From Pseudomonadota bacterium (GTDB taxonomy: Bacteria > Desulfobacterota > Binatia > UBA9968), in the NCBI GenBank assembly GCA_021324155.1, contig JAJPJQ010000042.1, forward strand, positions 62,001 through 126,000: a stretch of 64,000 nt of DNA, given 5' to 3'. The position numbers were made by a program, and so were the translations under genes. Position 1 is the first letter of the stretch; each line of letters starts with the position of its first letter. The notes under the pieces were generated by a model that saw only the letters and a program-made list of their open reading frames with translations, had not been told where the DNA came from and made no database searches. Below are positions 1 through 64,000 of the stretch, piece after piece.

Positions 1-1
1 C

Positions 2-241
2 GAGCGGCGCGCGGACAGCATCGAGCTGATCAGCCGCATCTTCAAAATGGACCGCGACATCGCGCACAAGTCCTATGATTTCATCGCGTCGTTTTTCAGC
101 CGCGACGCGCGCATTCAGCCGGAGGCGGTAAAGCGGCTGATGGCGCTGGAAAAGGAAGCGGGAGGCGTGAAAGACGACGTCGAGGTATCTCAGATCGCCG
201 ATCTGTCGCTCGTCGAGGAGGTGCTCAAAGGCCCGAAATAG
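2..241 (+). CDS. ABC transporter substrate-binding protein, C-terminal fragment (NMT1/SsuA-like)
   Basis: The frame is open from the window edge to a TAG stop, so this is the last ~79 residues of a longer gene; the first ATG (base 47) is internal. The visible part is helical and ends in the pattern SQIADLSLVEEV. It lines up with the end of the complete substrate-binding protein at 56386-57390 (a SYD..A..F/Y segment, then a D.S.VEE. tail). Family members bind a small ligand in the periplasm and deliver it to an ABC permease. No permease or ATPase is visible here. The class assignment rests on this C-terminal resemblance only. Confidence 0.6.
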   Translation, partial: ERRADSIELISRIFKMDRDIAHKSYDFIASFFSRDARIQPEAVKRLMALEKEAGGVKDDVEVSQIADLSLVEEVLKGPK

Positions 242-1213
242 TCACTGCTCCCATTCCGGATCGGGAACGAGGATGTGCGGAAAGACCATCAGCATCTCGA
301 GCGACTGGCTAAAGCCGTCGAGACCCGGGAAGAGCGTCGCGCGATTTAAGTTCATGCGCTGAAGGCGCTGCATGATGGTTTTTCTAAGCTGCGGGTCGTT
401 CTTGATGATGAACTTGATGAGGTTGCCGGAGAAATCCTTCTTGCCGTTCTTATCCCCCGCCAGCGCCTCCAGATTCGCCTCGAAGGAGGACGAGATGTCG
501 CCGGGACAGAGAAACAGCCCTTGCTGCAGGACGAGGCGCTCATTCAGCCGGTAAGGATTGATCGGAAAGACGAAGCGCTTGCCGGCCTGAAACGCGTCGC
601 GAAAGGTCTCGCGCCTCGTCACGTTGGGATCGTTGCCGCCGTACTCGCTGTCGATCATTTGCGAAACGTCGTTGAGCTGCGCCTTCACGCGCTGGCGGAT
701 CCAGCGCGAATCGAGCGCCCACACCACGCATTCCTTTTCCGATTCCTCCACCGCGAAATAGACGGCGACCCAAAACGAATACGTCCAGTCGAGGAGGCGC
801 GTCGGCGCGCCGTAATGCTGCATGAGCGCGAGCCACTCCATGATATTCGCCTCGCCGGGAACGGCCATTGTGTAATGGTGGCACTGACGCTTGAAGCGCC
901 TGAGCAAGCCGCCCTCGATCGCGGATGCGCTGTGCGTCTTGTCGGGAGCGTCCAGGCCTTCCTTCAAGGTCGGCTGCAATAGCGCCCGCTTGGACTCCTT
1001 GTCGAGCGGCGCGTTGACGTTCAGGCCGAACTTGAAGATCGCGCGCTGGAGCTTGGTCTCGAAATCCCACGAGCTGTTTTTGTACCCGCGGAAGATCCAT
1101 TGCTTATTGTGGTTTTGGTCGGTGCTCGGCTCGAGCAGCTGCTTGAAGCAGCGGTCGAGGTCGTCGAGCGACTCGATGCGGTCTTCCACAAAGATGTGGC
1201 GTTTGCTGTCCAT
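242..1213 (-). CDS. FRG domain-containing protein
   Basis: A 323-residue soluble protein. It carries the family's name-giving motif WIFRGYKNSSWDFET near residues 39-53 and the second conserved block QHYGAPTRLLDWT at 132-144, which define the FRG domain (DUF-type, function not established). FRG proteins occur sporadically in bacteria, some beside defence or toxin genes. Here the gene sits alone, starting back-to-back with a glycoside hydrolase on the other strand and abutting the stop of the upstream plus-strand gene, so context gives no function. No signal peptide or membrane segment is seen. Domain call confident; role unknown. Confidence 0.85.
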   Translation of the reverse strand: MDSKRHIFVEDRIESLDDLDRCFKQLLEPSTDQNHNKQWIFRGYKNSSWDFETKLQRAIFKFGLNVNAPLDKESKRALLQPTLKEGLDAPDKTHSASAIEGGLLRRFKRQCHHYTMAVPGEANIMEWLALMQHYGAPTRLLDWTYSFWVAVYFAVEESEKECVVWALDSRWIRQRVKAQLNDVSQMIDSEYGGNDPNVTRRETFRDAFQAGKRFVFPINPYRLNERLVLQQGLFLCPGDISSSFEANLEALAGDKNGKKDFSGNLIKFIIKNDPQLRKTIMQRLQRMNLNRATLFPGLDGFSQSLEMLMVFPHILVPDPEWEQ

Positions 1214-1240
1214 AGAGAGGCGGCGCTTCCGTTACAGTAG

Positions 1241-1269
1241 ATTCTCCACTTATCCGGCGCGCCCGTCAA
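1241..1269 (-). promoter_or_regulatory. Possible sigma-70 promoter of the FRG gene
   Basis: On the minus strand TTGACG (1269-1264) is followed after 17 bases by GAGAAT (1246-1241), about 30 bases before the FRG start codon. The -35 matches 5 of 6 and the -10 matches 4 of 6 consensus positions. Prediction from sequence only. Confidence 0.35.
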
Positions 1270-1336
1270 CTCCAGATCCGCAGGAGCGGCTTCTCAACGC
1301 GCTTCGCGGTGCTAAACTACAACGGTTCGCTGCGGT

Positions 1337-2704
1337 ATGAGATCGATCGTTATAGAACCGGCGCTCCGGCGGCTTGCCGTCGTCATCGTCACTCTCATAT
1401 TAGCGGCGGGGCTGTCCTCCGATGGCCCGGCTAAGGCGCCGCCGTTCGGCCGCTCCGACACCCTTGTCACAAAAAAAGTCTCGTTCGCGGTCCTCGACGA
1501 CTACGACAAGGGCGACGACCTCGCCGAAGTCGCCAAAGATTTCGCGCTCATGAAGCAGCTCGGCATCGACACGATGCGAACCAGCTTCGGCTGGGACGAT
1601 TACGAGCCCCAGCGCGGCCAGTACGACTTCGACTGGCTCAAGCGCTTCGTCGCGCTCGCCGCGAAAAACGGCATCAAGCTTCGGCCGTACATCGGCTACA
1701 CGCCGAAATGGGCCGGAAAGCCCGGCGCGGACAAGGAAGACTGGAACAACGCGCCCGCCGACCCGCGCGATTGGTACAACTTCGTCTACAACCTCGTTCG
1801 CGCTCTGCAGCCTTACGGCAACGTCATATCGTACGAAATCTACAACGAGGAGAACGCGCGGCTGTGGTGGGACGGCTCGATCGATGAATATATGGAGACG
1901 TTAAAGACGGGCTATCTCGCCGTCAAGGCCGTCGATCCGCGGCTAGACGTTCTGATCGGCGGCTTCGTCTTCCCCGACGCGAACTGGATGTACGCGATCA
2001 CGCGCGCCGGATATGCGCGCTACTACGATATCGCCGCGTTTCATGCCTACCCGGAGACTTGGAGCGAGCCGGGCACGGCGGTCGAGAATTACCTCGACGA
2101 GCGCTACCGCGACTATTTCGTCGCCTACGACAAGAAACTCGGCGAACACGAGCCGATATGGATCAACGAGATGGGCTTTGCGACCACCCCAGGCAAGAGC
2201 GAACGGCAGCAGGCCGAATGGTGGGCGCGCGCGGTGAGCACGTTTCTGGCCGATCCGCAGATCGAGCACATCGGCGTATACGAGATCAAAGATCGGACGC
2301 CCGAGACGAAAGTCATCGGCGATGCGCCCAATTATTATCTCGGCTTGACATATAAGGACCGCAAAGAGAAGCTCGCATTCTCCACGGTAAAAATGCTCTC
2401 GAGCCTCCTGAACACCGAAAAGCTGACGGTCGCCGACGCCGATGCCGCCGTTACGGTCGTCGGCGGCAGGCAGGGAAATCTTTACCATCATCTCTTCCGG
2501 CGTCCCGACGGCAAGCAGGTTTTGTTCGTCTACGATAAGGCGGCGGCTCCCGCGGTCGATGTCGCACTGAAAAGGCCGGGAAAAACGGCGTATCGATACG
2601 ATCTAAGCGGAGCGGCTGCGCGCTACGATCGCTTCGACGGCCGCATGCTCCGCGGCGTGCGGCTCGCCGCCGGCGATGTTGCGATCTTCCGCATCGATCC
2701 GTAG
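1337..2704 (+). CDS. Exported glycoside hydrolase, clan GH-A type
   Basis: A 455-residue protein with an N-terminal hydrophobic signal (about residues 10-26) and then a TIM-barrel hydrolase domain. The early block D.MRTSFGWDDYEP is typical of clan GH-A enzymes (GH5, GH39, GH42-like). A probable acid/base Glu lies in SYEIYNEEN (E171) and a probable nucleophile Glu in IWINEMGF (E278), about 107 residues apart as in GH-A retaining enzymes. The C-terminal ~80 residues look like a small beta domain. Substrate cannot be told from sequence. It likely acts in the periplasm or outside the cell on a polysaccharide. No other carbohydrate genes are nearby. No clear ribosome site precedes the ATG. Confidence 0.8.
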   Translation: MRSIVIEPALRRLAVVIVTLILAAGLSSDGPAKAPPFGRSDTLVTKKVSFAVLDDYDKGDDLAEVAKDFALMKQLGIDTMRTSFGWDDYEPQRGQYDFDWLKRFVALAAKNGIKLRPYIGYTPKWAGKPGADKEDWNNAPADPRDWYNFVYNLVRALQPYGNVISYEIYNEENARLWWDGSIDEYMETLKTGYLAVKAVDPRLDVLIGGFVFPDANWMYAITRAGYARYYDIAAFHAYPETWSEPGTAVENYLDERYRDYFVAYDKKLGEHEPIWINEMGFATTPGKSERQQAEWWARAVSTFLADPQIEHIGVYEIKDRTPETKVIGDAPNYYLGLTYKDRKEKLAFSTVKMLSSLLNTEKLTVADADAAVTVVGGRQGNLYHHLFRRPDGKQVLFVYDKAAAPAVDVALKRPGKTAYRYDLSGAAARYDRFDGRMLRGVRLAAGDVAIFRIDP

Positions 2705-2716
2705 ACTCGACCGGGT

Positions 2717-2944
2717 ATGCCGCTGTCCGATTGGCTCACCTCGCTGGGATTGGCGATCAACTTTGCGGGCGCCTATTTCCTTCTCGCGGCGACGAGAATC
2801 TCGGAAGAGGCGCATACCTGGCCGCGGGAAATCCGATGGCTCGGCAAGCTACTTGAGGTGAATGCGCCGCGCCCGTCACTGTGGGGGCTCGGCTGCTTGC
2901 TAGTAGGATTTTTTTTTCAATTTTTGGGCGTGCTCGTCCGCTGA
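2717..2944 (+). CDS. Small two-helix membrane protein, unknown
   Basis: A 75-residue frame starting 12 bases after the hydrolase stop. It has two hydrophobic stretches (about residues 8-25 and 54-73) separated by a charged loop (TRISEEAHTWPREIR), the pattern of a small inner-membrane hairpin protein. Its last 45 bases overlap, tail to tail, the end of the pseudouridine synthase on the other strand. No convincing ribosome site precedes the ATG; translation may be coupled to the gene upstream. I do not recognise a family. The hydrophobic pattern favours a real gene over chance. Confidence 0.5.
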   Translation: MPLSDWLTSLGLAINFAGAYFLLAATRISEEAHTWPREIRWLGKLLEVNAPRPSLWGLGCLLVGFFFQFLGVLVR

Positions 2945-3670
2945 GGCTGGCAGACCGACGATCTTTCGCAGGGCCGATACTTCCTGAGACAGCAGCTGCC
3001 GGTACTCGCCCGCCGCGAGCGAGCCCAGCCGCAAAGGCCCCATGCGGATGCGCACGAGGCGCTCGACGAAGAAACCGAGCGCCTGAAACATCCGCCTGAC
3101 CTCGCGATAGCGGCCTTCGTGAAGTTCGATTTCGAGCCAGGTTTTTTTGCTCAGCGCCTCGGTGATTTTCACCCGTGCCGGCGCCGTCCAGCCGTCTTCC
3201 AGCCGAATGCCTTTGCGCAGCCGCTCCAAGTCCTCCTCCGAGGGCCGGCCGCTGATCTTGACACTGTAAACTTTTTTGACTTCATAGCGGGGGTGCATGA
3301 GCTTTTGCGCGAGCTCGCCGTCGTTGGTGAGAAGCAGCAGCCCCGACGAGTTGAAGTCGAGTCTCCCAACGGGAAAGAGATGGCCCTTCGCCCCGAGGCC
3401 TTCAAGCCAGCCTCCCAAGTCCGGCCGCCCCTGCGGGTCGCGCAGCGACGTAATCATGCCAGGCGGCTTGTGCAAGAGTACATAGCGCAGCGCCGGACGC
3501 GCGATCAGCTTGCCGTCGACTTTGATCTTGTCTTTAGTCGCGTCGGCCTGCGTGCCGAGCTTGGTGACGACCGCGCCGTTGACTGTCACGCGTCCTTGCT
3601 GAATCCACTTCTCCGCCTCACGGCGCGACGCGACGCCGGCGCGGGCGAGAATCTTCTGCAGGCGCTCCAT
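2900..3670 (-). CDS. rluB: rRNA pseudouridine synthase, RsuA/RluB/E/F family
   Basis: A 256-residue enzyme converting a specific uridine in rRNA to pseudouridine. An S4 RNA-binding domain fills residues 1-60 (LQKILARAGVASRREAE). The catalytic domain carries HKPPG and the family motif GRLDFNSSGLLLLTNDG with the catalytic aspartate at D105. EVRRMF and VRIRMGPL blocks close the fold. The lysine-rich tail is short, unlike the long basic tail of E. coli RluB, so target specificity (RluB- or RsuA-like) is not certain. It is the last gene of the scpA-scpB group, a common arrangement (scpA-scpB-rluB). Confidence 0.9.
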   Translation of the reverse strand: MERLQKILARAGVASRREAEKWIQQGRVTVNGAVVTKLGTQADATKDKIKVDGKLIARPALRYVLLHKPPGMITSLRDPQGRPDLGGWLEGLGAKGHLFPVGRLDFNSSGLLLLTNDGELAQKLMHPRYEVKKVYSVKISGRPSEEDLERLRKGIRLEDGWTAPARVKITEALSKKTWLEIELHEGRYREVRRMFQALGFFVERLVRIRMGPLRLGSLAAGEYRQLLSQEVSALRKIVGLPASADEHAQKLKKKSY

Positions 3671-3712
3671 AAAATGGTGAAGAGTGAGGCTGAGGATGAG
3701 CAGTCCGCTCGT

Positions 3713-4327
3713 TTATTCTTCCGTATTTATCTTATCGTTGTTCTCCTCACTGCTCACTGACTCACTCCCCACGACGGCGGCTTCTTCTTCGCGAGGTACG
3801 GGCAGCGTCATCTCTTCCATCTCTTTTAGCGTGGGGAGCTGGCTCAAATCTTTCAAGTTGAAGAGCTGGAGAAATTCAGACGTGGTCCCGTAAAGAAACG
3901 GCCGCCCCGCGACGTCCTTGCGCGCGACGATACGGATGAGTCTGCGGTCGAGGAGCGTCGCGACTACGCCGTCAACGTCAACGCCGCGGATCGCTTCCAT
4001 CTCCGCGCGCGTGATCGGCTGCTTGTAGGCGATGATCGCGAGCGTTTCGAGCGTGGCTTTGCTCATGCGCGCCGGCCGGTCGCGATAGAGCTTCTTAACC
4101 CAATCCGCGTTCTCCCGCGCGGTTCTCATCTGATATCCGCCGGCGACCTCCGAGAGACGGAAGCCGCGCCCGGCGGCATCGTATTCGGACTGCATTTCCG
4201 CAAGTGCCGCGGCGATCTCCTTGCGCTCCGCACCGTCTATGACTTCTGCCAGACGCATGACCGTCAGCGGCATGTCGGAAGCGAAGAGAAGGCTTTCCAA
4301 AATCGACTTCAGTTGATCATGCTCCAT
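3713..4327 (-). CDS. scpB: Segregation and condensation protein B (ScpB)
   Basis: A 204-residue protein of the SMC-ScpA-ScpB condensin complex, which compacts and segregates the chromosome. Two winged-helix regions are visible: residues 1-80 (LKSILESLLFASDMPLT) and 85-160, containing the ScpB block LETLAIIAYKQPITRAE.E.IRGV. The acidic tail (EEEAAVVGSESVSSEENND) is disordered and lineage-specific. Its start overlaps the 3' end of scpA by 11 bases, so the pair is almost certainly co-translated. Confidence 0.95.
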   Translation of the reverse strand: MEHDQLKSILESLLFASDMPLTVMRLAEVIDGAERKEIAAALAEMQSEYDAAGRGFRLSEVAGGYQMRTARENADWVKKLYRDRPARMSKATLETLAIIAYKQPITRAEMEAIRGVDVDGVVATLLDRRLIRIVARKDVAGRPFLYGTTSEFLQLFNLKDLSQLPTLKEMEEMTLPVPREEEAAVVGSESVSSEENNDKINTEE

Positions 4328-5084
4328 TGCCGTCTTCCTCTATAGCCGCGCCGGCCATTTTTTGCTGCGCTTCGCCCAGCGGCGCCGCCGGGGCGATGAC
4401 GATCGGCCCCGCTGTCTCTTCCTGCCAGATCTTGACCGCGCGGATCTTGACAAGCTCAAGCATAGCGAGAAACGTTACGATCACGTCGAGCCGCGACACA
4501 GCGCCGGCGAAAAGCTCCTGAAAAACGATCTGGCCGCGGCGGTGGAGGTCGTCGAGCAACAGACTCATCTTTTCTCTGACCGAAACGGTCTCCAAAACCA
4601 CCTGATGCGCGAAGTCTTTGGGCAACCGCTCGAGCACCGTCCGCAGCGCGCTGATGAGATCGAACAATGAGACGCTCTCAAAGCCCACCGTTTCGACGTG
4701 CGCCGGCGGTTCAGGCGTGCGCGCGAACACGTCGCGCCGCAAGACGTCGCGGCGCTCGAGCTCGCCGGCTGCCTCCTTGAACCTTTGGTATTCGAGCAGG
4801 CGCCGCACGAGCTCGTCGCGCGGGTCGCCGCCCTCCTCCTCGTCGACGTCCGCTTCATCCGGCGGCAGCAGCATGCGCGATTTGATTTGGACCAGCGTGG
4901 CGGCCATGACCAGAAACTCGCCGGCCACATCGAGATCGAGGTATTCCATCAGCTCGAGTGTTTCGAGGTATTGCTCGGTGATGACCGCGATGGGAATGTC
5001 CGTAATGCTCACCTCGTTCTTCTTGATGAGATGCAGCAGCAGATCGAGAGGGCCTTCGAAGATTTCGAGCTGGAATTTGTTCAT
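4317..5084 (-). CDS. scpA: Segregation and condensation protein A (ScpA)
   Basis: A 255-residue kleisin that bridges SMC heads and binds ScpB. The N-terminus has the hallmark FEGPLDLLLHLIKKNEVSITDIPI, then the helix EYLDLDVAGEFLVMAATLVQIKSRMLLP. The C-terminal winged-helix region (VTFLAMLELVKIRAVKIWQEE) contacts the SMC head. The middle is acidic and variable. The gene overlaps scpB downstream and shares an ATGA start/stop with trpS upstream (5081-5084), indicating one transcript. Confidence 0.95.
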   Translation of the reverse strand: MNKFQLEIFEGPLDLLLHLIKKNEVSITDIPIAVITEQYLETLELMEYLDLDVAGEFLVMAATLVQIKSRMLLPPDEADVDEEEGGDPRDELVRRLLEYQRFKEAAGELERRDVLRRDVFARTPEPPAHVETVGFESVSLFDLISALRTVLERLPKDFAHQVVLETVSVREKMSLLLDDLHRRGQIVFQELFAGAVSRLDVIVTFLAMLELVKIRAVKIWQEETAGPIVIAPAAPLGEAQQKMAGAAIEEDGNGA

Positions 5085-6058
5085 AGGCCCACCGCCGTTC
5101 GGACTTCGGTCATCGTTTCCTCGGCTTTCTGCGCTGCCGCGCGGTTGCCGCGCTCCAGAACTTCTTCAACATGGCCGGGGCGGTTTTCCAGAGCCGCGCG
5201 CCGCTCCCGGATCGGCTCTAGGTCCGCGATCACGTGCTTGATCATGATCTTCTTGCATTCGAGGCAGCCGATGCCTGCGGTGCGGCAGCCCTTCGTGACA
5301 TAATCGATCTCTTCCGGCGTGCAGTAGATTTTGTGCAGGTTGAAGGCCGGGCATTTCTCCGGCTCGCCGGGGTCCTTGCGCGTAACGCGCGCCGGATCGG
5401 TCATCATGCGCGAGAGCTTCTGGTCGATTTCTTTCGGCGCATCGGTGAGGAATACGGCGTTGTTATAGCTCTTGCTCATCTTCCGGCCGTCGAGGCCGGG
5501 AACCTTCGCCATCTCCGTCAAGAGAACGTCCGGCTCGGGAAAGACCGCTCCGTAAAACTGGTTGAAGCGGCGGACGATCTCGCGCGTCAACTCGACGTGC
5601 GGCGCCTGATCGATGCCGACCGGAACCTTGTTGGCCTTGTACATAACGATATCCGCCGCCTGCAGCACGGGGTAGCCCAAAAAACCGTAGGTCGAAAGGT
5701 CTTTCCCTTCGACCTCGCGCATCTGCTCCTTGTAAGTCGGATTGCGTTCGAGCCAGCCGAGCGGGGTGATCATCGATAGCAATAGGTGAAGCTCGGCGTG
5801 TTCTTTAATCGCCGACTGGCGAAAGATCACGGAGCGCTCCGGGTCGAGGCCGACGGCAAGCCAGTCGGCGACCATCTCGATGCCGCTCTGGCGCACGCCC
5901 TGCGGCGCGGCGTAATCGGTCGTGAGCGCGTGCCAATCGGCCACGAAAAAATAACAGCGATAGTCCTTCTGCAGCCGCACCCAGTTCCTGAGCGCGCCGT
6001 GCAGGTGTCCGAGATGCAGCCGCCCGGTCGGGCGCATACCGCTGACGATCGTGTCCAT
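5081..6058 (-). CDS. trpS: Tryptophanyl-tRNA synthetase, four-cysteine type
   Basis: A 325-residue class Ic aminoacyl-tRNA synthetase that charges tRNA-Trp. The HIGH-type signature HLGH is at residues 15-18 (RLHLGHLHGA) and KMSKS at 193-197. It carries cysteines C236, C258, C265 and C268 in the arrangement C-x21-C-x6-C-x2-C, close to the C-x22-C-x6-C-x2-C motif that holds a [4Fe-4S] cluster in Thermotoga TrpRS; an additional C246 lies between. Most bacterial TrpRS lack these. The gene is translationally coupled to scpA by an ATGA overlap and follows an M50 protease, a frequent pairing. Confidence 0.95.
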   Translation of the reverse strand: MDTIVSGMRPTGRLHLGHLHGALRNWVRLQKDYRCYFFVADWHALTTDYAAPQGVRQSGIEMVADWLAVGLDPERSVIFRQSAIKEHAELHLLLSMITPLGWLERNPTYKEQMREVEGKDLSTYGFLGYPVLQAADIVMYKANKVPVGIDQAPHVELTREIVRRFNQFYGAVFPEPDVLLTEMAKVPGLDGRKMSKSYNNAVFLTDAPKEIDQKLSRMMTDPARVTRKDPGEPEKCPAFNLHKIYCTPEEIDYVTKGCRTAGIGCLECKKIMIKHVIADLEPIRERRAALENRPGHVEEVLERGNRAAAQKAEETMTEVRTAVGL

Positions 6059-6070
6059 CTGTTCGTTCTA

Positions 6071-6715
6071 CTAGACCAGCAGCGCTCCCAAAATAGTCAG
6101 GATGAAGCGAACGACCGGCCCAAGGATGACGTCGATCGTGTGCGTCATCAGCAACAGGATGATGATCAAAAACCCGAACGGCTCGATGCGCGCGACTGCC
6201 GCGGAATAGGGATTCGGCAGTAGCCCGACGAGCACTCGCCCGCCGTCGAGCGGCGGAACCGGAAACAAATTGAACGACGCCAGCATGACATTGATGTTGA
6301 CGCTGCTCTGCGCCATGAGCGCTAAGGGGGTTGCAACCATCGCTGAATAAGCTGCGCTGTCGGCAAACTTGAAAATGTACAGGCTCACGAGCGCGAGCAG
6401 GATATTGGTCATCGGACCGGCGAGCGCTACCCAGATCATATCCTGCTTCGGCCGGCGCAGATTCTGGAAATTGACCGGCACCGGCCTCGCATAGCCGAAG
6501 ACAAACGGCGCGCCGCTCACGATCAGAATCGCGGGCAGCAGAATCGTGCCGAAGAGGTCGATGTGCGGAATCGGATTCAACGTGAGCCGCCCAAGGCGCG
6601 CGGCTGTCGGGTCGCCGAGCTTGTTCGCCACCCAGCCGTGTGCGACTTCATGAAAGATGACCCCGAGCAAGACCGGCACGGCCCATATCGCGATGTCGCG
6701 GATCGTTTCTTCCAT
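6071..6715 (-). CDS. Site-2 protease family membrane metallopeptidase (M50)
   Basis: A 214-residue integral membrane zinc protease. The zinc motif HEVAHGW (HExxH) lies in the first membrane segment near residue 22, and the third ligand motif NLFPVPPLDGGRVL comes later, as in RseP/SpoIVFB relatives. About five or six hydrophobic segments are visible. It lacks PDZ and CBS domains, matching the short group often found beside trpS and scpA. The substrate is unknown; related enzymes cleave transmembrane segments of regulatory proteins. It lies 12 bases upstream of trpS in the same direction. Confidence 0.9.
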   Translation of the reverse strand: MEETIRDIAIWAVPVLLGVIFHEVAHGWVANKLGDPTAARLGRLTLNPIPHIDLFGTILLPAILIVSGAPFVFGYARPVPVNFQNLRRPKQDMIWVALAGPMTNILLALVSLYIFKFADSAAYSAMVATPLALMAQSSVNINVMLASFNLFPVPPLDGGRVLVGLLPNPYSAAVARIEPFGFLIIILLLMTHTIDVILGPVVRFILTILGALLV

Positions 6716-6769
6716 GCGGGGATGGTTCGAAAATACGGCACAGTCGGTGAAAAGACAAGGAAAAAGTCC

Positions 6770-7696
6770 CTATTTTCTAGGCAGTTTGCGGCTATTGTTT
6801 TCCCTCGGATGGAACTTTTGATGGGCCCGCTTCAAATGATCGCGCGCAACGTGCGTGTAGATCTCGGTCGTCGCGATGTCGGCGTGGCCGAGCATGGACT
6901 GGACAGACCGCAGATCCGCGCCGTTTTCCAGGAGATGCGTCGCGAAAGAATGCCGCAGCGTGTGCGGCGTCACGCGCTTCTCGATGCCCGCCGCGAGCCG
7001 ATGCTGCCGGAGTCCTTTCCAGAAACCCTGCCGCGTCATCGGCTTACCGGAGCGCGTCACGAAGCAGTACTGGCTTTGCCGCCCGCGCAAAAACTTCGGC
7101 CTTACTTCCGTCAAATAGCGAAAAAGCGCTTCACGGGCCTCGCTTCCGAACGGCACCTGGCGGACCTTGGAGCCTTTGCCCTTCACGATCAGGTAATTTC
7201 CGTCGAGGTTCACCTGATGCACGAGCAGCAGGATCAGCTCCGTCACACGCAGACCGGAGGCGTACAGCAGCTCGAGCATGGCGCGGTCGCGCAGCCCGAG
7301 GGGCGTGGCTGGATCGGGCTGCGCGATCAGCTTACCGATGTCATCGCCGTCAAGAACGTTCGGCAGCTTGCGCGCGGCGGTGCGCTCGCTGATTTGCGGC
7401 AGCGGATTTTCTTGGATCAGCTGCTCCTTTTCGAGAAAGCGATAGAACTGCCGCATCGCAACTATAGCGCGAGCGATCGAGCGCGGTGCGAGCCTGCGTT
7501 TCCGTAAAGCGCCGACATACAGTCTCAGATCGATCTCGCGTGTCGCCGGCCAATTTTTCACGCCGCGGGCGCTTAAAAAGCCCGCGAGGCCGTTGAGATC
7601 GCGGCTATAAGCCTCGACGGTGTTCTGCGCGAGTCCTTTCTCAACGGCCAGCGTCTGTAGGAATGAGTCAATTTGCAGGCTGAGCGGCTCGTCCAT
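6770..7696 (-). CDS. xerD: Tyrosine recombinase XerD
   Basis: A 308-residue site-specific recombinase of the XerC/D type, which resolves chromosome dimers at dif. The N-terminal SAM-like core-binding domain occupies about residues 1-95 (FLQTLAVEKGLAQNTVEAYSRDL is typical). The catalytic residues are present: R in YASGLRVTEL, K in KGKGSKVRQVPF, HxxR in HTLRHSFATHLL, H in MLGHADIATTEIY and the nucleophile Y in the same block. Its start overlaps the glnD 3' end by 29 bases. XerD is preferred over XerC from the N-terminal sequence; a second Xer outside the window would settle this. Confidence 0.9.
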   Translation of the reverse strand: MDEPLSLQIDSFLQTLAVEKGLAQNTVEAYSRDLNGLAGFLSARGVKNWPATREIDLRLYVGALRKRRLAPRSIARAIVAMRQFYRFLEKEQLIQENPLPQISERTAARKLPNVLDGDDIGKLIAQPDPATPLGLRDRAMLELLYASGLRVTELILLLVHQVNLDGNYLIVKGKGSKVRQVPFGSEAREALFRYLTEVRPKFLRGRQSQYCFVTRSGKPMTRQGFWKGLRQHRLAAGIEKRVTPHTLRHSFATHLLENGADLRSVQSMLGHADIATTEIYTHVARDHLKRAHQKFHPRENNSRKLPRK

Positions 7697-10397
7697 TCTC
7701 TCCCACCAAAACCCGGTAAAGTTCTCCGCGGATCGCCTCCAGGCGGACAGGATCTCCTATTTTGCCGCCGTGCTCGTCCGCGACATAGAAGATGTCCGCC
7801 ACCTGATCGACGTTGGTCGAAATTTTCGCGACGTGGATCGAAAGGCCGAGCAGGTGGAGCGTATGCGTGATGGTGAACAGAACGCCGATGCGGTCCTGCG
7901 TGTAGACCTCGATGATCGTAAAATCGTCCGACGCCATATTGTCGATTTGAATCGCCGTCGGTACCTTGGGCGCGCGCTTCTTGAAGAGTGATGGCTTATC
8001 GGTCTGCTGCACCAGCCGTGCGACGTCGGCGGCGCCGGTCAGCGTCTTTTCGAGGAGCGCGTCGACGCGCTGCCAGCGCTCCGGCCGCATGACCGATTCG
8101 GCCATATTCATGTGCGAGATACGGAAGACGTCAAGGATGAGGCCGTCTTTCCGCGTGACGATACGCGCGCTCAGGATGTCGAGGCCCATCGCGGCGAAGA
8201 CGCCGGCGATATTGGCAAAGAGGCCGGGGCGGTCGGTGGTGCAAATCGTCATCTCGCTGAACTCTTTTTCGGGCAGGTGGCGCACTGCCGAGACGTAGGC
8301 TTGATCTTTGAATCTCTCGATGAGATCGAAGTGCGCCGGCGTCTCGTCCTCCGGCGTCGTGAGAAAATAGCGGTCCGGCATCGCTTCGACGAATGCAGCG
8401 ACGCGATCTTTCGGATGTTCGCGCGCCAGCTGCTCCTCGACGCGCGTCTTGATCCGTCGCAGCCGCGAGGCGCGGCCCTCGCCGGTGATCGCGCCCTTCT
8501 CGCGCTCTTCGAGCAGCCGCGACGAGCTCACGTAGAGCTGCTCGAGCAGCGACGCCTTCCAATGATTCCAGACCTGCGGTCCGACGGATTTCATGTCGGC
8601 GTAGGTGAGCAGGTAAAGCATCTTCAAATTACTCGCGTTCACCATGACCTTGGTAAAGTCGACCACGAGCTTCTCGTCGTCGATGTCGCGGCGGAACGCC
8701 GTATGCGCGAGCAGCAGATGATGGAGCACGAGAAATTCCAGCTGATTCGTTTCGTCGATGTTCAGCCCGAGCCTGCCGGCGATCGCACGGGCGATGTCGC
8801 GGCCCTTTTCGGAGTGGCCGCCGCCGAGGCCCTTCCCGATATCGTGAAACATGAGCCCGAGGTAGAGGATCTCGATTTTCTCCGTCTCGCGCGCGAGCTG
8901 CGTCAGAAGCGGCAGCTGGTCGCGAAACTCTCCGGATTTAAGCCGCTCGAGCTCTTTGACCAAACGGAGCGAGTGCTGATCGACGGTATAGATATGATAG
9001 AGGTCGTGCAGCGCCATGCACAGAAGCCGGCCGAACTCCGGTATATACGCGCCGAGCACGCCGGTGCGGTGCATCTCCATGAGCGTCTCGTAAACGCGCT
9101 CTTTGTAGCGGAGAATATCGAGGAACAGCGCCGCAATTGTGGGGTCGCGGCGGAAGTCGTCGTTCACAATTTCGAGCTGCTGGCGCATGACAGCGCGCGT
9201 CTCGTGGCTGAGCTCGATCTTGTTTCTTTGCGCGTCGGAAAAAATGCCCATGAGATTTTCGCGCTTGTTACGAAAGGCGGATGCGTTGGTGATCCACAGC
9301 ATGCCGCGCGACATGCGCACGCCCGGACGGACCTCTTTGCCTATCGAGCCGGCGACGAGCCCGCGCCAGCTCCACTGCGCCGGCTCGCCGGGATCGGTCA
9401 GCCGATGAATGATGAGACTCGACAGCCGGCTGATCTCGGCGGCTTCAAGATAGTAACGGCGCATGAATGCTTCGACGCCCCGAACTCCGCCGTTCTCGTC
9501 GCGGAATCCGAGCGCGCGCGCGACGATCTCCTGCTCCTCGAATGTCAACTGATCCTGATGCTTCTTCGAGTGGAAATGCAGCTCGTTGCGGACGCGCCAC
9601 AGAAAATCCTGCGCTGTTTTCAGCGCGGCGGCGTCGGCGTCGCTGATGACGCCCTCGCGCGGCAGATCCTCGATCGTCTGAACTCTGAGCTTCATTTTCG
9701 CGATCCAGAGCGCGGTGTGGATGTCGCGAAGACCGCCTTCGCTTTCTTTAATATCCGGCTCGAGCAGGTAGACCGACCCGCCGTAGCGCTCGTGACGCTC
9801 TTCGCTCTCGGCGAGCTTTTCACGGATGAAGCGGTCGCCGTTCTTTTTGGTGAGATAATCCACGACCGCCTTGTCGAATTCCGCATAAAGCGCGTGGTCG
9901 CCGGAGAGATAGCGTGCGTCGAGCAGCGAGGTGCGGATCTTCATGTCCTGGCTAGCGAGCCGCATCGACTCGGCGACGCTGCGCGTCGCATGGCCGACAA
10001 CAAGGCCGGCGTCCCATAAAGTGTAGAGGACTTTTTCCGTCACGGCCTCGACGTAAGGCGTCACTTTCCAGTTGTAGAGAAACAGGAGATCGATGTCGGA
10101 CTGCGGATTCAGCTCTCCGCGTCCGTAACCGCCCTGCGCCACCAGTGCGCAGCGCGGGTCGAGGCTCGGAAAACGGAGGACGTAATCCTCGCTGGCGGCC
10201 TGGAAGACCCGGATCACGAGCCGGTCGATCAGCGCGCTGTACGCCGTTACGATCTGGCGCCCGCTCGCGCCGGCGCGATGGCGCTCCAACAGAGCGTTCC
10301 TGGAGCGTTCGATGTACGAGCGGGCGCCTCGAACCGGGTCGGACTCCGCCCACGCGTCGTCGAGCAGCAGACTGGAAATTTCCGTCGAGTTGTTCAT
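7668..10397 (-). CDS. glnD: [Protein-PII] uridylyltransferase / uridylyl-removing enzyme
   Basis: A 909-residue bifunctional nitrogen sensor that uridylylates PII when nitrogen is low and removes UMP when glutamine is high. The nucleotidyltransferase signature GGYGRGEL..SDIDLLFLY lies at residues 89-107, a helical linker follows, then an HD hydrolase domain (MFHDIGKGLGGGHSEKG, near residue 520) and two C-terminal ACT domains (starting EMTICTTDRPGLFANIAG and FTIIEVYTQDRIGVLF). Length matches the family. The gene lies 2 bases after amiC and overlaps xerD. Its PII partner (glnB) and amtB are not in the window. Confidence 0.97.
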   Translation of the reverse strand: MNNSTEISSLLLDDAWAESDPVRGARSYIERSRNALLERHRAGASGRQIVTAYSALIDRLVIRVFQAASEDYVLRFPSLDPRCALVAQGGYGRGELNPQSDIDLLFLYNWKVTPYVEAVTEKVLYTLWDAGLVVGHATRSVAESMRLASQDMKIRTSLLDARYLSGDHALYAEFDKAVVDYLTKKNGDRFIREKLAESEERHERYGGSVYLLEPDIKESEGGLRDIHTALWIAKMKLRVQTIEDLPREGVISDADAAALKTAQDFLWRVRNELHFHSKKHQDQLTFEEQEIVARALGFRDENGGVRGVEAFMRRYYLEAAEISRLSSLIIHRLTDPGEPAQWSWRGLVAGSIGKEVRPGVRMSRGMLWITNASAFRNKRENLMGIFSDAQRNKIELSHETRAVMRQQLEIVNDDFRRDPTIAALFLDILRYKERVYETLMEMHRTGVLGAYIPEFGRLLCMALHDLYHIYTVDQHSLRLVKELERLKSGEFRDQLPLLTQLARETEKIEILYLGLMFHDIGKGLGGGHSEKGRDIARAIAGRLGLNIDETNQLEFLVLHHLLLAHTAFRRDIDDEKLVVDFTKVMVNASNLKMLYLLTYADMKSVGPQVWNHWKASLLEQLYVSSSRLLEEREKGAITGEGRASRLRRIKTRVEEQLAREHPKDRVAAFVEAMPDRYFLTTPEDETPAHFDLIERFKDQAYVSAVRHLPEKEFSEMTICTTDRPGLFANIAGVFAAMGLDILSARIVTRKDGLILDVFRISHMNMAESVMRPERWQRVDALLEKTLTGAADVARLVQQTDKPSLFKKRAPKVPTAIQIDNMASDDFTIIEVYTQDRIGVLFTITHTLHLLGLSIHVAKISTNVDQVADIFYVADEHGGKIGDPVRLEAIRGELYRVLVGENGRAAQPAN

Positions 10398-10399
10398 CG

Positions 10400-11734
10400 C
10401 TAGAGATTTTTCACGACCTGAGCGGTGTCCTGGTATTTCTTGATGCCGTCGAAGAGCGCCTCGGCGAGCGCCTGTTGGTATTCGTCGGTCGCCAACGCGC
10501 GGGCTTCGATGCGATTGCTTACGAAGAACATTTCGACCAGCACGCTCGGCATGCGCGCGCCGACCAGCACGTAAAACTGCGCCTTTTTGACCCCGAGGTC
10601 TCTCACTTCACCATAACGTCCCCCCACCTGGGTTACAACGGAACCCTGCAGGCGGTGTGCCAGCGTGATCGAATCTTCGAGCTTCAGGTTCTGCACCATG
10701 TCGCTCAATATGAATTGGAGGTCGGAGATCTTGTCGCGCGCAATGCCGTTCTCGCGCGCCGCCATGCGCAGCGCCGCCTCATCGTTGGTGTTGTCGAGGT
10801 AATACGTCTCGACGCCGCGGGCGTCCGGATTCGGACTCGCGTTTACATGGAGCGAGATGAAAAGATCGGCCGCTTCCGCGTTGGCGATCGCCGTCCGCTC
10901 TTCGAGCGGAATGAAGCGATCGTCCTTCCGCGTGAGCACCACTTCTATGCCCAGCGATTTGAGCTTCTCGCCGAGCTTCTGCGCAACGCCGAGCACGACG
11001 TCTTTTTCGGCGATGCCGTCGACGCCGACCGCGCCCGGGTCCTTGCCGCCGTGGCCGGGATCGAGGACGATCTTCCGCAGGGCCTGCGCGGCGGGCTTGA
11101 CAGGCTGAGCAGGCGGGCTCGTCTTTTCGACCAGGAAGACGGCTTTCGGCAGTTCGGGCTCCTGAACGGGCTTAGCCGTTTGCACGACAGCCGGCGGCGG
11201 CCGCTGTTTTCGCTCCTGCTCGGCCGCGGCATCGAGCGCGGCGAGGCGCGCGCGCGCCCTTCGCCCCCAGTCGCTGCGCGCGTACTTCGCAGCGACGATG
11301 GCGTACTGCTGCCGCGCTTCACTGCGGTTCCCCTTGCCCGCGTCGAGCGCCATCGCCAGGCGATAGCGGCCCTCGGCGGCGTAAGCGCCGTTCGGATACT
11401 TGCCGACCAGTAGACGATAATTTCTGATCGCCCGATCGAGCGAGCGCTGTTCGCGGCTCGATTCATAGAGTTCTTGATGGATCGTACCGGCGTAATAATG
11501 CGCCGCATCGCAGTAGCGGCTCTTAGGAAATTCTTGCGCCAAGCGCTCGAAACGCTCGGCGACGCTCTCAAGACGGGTTCGCGTCTGCGGCGTGAGCTTG
11601 CTGTTTGCAAGCCGATCGTATTCGTTTTTCGCCGCGAGATAGAGCTGCCGGTCATGCGAGACCGGCGCGGGCGCAGCGTCGCGCCCGAACGACAGCAGCA
11701 GCGCGATCACGAAAATAACGCGTCGCGTCTGCAT
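10400..11734 (-). CDS. amiC: N-acetylmuramoyl-L-alanine amidase (AmiC-like, Amidase_3)
   Basis: A 444-residue exported cell-wall hydrolase that cuts the amide bond between MurNAc and the stem peptide, mainly at division. A signal peptide is at residues 1-23. Residues 30-170 are helical and TPR-like (SRYCDAAHYYAGTIHQEL, YPNGAYAAEGRYRLAMAL), in place of the AMIN domain of E. coli AmiC. The Amidase_3 domain begins near 218 with KIVLDPGHGGKDPGAVG. Zinc ligands sit in PGHGG, GIAEKDV and ISLHVNA, and a catalytic Glu in VLVEMFFVSN. It abuts mutS upstream and glnD downstream. Confidence 0.9.
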   Translation of the reverse strand: MQTRRVIFVIALLLSFGRDAAPAPVSHDRQLYLAAKNEYDRLANSKLTPQTRTRLESVAERFERLAQEFPKSRYCDAAHYYAGTIHQELYESSREQRSLDRAIRNYRLLVGKYPNGAYAAEGRYRLAMALDAGKGNRSEARQQYAIVAAKYARSDWGRRARARLAALDAAAEQERKQRPPPAVVQTAKPVQEPELPKAVFLVEKTSPPAQPVKPAAQALRKIVLDPGHGGKDPGAVGVDGIAEKDVVLGVAQKLGEKLKSLGIEVVLTRKDDRFIPLEERTAIANAEAADLFISLHVNASPNPDARGVETYYLDNTNDEAALRMAARENGIARDKISDLQFILSDMVQNLKLEDSITLAHRLQGSVVTQVGGRYGEVRDLGVKKAQFYVLVGARMPSVLVEMFFVSNRIEARALATDEYQQALAEALFDGIKKYQDTAQVVKNL

Positions 11735-14337
<2,603 letters not shown>

Positions 14338-14341
<4 letters not shown>

Positions 14342-14805
14342 GCGGCGCTCGTCTTCCCTTCGCGCGCGCGTTCGCGCGAAACATCGCGGCCGACGATGCG
14401 GCGGACCTCTCCGCCCAATTCGCGCACCAGGCTGCCGATGCCGAGCGAGAAGACGAACTGTCGCTCCATCGCTTCGAGAATCTTTTTCCGGTCGCTCGTG
14501 AGGACGAACAGCTTCTCGCCGTCGGTGAGATAGCGGAGCGAGCGCAGCGGCTCGCTCTCGCCGGGAAAGCAGTCTTTGAGGTGACGCAAGCAGCGGCGGA
14601 TCTTCTGCAGGCTGAGTCCGTGATCGGCTAGGTCCTTGACGACCTTGAGCTGCACGAGATCGGAAAACGAGTAGAGCCGCCTCGTGCCGCGCCCGCCCGC
14701 GGTCTTGACCGACGGGCGGATGAAGCCGCGCTCGTCCCAGTACTGGATCTGGCGCAGACTTACGCCGACGATCCGGCTTACCGTCTTGCTGTCGAACGCA
14801 TCCAT
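14338..14805 (-). CDS. MerR-family transcriptional regulator
   Basis: A 155-residue DNA-binding protein. The N-terminal winged helix is clear: SRIVGVSLRQIQYWDERGFI (about residues 10-29), the wing GGRGTRRLYSFSDL, then LKVVKDLADHGLSLQKIRRCL. The C-terminal ~70 residues hold no cysteine cluster like that of metal-sensing MerR proteins, so the signal is unknown. It is the first gene before mutS, sharing an ATGA with it. A GGGGAGG ribosome site lies just upstream of the ATG, and a perfect 20-bp palindrome with a good promoter lies next to it, suggesting self-regulation that would also affect mutS. Confidence 0.9.
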
Positions 14806-14819
14806 CCCGCCTCCCCGAA

Positions 14820-14839
14820 TGAAAACATTAATGTTTTCA
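14820..14839. promoter_or_regulatory. Perfect 20-bp palindrome, probable operator
   Basis: TGAAAACATTAATGTTTTCA is a perfect inverted repeat with no spacer. It begins 15 bases upstream of the merR ATG and starts 5 bases after the predicted -10 box, so it covers the expected transcription start. This is where a repressor would block initiation. MerR proteins usually bind between -35 and -10, so repression from this position would be unusual for a classical MerR activator. Confidence 0.65.
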
Positions 14840-14843
14840 GCGC

Positions 14844-14873
14844 AGGATAAGACGGGAGGGTAAGAATTGTCAA
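14844..14873 (-). promoter_or_regulatory. Sigma-70 promoter of merR-mutS
   Basis: On the minus strand a consensus TTGACA (14873-14868) is followed after 18 bases by TATCCT (14849-14844, 4 of 6). Initiation would fall inside the palindrome at 14820-14839. It is the only well-formed promoter seen ahead of the minus-strand block that includes mutS, amiC and glnD. Confidence 0.6.
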
Positions 14874-14895
14874 GAAAAAGAGAGGGAATTATGCG

Positions 14896-15516
14896 TTAGC
14901 TGCTTATGCGTCTCGCGCAGAAATGGCCGCTTCCGCCCATTAAAAGCCCCCATGGCCCCCAAGAACCGGCGAAGGCATCGCTATCCAGTTTCTCAATAAA
15001 CAATCCTATTCCCGCGCCGTCCAGCATGCCTTCAGTCGTACGCCGATTGGATAACGTGCCGATAACGAGGGCGATCTGTCCTTTCCGCGCCTCGTCCCAA
15101 TCTATGACGAGAACCAGCACGCCAGGAAATATCGGATCGCGCGACTCGGGATTGATGATCTCGCTTGCGGAGCCCATAGGAGCCGCGACCGCCGATAGAT
15201 TCACATCGGTCCAGCCATATAAAGGAACTCCCTGAATATTCTCGTTCGGGGCCGGCGATTGGCCGGTGCGTGGAGATTTATCCGTCGGACTGGTCGGCTG
15301 AAGCCACATCCGTCCGCTCGCAGTCGAACCGGATTTGCGTCCCTTGACTGCAACAAAAGTAATATTGTATTCCCCTGCCGTTATACTGGCGCCTTCGAAA
15401 CTTTGACGCGACTCTGTCACTGGCTCGCAATTGGCTGGTGCCGGTGGCTCAGCGGCCTCTGCAGAGAGTTTTAGACCGATGAAGCCGAAAATGATGATGA
15501 AAAGTAACGACTTCAT
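14896..15516 (-). CDS. Secreted protein of unknown function
   Basis: About 206 residues when started at the ATG that overlaps the cupin stop (ATGA, 15513-15516); this start puts the signal peptide MKSLLFIIIFGFIGLKLSA first. The mature part is rich in Gly, Ser and Pro with short beta-like stretches (EYNITFVAVKGRKSG, ILVLVIDW-like) and only two cysteines (early and near the end, CEPV and HFCARR), which may pair. I do not recognise a family. Coupling to the cupin gene implies co-expression. An ATG 27 bases upstream in frame is possible but would put charged residues before the signal. Confidence 0.7.
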   Translation of the reverse strand: MKSLLFIIIFGFIGLKLSAEAAEPPAPANCEPVTESRQSFEGASITAGEYNITFVAVKGRKSGSTASGRMWLQPTSPTDKSPRTGQSPAPNENIQGVPLYGWTDVNLSAVAAPMGSASEIINPESRDPIFPGVLVLVIDWDEARKGQIALVIGTLSNRRTTEGMLDGAGIGLFIEKLDSDAFAGSWGPWGLLMGGSGHFCARRISS

Positions 15517-15977
15517 CTCTTCGGATGTCCCGGATCGATCCATCTCACCTCTTCCGGCTTCTCGACGGAGTCGATCTCCAGGTTTACGACGACCGGCTCC
15601 TGGTCGCTGCGCACCACGACGCAGGCGAGCGGCTCGTTCGCGAGCGCATTGATCTCCTGGTGCGGCACGTAGGGCGGGACGAAGATAAAGTCGCCGGGAC
15701 CGGCGTCGGCGACGTATTCGAGCTTCTCGCCCCAGCGCATGCGCGCGCGGCCGCTGACGACGTAGATGATGCTCTCGAGCGCTCCGTGATGATGCGGCGC
15801 GGTCTTGGCGTTGGGATGAATCTCGACGCTGCCGGCCCAGAGCTTGTTCGCGCCCGCGATCGCGCGGTTGATCGCCGCCGCCCGCGTCATGCCCGGCGTC
15901 TGCGGCGTGTTGGAATCGAATTCGTTGGCGCGCACGACGCGCACGCCGTGATTGCGCCAGTCTTGCGATTGCGCCAT
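15513..15977 (-). CDS. Cupin domain protein
   Basis: A 154-residue single-domain beta-barrel protein. The conserved cupin motif 1 is visible as HPNAKTAPHHHGALESIIYVVSGR split by a short insert (metal-binding His pair and Glu), and motif 2 as GPGDFIFVPPYVPHQEIN, with the last metal His. Such proteins bind a divalent metal; many are small dioxygenases, isomerases or sensors, and the substrate cannot be deduced. A good ribosome site (GGAGG) precedes the ATG. It is translationally coupled to the secreted unknown downstream. Confidence 0.9.
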   Translation of the reverse strand: MAQSQDWRNHGVRVVRANEFDSNTPQTPGMTRAAAINRAIAGANKLWAGSVEIHPNAKTAPHHHGALESIIYVVSGRARMRWGEKLEYVADAGPGDFIFVPPYVPHQEINALANEPLACVVVRSDQEPVVVNLEIDSVEKPEEVRWIDPGHPKR

Positions 15978-16070
15978 TGAAGCCTCCGCGAAATTATTTC
16001 GCCCTCAACCGCGCGCGGAGCGCAGCGGAATGCCGGCGCCGCGTTTTTGGTCGGCGTCCGCCACGACTTA

Positions 16071-17663
16071 TTACACTTTTCTTCTGCGGCGGGTGACGTA
16101 ATCGACGAGCAGGTATTCGCCGAGGCGCTCGGGACGCGTGTAAAACGCGCGGCCGCGGTTGATGCGCGTGAGCGCGTCGACGAACTCTTTCAGCACCGGG
16201 CTGTCGTCGAGCATGAAGGTGTTGATCGTGATGCCGCGGCGTGTGACGCGCTCGGCCTCGCGCAGCGTTTCCTCGGCGGCGCGCTGGCTGATGCCGCCGA
16301 AGCTGAGCGGCCATTCGCAGTAGAGACGTCCCTGCCGGCAGTACGCGGTCGGCTGGCCGTCGGTGATGATGATCATCTGCTGGTTCTGGCTCGGCTTACG
16401 GTCGAGCATCTCCGAGGCGAGGTGTAAGCCGTCCTGCAGGTTCGTGAACGGATCGCCCATGTTCCAGGTCGCTTCGGGGAGGTCCTTCGCCTTGAGCTCG
16501 ACGGCGCGCGTGAAGAAGCCGACGATGCCGAAATAATCGCGCGGGTGCATCGCGCGCATGAGGCTGTCCATGGCGAGCGCGACTTTTTTCGCAGCGGCAA
16601 AGCGTCCGTCCCAGCTCATCGACCAGCTCATGTCGAGGAGCAGCACGGTCGCCGCGCGCGTCGAGTGCTCGGTGTCGTAGACCATGAAGTCTTCGGGGCG
16701 GAGCCGGATCGGCATGCGCCCTTCGGCGAGGAGCGCGCTTTTCAGCGTGTCGATGATGTTGAGGTGCAGCGTATCGCCCTGGGCATAGGGCCGGCTTTGC
16801 TCGGTCAAAAGCTCCTGCGATCCGCGCTTGCGGATCGAGTGGCGGCCCAACGCGTCGCGGCGGAGCTGCTCGAAAATGTCGCGCAGCGCGAGCTGGCCGA
16901 TGCGGCGCACGCCGCGCGGCGTGAGCTCGAAGTGATCGCCGCGCGCGGCGACGTAGCCGTCCTCTTCGAGCATCGATTCGAGGCGCGAGACGCCTTCGAA
17001 ATCCTTCAGCGCCTGCTCGCCGAGCAGTTTTTGCAGCAGCTCCAAATCGATCTGATCGGGGCGCATGCTGGAGAGCTGCCCCTCGAGTCGGCGCAGCTCC
17101 TCGAGCTTGTCGATCAATTCCTGCGCTTCCTGGAATTGCAGCGACTTCTGCCCGCGGAAAAGGTTCCCTTCGCGCCGGATCGAGTTTTCCAACCGGCGGA
17201 TCTGCTCCAGCATCGAGAGCAGCTCTTGAAACTTATCCGCCGCCTGCTGGTTTTCGAAGTCGTATTCGGCGAGCCGCTCGACGGCATCGCTCGTCTTTCC
17301 GGGAAGGCGGTCGAGAAATTTTTTCTTTTCTTCGATCTCGGGGTTGGAATCGCCGGCTTGCTCTAGCGTCTCACGCTCCTCGGCGACGATTTCGTCGAGG
17401 TCGTGCTTGACCTCGTCTTGCGCCGACTGGAGGCGGTACTGCTCGTACAGCTTCCGCATCTCGCGGGCGACCTGCGAGAGTAGGTCCTCCATGCCCGGGA
17501 CCTTGCTGTCGCCCTGCTTGAGGCCGCGCTGCATTAGGCGCCGCATCGCCTGCTGCAGGTCGCCGGTGTCGTTCATGTACTCGTTCAGCTGATCGAAAAC
17601 ATTGTCGGACTGGACGGCGTCGGCAGGCGTGCGCTCCCAGCGGCTATAGCGGAACTTACGCAT
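16071..17663 (-). CDS. von Willebrand factor A domain protein, partner of MoxR-like ATPase
   Basis: A 530-residue soluble protein. Residues 20-240 are charged and helical, probably coiled coil (QELIDKLEELRRLEGQLSS and similar). The VWA domain begins near residue 335 and has an intact MIDAS motif DMSWS (D344, S346, S348), the Thr block DPFTNLQDG and the acidic IIITDGQPT. No membrane segment is seen. VWA/MoxR pairs act as chelatase-like chaperones that insert metals or activate large complexes; the client here is unknown. The gene follows the ATPase gene by 57 bases and has no clear ribosome site. Confidence 0.85.
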   Translation of the reverse strand: MRKFRYSRWERTPADAVQSDNVFDQLNEYMNDTGDLQQAMRRLMQRGLKQGDSKVPGMEDLLSQVAREMRKLYEQYRLQSAQDEVKHDLDEIVAEERETLEQAGDSNPEIEEKKKFLDRLPGKTSDAVERLAEYDFENQQAADKFQELLSMLEQIRRLENSIRREGNLFRGQKSLQFQEAQELIDKLEELRRLEGQLSSMRPDQIDLELLQKLLGEQALKDFEGVSRLESMLEEDGYVAARGDHFELTPRGVRRIGQLALRDIFEQLRRDALGRHSIRKRGSQELLTEQSRPYAQGDTLHLNIIDTLKSALLAEGRMPIRLRPEDFMVYDTEHSTRAATVLLLDMSWSMSWDGRFAAAKKVALAMDSLMRAMHPRDYFGIVGFFTRAVELKAKDLPEATWNMGDPFTNLQDGLHLASEMLDRKPSQNQQMIIITDGQPTAYCRQGRLYCEWPLSFGGISQRAAEETLREAERVTRRGITINTFMLDDSPVLKEFVDALTRINRGRAFYTRPERLGEYLLVDYVTRRRRKV

Positions 17664-17687
17664 GGCTAGACAGAGACAGAGTGCCGA

Positions 17688-17708
17688 GACAGAGAACGAT
17701 TCTCTGTC
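17688..17708. repeat. Inverted repeat / RNA hairpin between ATPase and VWA genes
   Basis: A 9-bp perfect stem, GACAGAGAA-CGA-TTCTCTGTC, lies in a 57-base intergenic spacer filled with CAGAGACAGAG-type repeats on both arms. It has no T-tract, so it is not a standard terminator. It could set relative expression of the two genes by stabilising or occluding the message near the VWA start codon. Function is inference. Confidence 0.5.
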
Positions 17709-17720
17709 CCTGTCTCTATC

Positions 17721-19118
17721 TCATTTTCCGTACGTGATCCTTCCCCCCTCGATCTCTTTATTGAGCTTTTGGTGGAGGTGAAGTCCTTCCAGAATGAACT
17801 CCGTCGCGGACGCCATGAGCGCCGGCGACTCCATCGGACCGAGGGTGCGGAGCGCCTCTTTGAGACCCGGGATTTCCTTGATGCCTTCGAGGTAGTCCTG
17901 CGACGGCATGACATCGGAAACCTCGACGCCCCAGCCGGAGTTGAAGTAGTCGATAACCTTCTGCAGCGAGCTGACCGTGAAATATTGATCGAAGACTTTG
18001 AGGATCGCGCGGTTCACGAGCTTCTCGACGAGATCGTCTTCCTTCTTGTCTTCGCCGACGTATTCCATCTCGATCTTGCCGCTCGTCGAGGCGAGCACCG
18101 CGTGCAGATCGCTCACGCGCGGCACGACCTCAGTCTCCTTCAGGCGCAGCGAGCGCTTCTCGGCATTGCTGACGAGACTTTCGTAATTGTTGATCGTCAC
18201 ACGCACGCTGACGCCAGACGACTGATTGATCTCGTTCGATTTGCGCGCCTCGAAAGTCATGTGACCGAGAATCTCCTTGATGAATTGCGGCACGGTCACC
18301 GCGTGGCTGCGGTGGCTCATCGGCGCCGATTCCTGCTCCATGATCGCCACTTCGTCCTGGATGCTCTGCGGGTAATGGGTCCGGATCTGAACGTCGAAGC
18401 GGTCTTTCAGCGGTGTGATGATGCGGCCGCGGCTCGTGTAGTCTTCCGGGTTGGCGCTCGCGACGATAACGACGTCGAGCGGCAGGCGAATCTTGTAGCC
18501 TTTGATCTGGACGTCTTTCTCTTCCATCAGATTGAATAGACCGACCTGGACTTTCTCCGTGAGGTCCGGCAGCTCGTTGATGGCGAAGACGCCGCGGTTG
18601 GTGCGCGGGATGAGCCCGTAGTGGATCGTCTCTTCGTCGGCGAGATAGCGTCCTTCGGCGACTTTGATCGGATCGATCTCGCCGATGAGATCCGCAATCG
18701 AAACGTCCGGCGTCGCAAGCTTCTCGCCGTAGCGCTGATCGCGGCCGATCCATTCGACCGGCAAAGCGTCGCCCTGCTCGGCCGCGCGGCGACGGCAGGC
18801 GCGGCAGATCGGCTCGAAGGGATTATCGTTGATCTCGCAGCCCTGGACGATCGGAATCCGCTCGTCCAAGAGCGACACGAGTCCGCGAATGATCCGCGAC
18901 TTTGCTTGCCCGCGTTCACCCAAAAACACCATATGATGGCCGGAAAGGATGGCATTCTCGATATCGGGAATGACGGTCTCGTCATAACCGAGAATCCCCG
19001 GCAGAATCCGCTTGCTGGTCTGCAGACAATGGACCAGGTTCTTTCGCATCTCCTGGCGCACCGTAAGGACCTGCTGTCCACTTTTTTTAAGCTCGCCTAA
19101 AGTTCTTGGCTCGTTCAC
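17721..19118 (-). CDS. MoxR-like AAA+ ATPase (magnesium chelatase ChlI-like)
   Basis: About 465 residues. I start it at GTG 19118 because a strong GGGAGGGAGG lies 7 bases upstream; the ATG at 19154 would add 12 residues lacking conservation. Motifs: Walker A GERGQAKS (near residues 67-74), Walker B/pore block GVFAINELPDL, and sensor FNLMEEKDVQIKGY..LPLDVVIVASANPEDYTSRGRIITPLKDRFD, typical of MoxR/ChlI ATPases. A CEIND..FEPICRAC cysteine set may bind zinc. It likely remodels a client together with the VWA protein encoded directly after it. Confidence 0.9.
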   Translation of the reverse strand: MNEPRTLGELKKSGQQVLTVRQEMRKNLVHCLQTSKRILPGILGYDETVIPDIENAILSGHHMVFLGERGQAKSRIIRGLVSLLDERIPIVQGCEINDNPFEPICRACRRRAAEQGDALPVEWIGRDQRYGEKLATPDVSIADLIGEIDPIKVAEGRYLADEETIHYGLIPRTNRGVFAINELPDLTEKVQVGLFNLMEEKDVQIKGYKIRLPLDVVIVASANPEDYTSRGRIITPLKDRFDVQIRTHYPQSIQDEVAIMEQESAPMSHRSHAVTVPQFIKEILGHMTFEARKSNEINQSSGVSVRVTINNYESLVSNAEKRSLRLKETEVVPRVSDLHAVLASTSGKIEMEYVGEDKKEDDLVEKLVNRAILKVFDQYFTVSSLQKVIDYFNSGWGVEVSDVMPSQDYLEGIKEIPGLKEALRTLGPMESPALMASATEFILEGLHLHQKLNKEIEGGRITYGK

Positions 19119-19202
19119 GCTAGTGCCTCCCTCCCAGCTAGTAACATAAAGCATGGACCTCGAAGACGGAAGAAGTCGCAGGGAAATTCTGCGCTTCCGG
19201 CG

Positions 19203-19700
19203 TTACGCATTGGCGGCTATCGCCTGAAGAAACATCGGGCTCAGACGGTCGTAATTATTAAGGAGATGCTCCGGAATTACCCGCGTCTCGGCGAGGACCG
19301 GCATGAAGTTCGTATCCCCATCCCAGCGGGGCACTATGTGCCAGTGAAGATGGTCCTCGACGCCGGCGCCGGCGGTGCGTCCGAGATTCATCCCGATGTT
19401 GAAACCCCCGGGAGTGAATGCGCGGGCGAGAATATCGAGCGAGAGTTTCAGCAGTTCACCGAGATCGCGGTATTCCACATCCGGGAGCGCGGCGAACATT
19501 TTTTCGTGCCGTTTGGGCGCGATCAAGAGATGGCCGTTGTTATAGGGGTACTTGTTGAGCATGACCATGGAGTGCACGCTCTGCGCCAAGACCAATTCCG
19601 CCCGCGGATCCTTTCCCTTCGGCTTCTCGCAGAAGATGCAGCCTGCCGGCTTTTCTTCCGCGATGTAGGCCATCCGCCACGGCGCCCAGAGCTGGTTCAT
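19203..19700 (-). CDS. HIT family nucleotide hydrolase/phosphorylase
   Basis: A 165-residue histidine-triad protein resembling the diadenosine tetraphosphate (Ap4A) phosphorylase-like HIT group. The triad is HLHWHIV (H117, H119, H121); an N-terminal zinc-like GCIFCEKP contributes the CxxC at 21-24. Family members hydrolyse or phosphorolyse nucleotidyl bonds. It overlaps ihfB in an ATGA (19697-19700) and closes the aromatic/ribosomal operon. Confidence 0.9.
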   Translation of the reverse strand: MNQLWAPWRMAYIAEEKPAGCIFCEKPKGKDPRAELVLAQSVHSMVMLNKYPYNNGHLLIAPKRHEKMFAALPDVEYRDLGELLKLSLDILARAFTPGGFNIGMNLGRTAGAGVEDHLHWHIVPRWDGDTNFMPVLAETRVIPEHLLNNYDRLSPMFLQAIAANA

Positions 19701-19999
19701 TCAGTGCCCTCGGGAACCGGTTTGCCATCGACCCGAAGGCGCAATTCTTTTCCGACTTTGAAAAAGGGCACCCGCTTCGCCGCGACGGAAACGATCTCGC
19801 CGCTTTTCGGATTGCGGCCCTCGCGCGCGCGGCGATGTTTGACGACGAAGCTGCCGAAGCCGCGAATCTCGATGCGCTCGCCCTGCCCCATCGCGTCGAC
19901 CATCGCGTCGAAGATGGCGTTGACGATCACCTCGGAATCGCGGTGCGATAGATGAGGAAATCGCTTATTGATCTCGTCGATCAGGTCCCGTTTCGTCAT
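19697..19999 (-). CDS. ihfB: Integration host factor subunit beta (HU/IHF family)
   Basis: A 100-residue DNA-bending protein. It begins MTKRDLIDEINKRFPHLS and contains the GFGSFVVKHRRAREGRNPKSGE arm in two parts, with the proline that inserts into DNA. The N-terminal sequence and the position after rpsA-sppA match IHF-beta of delta-proteobacteria rather than HU. It may help activation of sigma-54 promoters such as the candidate at 58962-58977. Coupled to the HIT gene downstream. Confidence 0.9.
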   Translation of the reverse strand: MTKRDLIDEINKRFPHLSHRDSEVIVNAIFDAMVDAMGQGERIEIRGFGSFVVKHRRAREGRNPKSGEIVSVAAKRVPFFKVGKELRLRVDGKPVPEGTE

Positions 20000-20062
20000 A
20001 TCAGCCCTCCGGCAGAACGGATGTTCCCGAACGGTTTGCGAGCAAGTGTGAACGAATCCGAT

Positions 20063-20959
20063 TCACGGCAGGAAAGAAGGGGACCACTCGTAACGAAGAC
20101 CGAGGCTTTCGTGCTTCGTCCAGCCCCGGAGCCACGTCGACGACACCATCTCCATCCAACCCTTCTGTTCCGCCCGGGAATAGACGACCTGCGGCTTGCC
20201 TTTCATGCCGACCCGCTTGGCCGCCAGTTCCACCGCGTCCTCCATATTACCTAAAACATCCACTAATCCCAAACCTTTAGCCTGCTCGCCGGAATAAACC
20301 CGGCCGTCGGCCAGGCTCTTCACCTTATCTTCGGTGAGGCGACGCCCTTTGGCGACGGCGCGGACAAACTGCGCATGGACATTGTCGACCAGCCCTTGCA
20401 GGATGGCCTTCCCTTCCGGCGTCAGCGGCTTCAGCGGCGAGCCGATATCCTTATTCGCGCCGCTTTTCACACTGTAGCCCTGAACACCGATCTTCTTCAG
20501 CAGATCCTCGATGTTCCCGAGCTGCATGATCACGCCGATGGAGCCCGTCAGCGTGCCGGGGTTTGCAACGATCTGATCGCACGCGCTGCCGATGTAATAG
20601 CCGCCTGATGCGGCCATGCCGCCGAAGGAGGCGATCACCGGCTTTTTCTTCTTGAGCTTCTCGATCTCCTCGTAAATCTCCTGCGTCGGCGCGACGGCGC
20701 CGCCGGGAGAGTCGATGCGCAGTATAATCGCCTTGATGCCGCTGCTGTCGCCGAACTGCTTCAGCGAATCGATGATGTCGCGCGAATCGTTGATGGTGCC
20801 CTCGACCTGAATCACGCCGATGCTGTCGCCGCCCAGCGCAGTGAGGACACCGGCCTCGCCGCCGGTGAGATACGCGTAGAAAAACACCGAAACGAAAAAG
20901 ATCAGGACGAGAACGAGAAGAATTCCCAATCCTCTGAGCAGCGAACGCAGGCGGGGCAT
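20063..20959 (-). CDS. sppA: Signal peptide peptidase SppA (short form)
   Basis: A 298-residue membrane-anchored serine protease that degrades cleaved signal peptides. One N-terminal membrane helix (residues 8-31) is followed by one protease domain, as in the short SppA of Bacillus and many other bacteria. The nucleophile serine is in GGMAASGGYYIGSA (S118), and the general-base lysine is probably K170 in SGANKDIGSP. IDSPGGAV and GSIGVI are further signatures. It lies 15 bases after rpsA in a conserved pairing. Confidence 0.93.
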   Translation of the reverse strand: MPRLRSLLRGLGILLVLVLIFFVSVFFYAYLTGGEAGVLTALGGDSIGVIQVEGTINDSRDIIDSLKQFGDSSGIKAIILRIDSPGGAVAPTQEIYEEIEKLKKKKPVIASFGGMAASGGYYIGSACDQIVANPGTLTGSIGVIMQLGNIEDLLKKIGVQGYSVKSGANKDIGSPLKPLTPEGKAILQGLVDNVHAQFVRAVAKGRRLTEDKVKSLADGRVYSGEQAKGLGLVDVLGNMEDAVELAAKRVGMKGKPQVVYSRAEQKGWMEMVSSTWLRGWTKHESLGLRYEWSPSFLP

Positions 20960-20974
20960 CGCGACCGCAATCCG

Positions 20975-22717
20975 CTATTGCGGATTCCCCCCTTTGCCCT
21001 TTTCCGCCGGCCGCGGCTCCTCATCGCGGTCGAGACGCAGCTCCTCGTTCAAGATCGCCTCGAACGAAAACCGGCCGCCTTCCTTTTCGCGTTTGAGATA
21101 ATTCTCCATCTCCTGGCGCTCCTCGGTCTTCTTCAGGGCGCGGATGCTCAGGCCGAGCTTGCGCTCGTGCGGATCGACGTTGATCACCTCGGCTTCGACG
21201 GTGTCGCCGGGCTTGAACAAGCTCGACGGCTTGTCGACACGCTCGGTGCTGAGCTGCGAGACGTGGATGAGGCCTTCGATGCCCTCCTCCAGCCGGACGA
21301 AGACGCCGAAATCCGGGACGCTTGCGACCTCGCCTTTCACCTTCGAGCCGATCGGATATTTCTGCGCGATCACATGCCAGGGATCAGTCGAGAGCTGCTT
21401 GATGCCCAGCGAGAAGCGCTCGTTCTGCACGTCCACGCCGAGCACCTTGGCTTCGACGATATCGCCCTTCTTGTACAGCTCGGATGGATGCTTGACCTTC
21501 TTGGTCCAGTGAAGGTCGGACACATGCACGAGCCCGTCGATGCCTTCCTCGACGCCGACGAAGATGCCGAAGTCCGTGACGCTGCGGACCGGTCCTTTGA
21601 CGACGGTGCCGACGGGATATTTCTCCTTCGCCTGCTCCCACGGATTCGGCATGACCTGTTTGAGGCCCAAGGAGATGCGGCGGTGGTTAGGATCGACGTT
21701 CAGCACGATCACTTCCACCGTCTCCCCTACTTGCACGACTTTCGAGGGATGCGCGATCTTCTTGGTCCAGGACATCTCGGAGATGTGGATCAATCCCTCG
21801 ACGCCTCTCTCGAGTTCCACGAACGCGCCGTAATCGACGAGGCTCACGACCTTGCCTTGCAGGCGCGTCCCGATCGGATACTTGTCCGCGACCGTGTTCC
21901 ATGGATCGGGCATGATCTGCTTCATGCCGAGCGAAATACGCTCGCGCTCGGCGTCGAACTTGAGCACGACGACTTTGATGCGCTCGCCGACTTTGACCAT
22001 CTCCGACGGATGGCCGATGCGGCCCCAAGACATATCGCTGATATGCAGGATGCCGTCGATGCCGCCGAGGTCGACGAAGGCGCCGTAGCTCGTGATGTTC
22101 TTGACGGTGCCTTCGAGAATAACGCCTTCTTCGAGAACCTTGAGGATTTCCTTTTTCAGGCTGTCGCGCTCTTTCTCGAGCAGCGCGCGTCGCGATACGA
22201 CGACGTTGCCGCGGGCGCGGTTGAACTTCAGGATCGCGAACTTGTCGCGCTGGCCGAGAAACCGATCGAGGTTCCGCGTCGGGCGGATGTCCACGTGCGA
22301 GCCGGGGAGAAACGCCGCGACGCCGAGATCAACCTTGAACCCACCGCGGACCTTGGCGACGATGACGCCTTCGACTCCGCTTCCGTCCTGCGCCGCTTTC
22401 TCGATATCTTCCCACACTTTCATGTTCTCGGCGCGCTGGCGCGAGAGCACGATGCCGCCGCCTTCGCCCTCGGACGAGTCGAAGTAGACATCGATCTCGT
22501 CGCCGACCTTGACCTGCGGCTTTCCGTCACGATCGAGAAATTCGTGCAGTGGGATCTGCCCCTCGGACTTGTAGCCGACGTCGACCATCACGTGCGAGGA
22601 GGTTATGCCGACGACTCTACCCTTCACGACTCCGCCCGGCTTTACGGTGCGGAGGCTTTCCTCGAAGAGTGTCTGAAAATCGTCGGTTGTTGGGTTGTTG
22701 GGTTGATTATCCGCCAT
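20975..22717 (-). CDS. rpsA: 30S ribosomal protein S1
   Basis: A 580-residue translation-initiation protein with six tandem S1 (OB-fold) domains, beginning near residues 30, 115, 200, 285, 372 and 459. Each carries the typical GAFVDLGGIDGILHISDMSW-type block (last copies: GVFVRLEEGIEGLIHVSQ). The first two repeats are more divergent, as in E. coli S1, which bind the ribosome. The C-terminal tail is charged. Flanked by cmk upstream and sppA downstream, a conserved order. The opposite strand happens to be open for the same length but is not a gene. Confidence 0.97.
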   Translation of the reverse strand: MADNQPNNPTTDDFQTLFEESLRTVKPGGVVKGRVVGITSSHVMVDVGYKSEGQIPLHEFLDRDGKPQVKVGDEIDVYFDSSEGEGGGIVLSRQRAENMKVWEDIEKAAQDGSGVEGVIVAKVRGGFKVDLGVAAFLPGSHVDIRPTRNLDRFLGQRDKFAILKFNRARGNVVVSRRALLEKERDSLKKEILKVLEEGVILEGTVKNITSYGAFVDLGGIDGILHISDMSWGRIGHPSEMVKVGERIKVVVLKFDAERERISLGMKQIMPDPWNTVADKYPIGTRLQGKVVSLVDYGAFVELERGVEGLIHISEMSWTKKIAHPSKVVQVGETVEVIVLNVDPNHRRISLGLKQVMPNPWEQAKEKYPVGTVVKGPVRSVTDFGIFVGVEEGIDGLVHVSDLHWTKKVKHPSELYKKGDIVEAKVLGVDVQNERFSLGIKQLSTDPWHVIAQKYPIGSKVKGEVASVPDFGVFVRLEEGIEGLIHVSQLSTERVDKPSSLFKPGDTVEAEVINVDPHERKLGLSIRALKKTEERQEMENYLKREKEGGRFSFEAILNEELRLDRDEEPRPAEKGKGGNPQ

Positions 22718-22734
22718 TAGCTTGTTTTCCTTCC

Positions 22735-23421
22735 TTATGTGGTCTTCTTTTTAATCTCTTTCATTATTTGCTCCACGATTTCATCGACGGACATTCCGGT
22801 CGAGTCGATTCCAATCACGTCTTCGGCCTGACGAAGCGGCGCGTGCTCGCGCTCGCGGTCGCGCCGGTCGCGCTGCTCCATCTCCGCGACTGTCTCTTCC
22901 AGAGTGACCTCTTTGCCATTGCCTTTGAGCTCGGCGAAGCGCCTCCGCGCGCGCTCGTCGGGACCTGCCGTCAAAAAGACTTTTACCTCGGCTTTCGGAA
23001 ACACCACCGTTCCGATATCGCGGCCCTCGGCGACGATGCCGCCGCGCGCGCCCATCGCGCGTTGCAGCTCGACCATCCTCTCACGCACCGCTTTCAGCGC
23101 CGAAACTTTCGACGCCGCCTGGCTCAGCTCGGGCGTCCGGATCTCGCCCGCCACATCGCGGCCGTCGAGAATGACCTTCGGCCCGCGCGCATCCTCATAA
23201 AGCTCGATGTTCGTCGCGGCGAGCGCCGAGCGCAGCGCGTCTTCGTTTTCGAGATCGATTCCGTCGCGCGCCGCCTTGAGCGCAAAGGCCCGGTACATGG
23301 CGCCGGTATCCATATACGTATAACCTAGCTTTTTTGCCAACCGCTTTGCTACCGTGCTTTTCCCCGCCCCCGCCGGCCCGTCGATCGCGACGATGATCGA
23401 TTTCACTTTACGTGCCGGCAA
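22735..23421 (-). CDS. cmk: Cytidylate kinase
   Basis: A 228-residue kinase that phosphorylates CMP/dCMP. The P-loop is AIDGPAGAGKSTVAKRLA near residue 13; the TGAMYRA block and the RDIGTVVFPKA block are typical, and DRRDRER is the lid. Start choice is uncertain: the open frame begins with a TTG at 23421 that overlaps aroA by 14 bases, while a GTG at 23406, one base past the aroA stop, gives an N-terminus (KSIIVAIDG) closer to the usual family start. The last residues are lysine-rich. It sits between aroA and rpsA as in many bacteria. Confidence 0.93.
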   Translation of the reverse strand: MPARKVKSIIVAIDGPAGAGKSTVAKRLAKKLGYTYMDTGAMYRAFALKAARDGIDLENEDALRSALAATNIELYEDARGPKVILDGRDVAGEIRTPELSQAASKVSALKAVRERMVELQRAMGARGGIVAEGRDIGTVVFPKAEVKVFLTAGPDERARRRFAELKGNGKEVTLEETVAEMEQRDRRDREREHAPLRQAEDVIGIDSTGMSVDEIVEQIMKEIKKKTT

Positions 23422-24700
23422 TCCTTTCCAGCATCCGGAAAAACCCCGGAAACGAGATGTCAGCGCAGGCGGTGTCGTCGATCTCCACGCCGCCGTCGGC
23501 GGAAAGTCCGGCGACGGCGAGCGACATCGCCACGCGATGATCGCCGGCGCTCTGAACGGATGCGCCCTTCAATCTCCCACGCCCTTCGATGATCATGCCG
23601 TCGTCGCGCTCCTCGACGTCGACGCCGAGCCGCCTGAGCTGCTCGGTCATGACGGTGATTCGGTCGGACTCCTTATACCTCAACTCCTTGGCGCCGCAAA
23701 TAGCCGTTATACCCTGGGCCAGGCCGGCGGCGACGGCGAGAATCGGGTACTCGTCGATTGTGCGCGCGACCATTTCCGGACCGATATCGACACCCTTCAA
23801 TCTCGCGCCGCGCACTCTGATATCCGCCACCGGCTCGCCGGCGGCTGTTTTTTGATCGAGCATTTCGATCGAAGCTCCCATGCGGCGCAAAACATCGATC
23901 ACACCGGCGCGCGTCGGATTGCACCCGACGCCGCGGATAACGACATCGGAGCCGGGAATCATCGCCGCGGCGGCCATGAAGAACGCCGCCGAAGAAAGGT
24001 CGCCCGGGACGCTGATATCGAACGCTGCGAGCTTGGGCCCTCCTTGGACGGATACGATATTGCCGCGGGCTTCGAGCTTGGCACCGAGCGCCCGCGCCAT
24101 GATCTCGGTGTGGTCGCGCGACTGCTGCGGCTCCTCGACGGTCGTCACGCCGTCGGCCTGGAGCCCGGCGAGGAGTATCGCCGACTTCACCTGCGCGCTG
24201 GCGACCGGCGTCGCGTAACGGATGCCTTTGAGCGCTCCGCCGTGAATGTTGAGCGGCGCGCGGCCGTCGTTACTTTCGAAGCGAGCGCCCATCTTCTCCA
24301 GCGGCTCGGCGATGCGCTTCATCGGCCGGCGCCGGAGCGACGCATCGCCGTCGAGCATCGAAACGAACGGGCGGCCGGCGACAATGCCGGAAAGAAGCCG
24401 CATGGTCGTGCCGGAGTTGCCGCAGTCGATCACCTTCATCGGCGCGGCGAGTCCTTCGAATCCTTTGCCTTCGATCGTAAGCAGCCGGTCATCGCCGGAG
24501 ATTTTTACTCCGAGCGTTTTGAAGGCTTCGATCGTGCTGTGGTTGTCCTCGCCGCCGGAAAGATTGGCGATGCGGCTGGTGCCGTTCGCGATCGCGGCGA
24601 AGATGACCGCGCGATGGCCGATCGATTTGTCGCCCGGAACGGACAGCTCGCCATGGAGCGGCCGTGTGACCGGCTCGATCCTCCGCGCGCGCTGTGTCAC
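23408..24700 (-). CDS. aroA: 3-phosphoshikimate 1-carboxyvinyltransferase (EPSP synthase)
   Basis: A 430-residue enzyme of the shikimate pathway joining shikimate-3-phosphate and PEP. The PEP/S3P-binding block LSVPGDKSIGHRAVI is at residues 20-34 and NSGTTMRLLSG near 95. It continues with the two-domain inside-out barrel and KESDRI near residue 340. The residue pattern after NSGT (MRL) is of the class seen in several glyphosate-tolerant (class II-like) enzymes; that needs alignment. Translation starts at a GTG, 5 bases past the tyrA stop. Confidence 0.95.
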   Translation of the reverse strand: MTQRARRIEPVTRPLHGELSVPGDKSIGHRAVIFAAIANGTSRIANLSGGEDNHSTIEAFKTLGVKISGDDRLLTIEGKGFEGLAAPMKVIDCGNSGTTMRLLSGIVAGRPFVSMLDGDASLRRRPMKRIAEPLEKMGARFESNDGRAPLNIHGGALKGIRYATPVASAQVKSAILLAGLQADGVTTVEEPQQSRDHTEIMARALGAKLEARGNIVSVQGGPKLAAFDISVPGDLSSAAFFMAAAAMIPGSDVVIRGVGCNPTRAGVIDVLRRMGASIEMLDQKTAAGEPVADIRVRGARLKGVDIGPEMVARTIDEYPILAVAAGLAQGITAICGAKELRYKESDRITVMTEQLRRLGVDVEERDDGMIIEGRGRLKGASVQSAGDHRVAMSLAVAGLSADGGVEIDDTACADISFPGFFRMLERIAGT

Positions 24701-24705
24701 CGCGC

Positions 24706-25569
24706 TTAAGATAGCCGCCTCCTCGCCTCGTTCGCGAGCGCGAATTCGCGCTCGAGCTCGGGCCCTTTGCCTTCATCAACGAAGCGCTTCAGCTTTTCGA
24801 GCTCTTTGATGTAATCGGCCAATCCGCCGCTCACCGCTTCGCGGTTGAGCAGGCAGATATCGCGCCAGAGCTCCGGCCGGCTCGACGCGATGCGGGTGAA
24901 ATCCTTGAAGCCGCCGCCGCAGTATTCGATCACTTCGGTTGAATTGACGCGCGCGCGGTTCATCATATTGACCAAGCCGTACACCAGCACATGGGGCAAA
25001 TGGCTAACGAGGCCGAGAATCTTGTCGTGCGTCTCGGCGTCCAGCTCCTCGACTTTGGCGCCGACTTTTTGCCACAGCCTCGAGACCTTTGCCAGCGCCT
25101 TCGCGTCGGTCTTTTTCGTCGGCGTCAAAATGCAGCGCGAACCGATAAATAAATTCGCGCGCGCGGGCTCGGCGCCCCACTGCTCGCCGCCGGCGATCGG
25201 GTGTGCGCCGACGAACGGCATGGTTGCCGGCAAAATCTTTTCCATGTCTCGGACGATCTCGGCTTTGACGCTGCCCACGTCACTTACGAGGCAGCCGGGC
25301 TGCATGTGCGGCAGAAACTCTTTCGTCAGCGGCGCGATCGCAGCGACCGGCGTGCCCAGCACTAAAAAATCGGTGTCCTTGGGAAGCTCTTCGGGTTTAT
25401 GGAAGTAGCTATCGATGATTCCTTTGTCGACTGCGAAGCGCAGGTTCTTTTCGCTCCGGCCGTAGCCGACGAATTCTTTCACCAGCCCATGCTCGCGCGC
25501 GGCGAGCGCGAGCGACGCGCCGATGAGACCGACGCCGGCGACAACCATCTTCTGGAACAGCGCCGCCAT
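24706..25569 (-). CDS. tyrA: Prephenate (arogenate) dehydrogenase
   Basis: A 287-residue NAD(P)-dependent dehydrogenase making 4-hydroxyphenylpyruvate (or tyrosine from arogenate). The Rossmann motif VAGVGLIGASLALAA is at residues 11-25. DVGSVKAEI and AHPIAGGEQWGAE hold the catalytic His. LVSHLPHVLVYGLVN starts the helical dimer domain. There is no ACT domain, so feedback control, if any, is elsewhere. Its ATG overlaps the aroF stop by one base (TAATG). Prephenate versus arogenate preference cannot be read here. Confidence 0.92.
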   Translation of the reverse strand: MAALFQKMVVAGVGLIGASLALAAREHGLVKEFVGYGRSEKNLRFAVDKGIIDSYFHKPEELPKDTDFLVLGTPVAAIAPLTKEFLPHMQPGCLVSDVGSVKAEIVRDMEKILPATMPFVGAHPIAGGEQWGAEPARANLFIGSRCILTPTKKTDAKALAKVSRLWQKVGAKVEELDAETHDKILGLVSHLPHVLVYGLVNMMNRARVNSTEVIEYCGGGFKDFTRIASSRPELWRDICLLNREAVSGGLADYIKELEKLKRFVDEGKGPELEREFALANEARRRLS

Positions 25570-26582
25570 TAAATTTCTCTCCCGACCGCGGCGGCGACTC
25601 TTTTCAAATCTTCCATCATGGCGGCGAACTTTTTCGGCTTGAGCGACTGCGGGCCGTCGCTGAGCGCGACTTCCGGATTGGAATGGACCTCGATCAATAA
25701 TCCATCCGCGCCGGCGGCGACGGCGGCCAGCGCCATCGGCGCGACGAGGTCCCAGCGGCCGGTTCCGTGGCTCGGGTCGATGAAGACCGGCAGGTGCGAG
25801 AGCTGCTTCAGCACCGGCACGGCGCTCAGGTCGAGCGTATTGCGCGTCTCGGTTTCGTAGGTGCGGATTCCGCGCTCGCAGAGAATGATCTTGCGATTGC
25901 CTTCGGCCGCGATGTACTCGGCGGACAGCAGAAATTCCTGGATCGTCGCGCTCAACCCGCGCTTGAGCATGACGGGTTTGCCCAGCTTGCCGACCTCGGT
26001 CAGGAGCTTAAAATTCTGCATGTTGCGCGCGCCGACCTGGAGCACGTCGCTGTAGCGCGCGACGAGGTCGAGGTCGCGCGGGTCGAGCACCTCGGTGATG
26101 ATGGGCATGCCGGTCACCTTGCGCGCATGCGCGAGGTAGTCGAGGCCTTCTTCGCCGAGCCCCTGGAAGCTATACGGCGACGTGCGCGGCTTGAAAGCCC
26201 CGCCGCGGAGAAACGTCGCACCGGCCTGCTTGGCCGGCAGCGCCGATTCGAGCACCTGGTCGCGCGATTCGACCGAGCACGGCCCGGCCATGACGTGGAT
26301 TTTTTTGCCGCCGATCTCGAGACCGCCGATTTCGATGATCGTATTGTGCTGCTGGAACTCGCGGCTCACAAGCTTGTAGGGCTTGAGGATCGGCAGGACT
26401 TTCTCTACGCCGGGAAACGATTCGAGGCTCTGGTCCGCCAGCAGCCGCTCGTCGCCGATGGCGCCGACGATCGTGCGCTCCTTGCCTTCGGAGATGTGCG
26501 CGCGCAGGCCGAAGCTCTCGATGCGCTCGATAACTTTCTTGATCTCTTCCGGCTTGAGGTAAGGCTTTAAAACGACGATCAT
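25569..26582 (-). CDS. aroF: 3-deoxy-7-phosphoheptulonate (DAHP) synthase, type I-beta
   Basis: A 337-residue enzyme for the first shikimate-pathway step (PEP + erythrose-4-phosphate). The N-terminal ~70 residues ([20 protein letters not shown]) form the ferredoxin-like regulatory domain found in Thermotoga-type DAHP synthases. The barrel begins near 95 with [62 protein letters not shown] and [12 protein letters not shown] are all present. It shares one base with tyrA and follows hisC by 9 bases. Confidence 0.95.
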
Positions 26583-26591
26583 CGAAGAACC

Positions 26592-27692
26592 TTACGCGCG
26601 ACCCGCGATTATACCTTTCAACTCATTTATAAATCTAGCATTTTCCGTGGCCGTGCCGATGGTCACGCGGATATACTCCGGCAGCTCGTAGCCGCCCATC
26701 GGGCGTACGATGACGCCGCGCCGAAGGAGCTGCTGAAATATCGCGGCGCCGTCGCCGACGCGGAGCAGGATGAAATTCGCCTGGCTCGGCACGTGTTCGA
26801 GGCCGAGCTTCTCGACCTCGCGCGTCAAATATTCCATGCCGGCGCGATTTGTCTCGACCGTGCGCTGCACATGCTCGGTATCATCGAGCGCGGCGATGGC
26901 GCCCCACTGCGCGATCGCGTTCACATTGAAGGGCTGGCGCACGCGGTGCATGAAGCCGATCACCTCTTTCGGACCGACGGCGTAACCGAGCCTTAAACCG
27001 GCGAGGCCGTAGAGCTTGGAGAAGGTCCTGAACGTAACGATCATCCTGTCGTCGGCCTGGTACTCGATGGAGTTGGGGTATTCGGGATCTGTCACGTATT
27101 CGAAGTAGGCCTCGTCGACGACGATCAGCGTCTCCGGGGCGACGCGGCCGAGGAATTTTTCCCATTCCTTCTTTTTGAACGACGTGCCCGTCGGATTGTT
27201 CGGATTCGCGAGAAAAACGATGCGCGTTTTCGGCGTCGTCGCCTCGCCCATCGCCTCCAGGTCGTGCGTCAGATTCTTCATCGGCACGATGTTGGACACA
27301 CCGCCCGCCGACTTGACGACCAGGTTGTAGATCGCGAAGGCGTGGCGCGCCATGACCGCCTCGTCGCCGGGCCGCATGAAAGTGCGCACCGCGAACTCGA
27401 TCAATTCGTTCGAGCCGTTGCCGAAGATCAGGCGGTCTTCGGCGACGCCCAGCTTCGCCGCGACGGCGCGCCGGAGCTGATAGCAGTCGCCATCGGGATA
27501 GAAGTGAAGGCCGGCGAGTCTCTCGGCGATCGCCTTCACCGCCTTCGGCGAGGGCCCCAGCGGGTTCTCATTCGAGGCGATCTTGATGGCATCTTCGATC
27601 CCGTACTCGCGCTCGACCTCCTCGATCGGCTTTCCCGGCTCGTAAGGAATAAGCGAGCGAACGTATTCCGGCACGCGGTCGAGAATGCTCAT
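26592..27692 (-). CDS. hisC: Histidinol-phosphate / aromatic aminotransferase
   Basis: A 366-residue fold-type I PLP enzyme, started at the ATG that overlaps the pheA stop (ATGA, 27689-27692). The open frame runs much further upstream, but that part is only an antisense-like shadow of pheA. Motifs: SNENPLGPSP near 40, NPNNPTGT near 163, VVDEAYFEY, and the PLP-lysine block TFSKLYGLAGLRLGYA with K226. Placed inside the Phe/Tyr operon, it may be the aromatic aminotransferase acting on phenylpyruvate and hydroxyphenylpyruvate as well as, or instead of, the histidine-pathway enzyme. Sequence cannot separate these. Confidence 0.9.
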   Translation of the reverse strand: MSILDRVPEYVRSLIPYEPGKPIEEVEREYGIEDAIKIASNENPLGPSPKAVKAIAERLAGLHFYPDGDCYQLRRAVAAKLGVAEDRLIFGNGSNELIEFAVRTFMRPGDEAVMARHAFAIYNLVVKSAGGVSNIVPMKNLTHDLEAMGEATTPKTRIVFLANPNNPTGTSFKKKEWEKFLGRVAPETLIVVDEAYFEYVTDPEYPNSIEYQADDRMIVTFRTFSKLYGLAGLRLGYAVGPKEVIGFMHRVRQPFNVNAIAQWGAIAALDDTEHVQRTVETNRAGMEYLTREVEKLGLEHVPSQANFILLRVGDGAAIFQQLLRRGVIVRPMGGYELPEYIRVTIGTATENARFINELKGIIAGRA

Positions 27693-28765
27693 ACGGCCGC
27701 CGGATAAGAGCCCAAAATTTTGATGAAGAGACAAATCTTTTCCAACTTCTTGATCGCCTTCTGAATCCTCGGCTCCTCGATATGGCCTTCGAGGTCGAGG
27801 AAAAAGAGATACTCCCACGGCTTTTGCTTCAGCGGGCGCGACTCGATCTTGGTCAGGTTGATGCGGTTCTTCGCGAACGGGTCGAGCATGCGGTGCAGCA
27901 CGCCGACCTCGTCCTTGACCGAGAAGACGATCGAGGTCTTGTCGTCGCCGCTCGGCTTCGGCGAGTGCGCGCCGATCACGAGAAAGCGCGTGATGTTGTT
28001 CGCCTGGTCCTCGATGTTGCGCGCGACGACCTCTAAGCCGTACAGCTCTTTCGCTAGCGCGCTCGCGATCGCCGCCAAGCCGCCGTCCTTGGAAGCCATA
28101 TGCGCGGCCTGCGCCGTGCTCGGCGCCTCGGTGACGCGCGCGTTTGGATAATTCGTCGTGATCCAGCGTCGGCACTGCGCGAGCGCCTGCGGATGCGAGA
28201 CGATCTCGCGCACGTCCTCGGTGTTGCCCGAGCGCGAGAGCAGGCAATGGTGCACGTCGAGAACGACTTCGGCGCAGATCTTGACGTCGGCCTCGACCAG
28301 CATGTCGAGGGTATGCGTCACGATCCCCTCGGTCGAGTTCTCGATCGGCACAACGCCGTAGTCGACGCGGTCGAGCTTCACTTCCTGGAACACATCCGGG
28401 ATGCTCGCCATCGGGACGTACGTCGTCGACGAGCCGAAGCGATCGCGCGCCGCCATGTGCGTATAGGTCGCCTCGGGGCCGAAATAAGCGACGGTAAGCG
28501 GCGCTTCGAGCGAGCGCGAGGCAGAGAGGATCTCGCGGTAGATGGAGTGAACCGATTTTTCCGGCAGCGGCCCACTATTCAGGGTGGAGATGCGCTTGAA
28601 AATCTCCTTCTCGCGGCCGGGGACGAAAATTTCCTGTCCGTCTAAACTCTTGGCGTAACCGATTTGCTTGGCGAGAGATGCCCGCTCGTTCAGCAGCTCA
28701 ACTAGCTTTGCATCGACGTGATCGATCTTTTTCCTGAGCGCATCCAGCGACTCTTTACGGCTCAA
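27689..28765 (-). CDS. pheA: Bifunctional chorismate mutase / prephenate dehydratase
   Basis: A 358-residue P-protein. Residues 1-88 form an AroQ-type chorismate mutase (LDALRKKIDHVDAKLVELL, RASLAKQIGYAK). Residues 92-270 form prephenate dehydratase (AYFGPEATYTHMAA, YGVVPIENSTEGIV, NITRFLVIG). The C-terminal ACT domain holds the Phe-binding motif IESRPLK, so feedback inhibition is expected. The start codon is TTG with GAGG a few bases upstream; I see no better start. First gene of the long minus-strand aromatic operon. Confidence 0.95.
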   Translation of the reverse strand: MSRKESLDALRKKIDHVDAKLVELLNERASLAKQIGYAKSLDGQEIFVPGREKEIFKRISTLNSGPLPEKSVHSIYREILSASRSLEAPLTVAYFGPEATYTHMAARDRFGSSTTYVPMASIPDVFQEVKLDRVDYGVVPIENSTEGIVTHTLDMLVEADVKICAEVVLDVHHCLLSRSGNTEDVREIVSHPQALAQCRRWITTNYPNARVTEAPSTAQAAHMASKDGGLAAIASALAKELYGLEVVARNIEDQANNITRFLVIGAHSPKPSGDDKTSIVFSVKDEVGVLHRMLDPFAKNRINLTKIESRPLKQKPWEYLFFLDLEGHIEEPRIQKAIKKLEKICLFIKILGSYPAAV

Positions 28766-28843
28766 TAGAGAACCTCATCCGGAACCTTTATGCGAAGTGA
28801 TCTAAACTAGCCTAAATAAAAAGAAATTGCAAATATTTCCACC

Positions 28844-28872
28844 TTGACCGCTGGCGCGGCGGCGGCTAAAAC
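28844..28872 (+). promoter_or_regulatory. Sigma-70 promoter, possibly leaderless, for the pseudouridine synthase
   Basis: TTGACC (28844-28849), a 17-base spacer and TAAAAC (28867-28872) precede the ATG at 28879. The usual start point, 6-7 bases after the -10, would be the A of the ATG, and there is no Shine-Dalgarno in the 6 bases between. This predicts a leaderless message. Confidence 0.45.
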
Positions 28873-28878
28873 TGCGGC

Positions 28879-29751
28879 ATGCCGCAAGAGATCGTGATTT
28901 CCGCGGGCGAAGCACCCAAGCGGCTCGAGAATTTTCTCAAGAAGCGCTTTAACATCGGCTATGTAAGGAAGCTGTTCCGCAAAAACGGCGTGCGGCTTAA
29001 CGGCAAGCGCGCGGCGCCCGAGGACATCGCGCGCCCGGGCGACCGGATCCAGCTCTACGTTCCCTATGAAAAATCCAAACCGACAGCGCGGCCGTTTGGC
29101 GAGCTGGATATCGTCTTCGAGGACGGCGATCTTCTCGTGTTGAACAAGCCCGCGGGCCTTGCCGTGCACGAAGGCAAAGGCATTCTCAAGCGCGATACCG
29201 TTCTCGGGCGTCTCGAAACGGCGTACCGCCCGCAGAATATAACGCCGCACTTGGTCCATCGGACCGACAAAGACACCTCGGGCTTACTGGTTGCGGCGAA
29301 GAACGACGCGACAGCCGAGCGGCTCGAACGGCTCTTCGAGACGGGCGACGTGGAGAAGGAATATCTCGCGCTGGTCGCCGGCAGGCTACCAGCGAAGCGG
29401 GATACGATCGATTCTCCCCTGCCGGGCCGCGAAGGCGGGCAGGTCACCGCGGTAACGCATTACAAGGTCGAGAGAGAGTTTCCCGGCGCGGCGCTCGCGC
29501 GCGTACGCATCGACACCGGACGCATGCATCAGATCCGGCTTCACTTCGCAGCGATCCATCATCCCGTGGTCATGGACGACGAGCACGGCGACTTCGCGTT
29601 CAATAAGGAGTTCCGGAAAAAATTCGGTCTCAAACGGCAGTTCCTGCACGCCGCGATGATCGCGTTCGAGCACCGTGGCAAGATGCGCAAGTGGACGGCG
29701 GAATTACCCGAGGATTTACGGCGGACGCTGGAGCGCTTGGAAAAAAGCTGA
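28879..29751 (+). CDS. RluA-family pseudouridine synthase (RluC/RluD-like)
   Basis: A 290-residue rRNA/tRNA-modifying enzyme. An S4-like N-terminal domain (RLENFLKKRFNIGYVRKLFRK in part) is followed by the catalytic domain. LLVLNKPAGLAVHEG and the catalytic block HLVHRTDKDTSGLLVAAK give the active-site aspartate at D130. The usual HRLD is HRTD here (Leu to Thr), a mild variation next to the catalytic residue. TGRMHQIRLHFAAIHHPVV is the RluA-family TGRxHQIR motif. Closest in layout to RluC. It starts divergently from pheA, with a promoter immediately ahead. Confidence 0.9.
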   Translation: MPQEIVISAGEAPKRLENFLKKRFNIGYVRKLFRKNGVRLNGKRAAPEDIARPGDRIQLYVPYEKSKPTARPFGELDIVFEDGDLLVLNKPAGLAVHEGKGILKRDTVLGRLETAYRPQNITPHLVHRTDKDTSGLLVAAKNDATAERLERLFETGDVEKEYLALVAGRLPAKRDTIDSPLPGREGGQVTAVTHYKVEREFPGAALARVRIDTGRMHQIRLHFAAIHHPVVMDDEHGDFAFNKEFRKKFGLKRQFLHAAMIAFEHRGKMRKWTAELPEDLRRTLERLEKS

Positions 29752-29754
29752 GCG

Positions 29755-31143
29755 CTACTCGCCCGACGCCAGAGTCTTCACGAGTTTATAGAGATATTCC
29801 AGCCCATCGTAGAACGACTTCACCGAAAGGCGCTCGTCGATGCCGTGGGCCCGGTTCTCGTTCGGCTCGCTGGCGAGTCCCGAATGACCGTAGGCGGGGA
29901 TCCCCGCGCTGCGGAGATAACGCGAATCGGTCATTCCCGCCGACATGGAAGGCACAATCGCCGCGCCAGGCCAGAACTCTCCTGTCAGCCGCTCGATGGC
30001 GCGCACCAGCTCGGGCCGCAGCGGCGACGGCGGGCTCAGTGTCGGAGAGCCGATCGGAGTCACGCTGACTTTGTCGCTGCCGACGATCTCGGCCAGCCGC
30101 TGCTGCACTTCCGCGACCGATTCGCCGGGAAGCACGCGGCAGTTCACGATCGCGTGCGCCGTCTGCGGCACGGCGTTGAGCGCCTGGCCGGCCTCGAGCC
30201 GCGTCGCGACGCAGGTCGTCCGAAGCTGAGCGTTGTACGACGGTCGGGTCGAGAGGCGCGACGCCGCGGAGGTGTCCATAGGATCGCGCGCGATCGCGCG
30301 CATGTCCTCGGCGTCCTGGCCGCTCTCCAGCGCGCCCATCTTCTCGAAATAGCCGCGCGTCGCCTGAGTCAGCTTGACCGGAAACGCGTTCCGCGAGATG
30401 CGCGTCAGCGCGTCGGCAAGGAGGTAGATGGACGTCTCACGCCCCGGAACGGCGCTGTGGCCGCCGGGATACTTCGCTTCGAGGCGGTAGGTGACTGAAA
30501 TCTTTTCGCTCGCCTGGAGGCGATTGGCGATCGCCTTGCCGTTTTTGAGCATTACGCCGCCGCCCTCGTTCAGCGCGAACTCGGCGTCGATAAGTTGGCG
30601 GTGGTGCTTCAGCAGCCAGTCGATGCCGTTGGTCGGGGAATTCTCGATTTCTTCGTCCGCCGTCAACGCGAGGATGATGTCGCGGTCGGGAACGAGCTTC
30701 TCCTGTTTGTAGCGGATGAGATTGGCGACGAAGATCGCCGCCATTGCCTTGTCGTCGGACGAGCCGCGGGCGAAAAAGTACCCGTCCTTCTCCGTCAGCT
30801 TGAACGGATCGACCGACCATTCGTCGCGCCGCACCTCGACGACGTCGAGGTGCGCGAGCAAGAGCATGGGCCGGCGCGCGTCGGTGCCCTGCAGCCGCGC
30901 GACGAGATTGCCCTTGCGCTCGGGGCCGAGCACCTGCACATCGGCGACGGGAAAACCCGCCTCTCTCAGGCGCTTCGCCATCGCCTCCGCGGCGGCCGTC
31001 GTGCTGCCGCTCGAGGCGGTCGTGTTGATTTCGATCAGCTCTTTGTAAATCTCGCGCGCGAGCTGCTGGTGCGCGACCGGCGGCTGCGCGACTGCCGTCG
31101 CAGCGAAGAGGACAAAAACTATGGCGATGATCGCGCGGCGCAC
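29755..31143 (-). CDS. Exported M20-family metallopeptidase
   Basis: About 462 residues from a GTG at 31143, which puts a clean signal peptide first (RRAIIAIVFVLFAATAVAQ); the open frame extends 31 codons further into the upstream gene and is not used. Zinc-site residues are all seen: LLAHLDVVEV, the bridging Asp in RGSSDDKAMAA, catalytic Glu in LTADEEIEN, ALNEGGG, and the late His in RAHGIDERLSV. The middle insert (about 195-310) is the dimerisation lid. Probably an exported dipeptidase or carboxypeptidase; the substrate is unknown. It lies 4 bases from the amidohydrolase stop. Confidence 0.88.
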   Translation of the reverse strand: MRRAIIAIVFVLFAATAVAQPPVAHQQLAREIYKELIEINTTASSGSTTAAAEAMAKRLREAGFPVADVQVLGPERKGNLVARLQGTDARRPMLLLAHLDVVEVRRDEWSVDPFKLTEKDGYFFARGSSDDKAMAAIFVANLIRYKQEKLVPDRDIILALTADEEIENSPTNGIDWLLKHHRQLIDAEFALNEGGGVMLKNGKAIANRLQASEKISVTYRLEAKYPGGHSAVPGRETSIYLLADALTRISRNAFPVKLTQATRGYFEKMGALESGQDAEDMRAIARDPMDTSAASRLSTRPSYNAQLRTTCVATRLEAGQALNAVPQTAHAIVNCRVLPGESVAEVQQRLAEIVGSDKVSVTPIGSPTLSPPSPLRPELVRAIERLTGEFWPGAAIVPSMSAGMTDSRYLRSAGIPAYGHSGLASEPNENRAHGIDERLSVKSFYDGLEYLYKLVKTLASGE

Positions 31144-31147
31144 GGCG

Positions 31148-32149
31148 TTAAGGGATATTAAACAGCGTCTTGGCCGTCGTACCGAGAATCGCCGTTCGCT
31201 CGGCCGACGAGCACCGCGCCTCGCGCACGACGTCAAGCGCCTCGATGATATTCGCCGCGCTCTTGCATTCGAGGGGATAGTCGGTGCCGAACATGATGCG
31301 GTCGGGATTCGCGATCTGAAACGCCGCCTGAAGCGCCGGGCGCCACGCGCCGGTGCCGGCTGTATCGAAGTAGAGCGCGCGGAAAAGCTTCTCGAAGCGG
31401 TCGGCGAGACCGAAGCGCTTCTGCTCCGACTGCGTTTTCAAATAGCCTTTGAGCTCCGCGGGAACCTCCGCGTCGTCGGGCTCGAAGAAGGCCATCATGC
31501 GTCCCTTCAGCGACGAGGTCCCACCGCCGAGATGCGGCATGACGAAGCGCAGTCCGGGAAAGCGCGGCAGCACGCTCGCCATCACGCGCACGATCGCCTG
31601 CGTGGTTTCCAATGGGCGGAAAACGCAGCGGTCGAGATTGTAGATCGTCTCCGAGCCCGTCGGCTTCGACTGCGGATGGATCACAATCGGCAGGTTCTCG
31701 CGCTGGATGCGCTCGAAGAGCGGGTTCATCACCGGATTGTCGAGCTGAATGTCGAGATGGCACGCGAGCAGCGCGACTGCGCGGAGGCCCAGCTCTTCGA
31801 TGCCGCGCCGAAGCTCGCGCTCGGCGGCCCCCTTCTCGTGGACCGGCAGATGCACGGCGCCGACGAAGCGCTCGGGATATTTGCGCTGCACCTCGGCGAT
31901 GCCGTCGTTCAGCATGCGCGCGACATCCGCGCCCATGACCTGTACTTGGTCGGTCAGCACCGCCGTCTCGATGCCCGCCTCGTCCATGACCTTGATGTGC
32001 GCCTCGAGGTCCTTGCGCGACGGATTGAGCGTCAGGCTGATCTCGTTCGTGACGATGCGCCGGCCGCCGGCCTGCGCGGCGAGACGGTCGAAGAGCGCAG
32101 GCGGCATGAAGTGATGATGGACGTCGACGACTAATTCATTCGCGGCCAT
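31148..32149 (-). CDS. Amidohydrolase, ACMSD-like metal-dependent hydrolase/decarboxylase
   Basis: A 333-residue TIM-barrel enzyme (amidohydrolase 2 type). Metal-ligand HxH lies in VVDVHHHFMPPALFD near residues 8-12. IVIHPQSKP and LRFVMPHLGGGTS hold later histidines, and MFGTDYPLE the C-terminal Asp, as in aminocarboxymuconate-semialdehyde decarboxylase and gamma-resorcylate decarboxylase. The substrate is probably a carboxylated aromatic or ring-cleavage product, unproven. The MaoC gene lies 6 bases upstream and the M20 peptidase 4 bases downstream, so these three form one operon. Confidence 0.87.
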   Translation of the reverse strand: MAANELVVDVHHHFMPPALFDRLAAQAGGRRIVTNEISLTLNPSRKDLEAHIKVMDEAGIETAVLTDQVQVMGADVARMLNDGIAEVQRKYPERFVGAVHLPVHEKGAAERELRRGIEELGLRAVALLACHLDIQLDNPVMNPLFERIQRENLPIVIHPQSKPTGSETIYNLDRCVFRPLETTQAIVRVMASVLPRFPGLRFVMPHLGGGTSSLKGRMMAFFEPDDAEVPAELKGYLKTQSEQKRFGLADRFEKLFRALYFDTAGTGAWRPALQAAFQIANPDRIMFGTDYPLECKSAANIIEALDVVREARCSSAERTAILGTTAKTLFNIP

Positions 32150-32155
32150 ATTATT

Positions 32156-32647
32156 CTACTGCTCCTTACGATCGGCCTTTGGTTCGCGGCAGCGGATGAA
32201 GTTCACCATCTTCAGGCTCATCACGATGTCGCGCTTCTGATTCAGCACCTCTACGAACGAGCGCACGATGCCGCGGTCGGGCTTCGACTCCGAGCGCCGC
32301 GCTTCGAGCACGGTTACCCGGATCGACAGATCGTCGCCGGGGAATACCGGCTTATCCCAGCGAAGCTCGTCGCATCCCGGCGAGCCCAAGTTGGCGACGC
32401 GGGACAAATAATTGTCCGTATAGAGGCGCATCATAAGGCCCGCGGTGTGCCAGCCGCTCGCAATCAGCCCGCCGTAGATGCTGCTCTTCGCCGCCTCGGC
32501 GTCGATGTGATAGCTCAGCGGCACGAAGCGCCTGCCGAAGCTGACAACCTCGTCCGGTTCGACGGCGATCGTGCCGAACTCGTGCACGGATCCCGGCACG
32601 TAGTCCTCGAAGTACCGGCGGTCGACCGTCGTCGCAAAGCCGCTCAT
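32156..32647 (-). CDS. MaoC-like (R)-hydratase domain protein
   Basis: A 163-residue hot-dog fold protein. The hydratase block is recognisable in FGRRFVPLSYHIDAEAAKSS followed by YGGLIASGWHTAGLMMRLY, where Asp and His sit where catalytic residues of MaoC enoyl-CoA hydratases are found. It ends with a KMVNFIRCRE beta strand. Likely acts on acyl-CoA derived from catabolism, or on beta-methylmalyl-type substrates. First gene of the operon MaoC-amidohydrolase-M20; intergenic bases 32648-32792 separate it from the divergent amidohydrolase. Confidence 0.85.
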   Translation of the reverse strand: MSGFATTVDRRYFEDYVPGSVHEFGTIAVEPDEVVSFGRRFVPLSYHIDAEAAKSSIYGGLIASGWHTAGLMMRLYTDNYLSRVANLGSPGCDELRWDKPVFPGDDLSIRVTVLEARRSESKPDRGIVRSFVEVLNQKRDIVMSLKMVNFIRCREPKADRKEQ

Positions 32648-32792
32648 GCGCCCTCGCGAAGATATTAGCAGGCGGACGACGAGTCAAGGGAAGCGGATCG
32701 CGTTGTCTTGACTACGCTCGCCGACTAGGCATATTTCTTAAAGCAATGAATTTTTCATTTGGAGACGGCCGAGCGGCCGCAGGAGATTTTTT

Positions 32793-33926
32793 ATGCGCGA
32801 CGGATTCAAAGTCATCGACGCCGACCGGCACGTTCTAGAGCCGTCGGATCTGTACCAGAGATATCTGCCGGAGCGGTTCAAAAATCGCGTGCGGCTCGCC
32901 GGCCCGAACCAGACGGTGCGCGAGGTAGACGGCAAGCCGGTGTCGGACTCCGCGCAGCGGCCGGGACGGGTCATGGAGGACTACGGCTACATTTTTTCCT
33001 CGTCGCAGCGCTGGCGCGAATGCTTTGCCGACGCGTACGAGCACAAGTTCGATCCCGCGTCGAACGTGCGCGACATGGACCGCGAAGGCATCGATATAAG
33101 CGTGCTTTTCCCGACGATCGGGCTTTACATCATGTGGCGCGACGACATCGATCCCGAGCTCTCCGCCGCGATCTGCCGCGCGTACAATACATGGCTGGCG
33201 GAATACTGCGACTATGACCGCAAGCGCCTTCACGGCGTCATGCTGATCCCGTTGCAGGACCCGGCGCGCGCCGTCGCGGAGCTCAAATACGCGCGCGAGA
33301 AGTTGGGGCTGGTCGGCATTTTCTGGCGGCCGAACAAATTCTGCGGCCGCACCTTCGCGAGCCCCGATTATTATCCGATCTACGAGACCGCAGCGGACCT
33401 CGGCGTCACGATCTGCGTGCACGAAGGCGCGCGCACGATACTGCCGCAGGCCGGTTCCGACCGCTACAGCGAGTTCGGCCGCCACGTCGCCTGCCACCCG
33501 CTCGAACAGATGCTCGCGTGCCTGAACTTCTGCGGCGACGGCGTGCTGGAAAAATTTCCCAAGCTCAAGGTCGCGCACCTGGAATCCGGCTGCGGGTGGG
33601 TGCCGTTCTGGCTGGAAAGAATGGACGAGCATTGGGAGCACGAGTCGCACGGCTCGGCCCGCACGGTGAAAGAGAAACCCAGCTTCTACTTCAAGCGACA
33701 GTGCTGGACGAGCTGCGAGGCGGGCGAGGAGCTGGCGCCCGTGTACGTCGAGCACGTCGGCGACGAGCGCCTCGTCATCGCGACCGATTACCCGCACAGC
33801 GACGCGATCGACAAGTTTCCCGACCGCACCGTCGGCGACATGAGCCGTAACGATAAACTATCGCGCGAGGCGCGGCAGAAAATTCTCTGGGACAACCCGG
33901 TGCAGCTGTTCGGCTTGGGGGCGTAA
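32793..33926 (+). CDS. Amidohydrolase family protein
   Basis: A 377-residue amidohydrolase 2 enzyme. It starts FKVIDADRHVLEPSDLYQRY, with the DxDxH variation of the metal motif seen in many members. GVTICVHEGAR and KVAHLESGCGWVPFWLERM hold central histidines, and LVIATDYPHSD the late Asp and His. It is a distant relative of the enzyme at 31148-32149 and diverges from that operon. AGGAG sits 7 bases before the ATG, supporting the start. Two bases separate it from the dehydrogenase that follows. Probably a decarboxylase or hydrolase of an organic acid; unspecified. Confidence 0.87.
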   Translation: MRDGFKVIDADRHVLEPSDLYQRYLPERFKNRVRLAGPNQTVREVDGKPVSDSAQRPGRVMEDYGYIFSSSQRWRECFADAYEHKFDPASNVRDMDREGIDISVLFPTIGLYIMWRDDIDPELSAAICRAYNTWLAEYCDYDRKRLHGVMLIPLQDPARAVAELKYAREKLGLVGIFWRPNKFCGRTFASPDYYPIYETAADLGVTICVHEGARTILPQAGSDRYSEFGRHVACHPLEQMLACLNFCGDGVLEKFPKLKVAHLESGCGWVPFWLERMDEHWEHESHGSARTVKEKPSFYFKRQCWTSCEAGEELAPVYVEHVGDERLVIATDYPHSDAIDKFPDRTVGDMSRNDKLSREARQKILWDNPVQLFGLGA

Positions 33927-33928
33927 CG

Positions 33929-34954
33929 ATGGCGAAGTTCCGCGTCAAGTATTTCGGCAGCAACGACGTTCCGGTCCAGCTCATCAAGCCGATTCTCGAT
34001 GAGATCGACGCCGAGATGATCATCGCCAACCCGCGCAGCGAGGCAGAGGTCGCCGAAGCCGGCCGCGACGCCGACGGCATCATCATGCACGGCTCGGTGC
34101 CATTCACGCGCGAGATCATTTCGCAGCTCAAGCGCACCAAGGTCGTGTGCCGCACCGGCGTCGGCGTCGACCGTATGGACCTCGCCGCGGCGGAGGAGTT
34201 CGGCATCAAGGTCTGCAACGCGGCAGGCTGCAACTCGATCGAAGTCTCCGAGCAGGCGATCGGCCTTCTGATCGCGGTCTCGCGCAAGCTCGTGCGCATG
34301 AATCAATACGTGCGCGAGGGGCGCTGGCGTCGGCACACCGCCGAGCTGCACGCCTACCGCGGCCCGGTCTCGCGCATTATGGGAAAGACGCTCGGCATCG
34401 TCGGCCTCGGCCATGTCGGCCGACAGGTCGCGCCGCGCGCGCAAGGTTTGAGATTAAACGTGCAGGCGGTCGATCCTTATCTCGATCCGAAGATCGCGCA
34501 CGAGATGAACGTGAAGCTCGTCTCGTTCGACGATCTCGTGCGGAACTCCGACTTCATCAGCGTGCACGCGCCGCTCACCAGCCAGACCCGGAAGATGTTC
34601 GGCGCGGCGCAGTTCGCCGCCATGAAGCCGACGGCGTATCTGATCAACTGCGCGCGCGGCGGCCTCGTCGATACCGAGGCGCTTTACGACGCGCTGGTCG
34701 CGGGCAAAATCGCCGGCGCCGCGCTCGACGTCACCGACCCCGAGCCGCTGCCGGCGGACCACAAGATTCTTACGCTGCCGAACGTGATCGTCACCTGCCA
34801 CACGGCCGCGAACTCGAACGAATCCTACGTCGACTGCCAGACGCACGCCGCGCGCGAAGTCGCGCGCGTGCTTTCCGGCAAGCCGCCGACGACCGAAGTC
34901 AAAGACCCTTGGCTTCTCGCCGAAGCCCAGGATCAGGGCTTCGGCGGCGTCTGA
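33929..34954 (+). CDS. D-2-hydroxyacid dehydrogenase, CtBP/SerA-like
   Basis: A 341-residue NAD-dependent oxidoreductase. The cofactor motif KTLGIVGLGHVGRQVAPRA lies near 153-171. The catalytic Arg is in INCARGGLVDTEAL, and Glu/His follow (VIVTCHTAANSNES). It lacks the ACT domain of SerA, so a CtBP/formate-dehydrogenase-like 2-hydroxyacid enzyme is more likely. Coupled to the amidohydrolase before it, it probably reduces or oxidises a catabolic 2-hydroxyacid. Its last 22 bases overlap the cytochrome gene's end, tail to tail. Confidence 0.9.
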   Translation: MAKFRVKYFGSNDVPVQLIKPILDEIDAEMIIANPRSEAEVAEAGRDADGIIMHGSVPFTREIISQLKRTKVVCRTGVGVDRMDLAAAEEFGIKVCNAAGCNSIEVSEQAIGLLIAVSRKLVRMNQYVREGRWRRHTAELHAYRGPVSRIMGKTLGIVGLGHVGRQVAPRAQGLRLNVQAVDPYLDPKIAHEMNVKLVSFDDLVRNSDFISVHAPLTSQTRKMFGAAQFAAMKPTAYLINCARGGLVDTEALYDALVAGKIAGAALDVTDPEPLPADHKILTLPNVIVTCHTAANSNESYVDCQTHAAREVARVLSGKPPTTEVKDPWLLAEAQDQGFGGV

Positions 34955-36852
34955 GCCGGCCCGGCGCTCAACAGATAGCGAATCAAATCCACCTGATCTT
35001 TCGCACTGTAGCCTCCGTCCGCGTCGACCCAGAACTCGTGGCCGATGCCGCGCACGTTCACGCGTTTGAGACGCGCGTCGTCCTGATTGGCGCTTACCAC
35101 GCGCGCGCGCACGGTTCGATCGACGAGCGCGAGCAGGCTGTTCGCCGGATCAGCTGCGATTCCCTTGAGCAGCGTTCCCGGGACGCCGATCTCGCTCGTC
35201 GGGTTTTTTCCCACCGCGACGCCGCCGTCGTGAAGATAGGGCGCAGTCCAGCGAAGGCCGACGAGCGCCGGCACCTTGTATCCCCCAGCGCCGTCCCAGG
35301 CGAACGCCCGCTCTAAATCGCCTTTATCGATGCCGTCGGTCGGCACATCGAGAACAACAGGTTTTTGCGGCAGCGGCACGGGTTGATTGAGCGCGAATAA
35401 CACCGGCGGCGCGAACGTACCTTCCGTGCGGGCGAGCGCCTGCGCCCGCACGGGATCGGTGCCGATGAGGGCCGCCGGCACGACGCGATGATTCGTGAGG
35501 GCGGGACCTTGATGGCACTCGTCGCAGCGCGCGCGCTCGAAGACCTGCCGGCCGGATTGCATTTGCTGAGGCGCTTCGCCGACGCGCGGCGGCGTCAAGG
35601 AATTCTCCCACGCCGCGATCGCGTCGACGTCTTCCCATATTTTGCCACCGGGAACGCTCGCGAGAAGCCCGTCGGGCGCGAGGATCGAGCCTTTCGGGAA
35701 ATGCGGCAGTTCCACCGTATGATTGAGTCCGAAGCCGCCGGGCGTAGGATCGACCGCTCTGAGAAACTCGGACGGCTTGCGGCCGGACTTCGGGTCGAAG
35801 CGGAATTTTTTCCGCGGCGCGTTCTGCAGCACCAGCGCGATGTAGAGTTCCGGGTCGAGCCCGAACATGGACTGCGCGAGGTACGCGTCCGTCAATGAAT
35901 CTGAATTGAGCGCGTGGACGTTGTTGTTGAGCGAGCTCAGACCGCCAAACGGACCCGCGGCGGCGAAGCCGCTCCAGCCGTACGGATAGGCTTCGCGAGT
36001 GAAAGACGACGGGATCTGCGTCGGAGCGGCCTTGAAGTCGATCATCGAGTCGAAATAGCCGGGCGGCCACGCGAGCAGCGCCGCGTCGACCGCGCGCTCG
36101 AAGATTCCCCGGTCGGGCAGCGGGATCTCTGTATGATCCGCCGAGAGGACTTGCCGACCCGCCGGCAGCACATACTTCGAGAGGTCGCTCACGTCGGTAT
36201 GAAAAAAATATGCTGCGCTGTTGGTCGCGAGCGCGAGCAGCAGCCCCGCGTTCAGATCGGTATTTGGCGCGCCGTGCACGACCTTCTTGGTCTCGGGATC
36301 GACCGTCGAATGACACACGGCGCACGTCATGCCGACGCGAATTCTTGCGCCGCGTTTGACGATCTTCATGCCGAGCGGCGCGTAGGCGCCCTTGGCGACG
36401 TCGAGACCCGTATCGATGAGCGAGCCCTTGGCGAACTCGCGGCCGCCGACATTCATCGTTCGCCTCACTTCCAGTTGCAAATTCGTCGTTCCCGCGCCGC
36501 GGAGCTTCATCAGTGCCTTGGCGAACGAATACACCGTCAGCGGGCCGTCGATAACGCCGAGCACGTCGGTCAAGAAAATTTCATCGCCGAAAGTCTCCCC
36601 GTAGAACGCTTCGCGGCCGCGGCGGACCGTCGCCTCGTCGACGCGCACCAGCGCGCCCGCGGATGGAACGGAGACCGCGCCGGCTTCCGCCTCCGAGAGA
36701 GTTCTGCCCCACAAGTCGTAAGTCACCGGCTGAGTCGCTTCTGTATTCAGCGCGTCCGCATCCGAAGGCACGTACACGTAATCGAACGGAATCAAATAGA
36801 TCGCGAGCGCCAGTGCGGCGAGCGCGAGAAGTGCGGGGATGTACGGCTTCAT
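34933..36852 (-). CDS. Exported diheme c-type cytochrome
   Basis: A 639-residue protein anchored by one N-terminal membrane helix (residues 5-24, IPALLALAALALAIYLIPF). Two c-type heme motifs are visible: CAVCH (177-181) and CDECH (443-447), 266 residues apart. The region QIPSSFTREAYPYGWSGFA and the C-terminal VPALVGLRWTAPYLHDG resemble the cytochrome c peroxidase-like diheme family, where the phrase P.L.G.R...PYLHDG is common. It faces the periplasm. The partner is unknown. No quinol or heme-maturation genes are close. Convergent overlap with the dehydrogenase gene. Confidence 0.8.
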   Translation of the reverse strand: MKPYIPALLALAALALAIYLIPFDYVYVPSDADALNTEATQPVTYDLWGRTLSEAEAGAVSVPSAGALVRVDEATVRRGREAFYGETFGDEIFLTDVLGVIDGPLTVYSFAKALMKLRGAGTTNLQLEVRRTMNVGGREFAKGSLIDTGLDVAKGAYAPLGMKIVKRGARIRVGMTCAVCHSTVDPETKKVVHGAPNTDLNAGLLLALATNSAAYFFHTDVSDLSKYVLPAGRQVLSADHTEIPLPDRGIFERAVDAALLAWPPGYFDSMIDFKAAPTQIPSSFTREAYPYGWSGFAAAGPFGGLSSLNNNVHALNSDSLTDAYLAQSMFGLDPELYIALVLQNAPRKKFRFDPKSGRKPSEFLRAVDPTPGGFGLNHTVELPHFPKGSILAPDGLLASVPGGKIWEDVDAIAAWENSLTPPRVGEAPQQMQSGRQVFERARCDECHQGPALTNHRVVPAALIGTDPVRAQALARTEGTFAPPVLFALNQPVPLPQKPVVLDVPTDGIDKGDLERAFAWDGAGGYKVPALVGLRWTAPYLHDGGVAVGKNPTSEIGVPGTLLKGIAADPANSLLALVDRTVRARVVSANQDDARLKRVNVRGIGHEFWVDADGGYSAKDQVDLIRYLLSAGPAQTPPKP

Positions 36853-36921
36853 GAGATGTCCTTCAGGGTATTCGTTTTAAGCGATTGCGCAAGTATCAAG
36901 TATATGGATGTCGCGTTTCCG

Positions 36922-36949
36922 TTGACACAAAGCGCGTTCTCGCTTAACT
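36922..36949 (+). promoter_or_regulatory. Possible sigma-70 promoter of the barrel gene
   Basis: A consensus TTGACA (36922-36927) is followed after 16 bases by TTAACT (36944-36949; 3 of 6), ending 12 bases before the ATG. The exact -35 makes this plausible; the -10 is weak. Confidence 0.35.
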
Positions 36950-36961
36950 AAAGCTGAACCG

Positions 36962-37825
36962 ATGGCTCGAGGTTGGGGCATAATCGATGTCGCGTGCGCG
37001 GTGCTGATCGCGCTTGGCACGGCGACGAACGCGGCGGAGACGACGCGCGAGAAGACGCCGATCGATGGGATCGAAGACAACAGTTTCTTGATCGAAGAGG
37101 CGTACAACCAGGACCCGGGCGTCGTGCAGCACATCTTCAACGCGATTTACGTGAACGACCCCAAGAACCGCGGCTGGTCGTTCAGCTTCACGCAGGAATG
37201 GCCGCTCTACGGCCTGGAGCATCAAATTTCTTTTACGATTCCGTCGTTCGCGCTACGCCAGGAGGGCGAGCGAGTCCGCGGCATCGGCGATATGCTCATC
37301 AACTATCGCTACCAGCTGCTGGAAGAAAATGACTGCGTGCCGGCGTTCGCGCCGCGCTTCAGCTTGATCTTGCCGACCGGCAACCGCCGCAACGGCACCG
37401 GCAACGGCGTCGTCGGCTATCAGTGGCAGCTCCCGTTCAGCAAGAAATTCCCGCCGCGTCTGGCGGCGCACGCCAATCTCGGCCTTACGTATCTTCCAGG
37501 CGTTCGCGGAGTGCTCGACTCGGGAGACCTGTCGCCGAAGCATGCGCTCGTCTCCTACAATCTCGGCGCGAGCGGAATCTATGCGATCACGTCGCGACTG
37601 CATGCGATGCTCGAATGGGTCGGCACGTTCGAGGAGAATCTCACCGGCAACGGCCGGGCCAAGCGCGATTTCGTGGCGATCATCTCGCCGGGGGTGCGCG
37701 CGGCGGTGGTGGACGAAGAGGAATTGCAGATCGTGACGGGCGTCGGCTTGCCGATCGGCATCACCAAGCCGGCCGACAACTTCGGCGTGTTTTTATACTT
37801 CTCGGTCGAGCACAAGCTCTGGTAG
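36962..37825 (+). CDS. Outer-membrane beta-barrel protein, MetA-phenol-pathway-like
   Basis: A 287-residue exported protein with signal peptide (ACAVLIALGTATNA). The mature part is built of alternating amphipathic strands, with G-D-M-L-I-N-Y-R-Y, FAPRFSLILPTGN and final F-terminal strands ending in aromatic residues (FLYFSVEHKLW), typical of outer-membrane barrels. The pattern resembles the transporter family annotated as MetA-pathway of phenol degradation. It may pass hydrophobic compounds across the outer membrane. It starts head-to-head with the cytochrome gene and ends at a strong terminator. Confidence 0.65.
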   Translation: MARGWGIIDVACAVLIALGTATNAAETTREKTPIDGIEDNSFLIEEAYNQDPGVVQHIFNAIYVNDPKNRGWSFSFTQEWPLYGLEHQISFTIPSFALRQEGERVRGIGDMLINYRYQLLEENDCVPAFAPRFSLILPTGNRRNGTGNGVVGYQWQLPFSKKFPPRLAAHANLGLTYLPGVRGVLDSGDLSPKHALVSYNLGASGIYAITSRLHAMLEWVGTFEENLTGNGRAKRDFVAIISPGVRAAVVDEEELQIVTGVGLPIGITKPADNFGVFLYFSVEHKLW

Positions 37826-37840
37826 AGTGCGGGCACAACA

Positions 37841-37876
37841 GAAAAGGCGGAAGGAGTCGTCTCCTTCCGCCTTTTC
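37841..37876. terminator. Bidirectional intrinsic terminator
   Basis: A perfect 16-bp stem GAAAAGGCGGAAGGAG, loop TCGT, CTCCTTCCGCCTTTTC, then a T-rich run on the plus strand. It lies between two converging genes (ends 37825 and 37902) and can serve both. Confidence 0.85.
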
Positions 37877-37901
37877 TTTGTGGCTTTTTAGTTTTGACTT
37901 T

Positions 37902-38720
37902 TTACTTGCTTCGCGTCGCGCTCCAGTTGCCGCCCCCGCCCTTCGCCGTGCCTTCCATCTTGTCGCCGCTTACGTGGCCGCTGTACTGCGCCTCGCCGGC
38001 GGTAAAAGTGATCTGCTCACCTCGCAGGCGACCTTTGACAGGAACGCTCTTGCCGCCGCTCTTCAGCGTGCCTGAAATCATCTGAAACTGCTGCTTGATG
38101 TCGAGCTCGCCCTGCGGCAGCTTCCAGGTGCCCTGGACTTTCGCCGGCACGATCCAGAAATGCGCCGTGCACCACGACGTGCATCCGTTCGTGACATTCG
38201 CGGTCTCATCGTCCTCCCATTCGCCCATTGTGAACGAATTCGATACGACGCGCGTGCCCGGCTTCATGTCGAGGATCTTCGGACGAAGCTTCAGGTTGAT
38301 ATCGGGCAGCAGAAACATCGTGATGACCGTGGCTTTGGAAAAATCAGTTTCGAAAAGGTCGGCCTTCATGAATTGCGCCTTCTCGCCGACGCCTGCCTTT
38401 TCGGCGTTGCGCTTGGACAATTCCACCATGTCGGGATTGTATTCGATGCCCATCGCGCGCGCGCCGCGCTTCGCGGCGGTGATGACGGTCCTGCCGTCGC
38501 CCGAGCCCAGGTCGATGACGTAATCCTGCGGCGTCACTTTCGCGAGGTCGAGCATCTTATCGACCAGCGCCTGCGGAGTGGGTACCCAGACGACGTCTTT
38601 GCCTTCCTGCCCGACCTGCGGCTTGAATTCCTCTTTCGCGGGCTGCGCTCCGAGCGGGCCGGCGAGCAGCAGCACCGCAAACGCGCAAACCCAAGCATGC
38701 AACTTACCGGATCGTCTCAT
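37902..38720 (-). CDS. Exported SAM-methyltransferase-like protein
   Basis: A 272-residue protein with a clear signal peptide (about residues 8-26, WVCAFAVLLLAGPLGAQ), then a class I methyltransferase domain. Motif I DYVIDLGSGDGRTVITAA (D70) and the acidic residue in AMGIEYNPDM (E93) are both intact. An additional C-terminal beta-rich ~80 residues (ISGTLKSGGKSVPVKGRLRG) resembles a lipocalin-like or stress-domain tail. SAM is a cytoplasmic cofactor, so an exported enzyme is odd; it may be a pseudo-enzyme. A short conserved Cys-rich GCTSWCTAHF lies between. Substrate unknown. Confidence 0.8.
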   Translation of the reverse strand: MRRSGKLHAWVCAFAVLLLAGPLGAQPAKEEFKPQVGQEGKDVVWVPTPQALVDKMLDLAKVTPQDYVIDLGSGDGRTVITAAKRGARAMGIEYNPDMVELSKRNAEKAGVGEKAQFMKADLFETDFSKATVITMFLLPDINLKLRPKILDMKPGTRVVSNSFTMGEWEDDETANVTNGCTSWCTAHFWIVPAKVQGTWKLPQGELDIKQQFQMISGTLKSGGKSVPVKGRLRGEQITFTAGEAQYSGHVSGDKMEGTAKGGGGNWSATRSK

Positions 38721-38859
38721 GTGGCCTCCGTGGAAAATTCTTTGTTGTGGGATGTCAAACGCAGGTTTAATACCCCTAGATGGGTAAAATGTCTATACCC
38801 CGCGCGCAGATATCTTTTTCCGCTTCCTGAAAAATGTCACCATTTACCGGGGGCGGACG

Positions 38860-39810
38860 ATGCGCGAGAAAAATGAAAAGAAGGGCATCTTCAATTTTGT
38901 CACGGCGTCCGTCGAGAACTGGCTCGACGAAGGACCGTTCCAGCTCGCCGCGGCGCTCGCTTATTACACGCTGTTCTCGCTCTCGCCCCTACTGATCATC
39001 CTAACGGCCATCGTGGGATCGCTGGCCGGCGAGACGACTGCGCAGGACTATATTTACAATTCCATCAGTGGGTTGGTGGGAGAGCAGAGCGCTAGGGCCG
39101 TGATGGAAATGATGCAAAAAGCCCATCACGATGGCGGCGGCCTCTCGGCCACGATCTTCGGCATCGCCCTGCTGCTCTTCGGCGCGGGCGGCGTTGTTGG
39201 CCAGCTCCAGTCTTCGCTGAATACGATCTGGGGCGTCGAGACAGACTCGCGTAACGGCATCTGGCCGATCATCCGCGCCCGGTTTATTTCCTACGCGATG
39301 CTGCTCGCGATCGGCTTTCTGCTCCTGGTGTCGCTCATGGTCACGACGGCGGTCTCGGCGCTGAGCGATTATCTAAGAAATCTGCTGCCCGCCGTCGGCG
39401 CGATTTGGCCCGCGGTCGACATCGCCATCTCCTTCGGCTTTGTGACGATTCTGTTTGCGTTGATCTATAAATTCCTGCCCGACGTCAAAATCGCCTGGCG
39501 CGATGTCTGGGTCGGCGCAGCGCTGACGGCGCTGCTTTTCAGTATCGGTAAGCTGTTGATCGGTCTGTACCTGGCCAAAAGCGCGGTCAGTTCCACCTAC
39601 GGCGCCGCGGGCTCGATCGTGACCGTTCTTTTGTGGGTGTACTATTCGTCGCTCGTCTTTTTTTTCGGCGCCGAGGTGACGCGCGTATACGCGACGCAGT
39701 ACGGCCGCGGCCTCAAGCCGACGGAGATCGCCGCGCCGACGCACAACGGGCTCAAGAAAGAGAAGAAAATCGAAAAGGCAAATCCCGACGCCGAAAAGCG
39801 TCAGGGCTGA
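38860..39810 (+). CDS. YihY/BrkB-family integral membrane protein
   Basis: A 316-residue inner-membrane protein with about six hydrophobic segments, including the family's FQLAAALAYYTLFSLSPLLI (about residues 27-46). Once called RNase BN, the family is now thought not to be a nuclease; the function is unknown. The C-terminal tail is lysine-rich and cytoplasmic. It starts divergently from the methyltransferase gene, leaving a 139-base spacer, and its end overlaps the lipase gene by 10 bases. Confidence 0.9.
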   Translation: MREKNEKKGIFNFVTASVENWLDEGPFQLAAALAYYTLFSLSPLLIILTAIVGSLAGETTAQDYIYNSISGLVGEQSARAVMEMMQKAHHDGGGLSATIFGIALLLFGAGGVVGQLQSSLNTIWGVETDSRNGIWPIIRARFISYAMLLAIGFLLLVSLMVTTAVSALSDYLRNLLPAVGAIWPAVDIAISFGFVTILFALIYKFLPDVKIAWRDVWVGAALTALLFSIGKLLIGLYLAKSAVSSTYGAAGSIVTVLLWVYYSSLVFFFGAEVTRVYATQYGRGLKPTEIAAPTHNGLKKEKKIEKANPDAEKRQG

Positions 39811-40538
39811 TGCGCCAGCTCCGCGCCGCGCGCGAGGCGCTCGGCGATAATGCGGTAAACCGCCGCCGAAAAGCCGAGCCCGACGTGGGTCGTCGCGACT
39901 TCGACGTGCTCGACGTTGGCGCAGCCACGGTCGATGCATGCTTCCCAGGCGACGACCGCGTCGCGACGCGAATAGATCGCTGTTACCGGAATCGTCAGCG
40001 CAGTCTGATTGCGCAGCGCCACCTCGGCGGCCATGGCGTCGATGTCGATGCCGCGGCGCCGCATCGCGTGGACGATCACGGTGTATTTCGGTCCGCCGAT
40101 CACCGGCGTGCCCAAGGTTATGATCTGGCTTACGAGGTCGGGCCGTTCGCGCGCCGCCTCGCGCGCGAGATACCCGCCGAGGCTCCAGCCGACGATTTGC
40201 ACCGGCTGGCCCGTGCTGCGGTGCTGCGATACCAGGCGACGCAAGACGCGCACCAGCATCGCCGGCACGTCGAGATTTTTTTTACTGCCGATGCCTCTGA
40301 CGCGATAGCCGAGAAACCGGAGATAATTTCGCAGCAGAACAGTAGTCAGGTCGCCGACACGGTAGCCGGGAACCACCAGCACCGGCTCGCCATGGCCGTG
40401 CGGCAGCCGGGCGAGCGACGGCAGATTCAAGACGAGCCGCGGCAATTCGAACAGGCCGCGCGCTTCGCGAAAGAGCCCGGACGGCGCGGGCGCCTCGAGC
40501 GCTTCGATCATTTTCTCCATTTCGCTCGCCGATGCCAT
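39801..40538 (-). CDS. Alpha/beta hydrolase (lipase/PGAP1-like)
   Basis: About 245 residues from an ATG one base after the preceding stop (40540); the in-frame start 14 codons earlier would overlap that gene. The nucleophile elbow is GWSLGG (in QIVGWSLGGYLAREA), preceded by VLVVPGYRVGD (oxyanion region), and TLGTPV follows. Later Asp and His are expected near YSRRDAVVAWEA and ATTHVGLGFS. No signal peptide is seen. Likely an esterase or lipase. It is the end of the membrane/exported cluster on this strand. Confidence 0.8.
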   Translation of the reverse strand: MASASEMEKMIEALEAPAPSGLFREARGLFELPRLVLNLPSLARLPHGHGEPVLVVPGYRVGDLTTVLLRNYLRFLGYRVRGIGSKKNLDVPAMLVRVLRRLVSQHRSTGQPVQIVGWSLGGYLAREAARERPDLVSQIITLGTPVIGGPKYTVIVHAMRRRGIDIDAMAAEVALRNQTALTIPVTAIYSRRDAVVAWEACIDRGCANVEHVEVATTHVGLGFSAAVYRIIAERLARGAELAHQP

Positions 40539-40539
40539 C

Positions 40540-41577
40540 TTACTGGATACCCGCTGCGGCGAGGTAGCGCAGATCGACAAAGCGCTCCGCGGCGGGCAGC
40601 GGCCTTTTCAGCGTACCGGCTTCGCCCATATAGTCAATCACGCGCGCAAGGCCTGTGACGTTGATTTCACCCTGCTTCGGCAGCACTCCCCGCTCCGGGT
40701 CGAAAAAAAGTTTGAGGGACTGTTCGGCGGCCGCGTTCGAGGCGTCGGTCGCCTCGACGACCGCTTTCACGGCCGCGCCGCGCTTGGCCGGGTCGCGGAT
40801 AAACTTAAACGCCGCGGCCAAACCGCGCGCATAGCGGACGAGCGCATCCTTGTGCGCATCGGCCCAGGAGCGCCGCGCGGCGGTAACGGTATAAAGCAGC
40901 TCGGGAACCACTTCCGTCGAGAGACCGAGCACGCGGCAGCCTTTCTCGACGGCAGAGAAGTCCTGCGGTTGCCCGAGCGGCACCGCATCGCACTCGCCGC
41001 GCACGAGGCACTGGTAGCGCGCGGGCGTTCCCTCGATAATCTTAACGCGAAAATCGGCGGGCTTGAGCCCATGGAGCGCCAGCAGCTTTCGCGTCGAGAT
41101 CGTGATCGTTCCGGCCTCGTCCGCCAGGCCGATAAGCTTGCCTTTGAGATCTGTGAAGCTGTTAATGCCGGGCTTCGCGACGAGACTGTAGATCGGATTA
41201 TTGAATTCAGCGGCGATGGCTGCGGCGTCCGAGCCGGCGAGCGCCGCGCGGATGAGAAACGGCGTCGCGACATGCGTCACATCGGCGGTGTCGTCGTGGA
41301 GCGCCTCGATCATCTTGTCGGCGCCGCCGGGGATCGGCACGACGACCTTGAAGTCCAGACCTTCGCGGCGAAAAAAACCTTCGCGGTCGCCGATAACGAT
41401 CGGCAATGAAAAGACGCTGCGGAGCGACGAATACGCCTGCGCGTAGCGGAGCGGAATCGTTTGGTCGGCTGCCGCCGCCTCGAATGCCGCAAAAAGAATG
41501 ACTAGGAGAAAGGCAGCGCCGGATGCAAGCTTGGCGATGCGCGTGGCTATTTTCCTCCGACCCGCTGCATCGTGCAT
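40540..41577 (-). CDS. ABC transporter substrate-binding protein (NMT1/SsuA-like)
   Basis: About 345 residues from the ATG at 41577, with a hydrophobic N-terminal signal (GAAFLLVILFAAFEAAAAD). The periplasmic binding fold is recognisable: LPIVIGDREGFFRREGLDF, DVTHVATPFLIRAAL, LKGKLIGLADEAGT and LALHGLKPADFRVKIIE. No permease or ATPase lies adjacent. It overlaps the small carboxypeptidase-regulatory-like gene by 31 bases. One possibility is that its ligand serves a sensor or redox protein encoded upstream rather than an ABC importer. Confidence 0.8.
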   Translation of the reverse strand: MHDAAGRRKIATRIAKLASGAAFLLVILFAAFEAAAADQTIPLRYAQAYSSLRSVFSLPIVIGDREGFFRREGLDFKVVVPIPGGADKMIEALHDDTADVTHVATPFLIRAALAGSDAAAIAAEFNNPIYSLVAKPGINSFTDLKGKLIGLADEAGTITISTRKLLALHGLKPADFRVKIIEGTPARYQCLVRGECDAVPLGQPQDFSAVEKGCRVLGLSTEVVPELLYTVTAARRSWADAHKDALVRYARGLAAAFKFIRDPAKRGAAVKAVVEATDASNAAAEQSLKLFFDPERGVLPKQGEINVTGLARVIDYMGEAGTLKRPLPAAERFVDLRYLAAAGIQ

Positions 41578-41936
41578 TCGGTCTCCACGGCGATGACGGG
41601 TTGCTTGCTGACCGGCGTGCGCCTCAACGAGCGGGTCTGCTGGTAGCCCTCTTTGCTGCACGAGATGACGACTTTATCCGGCGTGATCTCCTTGCCGAAG
41701 CCGGGAAGCTTATAAGAGCCGGCGGCCGTGGTGCGCGTGATCACGGTGCCGCGACCCTTGATGTCGGCCGTCACCTTCGCATCGCCGATCGCTCTTCCCG
41801 AGGTATCCTTGACGAAGCCGAAGTACGTCGGCCCGTTGTCCTCGTGGACGTCCGGCTGGTCGTCGCTGCCTCCGGCCCATACGGTAACCGGCAGCAACAG
41901 CGCGACAGCGAGCAAGTGCAGGATGAAAAAATGCAT
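41547..41936 (-). CDS. Exported carboxypeptidase-regulatory-like domain protein
   Basis: About 129 residues from the ATG at 41936, which puts a signal peptide first (FFILHLLAVALLLPVTVWAG). The mature part is one beta-sandwich, with the pattern YFGFVKDTSGRAIGDAKVTA and a later GSYKLPGFG, as in the CarboxypepD_reg domain (PF13620-type). Two cysteines (ISCSKEGY, TECTMQ) may pair. The same domain heads both propeller/cytochrome proteins upstream in this cluster, so it may bind a shared partner or surface. Longer upstream starts would overlap a membrane gene and are not used. Confidence 0.65.
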   Translation of the reverse strand: MHFFILHLLAVALLLPVTVWAGGSDDQPDVHEDNGPTYFGFVKDTSGRAIGDAKVTADIKGRGTVITRTTAAGSYKLPGFGKEITPDKVVISCSKEGYQQTRSLRRTPVSKQPVIAVETECTMQRVGGK

Positions 41937-41944
41937 GGGCGAGC

Positions 41945-42283
41945 TTACCGAATGAAATAGCCCCTGAGAATATATCCGAATACCGCCATGACAGCCAGCG
42001 GTACGGCCCACGACCAGCCGGACCAGATTCGCGCGGTCCACGCGGCGGGAAGCGCGGCGGCAATCAACGCCAGCGCGAAAGCGCCGAGCGCGGATGTCGC
42101 CAACCAGCCGTACCAGTACATAGCCGGCTGATCCGCCGCGGGCTTCACCAGCCAGTGAAATTCCTCGCTCGCTGGGTGATACGTGAAGAGCGCGAGATTG
42201 TATTGGATCGCGATCACATAGAGAACGGCGTAAGCGGCGGCGAAGGCGATGGCGAAAACGGCGAAGGACCGGCCCGACATCAT
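41945..42283 (-). CDS. Three-helix membrane protein, unknown
   Basis: About 112 residues from the ATG overlapping the upstream stop (ATGA, 42280-42283). Three hydrophobic segments are visible (about residues 8-30, 58-80 and 88-106). A periplasm- or cytosol-facing segment YHPASEEFHWLVKPAADQPAM-type (with H36 and H43) lies between the first two. I recognise no family. The context suggests it forms a complex with the four-helix protein encoded just before it. An earlier in-frame start is only read-through of that gene. Confidence 0.65.
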   Translation of the reverse strand: MMSGRSFAVFAIAFAAAYAVLYVIAIQYNLALFTYHPASEEFHWLVKPAADQPAMYWYGWLATSALGAFALALIAAALPAAWTARIWSGWSWAVPLAVMAVFGYILRGYFIR

Positions 42284-42741
42284 GCTTCGAATCCCCTGAT
42301 GTTGTTCAGCACGTGGCCGACGATGAATCCCCACCACACGATGAACGCGAGCAGCGCGGTGAGAACGGCGCGCGTGCGCGTGTAGTCGGTCAGCGGCTGG
42401 CGCCAGAAATACCAATACGCCGGCAGCATCCCCAGGCCGAGCGCGACGAAATGCTCTTTCAGCTCGAAGGAGCCGTTCGCCTTGGCGAGCTGCATCTGCT
42501 CGAGCACGATGCGCACGTTCAGACGATAGCTCGGATAGATGATCGCCCCGAGCGCGGCCGTAGCGACGTACAACACGATGATGGCGCCGGCGTATGTGGA
42601 CGGCGAGACCGAGCGCATGCGGGCGACGAAAGAATCCGACGGCCGCTTTGCCGGCGTCCAGACGCCGATTGTCTGATGCGTGATCGCGCCGAGCAGCGTG
42701 ACCGCCATGAGCGCGTGCGCGATCAGGAGGAGGACGATCAT
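42280..42741 (-). CDS. Four-helix membrane protein with buried histidines
   Basis: A 153-residue protein with four hydrophobic segments (about 1-24, 50-70, 95-110 and 125-148). Histidines fall in or at the ends of helices 1, 3 and 4: H9 and H22, H97, H143. Such spacing resembles membrane-bound b-type cytochromes, where His pairs hold heme, but this is inference. YPSYR near residue 69 is an aromatic/positive cap. ATGA coupling to the three-helix gene suggests a two-subunit membrane unit, sitting beside c-heme proteins in the same operon. Confidence 0.7.
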   Translation of the reverse strand: MIVLLLIAHALMAVTLLGAITHQTIGVWTPAKRPSDSFVARMRSVSPSTYAGAIIVLYVATAALGAIIYPSYRLNVRIVLEQMQLAKANGSFELKEHFVALGLGMLPAYWYFWRQPLTDYTRTRAVLTALLAFIVWWGFIVGHVLNNIRGFEA

Positions 42742-42786
42742 CGGTCGCGAATTCTATCTAAGCGCATGCCGAGCGTCAATCGGCTA

Positions 42787-43788
42787 TCAGCGGCAGCTCA
42801 TCGGCGGCCGGTAGACCTGATGGATCGTCGAGCCGCTCGCGCCGCCCTGCGTCAGACCGCCGCCCGGCAGATGAATGTTGCCGTCGATGAAGGCGAGCCC
42901 GGTGACGCCGTGGACGGCGACCGGCATCGGATCGAGTTTATGCCAGGTATCCCTTACCGGATCGTAATAATCGTGGTCGGGAAAAACGTGGTACGGATGG
43001 TCGGGGTTGCCTTCGCCGCCGAAGAGATGGAAACAGCCGTTCGCGAATATCCCGTTGACGCCGCCGCGCGGCTTCAGCAGCTTGCTGCGCTTGCTCCAGC
43101 CGTTCGTTTTCGGATCGTAGACTTCGACGGCGTCGGTCCGCTCGCTTTGAAAGCCGCCGCCGAACCTGCCGCCGAAGACATAGACTTTGCCGTCGAGCGC
43201 GCCCGCCGCTAAATGGTTTCGCTGCGTCGGCAGGTCCGGCAGCTTCGTCCACGCATCCACGCTCGGATCGTAGACCGCGAAATGATGTCCCGCGGGCGGG
43301 CGGCCGCCCGCCACATAGATTTTCCCGCCGACGACCGCCGCCGCACCGCCGCTGCGCGCGGTCGGCATCGGCGCCTTCGTTACCCAGCGATTGGCGCTGG
43401 GGTCGTATTCATAAACCGTGTTGACGAAGCCCGCTTTGTCGGGATCGCTCTGCTCCGAGGACTGGCCGCCGATGACGTAGATCTTGCCGCCGGCCGCGGC
43501 GGGCATGACATGATTGAGCGGCACAGGCAGCGGCGCGGCGGTCTGCCATTTGTCGGCGCGCGAATCGTAGACCAAAACCGTCGCGACCGTTTTGCGGTCC
43601 CACGGATAACCGCCGATGACGTAAATTTTTCCGTCGAGCTCGGCGACGCCGGTCTCGGAGTTCGCCGCGATCAGCGGCGCGCGCAGAGTCCAGGAAAACT
43701 TCTCCTGCGGCGCGGCCGCCGCGCCAGCCAAATGCGAATGAACGACGAAGAGAGCCGCCATCAACAGCGTACAGCTTAAAACTTTCAT
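42787..43788 (-). CDS. Exported kelch-repeat beta-propeller protein
   Basis: A 333-residue protein with signal peptide (VLSCTLLMAALFVVHSHLAG). About six kelch repeats follow, each with a GGKIYVIGG- or GKVYVFGG-type strand, then an aromatic (Y.YDP.T..W) strand: examples near KIYVIGGYPW, KIYVIGGQSS, KIYVAGGRPP and KVYVFGGRFG. The fold is a beta-propeller as in galactose-oxidase-like proteins, but no copper ligands are evident. Function unknown. It follows the propeller/cytochrome gene by 20 bases. Confidence 0.85.
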   Translation of the reverse strand: MKVLSCTLLMAALFVVHSHLAGAAAAPQEKFSWTLRAPLIAANSETGVAELDGKIYVIGGYPWDRKTVATVLVYDSRADKWQTAAPLPVPLNHVMPAAAGGKIYVIGGQSSEQSDPDKAGFVNTVYEYDPSANRWVTKAPMPTARSGGAAAVVGGKIYVAGGRPPAGHHFAVYDPSVDAWTKLPDLPTQRNHLAAGALDGKVYVFGGRFGGGFQSERTDAVEVYDPKTNGWSKRSKLLKPRGGVNGIFANGCFHLFGGEGNPDHPYHVFPDHDYYDPVRDTWHKLDPMPVAVHGVTGLAFIDGNIHLPGGGLTQGGASGSTIHQVYRPPMSCR

Positions 43789-43808
43789 CGCGCTCTCGTC
43801 CGATCAAA

Positions 43809-45473
43809 CTACTTAAGCACCTCGACGTAGCCCATCCGCCCGGACAGATTTCCCGACCACCAGATGCGGTTCGGGTTGGTTGGATCGACCTCGATCCGGC
43901 GCGGATCGGATTCCGCGCTCGCCAGAGGATATTCCGTGAATTTCTCGGTTTTGATATCGAAACGCGCGATCTTATCCACGTGCTGCTCGCTGAACCAGAC
44001 GATCGGCGCCTTCGGATCGCCCTGGACCGAGTAGACGCCGGCGTCCGCGCTCGGCGGATCGAAGACCGTCATCTTGGTCGTCTTGTAATCGACTTTCATG
44101 AGCTTGCCGACGCCATGGAGACCGACCCAGACGTTGCCTTCGAGATCCATGCCGCCTTTCCGCGCGACGGGATTTTTCACGAAGATCGGATACTCGTCGA
44201 TCGAGCCGCTGGCGGGATCGATGCGGCCCATTTGATTGACGGCGTTCTCGATGAACCAGACCTTGCCGTCGCCGGATATCGCCATGCCGTAGGGGCTGGC
44301 CGTCTTGCCACGCTTGATGCCTGCCGGCACATCGTAGACCGTGAACTCTTTCGTCTTGGGGTCGAGCCGGATCACCTGGTTCGCGGCGATGGAATTGAGC
44401 CAGACGGTGCCGTCCGGGTGAACGCGCATCGTATTGCCGCTCGCGGATCCGCTCTTCAACTTGGGCAGCTCGTAGACTTCGAACTGCTTGTTCTTGGGGT
44501 CGTAGCTGAGCCACCGCCGGTTCGGGCCGCCGTCGATGAACCAGAGCTTGCCGTCGGGCGCGCGGTTGATCGCGTTCAGGCGATTCGTCGGCGATATGCC
44601 GGCCGGCGGCGCGATCTCGGAATAAGTCAACGCTTTTCCATCGAGACGGCCGAGCTTGCCGCCGACACGCTGCGTGACCCAGCCGTTGCCCTCAAGATCG
44701 ACCGCGACCTCGTGCGGCTCGGCCGTGTTGTTCGGCAGCTCGAACTCGACCGCGACGTACTTCATTGCGTCGCCTTTGACGAGCTCGCGCGGCAGGCGGC
44801 TGTTCGCGTCCGGCTTCGGCCTACCGCCGACGCTCGACTCGGAGAAGTTCGCGAGCGCGTATTCGAAAACGGTTGTCGCTTCTTCGTCCGTCAGCGGTTT
44901 CGCCGCCGTCGAGCCCTGCGCATACATACGCATGTTGTTGAGGATAGTCTGCCAGCGCTCGCGGCTCGCGCGCACCCGGGTGATACGCTGCGTGTCGTGA
45001 CAAGCGACGCACTTGGCTTCCATGATCGGCTTGCCTGCGCCGTCGGGCAGCGGCGGAGGCGGCGGCCCTTCGCCTCCCTCGCCCACCTGCTCGCCGGGCA
45101 GCCGGCCGGGCCAGGCAGGCGCGAGCGCCGGCGCGCGCCCTGTTGCGAGCGTGAGATTCACCGTCGCGGGTTTGCCGGCGGCGACATCGACCGGCGCCGA
45201 CAACCCGCTTTGACGCTCGCCGCCGATCGCTTGCAGCACATACTTGCCGCTCGGAAGGTTGGCGAGTGAGTAGCGACCTTGCGCCTGGCTCACAACCATG
45301 AAGGTAAGGCGACGCTCTTCATTACTCATCTTGACGAACGCGCCGGCGACCGGCGATCCCGACCCGTCTTTAACGACTCCGGTCACGCTGCCGGAGCGGT
45401 CCTGAGCCGCCGCGGCGCACGGCAGCATAAAGAGGAACGCGGCAACAAAGATTCCCTTATACCGTATGTGCAT
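43809..45473 (-). CDS. CarboxypepD_reg / cytochrome c / Vgb-like propeller protein
   Basis: A 554-residue exported protein. Order: signal peptide (1-23), carboxypeptidase-regulatory-like sandwich (about 28-112, VTGVVKDGSGSPVAGAFV), a Pro/Gly-rich linker, a one-heme c-type segment with KCVACH (C155, C158, H159) and a later MRMY methionine that may be the distal ligand, then a propeller (about 225-545) with repeated GKVWFIEN-, GTVWLNSI- and GNVWVGLHG-type strands as in the virginiamycin B lyase (Vgb) group. It is a paralogue of the gene just upstream. No lyase activity should be assumed. Confidence 0.8.
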   Translation of the reverse strand: MHIRYKGIFVAAFLFMLPCAAAAQDRSGSVTGVVKDGSGSPVAGAFVKMSNEERRLTFMVVSQAQGRYSLANLPSGKYVLQAIGGERQSGLSAPVDVAAGKPATVNLTLATGRAPALAPAWPGRLPGEQVGEGGEGPPPPPLPDGAGKPIMEAKCVACHDTQRITRVRASRERWQTILNNMRMYAQGSTAAKPLTDEEATTVFEYALANFSESSVGGRPKPDANSRLPRELVKGDAMKYVAVEFELPNNTAEPHEVAVDLEGNGWVTQRVGGKLGRLDGKALTYSEIAPPAGISPTNRLNAINRAPDGKLWFIDGGPNRRWLSYDPKNKQFEVYELPKLKSGSASGNTMRVHPDGTVWLNSIAANQVIRLDPKTKEFTVYDVPAGIKRGKTASPYGMAISGDGKVWFIENAVNQMGRIDPASGSIDEYPIFVKNPVARKGGMDLEGNVWVGLHGVGKLMKVDYKTTKMTVFDPPSADAGVYSVQGDPKAPIVWFSEQHVDKIARFDIKTEKFTEYPLASAESDPRRIEVDPTNPNRIWWSGNLSGRMGYVEVLK

Positions 45474-45495
45474 AGGCTTCTCCCGGTGGAAATAA

Positions 45496-45526
45496 AAAGG
45501 CCCGAGCCATGGAGGCTCGGGCCTTT
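45496..45526 (-). terminator. Intrinsic terminator after the upstream propeller/cytochrome gene
   Basis: A 13-bp perfect stem (AAAGGCCCGAGCC, loop ATGGA, GGCTCGGGCCTTT) lies 9 bases beyond the stop of the 45535-47223 gene. On the minus strand it is followed by TTATTTCC. It may reduce read-through into the second paralogue. Confidence 0.75.
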
Positions 45527-45534
45527 GTGAGTCC

Positions 45535-47223
45535 TTAACGACTCGCCGTCTCGGCGTTCCGCTCCTGCGGCTCCAGCTTGAGCACCGAGGCTCCGTGGTT
45601 GCTGCCCACCCAGAAAGTCACCGGCGTCGTTGAGTTGTCGATGAAAACGCGACGGATGTTCGTCTCGCGCGGCAGCAGATACTCCGTTACGTTTCCGGTC
45701 TTGGGGTTAAGCCGCGCGACGCGATCGGTCCACATCGAGCCCGCCCAAACGTCGCCGTTTTTGTCCGGCACGACATGATACGGCGCGCTCCACGGCGTTG
45801 CGAGCTTCCATTCCTGGATCTTCTCGGTCTTCGGATCGAGCATGCCGATGCCGTTCGCGCCGTATTCGGCGAACCACAGCCGCCCCTGCTCATCGAAGCG
45901 GCCGCGCCGCGGCCGGGAGCCGGCGGTCACGGTCGAATATACCTTGAATTCCTTCGTCTTCGCGTCGATGCGTCCGATATTGTTCGCGCCGAATTCCAAG
46001 AGATAGAGGTTATTCTGCGCGTCGGACGGGATGCCGTAGGCGTTGATCGTGCGATTCGCGCCCGGGATTGGGAACTCGCCCAGATTTTCAAACTGGCCCG
46101 AGGCGATATCCAGGCGGTAAATCGCGTGCGTGTCCTGGTTATTGGTCCACACTTTGCCGTCGACGTGCGAGCTCGACGCGCTCACCATTGACTGCTGCGT
46201 GTGATCGCCCTGCCATTCCTTCGGGATCGGATAGACCTGGAACTTCTCCGCCTTGCGGTCGAACTTGGCGATGCCGCCCTGGTACATGAGCGACACCCAC
46301 AGGTTCTCGTCCTTGTCCAGTTGCAGGTCGAGCGTGCCCATCGGGAAGCCCTTCTTCAGCACCGGGATCGGAAAGTCCGTCACGTTGCCGGTTTTCGGAT
46401 CGAGCTTGCCGATGAACTGATCGCCGAAGTCCGAATACCAAACGGCGCCGCTCGAATCGACGACAACGTCGTGCGGCATCGCGATCGGCCGAGGCAGATC
46501 GTATTCCGTCACGATGACTTTGGTCGCGGCGCCTTTGGGCCGCGGCAACGTCTTATACGCGATCTTTTTCTGGTTGTAGGCGACGTTAACGCTCGCGAGC
46601 CAGTCGGCGATGACTTTCGGGTCGAATCCCCGCGTCCGGTCACGCTGGATCGCGCCGACGGTCATCTGCGGCCGGACCGGCTGGCTGCCGGGCGCGTACA
46701 TCGACATTCTGCGGAAGATCTGCACCCATTCGTCCGAGCTATGATTGCCTTTGACGATCCGCTCGATCGTGTGGCAGCCGTTGCAGCCAAGCAGGAAATT
46801 TTTCTGCGCGTCGGTGCCGGGAATGCTCAGCAGCCACTCGGCATCGCTCAATTGCACCGAAATGTCTTTCGCGGGTCGGAGCTTGAGATTGGCGGTCGCC
46901 GGTTTGCCGCCCGAGATCTCAATCGACTTGGGCGCATCGAGCTCGTATCCCGCCGCGCGGACCTTAATGGCGTAGCGGCCCGGCGACAATTTGGAAGTCG
47001 GAAAGCTGAATCGGCCTTTTTCGTCGCTTGTGACGTTGACGGTGATCGTCGAGCCTTCCTTCTTGGCGCCGATGACAACACCCTCCATCGGCCCTTCCTT
47101 GGCCGACGTCACTTGTCCCGAGAGCGCGGCCGCCATGTCGTTCGCGCGGACGGCGACCGGGACGGCGGATAACGCAACGAGCGCGAGCGCTGGAACGATC
47201 GCGCGCAAAGTCAGCTTCGGCAT
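45535..47223 (-). CDS. CarboxypepD_reg / cytochrome c / Vgb-like propeller protein, paralogue
   Basis: A 562-residue exported protein with the same order as its downstream neighbour: signal peptide (1-28), a carboxypeptidase-regulatory-like domain (about 32-115, LSGQVTSAKEGPMEGVVIG), a c-heme motif GCNGCH (C147, C150, H151) with a downstream MSMY methionine, and a propeller (about 210-550; GAVWYSDFG, ENLWVSLMYQG, GRLWFAEYG, GDVWAGSMW). The two heme segments share the local pattern W..I...M.MYA.GS, so they arose by duplication. A strong AGGAGGAGG lies four bases before the ATG. Confidence 0.82.
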   Translation of the reverse strand: MPKLTLRAIVPALALVALSAVPVAVRANDMAAALSGQVTSAKEGPMEGVVIGAKKEGSTITVNVTSDEKGRFSFPTSKLSPGRYAIKVRAAGYELDAPKSIEISGGKPATANLKLRPAKDISVQLSDAEWLLSIPGTDAQKNFLLGCNGCHTIERIVKGNHSSDEWVQIFRRMSMYAPGSQPVRPQMTVGAIQRDRTRGFDPKVIADWLASVNVAYNQKKIAYKTLPRPKGAATKVIVTEYDLPRPIAMPHDVVVDSSGAVWYSDFGDQFIGKLDPKTGNVTDFPIPVLKKGFPMGTLDLQLDKDENLWVSLMYQGGIAKFDRKAEKFQVYPIPKEWQGDHTQQSMVSASSSHVDGKVWTNNQDTHAIYRLDIASGQFENLGEFPIPGANRTINAYGIPSDAQNNLYLLEFGANNIGRIDAKTKEFKVYSTVTAGSRPRRGRFDEQGRLWFAEYGANGIGMLDPKTEKIQEWKLATPWSAPYHVVPDKNGDVWAGSMWTDRVARLNPKTGNVTEYLLPRETNIRRVFIDNSTTPVTFWVGSNHGASVLKLEPQERNAETASR

Positions 47224-47271
47224 AAGCCCTCCTCCTGATAAATTCGGACCCGAATCACAGAAGCTGCCGTC

Positions 47272-47300
47272 CTATTACACCCGCTCTATGTATCCGTCAA
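47272..47300 (-). promoter_or_regulatory. Probable promoter of the propeller/cytochrome cluster
   Basis: On the minus strand TTGACG (47300-47295) is followed after 17 bases by TAATAG (47277-47272). This gives a leader of about 40 bases to the ATG at 47223, containing the AGGAGGAGG ribosome site. The -10 is weak (3 of 6). Confidence 0.4.
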
Positions 47301-47363
47301 GGCTTGCGTTTTTAAGGTGTTCACCGTATTGCAAAGCCGCCGCTTATCGGAAAGTATCCGGTC

Positions 47364-48629
47364 ATGATACGGATCGCGAAATTCGCCTGCTGTCTGTTGT
47401 TTCTATTCGTTGCAGCGGCCTGCGGCAAAGTCCGGCCCGTGACGGATGTGCCGGACATCCACGTCGGCGAGCCCACGTTTTTTCCCACGATCGTCGCGCA
47501 CACCGATGCGCCGATTATCGGCGGCAATCGCATCGACATTCTGCTCGACGGCGATCAAGTCTTTCCGGCGATGTTGCGCGATATCAAAAGCGCGCGGCAG
47601 ACAATCACGTTCGCGCAATATTTATATCAAGACGGCACGATCGGCCGGGAATTCGCCGAGGCGTTGGCGGAGCGCTGCCGCGCGGGAGTGAAAGGGCACA
47701 TTCTGCTGGACAGCCAGGGCGCGCGCAGCCTCCCCGACGAAATCACGAGCACGATGCGCGACGCCGGCTGCCAGGTCGAATTCTTTCGCCGGGTGCAAGT
47801 TCCGCAAGTCGTCTTTATCTGGCGGCTGCTCCGCTACAATTACCGCAACCACCGCCGCATTCTCGTGATCGACGGCAAAATCGGCTTTACCGGAGGGTAC
47901 GGCATCAGCGACGCGTGGACCGGCGACGGCCACACGCGCGAGCATTGGCGCGACACGAACGCGCGCATCGAAGGACCGCTGGTGAACGATCTTCAGGCGG
48001 CGTTCGCCAGCAGCTGGTTCGAGGCGACCGGAGCGCTGCTGGGCGGCACGGGCTATTTTCCCTCGCTCCCGCCGCGCGGCAAAATCATCGCCCAGATCGT
48101 CAAAAGCTCCCCAGTGGGCGGCAGTTTTCAGAACTACATGCTGTTCCTGCTTTCCATCATCTCGGCGAAGGAATCGATTCTGATTACCAATCCGTATTTC
48201 ATTCCTGACGACAAAATCATCGACGCGCTGCTCGCGGCCGCCAAGCGTGGAGCGCGCGTGACGGTGCTGGTCCCGGGAAAAATCGATGTCAAGCTGACCT
48301 ATCGCGCCAGCCGCAGAAATTACGGCAAGATGCTTGAGGGCGGCATCGAGATTTACGAATACCAGCCCGCGCTCATGCACGCCAAGACGATGGTCGTCGA
48401 CGGCGTCTGGGCGACCATCGGCAGCACCAATATGGACAACCGCTCGTTCGCGCTCAACGAAGAGCTCAACCTCGCGGTTTACGACCGCGCATTCGCGCGC
48501 AAGCTTGAGGACATCTTTCGCGACGACTTAAAGTATTCGAGAAAAATAACCTACGCCGAGTGGGCGGCGCGTCCGTGGCGCGAGCGTTTCTTCGAGCTCT
48601 TTGCGTTTCCGTTTCAGGAGCAGCTATGA
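47364..48629 (+). CDS. Phospholipase D-family lipoprotein (cardiolipin-synthase-like)
   Basis: A 421-residue protein with two PLD (HKD) motifs: NHRRILVIDGKIGFTGG (H163, R165, D170) and MHAKTMVVDGVWATIGSTN (H339, K341, D346). The first has Arg in place of the usual Lys. The N-terminus (IAKFACCLLFLFVAAACGKV) ends in a lipobox-like VAAAC with C20, predicting a lipoprotein, unlike the two-helix anchor of standard Cls. Likely a phospholipid transferase or synthase at the periplasmic membrane face. It starts divergently from the propeller genes. Confidence 0.85.
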   Translation: MIRIAKFACCLLFLFVAAACGKVRPVTDVPDIHVGEPTFFPTIVAHTDAPIIGGNRIDILLDGDQVFPAMLRDIKSARQTITFAQYLYQDGTIGREFAEALAERCRAGVKGHILLDSQGARSLPDEITSTMRDAGCQVEFFRRVQVPQVVFIWRLLRYNYRNHRRILVIDGKIGFTGGYGISDAWTGDGHTREHWRDTNARIEGPLVNDLQAAFASSWFEATGALLGGTGYFPSLPPRGKIIAQIVKSSPVGGSFQNYMLFLLSIISAKESILITNPYFIPDDKIIDALLAAAKRGARVTVLVPGKIDVKLTYRASRRNYGKMLEGGIEIYEYQPALMHAKTMVVDGVWATIGSTNMDNRSFALNEELNLAVYDRAFARKLEDIFRDDLKYSRKITYAEWAARPWRERFFELFAFPFQEQL

Positions 48630-49325
48630 CGCGGAGCGGACGCGGCGCGCGTGCAAGCGGTGGACGCGCTTGGCCATGAACCCCGCCGCGAGGGGAATCA
48701 AGACGAGCGCCAGAACGATAACAATGAACGTTCCAACGGCCGGATTGCGCAGCGCGCTTTCGATCTTAACCCCCGCGACCGTCAGCAGGATTATGCCGGG
48801 AATTTTGCCGACAATACTCCCGGCGACAAAGTCGCGAAAGCGAAATTCCGACGCGCCCATGAACATATTTCCCACAGTATACGGTGCGATCGGCAGGACG
48901 CGTATGGTGAGCACAGTGAGAAAACTGTGCCGCTCGGCACGATGGATGAGACCATCGAGCCGCGGGCCGACAAGCTTCCGCAGCCTATCATGGCCGACTG
49001 CGCGCCCCATAGCGTATCCCAGTGATCCGCTCAACAGCCACCCCGCGAGCGCATACACGTTGCCCCAGAGCGGTCCGAAAGTCAGAATCGTCGCAACGTT
49101 GAGGATCGACATCGGAAACAGCACGACGGCTGCGACCAAATAAATCCCCATAAGAAAGAAAAACACGCCGGGATAATGCTTGGCGGCCTCTTGCCAATAG
49201 ATTATCGTCTCGAAATTCAGCCAGCGATTGAGCGGCGTCCAGATCCATATCATGGGCAGGACGGCGATCGCGACAACAACGAGCAAAATTTTCATCGCCA
49301 GCCGTTTGTCAATTTGCAGCCGCAT
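48624..49325 (-). CDS. TVP38/TMEM64-family membrane protein (DedA-like)
   Basis: A 233-residue inner-membrane protein with about five hydrophobic segments. The family block is VVLFPMSILNVATILTFGPLWGNVYA in two parts, then GSLGYAMGRAVGHDRLRK and RVLPIAPYTVGNMFMGASEFRFRDF. Relatives of the DedA superfamily are lipid scramblases/flippases. Its stop overlaps the PLD gene end by 6 bases; pairing with a phospholipid enzyme fits lipid transport. An ATG 10 codons later (49295) is a second possible start. Confidence 0.85.
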   Translation of the reverse strand: MRLQIDKRLAMKILLVVVAIAVLPMIWIWTPLNRWLNFETIIYWQEAAKHYPGVFFFLMGIYLVAAVVLFPMSILNVATILTFGPLWGNVYALAGWLLSGSLGYAMGRAVGHDRLRKLVGPRLDGLIHRAERHSFLTVLTIRVLPIAPYTVGNMFMGASEFRFRDFVAGSIVGKIPGIILLTVAGVKIESALRNPAVGTFIVIVLALVLIPLAAGFMAKRVHRLHARRVRSAS

Positions 49326-49525
49326 TACTGACTCAGCGTAAACGTCATGCCGAGGTTAAGCAACAACCCTGGAGAAATCGGCAAATTCGTCAAGCGCCGC
49401 GCCGCGTTGCGTGTTGTGTAAAATTTTTAGTTTTTCCTTCCACTACTCGGGCAAATCCTGTAGCATGGTAAAGTTGCGTGCCTGTTAAAAGAATGCGGCC
49501 GTAGCAGTTAGGAGCAACTCCCCTG

Positions 49526-50206
49526 ATGGATTTACGGCGAGGTTTTTTCGCTCTCGCTTTCCTCTGTGTTTTAATCGCTTCCGTTGGCGTAGCCCCCTTT
49601 CAGCGGCCTGTCAGTTACAGCCAGCTCATGCCGCTCGCTTACTGGCAAAAAGAGTTTCAGATCATCGAAGGCAAGGATCGCGGACGCGTTGTGCCATTCG
49701 TTCTACAGCGCGACCCGGCCGACGACAAAAGCTGGAGCCTCACGTTCGGCGATTACGCTCGCGCGCGTCTCAGGCGCGCCGCCGATGGCAGCATGATCAT
49801 GGACCGGCTCGATCTTATCACCGCTAAAAATTATATCGTCTACGATCCGCCGCTCGCTCTTTTTCCCGGCGAGCACGCGTCCGCCTTATCGCCTGTGCGC
49901 CAGACAAACTACAAAATGTACAGCGCCGAGAGCGGCAAGCTGAAACGCGCCGGCATCGCAACGCACGAGATTAAGCGCGTCCTGCCTTGGCAGTTCACTA
50001 CGCCCGCCGGCGTGATGGACGGCTACTACATGGAGATCGAGCACGGCATGGAGCTGGAATACCACAGCCACTTACAAATGACGCTCGGCCTCGGCTGCCG
50101 TTTGGATGAGGGACCGATCTACGGATCGAGCTACTACAAGCTGAAAAAACTCGGCGTGTTTACCGAGACCAAGACGGCCATCGCCGCGCTCGCCAAGCCT
50201 TCATAA
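49526..50206 (+). CDS. Exported protein of unknown function
   Basis: A 226-residue protein with an N-terminal signal (GFFALAFLCVLIASVGVA). The mature part has mixed strands with no cysteine cluster or enzyme motif I can name; EIEHGMELEYHSHLQMTLGL holds two His that might bind metal. AGGAG lies 11 bases ahead of the ATG, a little long. Stands alone, followed by a good terminator. Confidence 0.6.
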   Translation: MDLRRGFFALAFLCVLIASVGVAPFQRPVSYSQLMPLAYWQKEFQIIEGKDRGRVVPFVLQRDPADDKSWSLTFGDYARARLRRAADGSMIMDRLDLITAKNYIVYDPPLALFPGEHASALSPVRQTNYKMYSAESGKLKRAGIATHEIKRVLPWQFTTPAGVMDGYYMEIEHGMELEYHSHLQMTLGLGCRLDEGPIYGSSYYKLKKLGVFTETKTAIAALAKPS

Positions 50207-50210
50207 AAAA

Positions 50211-50240
50211 AGGCGGGGCCCGAAGGCTCCGCCTTTTTTT
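50211..50240. terminator. Bidirectional intrinsic terminator
   Basis: Stem AGGCGGGGCC, loop CGAA, GGCTCCGCCT (one G-T pair), flanked by a run of A before and T after, so it works in both directions. It sits between converging genes ending at 50206 and 50256. Confidence 0.85.
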
Positions 50241-50255
50241 ATGTTCGCGCTGCTC

Positions 50256-50522
50256 TTAGCGCGGGCTGATCTCGTCGGCGCGCAATTTCCCATCTTTCTC
50301 GGAATACTTGATGGTGACCTTGGCGCCCTCCTTCGCGTTGTCCAGACCTTTCGTCTTTGTGCTGACCTGGAGCGTCTTCTCGGCGTCCTTCGTTTTCACC
50401 TTCAGCTCTTTTTCGCTCTTGCTGACGACGGTGGCTTTCATTTCATCCTCAGCCATCGCTACGACCGCAGGCGTCAAAGAAACCGCGAGCAAAACGGCCG
50501 CGATTTTGCGTTTTAGCGTCAT
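50256..50522 (-). CDS. Small exported lysine-rich protein
   Basis: About 88 residues from the ATG at 50522, chosen because GGGGGTGA lies 4-11 bases upstream and a signal peptide (KIAAVLLAVSLTPAVVAMA) follows directly. The mature part is rich in Lys, Asp and Glu with repeated short strands (KATVVSKSEKELKVKTKDA, TLQVSTKT, KVTIKYSEKDGK), like a small OB/SH3-type metal- or ion-binding beta barrel. Similar short proteins are annotated only as hypothetical. The upstream in-frame start lies ahead of the ribosome site and is unlikely. Confidence 0.65.
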   Translation of the reverse strand: MTLKRKIAAVLLAVSLTPAVVAMAEDEMKATVVSKSEKELKVKTKDAEKTLQVSTKTKGLDNAKEGAKVTIKYSEKDGKLRADEISPR

Positions 50523-50571
50523 TTTCTCACCCCCTTTCCGGGAAAAATGTTCACAATACATTTCGACGAAA

Positions 50572-50599
50572 ACAATAGTTTTTTATTCATACTTGTCAA
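50572..50599 (-). promoter_or_regulatory. Promoter of the small exported protein
   Basis: On the minus strand TTGACA (50599-50594), 16 bases, TATTGT (50577-50572; 4 of 6). Leader of about 45 bases to the ATG at 50522. Confidence 0.5.
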
Positions 50600-50607
50600 G
50601 ATAGTGG

Positions 50608-50636
50608 TTGACACAATTAACACCGCTCAGTAATAA
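50608..50636 (+). promoter_or_regulatory. Promoter ahead of the pseudogene and ACT gene
   Basis: TTGACA (50608-50613), 17 bases, TAATAA (50631-50636; 3 of 6). It begins only 8 bases from the divergent promoter at 50572-50599, so the two may compete for polymerase. Confidence 0.45.
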
Positions 50637-50676
50637 CCCTGCCCTAGACATAGCTTTTTAAGTTAAAGGAGGTCCT

Positions 50677-50857
50677 ACGCGCAAGACGATCGTTGCCTGT
50701 TCTTGATCGCTTCACTGCTCGTCGGCGGCGCCGTCGGCGCGGATAAAGGCGGCATCGTTCGTTTTGCCACGCTGCCTCCCGGTCCGGCCATCCCGAAGGG
50801 ATCGCCGCGGACGCGACGTTCACGGTGTCGCGCATTCCCCTCGGACCGGCGAAGTAG
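50677..50857 (+). pseudogene. Decayed 5' end of an exported SMP-30/Vgb-like protein gene
   Basis: A perfect ribosome site AAAGGAGGT (50665-50673) stands 3 bases before ACG, where ATG is expected. Reading on gives RKTIVACS and then a stop, but a change of frame continues as a signal peptide and mature start (LIASLLVGGAVGADKGGIV, RFATLPPGPA), and one more frame change restores HPEGIAADA..FTVSRIPLGPAK, ending at TAG 50855. The phrase F.TLP.GP.HPEGIAAD is common at the N-terminus of exported SMP-30/NHL/Vgb-like propeller proteins. Each frame change can be explained by a single missing base. The rest of the gene is gone. Confidence 0.6.
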
Positions 50858-50900
50858 CGGGGATATTGATTTGCCGGGATTCGTCCGGCATGGAAGAAGG

Positions 50901-51437
50901 ATGGACGACAAGAGCCATCTCATCCTGACCGCGGTCGGGCCCGACCAAGTCGGCCTCGTGGAAAAAATTTCCGAATTCATCTCGCGCCGCGGCTGTAACA
51001 TCGAGGACAGCAAGATGGCGGTGTTCTGCGGCGAGTTCGCCGTGATCGTGCTCATCACGGGGGCGGCCGGCGAGCTCGCCAAGCTCACGGCCGCCGTTCA
51101 CGAGCTGGAGAGCGAAACCGGCCTCAAGTTTTCCGTCAAAAGGCCGGCCGAGCGGCGCGCGGGTGAATCGCTGCGCCCGTATAAGCTCGTCGCCTCGTGC
51201 ATGGACCACCCCGGGATCGTCTACAGCTTGAGCCGCGAGCTCAGCCGTTTGGGGATTAACATCGAATCGATGGAAACCAAGGCCTACGCCGCGCCGGTGA
51301 GCGGCACGCCGATGTTTCGCCTGGAGGCGGCGGTCTCCGTGCCGGCGAAAACCAACGTCAATCAACTGCGCGAGCGTTTCAGCGAGATCCAGCGCGACGA
51401 AAACATCGACATCGAATTTGCTCCGTCGCGGCCGTAA
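50901..51437 (+). CDS. Double-ACT-domain regulatory protein (GcvR-like)
   Basis: About 178 residues from the ATG at 50901 (GAAGAAGG 2-9 bases upstream). Earlier in-frame codons belong to the pseudogene remnant. Two ACT domains are seen: HLILTAVGPDQVGLVEKISE (about 7-80) and KLVASCMDHPGIVYSLSREL (about 94-170), each with the D..G....L pattern. This matches the glycine cleavage repressor GcvR and its relatives, which bind amino acids and act on a partner regulator. No gcv gene is near. The ligand is unknown. Confidence 0.8.
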   Translation: MDDKSHLILTAVGPDQVGLVEKISEFISRRGCNIEDSKMAVFCGEFAVIVLITGAAGELAKLTAAVHELESETGLKFSVKRPAERRAGESLRPYKLVASCMDHPGIVYSLSRELSRLGINIESMETKAYAAPVSGTPMFRLEAAVSVPAKTNVNQLRERFSEIQRDENIDIEFAPSRP

Positions 51438-51592
51438 AAGAGTTGCTGGGCTATTTGGGTTTATTGAGTTTGAGTTGCTGCATCGACTCAACTCAACACC
51501 ATCAACAATGAACTCTTGGCGCGCTTGCAAACTCTCCCAGCATTGCCAATAATCGCCTCGGGTGTTTCACTGTTGGCAGCCGAGGTCGCCGT

Positions 51593-52816
51593 ATGTTGTC
51601 ACGAGAAGATAATGAATTATTGACGCGCGTAGGACCCGGCACCCCTGCGGGCGAGCTCTTGCGCCGCTATTGGCATCCGATTGCCGTGGCGAAAGAGCTC
51701 ACCGCCGAGAAATCGACGCAGTTCGTTCGCGTGCTCGGCGAAGACCTCGTGCTTTTCCGAGCGACCAGCGGCCGCCTCGGGCTCGTCGCCGATCGCTGCG
51801 CGCACCGCGGCGCGTCGCTGTCCTACGGCCGCGTCGAGGAACGCGGCATCGCCTGCGCGTATCACGGCTGGCTCTACGACTTCGAAGGAAATTGTCTCGA
51901 GTGCCCAGCGGAGCCCGCCGGCAGCAATTTTCATAAGACCGTGAAGCAGGCCGCGTATCCGGTCCAGGAGCATCTCAACCTTGTCTGGGCCTATCTCGGG
52001 CCGCTGCCCGCCCCGGTTTTGACGCACTACGATACGCTCTTTCGCCGCGACGGCCATCGGAAAATCGTCGTCCATCCACGCCTGGACTGCAATTGGTTCC
52101 AGGCGATGGAAAATTCCGTCGATCCCGCGCATCTTCAAATCTTGCACCAGGAATTCTATGGCCGCGGCGCGCGCGAGCCGGTCAACACCACGCGCGGCTT
52201 TACCGACGACGTCGCGCACGTCGCGTTTCATCTGACCGAACACGGCATCATGAAGGAGCGCACGTACACGAATGGCGTCACCGACGAGCATCCCCTGCTC
52301 TTTCCGACGATCTTGCGCCAGGGGCCGAGCACGCAGCTGCGCACGCCCGTCGACGACGAGCATACGCTGCATATCCATGTGCTGTTTTTCCCGACCGAGG
52401 ACCACAGCGAGCCCGCGGACGCGTTAGATCCTCCCGTCGTTTATCTCGATCCTTACAAGGAGCCGCCCGACAAGCTTCATCCGCAGGCGCGCTTCAACCT
52501 GAAGCACATCATCCCGCAGGACCACATGGCGTGGGAGACGCAGGGGCCGGTTGCCGACCGCACGCGCGAGCGGCTGGCGACCTCCGACCGCGGCGTGACG
52601 ATGCTACGCGAACTGACCGCGCGGGAGATCGCCAAGGTCGCGCGCGGCGAGGACCCGATCGGCGTCTACCGCGACGCCGCGCACGCGATCATCGACACCA
52701 ACGTCGATGAGGGCGTGCGGCAGCTGAAAACCGACGCGCGGGCGATCGGACAGGCCGCGCGCGACGATCTCGAAGCGCTCTACCAAGCACAAAACCGCGA
52801 GCAGCGGCAGAGTTAA
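51593..52816 (+). CDS. Rieske non-heme iron oxygenase, large (alpha) subunit
   Basis: A 407-residue oxygenase of the ring-hydroxylating family. The [2Fe-2S] ligands are RCAHRG (C69, H71) and CAYHGW (C88, H91). The catalytic iron site has the ENSVDPAHLQILH block, with bridging D176 and ligands H179 and H184. Similar single-component enzymes include vanillate and phenoxybenzoate O-demethylases. No beta subunit or reductase is adjacent. The substrate is probably an aromatic or methylated compound. A weak GAGG lies ahead of the ATG. Confidence 0.9.
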   Translation: MLSREDNELLTRVGPGTPAGELLRRYWHPIAVAKELTAEKSTQFVRVLGEDLVLFRATSGRLGLVADRCAHRGASLSYGRVEERGIACAYHGWLYDFEGNCLECPAEPAGSNFHKTVKQAAYPVQEHLNLVWAYLGPLPAPVLTHYDTLFRRDGHRKIVVHPRLDCNWFQAMENSVDPAHLQILHQEFYGRGAREPVNTTRGFTDDVAHVAFHLTEHGIMKERTYTNGVTDEHPLLFPTILRQGPSTQLRTPVDDEHTLHIHVLFFPTEDHSEPADALDPPVVYLDPYKEPPDKLHPQARFNLKHIIPQDHMAWETQGPVADRTRERLATSDRGVTMLRELTAREIAKVARGEDPIGVYRDAAHAIIDTNVDEGVRQLKTDARAIGQAARDDLEALYQAQNREQRQS

Positions 52817-53028
52817 GGTTTTCTCGCGCATCCTTGCTATCTACCATTGGTATTTTTTGTCGCGCGCGGCACGCACGCGTGGACGCGCGGCTTCGGCGCG
52901 TGCTATAAAGAACGCCAGCAATCGCGCTGGAGCACTCCCTGCCTTCGACAGATGACGACAGCAACGTAGACGCTTCTCCTGCAGCGGAAAGCGCGTCCGC
53001 GCGGTCGCGATTCGCCTTTATCGCGCGC

Positions 53029-54234
53029 ATGCGCGCTTTCGAGGCGTTCGCGCACCGGGAATTCCGCTTGCTTTGGTGCGGCCAGGCGTCGACGTCCATG
53101 TCGACGTGGATGGATCAGGTCACGCGCGGCTGGCTCATTTATGAATTGACGGACTCGCCCCTGCAACTCGGGCTCGTGCGCGGTATTCAGGCGATACCGC
53201 TGCTCCTGCTTTTGCCTGTCGCCGGCACGGTCGCCGACCGCTACTCGCGCAAGGTCCAGGTCTGGATCGCGCAGGCGATCGACGGCGTCATGTACGCGCT
53301 GTTGTCGCTGCTGATCTTGACCGACAGCATCGAGCCGTGGCACGTCTATGCCAGCGCCGTCGTCATGGCGGTCGACCAGACGTTTCTGCAGCCCGCGCGC
53401 GCCGCGATGGTGGCCGACGCGGTGCCCAGGCGCTCGCTCACCAACGCGATCGGCCTCAACTCGCTCGTCTTCAATGTATCGCGCAGCACGGGTCCCGCGC
53501 TCGCCGGTGTGTTGATCGCGAGCTACGGCACCGGCGGCGCGTACGCCGCCCAGGCGCTTTTCTGCCTCTTGGCGACGTTGTGGACCAGCCAGCTCAGCCC
53601 GCGTTACACCCCGCCGGCGGAGCCGCGCCGCGGCGCGCTTGGACGCAGCATCCTCGATGGCTGGAAGTACAGCTGGCGCAACGAAGCGGTGCGCAGCGGG
53701 CTGCTCGTCAATATGTTCGCCGGATTTTTCATCGTCCCGTTCATGACGCTGCTGCCGATCTTCGCGCGCGACCTGCTCGGCATCGGCGCCAGCGGACAGG
53801 GCTTCCTGCTCACCGCGATGGGCATCGGAGCGCTCGCGAGCGCGTTCGCCATCGCATCGCTCGGCGACCGGCTCTCGCGCGGGCCGCTGATGCTGGGCGG
53901 CGTCGCTCTCTACGGCGTCAGCGTCGCAGCCTTCGCCCTCTCGCCGTGGTTTCACCTCTCCTTCGCGCTCATGGTGCTCGTCGGCGCCGCTCACGTCAGC
54001 TCGCACGCGCTCGTCCAGACCGTCATCCAGACCTATTCCAGCGCCGAGTTCCGAGGGCGCACGATGGCCGCCTTCAGCATGAATCAAGTCGTGTTTACGC
54101 TCGGCAGTCTCGCCATCGGCACGCTGGCGTCGCTCTGGGGCGCGCGCGGCGCGATGGCGGCAATGAGCGCCGCCGGCGTCGCGGCAATGATCGCGATGTG
54201 CTTCGCGCAGCCGCGCGCGCGGCATATCCGCTGA
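53029..54234 (+). CDS. MFS exporter, EntS/MFS_3-like
   Basis: A 401-residue 12-helix transporter. It starts near FAHREFRLLWCGQASTSMSTW, the usual N-terminus of the TMS/EntS-type MFS group (siderophore or drug efflux), with RKVQVWIAQAIDGV and NAIGLNSLVFNVSRSTGPALAG blocks. The ATG at 53029 lacks a ribosome site. The frame is open upstream to 52909 with no ATG, GTG or TTG, but a CTG at 52939 has GGAG 6 bases before it, so the true start may be that CTG. The stop is 8 bases from the converging exporter gene. Confidence 0.85.
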   Translation: MRAFEAFAHREFRLLWCGQASTSMSTWMDQVTRGWLIYELTDSPLQLGLVRGIQAIPLLLLLPVAGTVADRYSRKVQVWIAQAIDGVMYALLSLLILTDSIEPWHVYASAVVMAVDQTFLQPARAAMVADAVPRRSLTNAIGLNSLVFNVSRSTGPALAGVLIASYGTGGAYAAQALFCLLATLWTSQLSPRYTPPAEPRRGALGRSILDGWKYSWRNEAVRSGLLVNMFAGFFIVPFMTLLPIFARDLLGIGASGQGFLLTAMGIGALASAFAIASLGDRLSRGPLMLGGVALYGVSVAAFALSPWFHLSFALMVLVGAAHVSSHALVQTVIQTYSSAEFRGRTMAAFSMNQVVFTLGSLAIGTLASLWGARGAMAAMSAAGVAAMIAMCFAQPRARHIR

Positions 54235-54242
54235 GCGCCGCG

Positions 54243-56252
54243 TCACTGCGGCGCGTGCGCCTCGGGCACGATTTGGCGCACGACCTGGCGCAGCGCGGCG
54301 GCGAGCTCCTCGTGCTTGCCGGCCGGCCATTCCGCGCAGATTTCGGCTAGATGTTCGCGGCGCGCCCGGGCGAGCCGGTTAAACACCGCGCAGCCTTCGC
54401 GAGTGATTTTCCGATATACTTCGCCGTTGCCGTTCCCGGTCACAAAACCGCGGCGCCGGAGAACCTCCAGCGCGTCGCGGAGCCGCGCGCTCTCCACTCC
54501 GTAGCTCCGCGCCAATTCATCGATATCGAGCGATGATTTTTCCTCCAGACGGATGAGCAGCCATGCGGCGACGGGACTCAAATCCACCCCGGCTCTGGCG
54601 ATGATCGCCGTGATGTACCGGCGCTGCACGTCGCGGTTCGCCAGCGCAATGATGCCGCCGAGGACTTCCGGGAGCGAATCGCCGGTCGTGGGCTGCGCGA
54701 ACGCCCGGCCGGCGCTGCGGCCGGCTCCTTCGGCCGCACCCGCGGCGAGCGTCTTCTTGAGCGGCTGCTCGGGCAACAGCCACGCGAGCGCGAAGCCGGC
54801 AAGCCCAACAACTGCTGCGACAAAGAACATCGTATTGAGCGAAGTCATCAAGGCGTCCGTATACGTCGCGCGTAGGTCGGGCGCGATTCGAGCCAGCGTC
54901 TCGGGCCCGAACGCGGCAACGTCGCCGAGGGCGGTCCCGCTCGGCAGCGCGCCGGCGAGGCTGGCCGAGAAGATCGCGCCGAGGACCGCGGTGCCGATCG
55001 ATCCGCCGACCAAGCGGAAAAGCGTCGCACCGGATGTCGCCGCGCCGAGGTCCGCGTAATCGACGGCGTTCTGCACCGCCATGATCAGGATCTGCATGAC
55101 GCCGCCGAGGCCGAGGCCCAGGACGAGCATCCGCATCGAAGCCGAGAAAACCGCGCTGTCGGCCGCTAACCGCGAGATAAGAAATAAGCCGAGCGTCGCG
55201 ACCGCGGTTCCGAGAATAGGAAACAACCGATAGCGGCCGGCGCGGCTGATGATCTGTCCCGAGACGATGGAAGTCACCAGCATGCCGGCCATCATCGGCA
55301 CCATCTCCAATCCGGAGCGCGTGGGACTCCCGCCTTTGACGACCTGGAAAAAAATCGGCATGTACGTGACCGCGCCGAAGAGCGCGAAACCGACGACGAT
55401 GCCCACGCCACACGCGACGACGAACGTGCGGTTTTTAAACAGCCCGAGCGGCAGCACGGGCTCTGGCGCGCGCTGCTCGACGAAGATGAAGAGCGCGCAC
55501 GCCGCCGCCGTCGCAATCGAGCTGCCGATAACTATCGGCGAGTTCCATGGGTAAACGGTTCCCGCGATGTCGCAGACGAGTACGACGCCGGCGAGCGCCG
55601 CGGCGAGTAAGGCCGCGCCGGCGTAGTCGATCCGATGCTGGGCGCGGCGGCGGCGCGCAGGCAGCGCGAAGGCGATCACGGCGAGCGCAACCGCACCGAT
55701 CGGCAGGTTGACGTAGAAAATCCAGCGCCAATTCAAATTCGAGGTAAAATAGCCGCCGATCAGCGGCCCGGCTATGCTGGCGAGGCCGAACACCCCGCCG
55801 AAGATGCCCTGGTAGCGCCCGCGCTCGCGCGGCGCGACGATATCGCCGACGACGGCCTGCGTTGTAACGACGATCCCGCCGCCGCCGAGTCCCTGCACGG
55901 CGCGAAAGAGAATCAACTGGAACATCGTGCCGCTGAGGCCCGAGAGCGCCGATCCGGCGAGAAAAAGAACAATCGCAGATTGCATCACGCGCTTGCGGCC
56001 GTAAAGGTCGCCGAGCTTGCCGTAAAGCGGCGTCACGACCGTCTGCGCGAGCAGATATGCCGTGACCACCCACGAGATATGCGCGAGGCCCCCCAGCTCG
56101 CTTACGATCGTCGGCAGCGCCGTCGCGACGATTGTCGAATCGAGCGCGGCGAGGAGCATTGAGAGGACAAGGCCGCTGAAGACGATGTAAATGCGCTCGG
56201 GCGGCAGCGTCCGGTCGCGTTCGAAATCGACCAGATTTACACTCGTCGCCAT
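54243..56252 (-). CDS. DHA2-family MFS exporter fused to a MarR-like winged helix
   Basis: About 669 residues from the ATG at 56252; longer in-frame starts add unconserved residues. About fourteen membrane helices (up to residue ~480) follow the EmrB/QacA pattern: LDSTIVATALPTIVSELGGL, TPLYGKLGDLYGRKRVMQSA in two parts, GLGGGGIVVTTQAVVGDI. After a linker, residues ~525-669 form a MarR-like domain (SPVAAWLLIRLEEKSSLDI, ELARSYGVESARLRDALEVL, RRRGFVTGN, then ITREGCAVFNRLARARREHL). The regulator is thus tethered to the exporter on the cytosolic side. Substrate unknown. Confidence 0.85.
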   Translation of the reverse strand: MATSVNLVDFERDRTLPPERIYIVFSGLVLSMLLAALDSTIVATALPTIVSELGGLAHISWVVTAYLLAQTVVTPLYGKLGDLYGRKRVMQSAIVLFLAGSALSGLSGTMFQLILFRAVQGLGGGGIVVTTQAVVGDIVAPRERGRYQGIFGGVFGLASIAGPLIGGYFTSNLNWRWIFYVNLPIGAVALAVIAFALPARRRRAQHRIDYAGAALLAAALAGVVLVCDIAGTVYPWNSPIVIGSSIATAAACALFIFVEQRAPEPVLPLGLFKNRTFVVACGVGIVVGFALFGAVTYMPIFFQVVKGGSPTRSGLEMVPMMAGMLVTSIVSGQIISRAGRYRLFPILGTAVATLGLFLISRLAADSAVFSASMRMLVLGLGLGGVMQILIMAVQNAVDYADLGAATSGATLFRLVGGSIGTAVLGAIFSASLAGALPSGTALGDVAAFGPETLARIAPDLRATYTDALMTSLNTMFFVAAVVGLAGFALAWLLPEQPLKKTLAAGAAEGAGRSAGRAFAQPTTGDSLPEVLGGIIALANRDVQRRYITAIIARAGVDLSPVAAWLLIRLEEKSSLDIDELARSYGVESARLRDALEVLRRRGFVTGNGNGEVYRKITREGCAVFNRLARARREHLAEICAEWPAGKHEELAAALRQVVRQIVPEAHAPQ

Positions 56253-56331
56253 CCTTTTTTCGGTGTAAAACTCGGCCTGGATAATGACAATCAGGTGATT
56301 TACCACGCGGCGCCGATGCTGCGCCGGCGTG

Positions 56332-56359
56332 TTGACACCGGCCCGCGCCGTGCTACAAC
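56332..56359 (+). promoter_or_regulatory. Promoter of the substrate-binding protein gene
   Basis: TTGACA (56332-56337), 16 bases, TACAAC (56354-56359; 4 of 6). A transcript would start about 20 bases before the ATG at 56386. It diverges from the exporter gene starting at 56252. Confidence 0.55.
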
Positions 56360-56385
56360 AGGGTCGGCCCGCTGGAGGGATGTCC

Positions 56386-57390
56386 ATGTCTCAAGGCATC
56401 GCTTCGCTCAAACCGCTCGCGATCATTTGTGCGCTCGTGCTTGCCGCGCCGGGAATCGGCGCGGCTCAAACCAAGCCGCTCAAGCATATTTACATCGGAG
56501 TCTCGTCGGTCAGCATGGCGAACATCATCATCTACGTGACCAAAGAGGCCAAGCTGTTCGAGAAATACGGCCTTGACGCCGATCCTGTCGCGATGCGCGG
56601 CTCGGGCGAATCCTCGAAGGCGATGATCGGCGGCAGCATCCAAATGTCGCCGATCGCGACGCCGACCGTTATCAATGCGGGCCTGTCGGGCGCAGATTTG
56701 GTGATCCTCGCGCATACGCTGCCGGGCGTGGTCCACGCGCTGATGGTGAAGCCCGAGATCAAACGCGTCGAGGATCTCAAGGGCAAGAAGATCGGCGTGA
56801 CGACCTTCGGCTCTCTCACCGATTTCCTCGTGCGCTATATTTTACGCAAGAAGGGGCTCAACCCGGACCGCGACGTCGCGTTGATCCAGATCGGCGGCGA
56901 TCCGGAGCGAATTGCGGCGCTCAAGCAGGGCGCGATCGAGGCGGCGTCGCTTTCGTTTCCCGGTTACGGCATCGCGCAGAAGATGGGCTTTCCGATGCTC
57001 TGGGACTCGGCGAAAGAGATCAATTATCCGTGGATAGAGATCACCACGCGCCGGTCGATCGTACAGAAAGACCGCGACATGGTGCTGAGCTACGTGAAGG
57101 CCCACCTGGAAGGCACCGCGCTTTTCAAGCGCGACAAGGAGTTCGGCAAGAAAGTTATCCGCAAGACGCTGCGCGTGACCGACGAGGAGCTGGTGAACGA
57201 TTCCTACGATCTTTTCGCCGGCGCCTATCTTAGAACACCGTATCCGAACGTTGCGGGAATGAAAGTCAGCTTCGAATACGTCGCAACGACGCGTCCTGAA
57301 GTCTGGAATCACAAGCCGGAGGAGTTCGTCGACGCCAGCATCGTCGAAGAGCTCGACAAGAGCGGCTTCATCAAGAAGCTCTACCAATAG
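56386..57390 (+). CDS. ABC transporter substrate-binding protein (NMT1/TauA-like)
   Basis: A 334-residue protein. GGAGG lies 7 bases before the ATG at 56386; an ATG two codons earlier is less well placed. Signal peptide (LAIICALVLAAPGIGAAQ), then the binding-protein fold: IIIYVTKEAKLFEKYGLDA, GSIQMSPIATPTVINAGLS, LKGKKIGVTTFGSLTDFLVR and YILRKKGLNPDRDV. Members bind nitrate, sulfonates, pyrimidine precursors and similar anions. No ABC permease or ATPase is adjacent. The third such orphan protein in this window. Confidence 0.85.
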   Translation: MSQGIASLKPLAIICALVLAAPGIGAAQTKPLKHIYIGVSSVSMANIIIYVTKEAKLFEKYGLDADPVAMRGSGESSKAMIGGSIQMSPIATPTVINAGLSGADLVILAHTLPGVVHALMVKPEIKRVEDLKGKKIGVTTFGSLTDFLVRYILRKKGLNPDRDVALIQIGGDPERIAALKQGAIEAASLSFPGYGIAQKMGFPMLWDSAKEINYPWIEITTRRSIVQKDRDMVLSYVKAHLEGTALFKRDKEFGKKVIRKTLRVTDEELVNDSYDLFAGAYLRTPYPNVAGMKVSFEYVATTRPEVWNHKPEEFVDASIVEELDKSGFIKKLYQ

Positions 57391-57438
57391 ATTTGAAGAT
57401 AGCTGCGGCTGCCTGTGAGCAATGCGGCCGCGCGCCGC

Positions 57439-57834
57439 TTAAGCGGCTTTAGCCGCCAACACGCCGTCGAGTTTTGTTTTCAACTGGTCGCAGTCGCGGA
57501 TAGGATGAGCGATCAGATCGCAGCAGCCAGCCGTCAAAGCCTGGCGCCACTGCTCACGTGAATAAAAGGTCGTGACGCCAATCACGGGCGTTTTCTTGCC
57601 CCAATCGGTTTTATGGAGCGCGCGCGTCGCTTCGTAACCGTCCATAATCGGCATTCTAAGATCCATAAAAATTAGGTCCGGCCGGACGACCCATCCGATA
57701 TCCAATGCCTCCAGTCCATTGGAGGCGACAGCGATGTTGAAGCTGCCCACGTCCCACAGTCTGAAGCGAAGAATCTCGCGGCTGTCCGGATTGTCGTCGA
57801 CGAGGAGAATCGTGGTGGCGATTTCCTTGCTCAT
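57439..57834 (-). CDS. Stand-alone response-regulator receiver protein
   Basis: A 131-residue single REC domain. The acidic pair is in ILLVDDNPDSRE, and the phosphoacceptor is D58 in PDLIFMDLRMPIMDG. The usual invariant Lys before a Pro near the end (KP) is His-Pro here (LIAHPIRD), an unusual change that could slow or alter phosphorylation signalling. The Thr/Ser switch position seems present (IGVTTFYS). It follows the receiver-kinase hybrid by 2 bases and is probably its phosphotransfer partner. The stop codon lies in a 14-bp palindrome. Confidence 0.88.
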   Translation of the reverse strand: MSKEIATTILLVDDNPDSREILRFRLWDVGSFNIAVASNGLEALDIGWVVRPDLIFMDLRMPIMDGYEATRALHKTDWGKKTPVIGVTTFYSREQWRQALTAGCCDLIAHPIRDCDQLKTKLDGVLAAKAA

Positions 57835-57836
57835 AG

Positions 57837-58946
57837 CTACACTCTATGCCGCGCCACAGCGCTCGCGCGCTGCGGTTCGTGGGGAATGCTGAGGATAACG
57901 TGCGTGCCGGCGTTCTCGCCGCTTTTGATCTGCAGGCTGCCGCCGAGGAAATCGGTCAGTCGGCGCGCGACCGTAAGTCCGAGGCCGAGGCCGGAGAACT
58001 GCCGGCGAATGGAGCTGTCCATCTGTTGGAACGGCTCGTAGAGCCGCTCGATGTGCTGCTCGGGCATGCCGAGGCCGCTGTCGATAATATCGAACTGCAC
58101 GCGCCTCTCCGCGCTGATCTCCTGCAGCTTCACTATGATGTCGCCCCCAGACGGCGTGAACTTGATCGCGTTGTGCAGCAGATTTTGCACGACCCGCCCC
58201 GTTTTGGCGGCATCCCCGATGCCGGGCAGCTGCGCGGGGGCGTCGACTTTGACTGCGATCTGCTTATCTTTTATCAGCGCTGCGTAGCGATTGACGCACG
58301 CGTCGAGCAACTCGCGGACGTCGAACGGCTCGGATGCGAGGGCGACCTCGCCCGCGTTGAGCGAGCTCAAGAACAGCACATTGTCAACGAGCTCCAACAG
58401 CTCGCCCGAGTTCTTGTAAACACGCTCGAGAATCTTCTGCTGCTGATCGGTGAGCTGGCCGAGCAGTTGGTCGAGGAGGATCGAAACGAAGCCGATGACG
58501 ACGCTCAGCGGCGTACGCAGCTCGTGCGAGATATTGGCGAGAAACTCCGACTTGACGTTCTTGAGCTCCATCTTCGCCTGCCGGCGCTGCAGTGCGCGGC
58601 GAATCAGCGTGAGAATGTGATTGACGTCGAACGGTTTGGAGATGTAGTCGAACGCGCCGAGTCGCAGTCCTTCGACCGCGGTATCCATCGAGCCGTAGCC
58701 GGTGATGATGATCGCTTCGATGTCGGGGTCGCGCTGCTTGATTTTCTCCAGTACCTTCGTGCCGGACATTCCCGGCATTTTGAGATCCAGCGTCACGAGG
58801 TCGACCGGAACCTGATCGAGCATCGCGATCGCCTCGGTGGGCTTCTCAACGGCGTAGACGTTGTAATACGGCTTGAGAATGACTTTGAGGGATTCCCGCG
58901 GGCCGATTTCATCGTCGACTACGAGGATATTGGGGCGTTCTTCCAT
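57837..58946 (-). CDS. Receiver-histidine kinase hybrid
   Basis: A 369-residue cytosolic protein without membrane segments. N-terminal receiver (about 5-118): NILVVDDEIGPRE, phosphoacceptor D54 in DLVTLDLKMPG and the invariant Lys in YISKPF. A short helix follows, then HisKA with H141 (SHELRTPLS) and the ATPase domain (VVQNLLHNAIKFTPSGG N box, IIDSGLGMPE G1, GLGLGLTVARRL G2), all intact. The receiver-first order suggests it is controlled by another kinase. First gene after the candidate sigma-54 promoter. Pairs with the receiver protein downstream. Confidence 0.93.
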   Translation of the reverse strand: MEERPNILVVDDEIGPRESLKVILKPYYNVYAVEKPTEAIAMLDQVPVDLVTLDLKMPGMSGTKVLEKIKQRDPDIEAIIITGYGSMDTAVEGLRLGAFDYISKPFDVNHILTLIRRALQRRQAKMELKNVKSEFLANISHELRTPLSVVIGFVSILLDQLLGQLTDQQQKILERVYKNSGELLELVDNVLFLSSLNAGEVALASEPFDVRELLDACVNRYAALIKDKQIAVKVDAPAQLPGIGDAAKTGRVVQNLLHNAIKFTPSGGDIIVKLQEISAERRVQFDIIDSGLGMPEQHIERLYEPFQQMDSSIRRQFSGLGLGLTVARRLTDFLGGSLQIKSGENAGTHVILSIPHEPQRASAVARHRV

Positions 58947-58961
58947 AGCGCTCTATACTGG

Positions 58962-58977
58962 AGCAAGCGATATGCCA
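58962..58977 (-). promoter_or_regulatory. Candidate sigma-54 promoter
   Basis: On the minus strand TGGCATATCGCTTGCT (58977-58962) matches the sigma-54 consensus TGGCAC-N5-TTGCW at every key position except the sixth base; the GG and GC pairs are 10 bases apart as required. It ends 15 bases before the hybrid kinase ATG and lies just downstream of the NtrC-type activator gene. The predicted transcript would have a leader of only about 5 bases. Confidence 0.55.
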
Positions 58978-59127
58978 TGGAGGAATAAAAGCGGGTATTT
59001 GGCGGCGACTAATGAGGTCCGATAAACTATTGAAATACAAAGGAAAGATAATGGCCGAAATTGTGCGCTAGAACGTACTAAGCGAGCACTACTGCGCAGC
59101 GATGATCAAGGGACAACAAACTTGGCT

Positions 59128-60543
59128 CTAACTGGACAACTTTGCGCAATCTTCTTCGACGGCGCCGCTTTCGGCGATCTGGAGTTTCTCCATGCGGTAG
59201 CGCAAGACCCGGCGGCTCGTGCCCAATAAGGCAGCGGCTTTAGTTTGATTGAAGCCGGTTTTCTTCAGCGCCTTTAAAATAATCGCGCGCTCGAACTCGT
59301 CGACCGCCTCGCCGAGCGGCCGCGACCCTTCTAGGACCTCGTCCTTCAGCGAGCCGCCTGGGACCGGCTGGACCGAGCGCATCTCGATCGGAAGGTCCCC
59401 CAAAGCGACGGCGTCGCCTGCAGTCAATATGGTCAGCCGCTCGATCAAGTTTTCCAGCTCACGGACGTTCCCCGGCCACGAATAGGACACGAGGCGGTCC
59501 ACCACATCGGCGCTCATCTTCTTCGGCGCAACGCCGTTCTCGCGCGCCTTTAGCTTCAAGAAATGATCGACCAGCAGAGCAATATCGTCGCGTCGCTCCC
59601 GCAGCGTCGGCAGGCAAAGCGAAACGACATTGAGACGATAAAAAAGATCGGCGCGGAAGCCGCCATCGCGCGAAAGCTTCTCGAGCTCGCGGTTGCTCGC
59701 GGCGATGATACGCACATCGACCTTGCTCTCTTCGTTGCCGCCGAGGCGGATGAACGTCTCGGTTTCGATCGCGCGCAGCAGTTTCGCCTGTGTGCCGAGA
59801 TTGAGCTCGCCGATCTCGTCGAGAAACAGTGTCCCGCCGTTGGCGGACTCGAAGTGCCCGATCTTCCTCTGGTAGGCGTTCGTAAACGCGCCTTTCTCAT
59901 AACCGAACAGCTCGCTCTCGATCAGGCTGTCCGGCAGAGCGGCGCAATTGACCACCACGAAGGCTTTATTGCGACGGTCGCTGTTGTAGTGGATCGCGCG
60001 CGCGATCAGCTCCTTCCCCGTCCCGCTCTCGCCGGTGATGAGAACGGTGCTTTTGCGCTTTGCGACGAGACTCACGGTCTTGTAAATCTCCATCATCGGC
60101 TTGGAGTTGCCGATGATGTTCTCGATGCCATACCTGCGCCCGACTTCTTCCTGGAGACGCTCCAGCTCGCGCGCAAGCTGCGCTTTCTCCAGAGCGCGCT
60201 CGATGCGCAGTCTGAGCTCGTCGACGTCGAACGGCTTCGTCACGTAGTCGAAAGCACCGGTCTCCTTGGCGGTGAATGCGGTGCGCGCGGTGTTAAGGGC
60301 GGTCAGCATGACGACTTGTCCGTCCGGGTGAATCTCCTTGATCTTTCGCAGCGTCTCGAGTCCGTCGGAGCCCGGCATCATAATGTCGAGCAGGATGACG
60401 TCCGGCATCTCCTCTTTCACCTTCTGGAGTGCCTCTTCGCCGGAGCGCGCCTCGTGGAGCCGCAGGGACTTGTTGAAGATCAGACGGATCGACTCCCTTA
60501 CGCCGATCTCGTCATCGACGACTAAAAGCGACGGTTGGCTCAT
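59128..60543 (-). CDS. NtrC-family sigma-54-dependent response regulator
   Basis: A 471-residue transcription activator. Receiver (1-120; D53 in DVILLDIMMPG, TKPFD Lys), AAA+ domain (about 140-370; Walker A GESGTGKE with K177, Walker B TLFLDEIGEL at 238-247), Fis-type HTH at the end (FNQTKAAALLGTSRRVLRYR). The sigma-54 contact loop reads GAFTNA (218-223) instead of GAFTGA: a change at one of the most conserved positions of the family. Its ATG overlaps the pseudo-enzyme stop (ATGA). It should act on sigma-54 promoters such as the one at 58962-58977. Confidence 0.93.
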   Translation of the reverse strand: MSQPSLLVVDDEIGVRESIRLIFNKSLRLHEARSGEEALQKVKEEMPDVILLDIMMPGSDGLETLRKIKEIHPDGQVVMLTALNTARTAFTAKETGAFDYVTKPFDVDELRLRIERALEKAQLARELERLQEEVGRRYGIENIIGNSKPMMEIYKTVSLVAKRKSTVLITGESGTGKELIARAIHYNSDRRNKAFVVVNCAALPDSLIESELFGYEKGAFTNAYQRKIGHFESANGGTLFLDEIGELNLGTQAKLLRAIETETFIRLGGNEESKVDVRIIAASNRELEKLSRDGGFRADLFYRLNVVSLCLPTLRERRDDIALLVDHFLKLKARENGVAPKKMSADVVDRLVSYSWPGNVRELENLIERLTILTAGDAVALGDLPIEMRSVQPVPGGSLKDEVLEGSRPLGEAVDEFERAIILKALKKTGFNQTKAAALLGTSRRVLRYRMEKLQIAESGAVEEDCAKLSS

Positions 60544-62471
60544 GGCTTCAGTTCGTACCCCCTTGCGTGTTCAATCGGAAGTTGTGCAGAGACCAGCGAT
60601 TTTTGACCGTCGAAATGTTTGATCGTCACCGCTCCGCCGTTCCGCTCGAGCAAAATGTTCGCGAGCAGCACGCGGAGCGGCAGCGCCTCTTCGCCCTGCG
60701 CCGGCGCCGCGGCGCCGACATATTCGGCGAGTGCGCCGACGCCCGGCGCTTCGCGCGCGTAGCGAATGCTGACGCCGCCGCGCTCGTCGATATCCACCTG
60801 GATCTCGCTCTTGGCTTTCACCTGGCCGACGACCGCCGCCAGGATATTCTTGAAGGCGAAGATAAACTGTGCCCTGTCGACGAAAGCGGCGACAGCCTCG
60901 CTCCGCTGTCCCCACTGGAGCGCCGACTCGCGCTTTATCAGCTCCGAGAGCAGCTCCTCCTCCACGCGCCTGAGCTGCTCGTAGAGCAACACCTTTTCCT
61001 TTTCCGGCGCGCCGAAGTGGGAGAAGGCGATCAGGGACTCGAGCAGATCGTCCATGCGCTGGATATCGCCGTTGACGGTTTGCTGAAAGCGCACGCGGAA
61101 TGCCGGATCGTCGAAACGATCGCCGAGAAGCTGCGAGAAGGTTTTTACGGTAACCATCGGGTTTTTAAGCTCGTGCGCCAGCTCGCCGATCAAAATCTTT
61201 AGCTCTTGCGCATGGCCGTTGTTGAGCACCGAAACTTCCTTCGACTTATTGATTGGCGCCGAGCGAGGCTGCACTAAAAAGGCATCCGCTTCCGGTCTCG
61301 CAGGATGCACCGCCGGAGCCTCCGCGGCCTGCGGCGGCGCTTCGGCGGGAGCCGGAGCGGCGGCGACGGGCCGCGCCGGCTCATGCGCGGCGCGCTCCAA
61401 CGGCTGCGCCGGCCGGTCGCCGAGCGCGAGGTCGGGCGCGTCGATTAACTCCTTTGCGTGAGCGGCGAGTGTCCGCGCGATCACGCTCTCCATTTCGTCG
61501 AGGTTGCCGAACCAGAGATAATTCCGGAGCCGCTCCAGCGCAGCTGCGGAGAATCGCGGCATTTTTATCCCGAGCCGCTGGGAGCATTCCTCGGCCAGTC
61601 GCTCGGCGATCACCGGGATGTCCGCCGGACGGGCGCGCAGCGGCGGCATGGACATGACGAGAGTCGCGAGCCGATAATAGAGCGCGTCGAGAAAATCGCC
61701 CCGGTATACCTTTTCCAGAAGATCGCCGCGGGCATTGGCGATTAGCTTGAGATCCCGCCCGCGCGTCTCTTCGGCAAGCAGGAAGTCCAATAGAGCCGAC
61801 TGCGCGGCGAGGTCCATCGCATCGACGTCGCGAATATAGACCGTCGGCGGCGCGTCGGCTTGCCCGGGCGGCAGCGCCGCCACGCGCGCCGGCAGCTGCG
61901 CCGCTTCCGCCGCATGAACCGCGAGCCAGGCGCCGGATAGATTGGCCAGCGCATGAATCGCGCGCGCGACCGCTTCCTGGCCGCAGCCCGGTTCGGCCGA
62001 AATCAGGACCGGAAACGGCGTCTCGGCGAATTTCCGCGCCTGGCGCGCTACCTCTTCGGTCGCAAACGGCGGCTCAAGATAGCGCAGCGCTCGCGGCGCG
62101 AGCACCGCCGAAGCCTCGCGCTCGGCCGGCTTTCGGCTGGACAAGAGCGCGTCGACCTTTTCTCTCAGCCCGTACGGATTGAACGGTTTGACGAGATAAT
62201 CGACGCCGGTCCGCTTCGGCGCCGCCGCGGCGATGTACGGCGAGCTGACGAGAAAAAGCACCGGGCACGCGGCGTCGCGCGCCATCTCGGAAAGCTCTTC
62301 GGGCTTGGCGTCGGCGGAAGAAATGCCGACGATCAGGAGGTCAGTTGCGGACTCGCCAAGGTCTAGGTCTTCGAGAGACGATTTCTGCGCGACGGCAAAA
62401 TCGCTCCCCAATAGCAAATGAATTGTTTCACGAACCGCCTGCGACTCATCAACGACCAGGATCTGCTTCAT
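60540..62471 (-). CDS. Three-part signalling pseudo-enzyme (pseudo-REC, dead AAA+, degenerate kinase)
   Basis: A 643-residue protein. Residues 1-113: receiver fold with acidic pair (VVDESQ) and Lys (LVKPF, K95), but the phosphoacceptor is Gly (DLLIVGISS, G49). Residues 130-355: sigma-54 AAA+ shape (ALYYRL, MPPLRARPADIPVIAERL, YLWFGNLDEMESVI) but Walker A is AEPGCGQE (Lys to Gln165), Walker B is YIRDVD, and the GAFTGA loop is absent. A Pro/Ala linker (355-405) follows. Residues 420-640: kinase with intact ELAHELKNP (H433), but the ATP domain lacks the G1 Asp and the G2 glycines. The HisKA helix closely matches that of the upstream kinase. Confidence 0.85.
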   Translation of the reverse strand: MKQILVVDESQAVRETIHLLLGSDFAVAQKSSLEDLDLGESATDLLIVGISSADAKPEELSEMARDAACPVLFLVSSPYIAAAAPKRTGVDYLVKPFNPYGLREKVDALLSSRKPAEREASAVLAPRALRYLEPPFATEEVARQARKFAETPFPVLISAEPGCGQEAVARAIHALANLSGAWLAVHAAEAAQLPARVAALPPGQADAPPTVYIRDVDAMDLAAQSALLDFLLAEETRGRDLKLIANARGDLLEKVYRGDFLDALYYRLATLVMSMPPLRARPADIPVIAERLAEECSQRLGIKMPRFSAAALERLRNYLWFGNLDEMESVIARTLAAHAKELIDAPDLALGDRPAQPLERAAHEPARPVAAAPAPAEAPPQAAEAPAVHPARPEADAFLVQPRSAPINKSKEVSVLNNGHAQELKILIGELAHELKNPMVTVKTFSQLLGDRFDDPAFRVRFQQTVNGDIQRMDDLLESLIAFSHFGAPEKEKVLLYEQLRRVEEELLSELIKRESALQWGQRSEAVAAFVDRAQFIFAFKNILAAVVGQVKAKSEIQVDIDERGGVSIRYAREAPGVGALAEYVGAAAPAQGEEALPLRVLLANILLERNGGAVTIKHFDGQKSLVSAQLPIEHARGYELKP

Positions 62472-64000
62472 GCGCTTGGGGGAGAGGCTTCATGCCCTGC
62501 CGTGGGTTGTATCCCACCGGCAGACGGACGAAGAAACTGGTGCCGCGGCCGACCTGGCTCTCGACGACGATATATCCGCCGTGCTCTTTGACGATTTGAT
62601 GGGAAATCGACAGCCCGAGACCGCTGCCGTCTTTTTTGGTCGTGAAGAAGGGATTGAAAATGTTTTCGATATCCTTTTCCGGAATGCCGACGCCGGTGTC
62701 ACGAACCTCGATCTGGGCAAACCGCTTCGATCCGTTTTCGCCGAAAAGCCGCGTGCTGACCTCTACGGTTCCGGCGCCTTCGATCGATTGAATCGCGTTT
62801 AAAATTAGGTTCATGCATACCTGTTTTATCTGTTCCTTGTCAATGAATATTTTCGGCAGCCCGGTGCCGAGATGGATCTCGATCTTGACGTCTTTGTCCT
62901 TTGCCTCGGTATCGAGGATGCGCGCGATCGCGTCGACGATTTCGTTCACGTCCTGCGCCGAGACGTTAGGCGTCGACGGCCGCGCAAAGTTGAGCAGATC
63001 GTTGACGAGGCCGCAAATGCGGTCGACTTCCTTGAGCGCGACGGTCTGAAAGACGTTGCGGAACTCCTGATCCTGGTAGCGCTCGGGCAGAAGCTGCGTG
63101 AACGTGCGGATCGCGACCAACGGATTGCGAATCTCGTGGGCCAGGCCGGCAGTCAGCATGCCGAGCGAGGAGAGACGGTCGGCGCGCCGGATGATGCTCT
63201 GAGAGAGCTTCAAATTCTCGTAGAGGCGCGCGTTCTCGATAGCAATCGCGGCCTGGTTCGCCAGCGTCGACAAGACCTCGATGTCCTCCGGCGAGTACAT
63301 CTCCCTGCCTTCGCGCAGCGCCAGGTTGAGAATCGCGATCAGCCGCTCCTTGGAATTGAGCGGCAGCGCGATTTCCGACTGCAAGCCGGCCATTTTCCGC
63401 GCCGCCTCGAGCGCCGGGCCTTCGTCGCCGGCCAACTCGAGCTCCTCACGGATGAGCGCCTCGTGGCGCTGCATGAGGATCTCGATCAGCGGATCGTCGC
63501 GCGCGATCTCGGGCGTGTCTGCCTCTTGCAGGTTCAAGCCGACGCTGCTGCGGAGCTTATACGAGCCGCTGCCCTCGTCGAGGAGAAACAACGACGCCCG
63601 CGGTACGCCCAGCGCTTTGACCACGGTCTTCACCAAGTTGTCGCAGACCGCCTCGAGTTCCACCATCGAGAGCATCTCGCGGCTCGAATGCAGCAGCGTC
63701 GCGCGATAGTCGTGACGCTTTTTGAAGAGCACGCGCTCGAACGCCTCGTCGGTGCTGAATCGGAACTTCGGAAAGAAAAAGCCGACGAGAATAAACATGA
63801 ACAGGGAGAAGAGCGAAAAGCGTGGGCTCACCTCGCCGAAAAACAGCGTCTGCGCGAGCAGCAGAAGAACGTAACACGGCGTGAGCAGGATGAGGAGCTG
63901 GAAGGCGTAAATGAGGCTCCGCTTGATGACGAGCTCGATATCGAGGAGCCGGTAGCGAACCATCGCGTAAGCGAAGATCGCGGTGTACGCCGATACCAGG
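62449..64000 (-). CDS. Membrane GAF sensor histidine kinase (5' end beyond window)
   Basis: The frame is open to the window edge, so the N-terminus is missing; the first visible ATG (63963) is probably internal. Visible: the end of a multi-helix membrane sensor (SLIYAFQLLILLTPCYVLLL, SLFSLFMFILVGFFF), with the YAMVRYRLLDIE start typical of 7-helix kinases, a GAF domain (about 95-245 from that ATG), HisKA with H276 (AGLAHEIRNPLV) and an intact ATPase domain (NLILNAIQSIE, VRDTGVGIPE, GSGLGLSISHQIV). It overlaps the pseudo-enzyme by 23 bases and probably feeds phosphate into it or into the NtrC protein. Confidence 0.93.
   Translation of the reverse strand, partial: LVSAYTAIFAYAMVRYRLLDIELVIKRSLIYAFQLLILLTPCYVLLLLAQTLFFGEVSPRFSLFSLFMFILVGFFFPKFRFSTDEAFERVLFKKRHDYRATLLHSSREMLSMVELEAVCDNLVKTVVKALGVPRASLFLLDEGSGSYKLRSSVGLNLQEADTPEIARDDPLIEILMQRHEALIREELELAGDEGPALEAARKMAGLQSEIALPLNSKERLIAILNLALREGREMYSPEDIEVLSTLANQAAIAIENARLYENLKLSQSIIRRADRLSSLGMLTAGLAHEIRNPLVAIRTFTQLLPERYQDQEFRNVFQTVALKEVDRICGLVNDLLNFARPSTPNVSAQDVNEIVDAIARILDTEAKDKDVKIEIHLGTGLPKIFIDKEQIKQVCMNLILNAIQSIEGAGTVEVSTRLFGENGSKRFAQIEVRDTGVGIPEKDIENIFNPFFTTKKDGSGLGLSISHQIVKEHGGYIVVESQVGRGTSFFVRLPVGYNPRQGMKPLPQAHEADPGR

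Follow-up and report, generated by a model that had tools for sequence, protein, structure and literature searches.

A block of three genes (D, E and F), together with a lone binding-protein gene beside F, is a conserved core in two soil lineages that are assigned to different phyla. The most likely reading of this core, and of the propeller-cytochrome genes that usually accompany it, is a new cytochrome-propeller oxidation module; the mechanism proposed below is moderately likely. The module is real, conserved and apparently undescribed; compared with the genes that the first-pass annotation had combined into one system, it is a smaller and partly different group. These genes were found in the window, i.e., the whole 64-kb stretch of DNA that was analyzed:

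Gene A, 45535..47223 (-): 562 aa; signal peptide, CarboxypepD_reg, cytochrome c (CNGCH) and seven-bladed Vgb-type propeller (Pfam)
Intrinsic terminator between A and B, 45496..45526 (-): 13-bp stem, -27.3 kcal/mol, z -7.75
Gene B, 43809..45473 (-): 554 aa; architecture as in A, heme motif CVACH (Pfam, AlphaFold2, PDB match)
Gene C, 42787..43788 (-): exported kelch propeller (Pfam)
Promoter-like site just before D, 42751..42779 (-): TTGACG-17-TAGAAT, a consensus match only
Gene D, 42280..42741 (-): 153 aa, four-helix membrane protein (profile alignment, hydropathy)
Gene E, 41945..42280 (-): 111 aa, three-helix membrane protein; overlaps the stop codon of D
Gene F, 41547..41936 (-): 129 aa, exported, CarboxypepD_reg-like
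Gene G, 40540..41577 (-): exported NMT1-type substrate-binding protein (Pfam)
Gene H, 39801..40538 (-): alpha/beta hydrolase (Pfam)

Seven or eight genes running in one direction had been described, and eight minus-strand ORFs were confirmed, all with coding-like third-position GC (0.76-0.87). The identification of two CarboxypepD_reg-cytochrome-Vgb propeller proteins (A and B, each with one CxxCH and 28% identical to each other), a kelch propeller (C), a three-helix membrane protein (E) and a substrate-binding protein (G) was borne out. F, described as a lone CarboxypepD_reg protein, scored 29.0 bits with the Pfam CarboxypepD_reg profile, below the cut-off of 32.3, and can be called CarboxypepD_reg-like. 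The protein listed as a lipase (H) is an alpha/beta hydrolase, probably cytoplasmic, in which no signal peptide was seen by eye. Neither D nor E matched a Pfam or NCBIfam family above the cut-off. The start of G is probably the ATG at 41577, overlapping F, and not 41661; that of H is probably at 40538. No ABC permease was found near G, and the window gave no Rfam or tRNA hit.

Gene A is a transcription unit apart, ending at the A/B terminator, and B to H may form one transcription unit with an internal start. A terminator-like site was also found 3' of H. The A/B terminator, the promoter-like site before D and this last site indicate that genes A-H are not one simple transcription unit; promoter- and terminator-like sites in the region are about as numerous as in shuffled sequence.

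Recurrence of the D-E-F block

A search was performed in 97 relatives, including the 25 genomes of the window's family, and in samples of the class, order and phylum. D was found in five of the 97 relatives, the window's own genome counted, and all five are members of the family (5/25). In every genome with D (8/8; five of the family and three of a distant order), D, E and F were contiguous, and this recurrence in eight genomes indicates that their association is more than chance. G directly followed F in four of the five family loci, i.e., wherever the contig continues; in the fifth (G024), the contig stops inside F, and a G orthologue starts at the edge of another contig. G orthologues with at least 64% identity were confined to the D-bearing genomes of the family, the rest of which showed at most 57%. 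A tblastn search of D in plasmids gave no match.

Directly upstream of D, an A orthologue was found in G012 and a B orthologue in G024. G009 and G020 contain D-E-F-G with no propeller gene directly upstream, and the G009 contig extends only about 540 bases there. Orthologues of A or B also occur alone in three D-less genomes (G008, G010 and G527). Across both phyla, a CarboxypepD_reg/cytochrome c/propeller protein (A, B or a diverged homologue) was adjacent in five of the seven testable D loci. In all seven, F had a binding protein beside it: an NMT1-type protein in the loci of the window's family, and one of the SBP_bac_3 (amino-acid-binding) type in those of the distant order. Because the genomes of the family are so rich in NMT1-type genes (a first look gave 237 candidates in the window's genome), a neighbouring binding protein counts for little as evidence when taken by itself. 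Neither C nor H was detected at any other D locus. The gene set thus recurs in part: each testable locus has D-E-F and a binding protein, most also have a propeller-cytochrome, and the full eight were not found elsewhere. Treating the eight genes as a single system was therefore given up; a terminator also parts A from B, and H is probably outside the module.

In G012, a fragment right after G (L074, 5407-5490) is 75% identical to the C-terminus of A and resembles a decayed second copy of A. In two genomes, a G-like binding protein (about 45%) lies directly upstream of an A-like propeller gene that is split or degenerate (L083, 5749-8506; L076, 312-1601).

The distant loci were detected with a profile of D. 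When 297 genomes were sampled from the phylum of the MAG 'Acidobacteria bacterium gp5', this profile gave a single full-length match (E 1.2e-49); in the order of that match, 162 genomes yielded three. No other genome sampled from the class or phylum contained D. Its distribution is patchy, and transfer between phyla is a plausible cause. On the minus strand of G705, the order is a 758-aa CarboxypepD_reg/CxxCH protein, a class I cytochrome c, an anchored CxxCH protein, D, E and F, with a convergent binding protein after F. G850 contains a membrane-anchored cytochrome, D, E, F and a convergent binding protein, and its propeller homologue is divergent. G900 contains D, E, F, a binding protein and an anchored cytochrome, and its contig ends just upstream of D. 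All three loci thus encode a CxxCH protein whose N-terminus carries a membrane segment. The best matches of their binding proteins were lysine/arginine/ornithine-binding models. With hhalign, the 758- and 705-aa neighbours in G705 and G850 could be aligned to A/B across 411 columns (probability 98.5, E 2e-15); a propeller is inferred in them from this alignment, and the Pfam propeller profiles gave no match. In the window's own genome, a distant relative of the acidobacterial anchored cytochrome (L120, 8039-8560) has neighbours that were read by eye as chromate-transporter-like. This indicates that the anchored cytochrome belongs to a general family and is not diagnostic.

Features of the propeller proteins and of D

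The AlphaFold2 model of B (pLDDT 76.9) combines a sandwich resembling CarboxypepD_reg with a helical heme domain and a propeller of seven blades. Its best PDB matches were the virginiamycin B lyases 2qc5 and 2z2o (Z about 37, rmsd 2.0-2.1 over 295-297 residues). In an alignment of 15 A/B sequences, the CxxCH motif, Met181, H254, Y395, R438 and Y481 were invariant and R525 nearly so; H254, Y395, R438, Y481 and R525 are residues of the propeller hub. Met181 is a possible sixth ligand of the heme. Apart from the c-heme, no catalytic cofactor was recognized, and no PQQ-family Pfam match was found in A, B or the acidobacterial homologues.

D had been described as a four-helix protein with histidines in three helices. 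The placement of the histidines held (H9/H22, H97 and H143), and the hydropathy profile showed three strong membrane segments and a weaker fourth. H9, H22 and H97 are invariant in all eight D sequences; H143 is kept in seven and is Glu in G705. The three that are invariant would be consistent with a heme or metal site. The AlphaFold2 model of D from five sequences was too poor to place the histidines (pLDDT 49) and was discarded; a PDB sequence search with D gave no match.

A possible periplasmic redox module and its rivals

We tentatively prefer a periplasmic electron-transfer module in which the propeller-cytochrome, a membrane exit made up of D and E, the F protein and the binding protein act together. 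The propeller hub would bind and oxidize a small compound; the fused c-heme would take an electron from the propeller and hand it on to D/E in the inner membrane, and a histidine-bound heme or metal in D may pass it towards quinone or the respiratory chain. In the acidobacterial version, the electron route would run via the extra soluble and anchored cytochromes. F may link the propeller protein to the D/E membrane pair, and the binding protein may deliver the substrate or aid enzyme assembly, as proposed for XoxJ/MxaJ. A periplasmic electron-transfer complex had been suggested for the eight genes; recurrence with propeller-cytochromes and the extra c-type cytochromes at the distant loci favour such a role. 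The Glu at H143 in one genome, the c-heme as the sole catalytic cofactor identified, the two loci with no propeller gene directly upstream and the A/B genes found alone count against the module. It is rather doubtful that we are dealing with a cross-phylum, undescribed class of periplasmic oxidoreductase, wherein a Vgb propeller with cytochrome c oxidizes the substrate, D/E serve as a minimal membrane acceptor and the binding proteins are interchangeable activators.

The same loci bear on a somewhat unlikely alternative, in which D-E-F and the binding protein alone are the functional unit and the propeller-cytochrome genes are an expanded family lying nearby by chance. G009 and G020, the solitary A/B orthologues and the terminator between A and B in the window are consistent with it. 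However, G012 and G024 have different paralogs immediately upstream of D, and in G705 and G850 a diverged homologue neighbours the block; since a genome offers at most about 14 matching places, repeated chance adjacency is unlikely by a rough estimate. D and E could instead relay a signal in a sensing or regulatory complex, the ligand or redox state being detected by the propeller together with the CarboxypepD_reg and binding proteins. The lone binding protein, the several beta-sandwich domains and the lack of a recognized catalytic cofactor would suit this role, but the unit contains no kinase, cyclase or receiver domain and electron flow better fits the extra cytochromes at the distant loci, which makes sensing unlikely. 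A four-helix D with a dedicated binding protein beside it is also loosely reminiscent of the TRAP/TTT transporters (a four-helix small subunit plus a binding protein). That D/E form a small binding-protein-dependent transporter is nevertheless quite unlikely: the large 12-helix subunit was absent from every locus read, and the invariant histidines and neighbouring cytochromes would be left unexplained.

The propeller could also be a non-redox enzyme (a lyase, hydrolase or alkylase similar to Vgb or CylK) with the cytochrome as an accessory domain. Similar to Vgb, the streptogramin B lyase, A and B have a seven-bladed propeller fold with a Pfam Vgb_lyase match, about 22% identity and, for B, the structural match given above. 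However, they carry the additional CarboxypepD_reg and cytochrome domains, and scores of 94 and 75 bits at best lie far below the curated NCBIfam score for VgbA/VgbB (600 bits). Vgb His228 and His270, which we take to be the catalytic residues of virginiamycin B lyase, are Tyr and Arg in every A/B-type sequence with residues aligned there. The Vgb active site is located in blades 6 and 7 (PMC8916777). CylK shows that Vgb-like propellers can host other chemistry, and its active site lies at the domain interface (PMC8916777). CylK and BrtB also resemble A/B in that a Vgb-like propeller is joined to another N-terminal domain; this is a Ca-binding domain in CylK/BrtB and a beta-sandwich plus cytochrome c in A/B, and the comparison covers the propeller only. 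Since neither the heme motif nor Met181 varies across the full-length alignment, a non-redox function is very unlikely.

Among the known redox systems, the methanol dehydrogenases MxaFGJ and XoxFGJ work in a way similar to the proposed redox module, in that a propeller, a c-type cytochrome and a periplasmic binding protein are encoded together; XoxJ has been proposed as an activator of XoxF (PMC7391723). In the module, both the propeller and the binding protein come from other families, and the D/E/F membrane block is added; thus, the parallel with XoxF-XoxG-XoxJ is one of design and not of membership. Assignment of the binding proteins to MxaJ/XoxJ was rejected, as G is NMT1/SsuA-like and the acidobacterial ones gave no match to the MoxJ model. 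The heme domain of B weakly resembles (E 0.02) the domain that binds haem in the alpha subunit of quinohemoprotein amine dehydrogenase. That subunit, however, has two c-type heme motifs, whereas A and B have one CxxCH each, and the tryptophylquinone small subunit of that enzyme was not apparent in the general annotation of the window genes. No paper joining Vgb, cytochrome and CarboxypepD_reg was found among the open-access papers searched.

D and E represent families with no Pfam or NCBIfam match above the cut-off, yet the block travels with cytochromes in two soil lineages. If D/E accept electrons from a propeller-cytochrome enzyme, they would be a new electron entry point into respiration; the redox module would also provide a testable role for part of the Vgb-like/CarboxypepD_reg propeller family.

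Three further genes of the window lie outside the eight. A minus-strand gene (34933-36852) encodes a 639-aa protein with two CxxCH motifs and a weak likeness to di-heme cytochrome c peroxidases, and divergent from it is the gene of a Phenol_MetA_deg-type outer-membrane protein (36962-37825, plus strand). The third (37902-38720, minus strand) encodes a methyltransferase whose N-terminus resembles a signal sequence; its orthologue in G705, in the other phylum, is 64% identical and located just past D-E-F.
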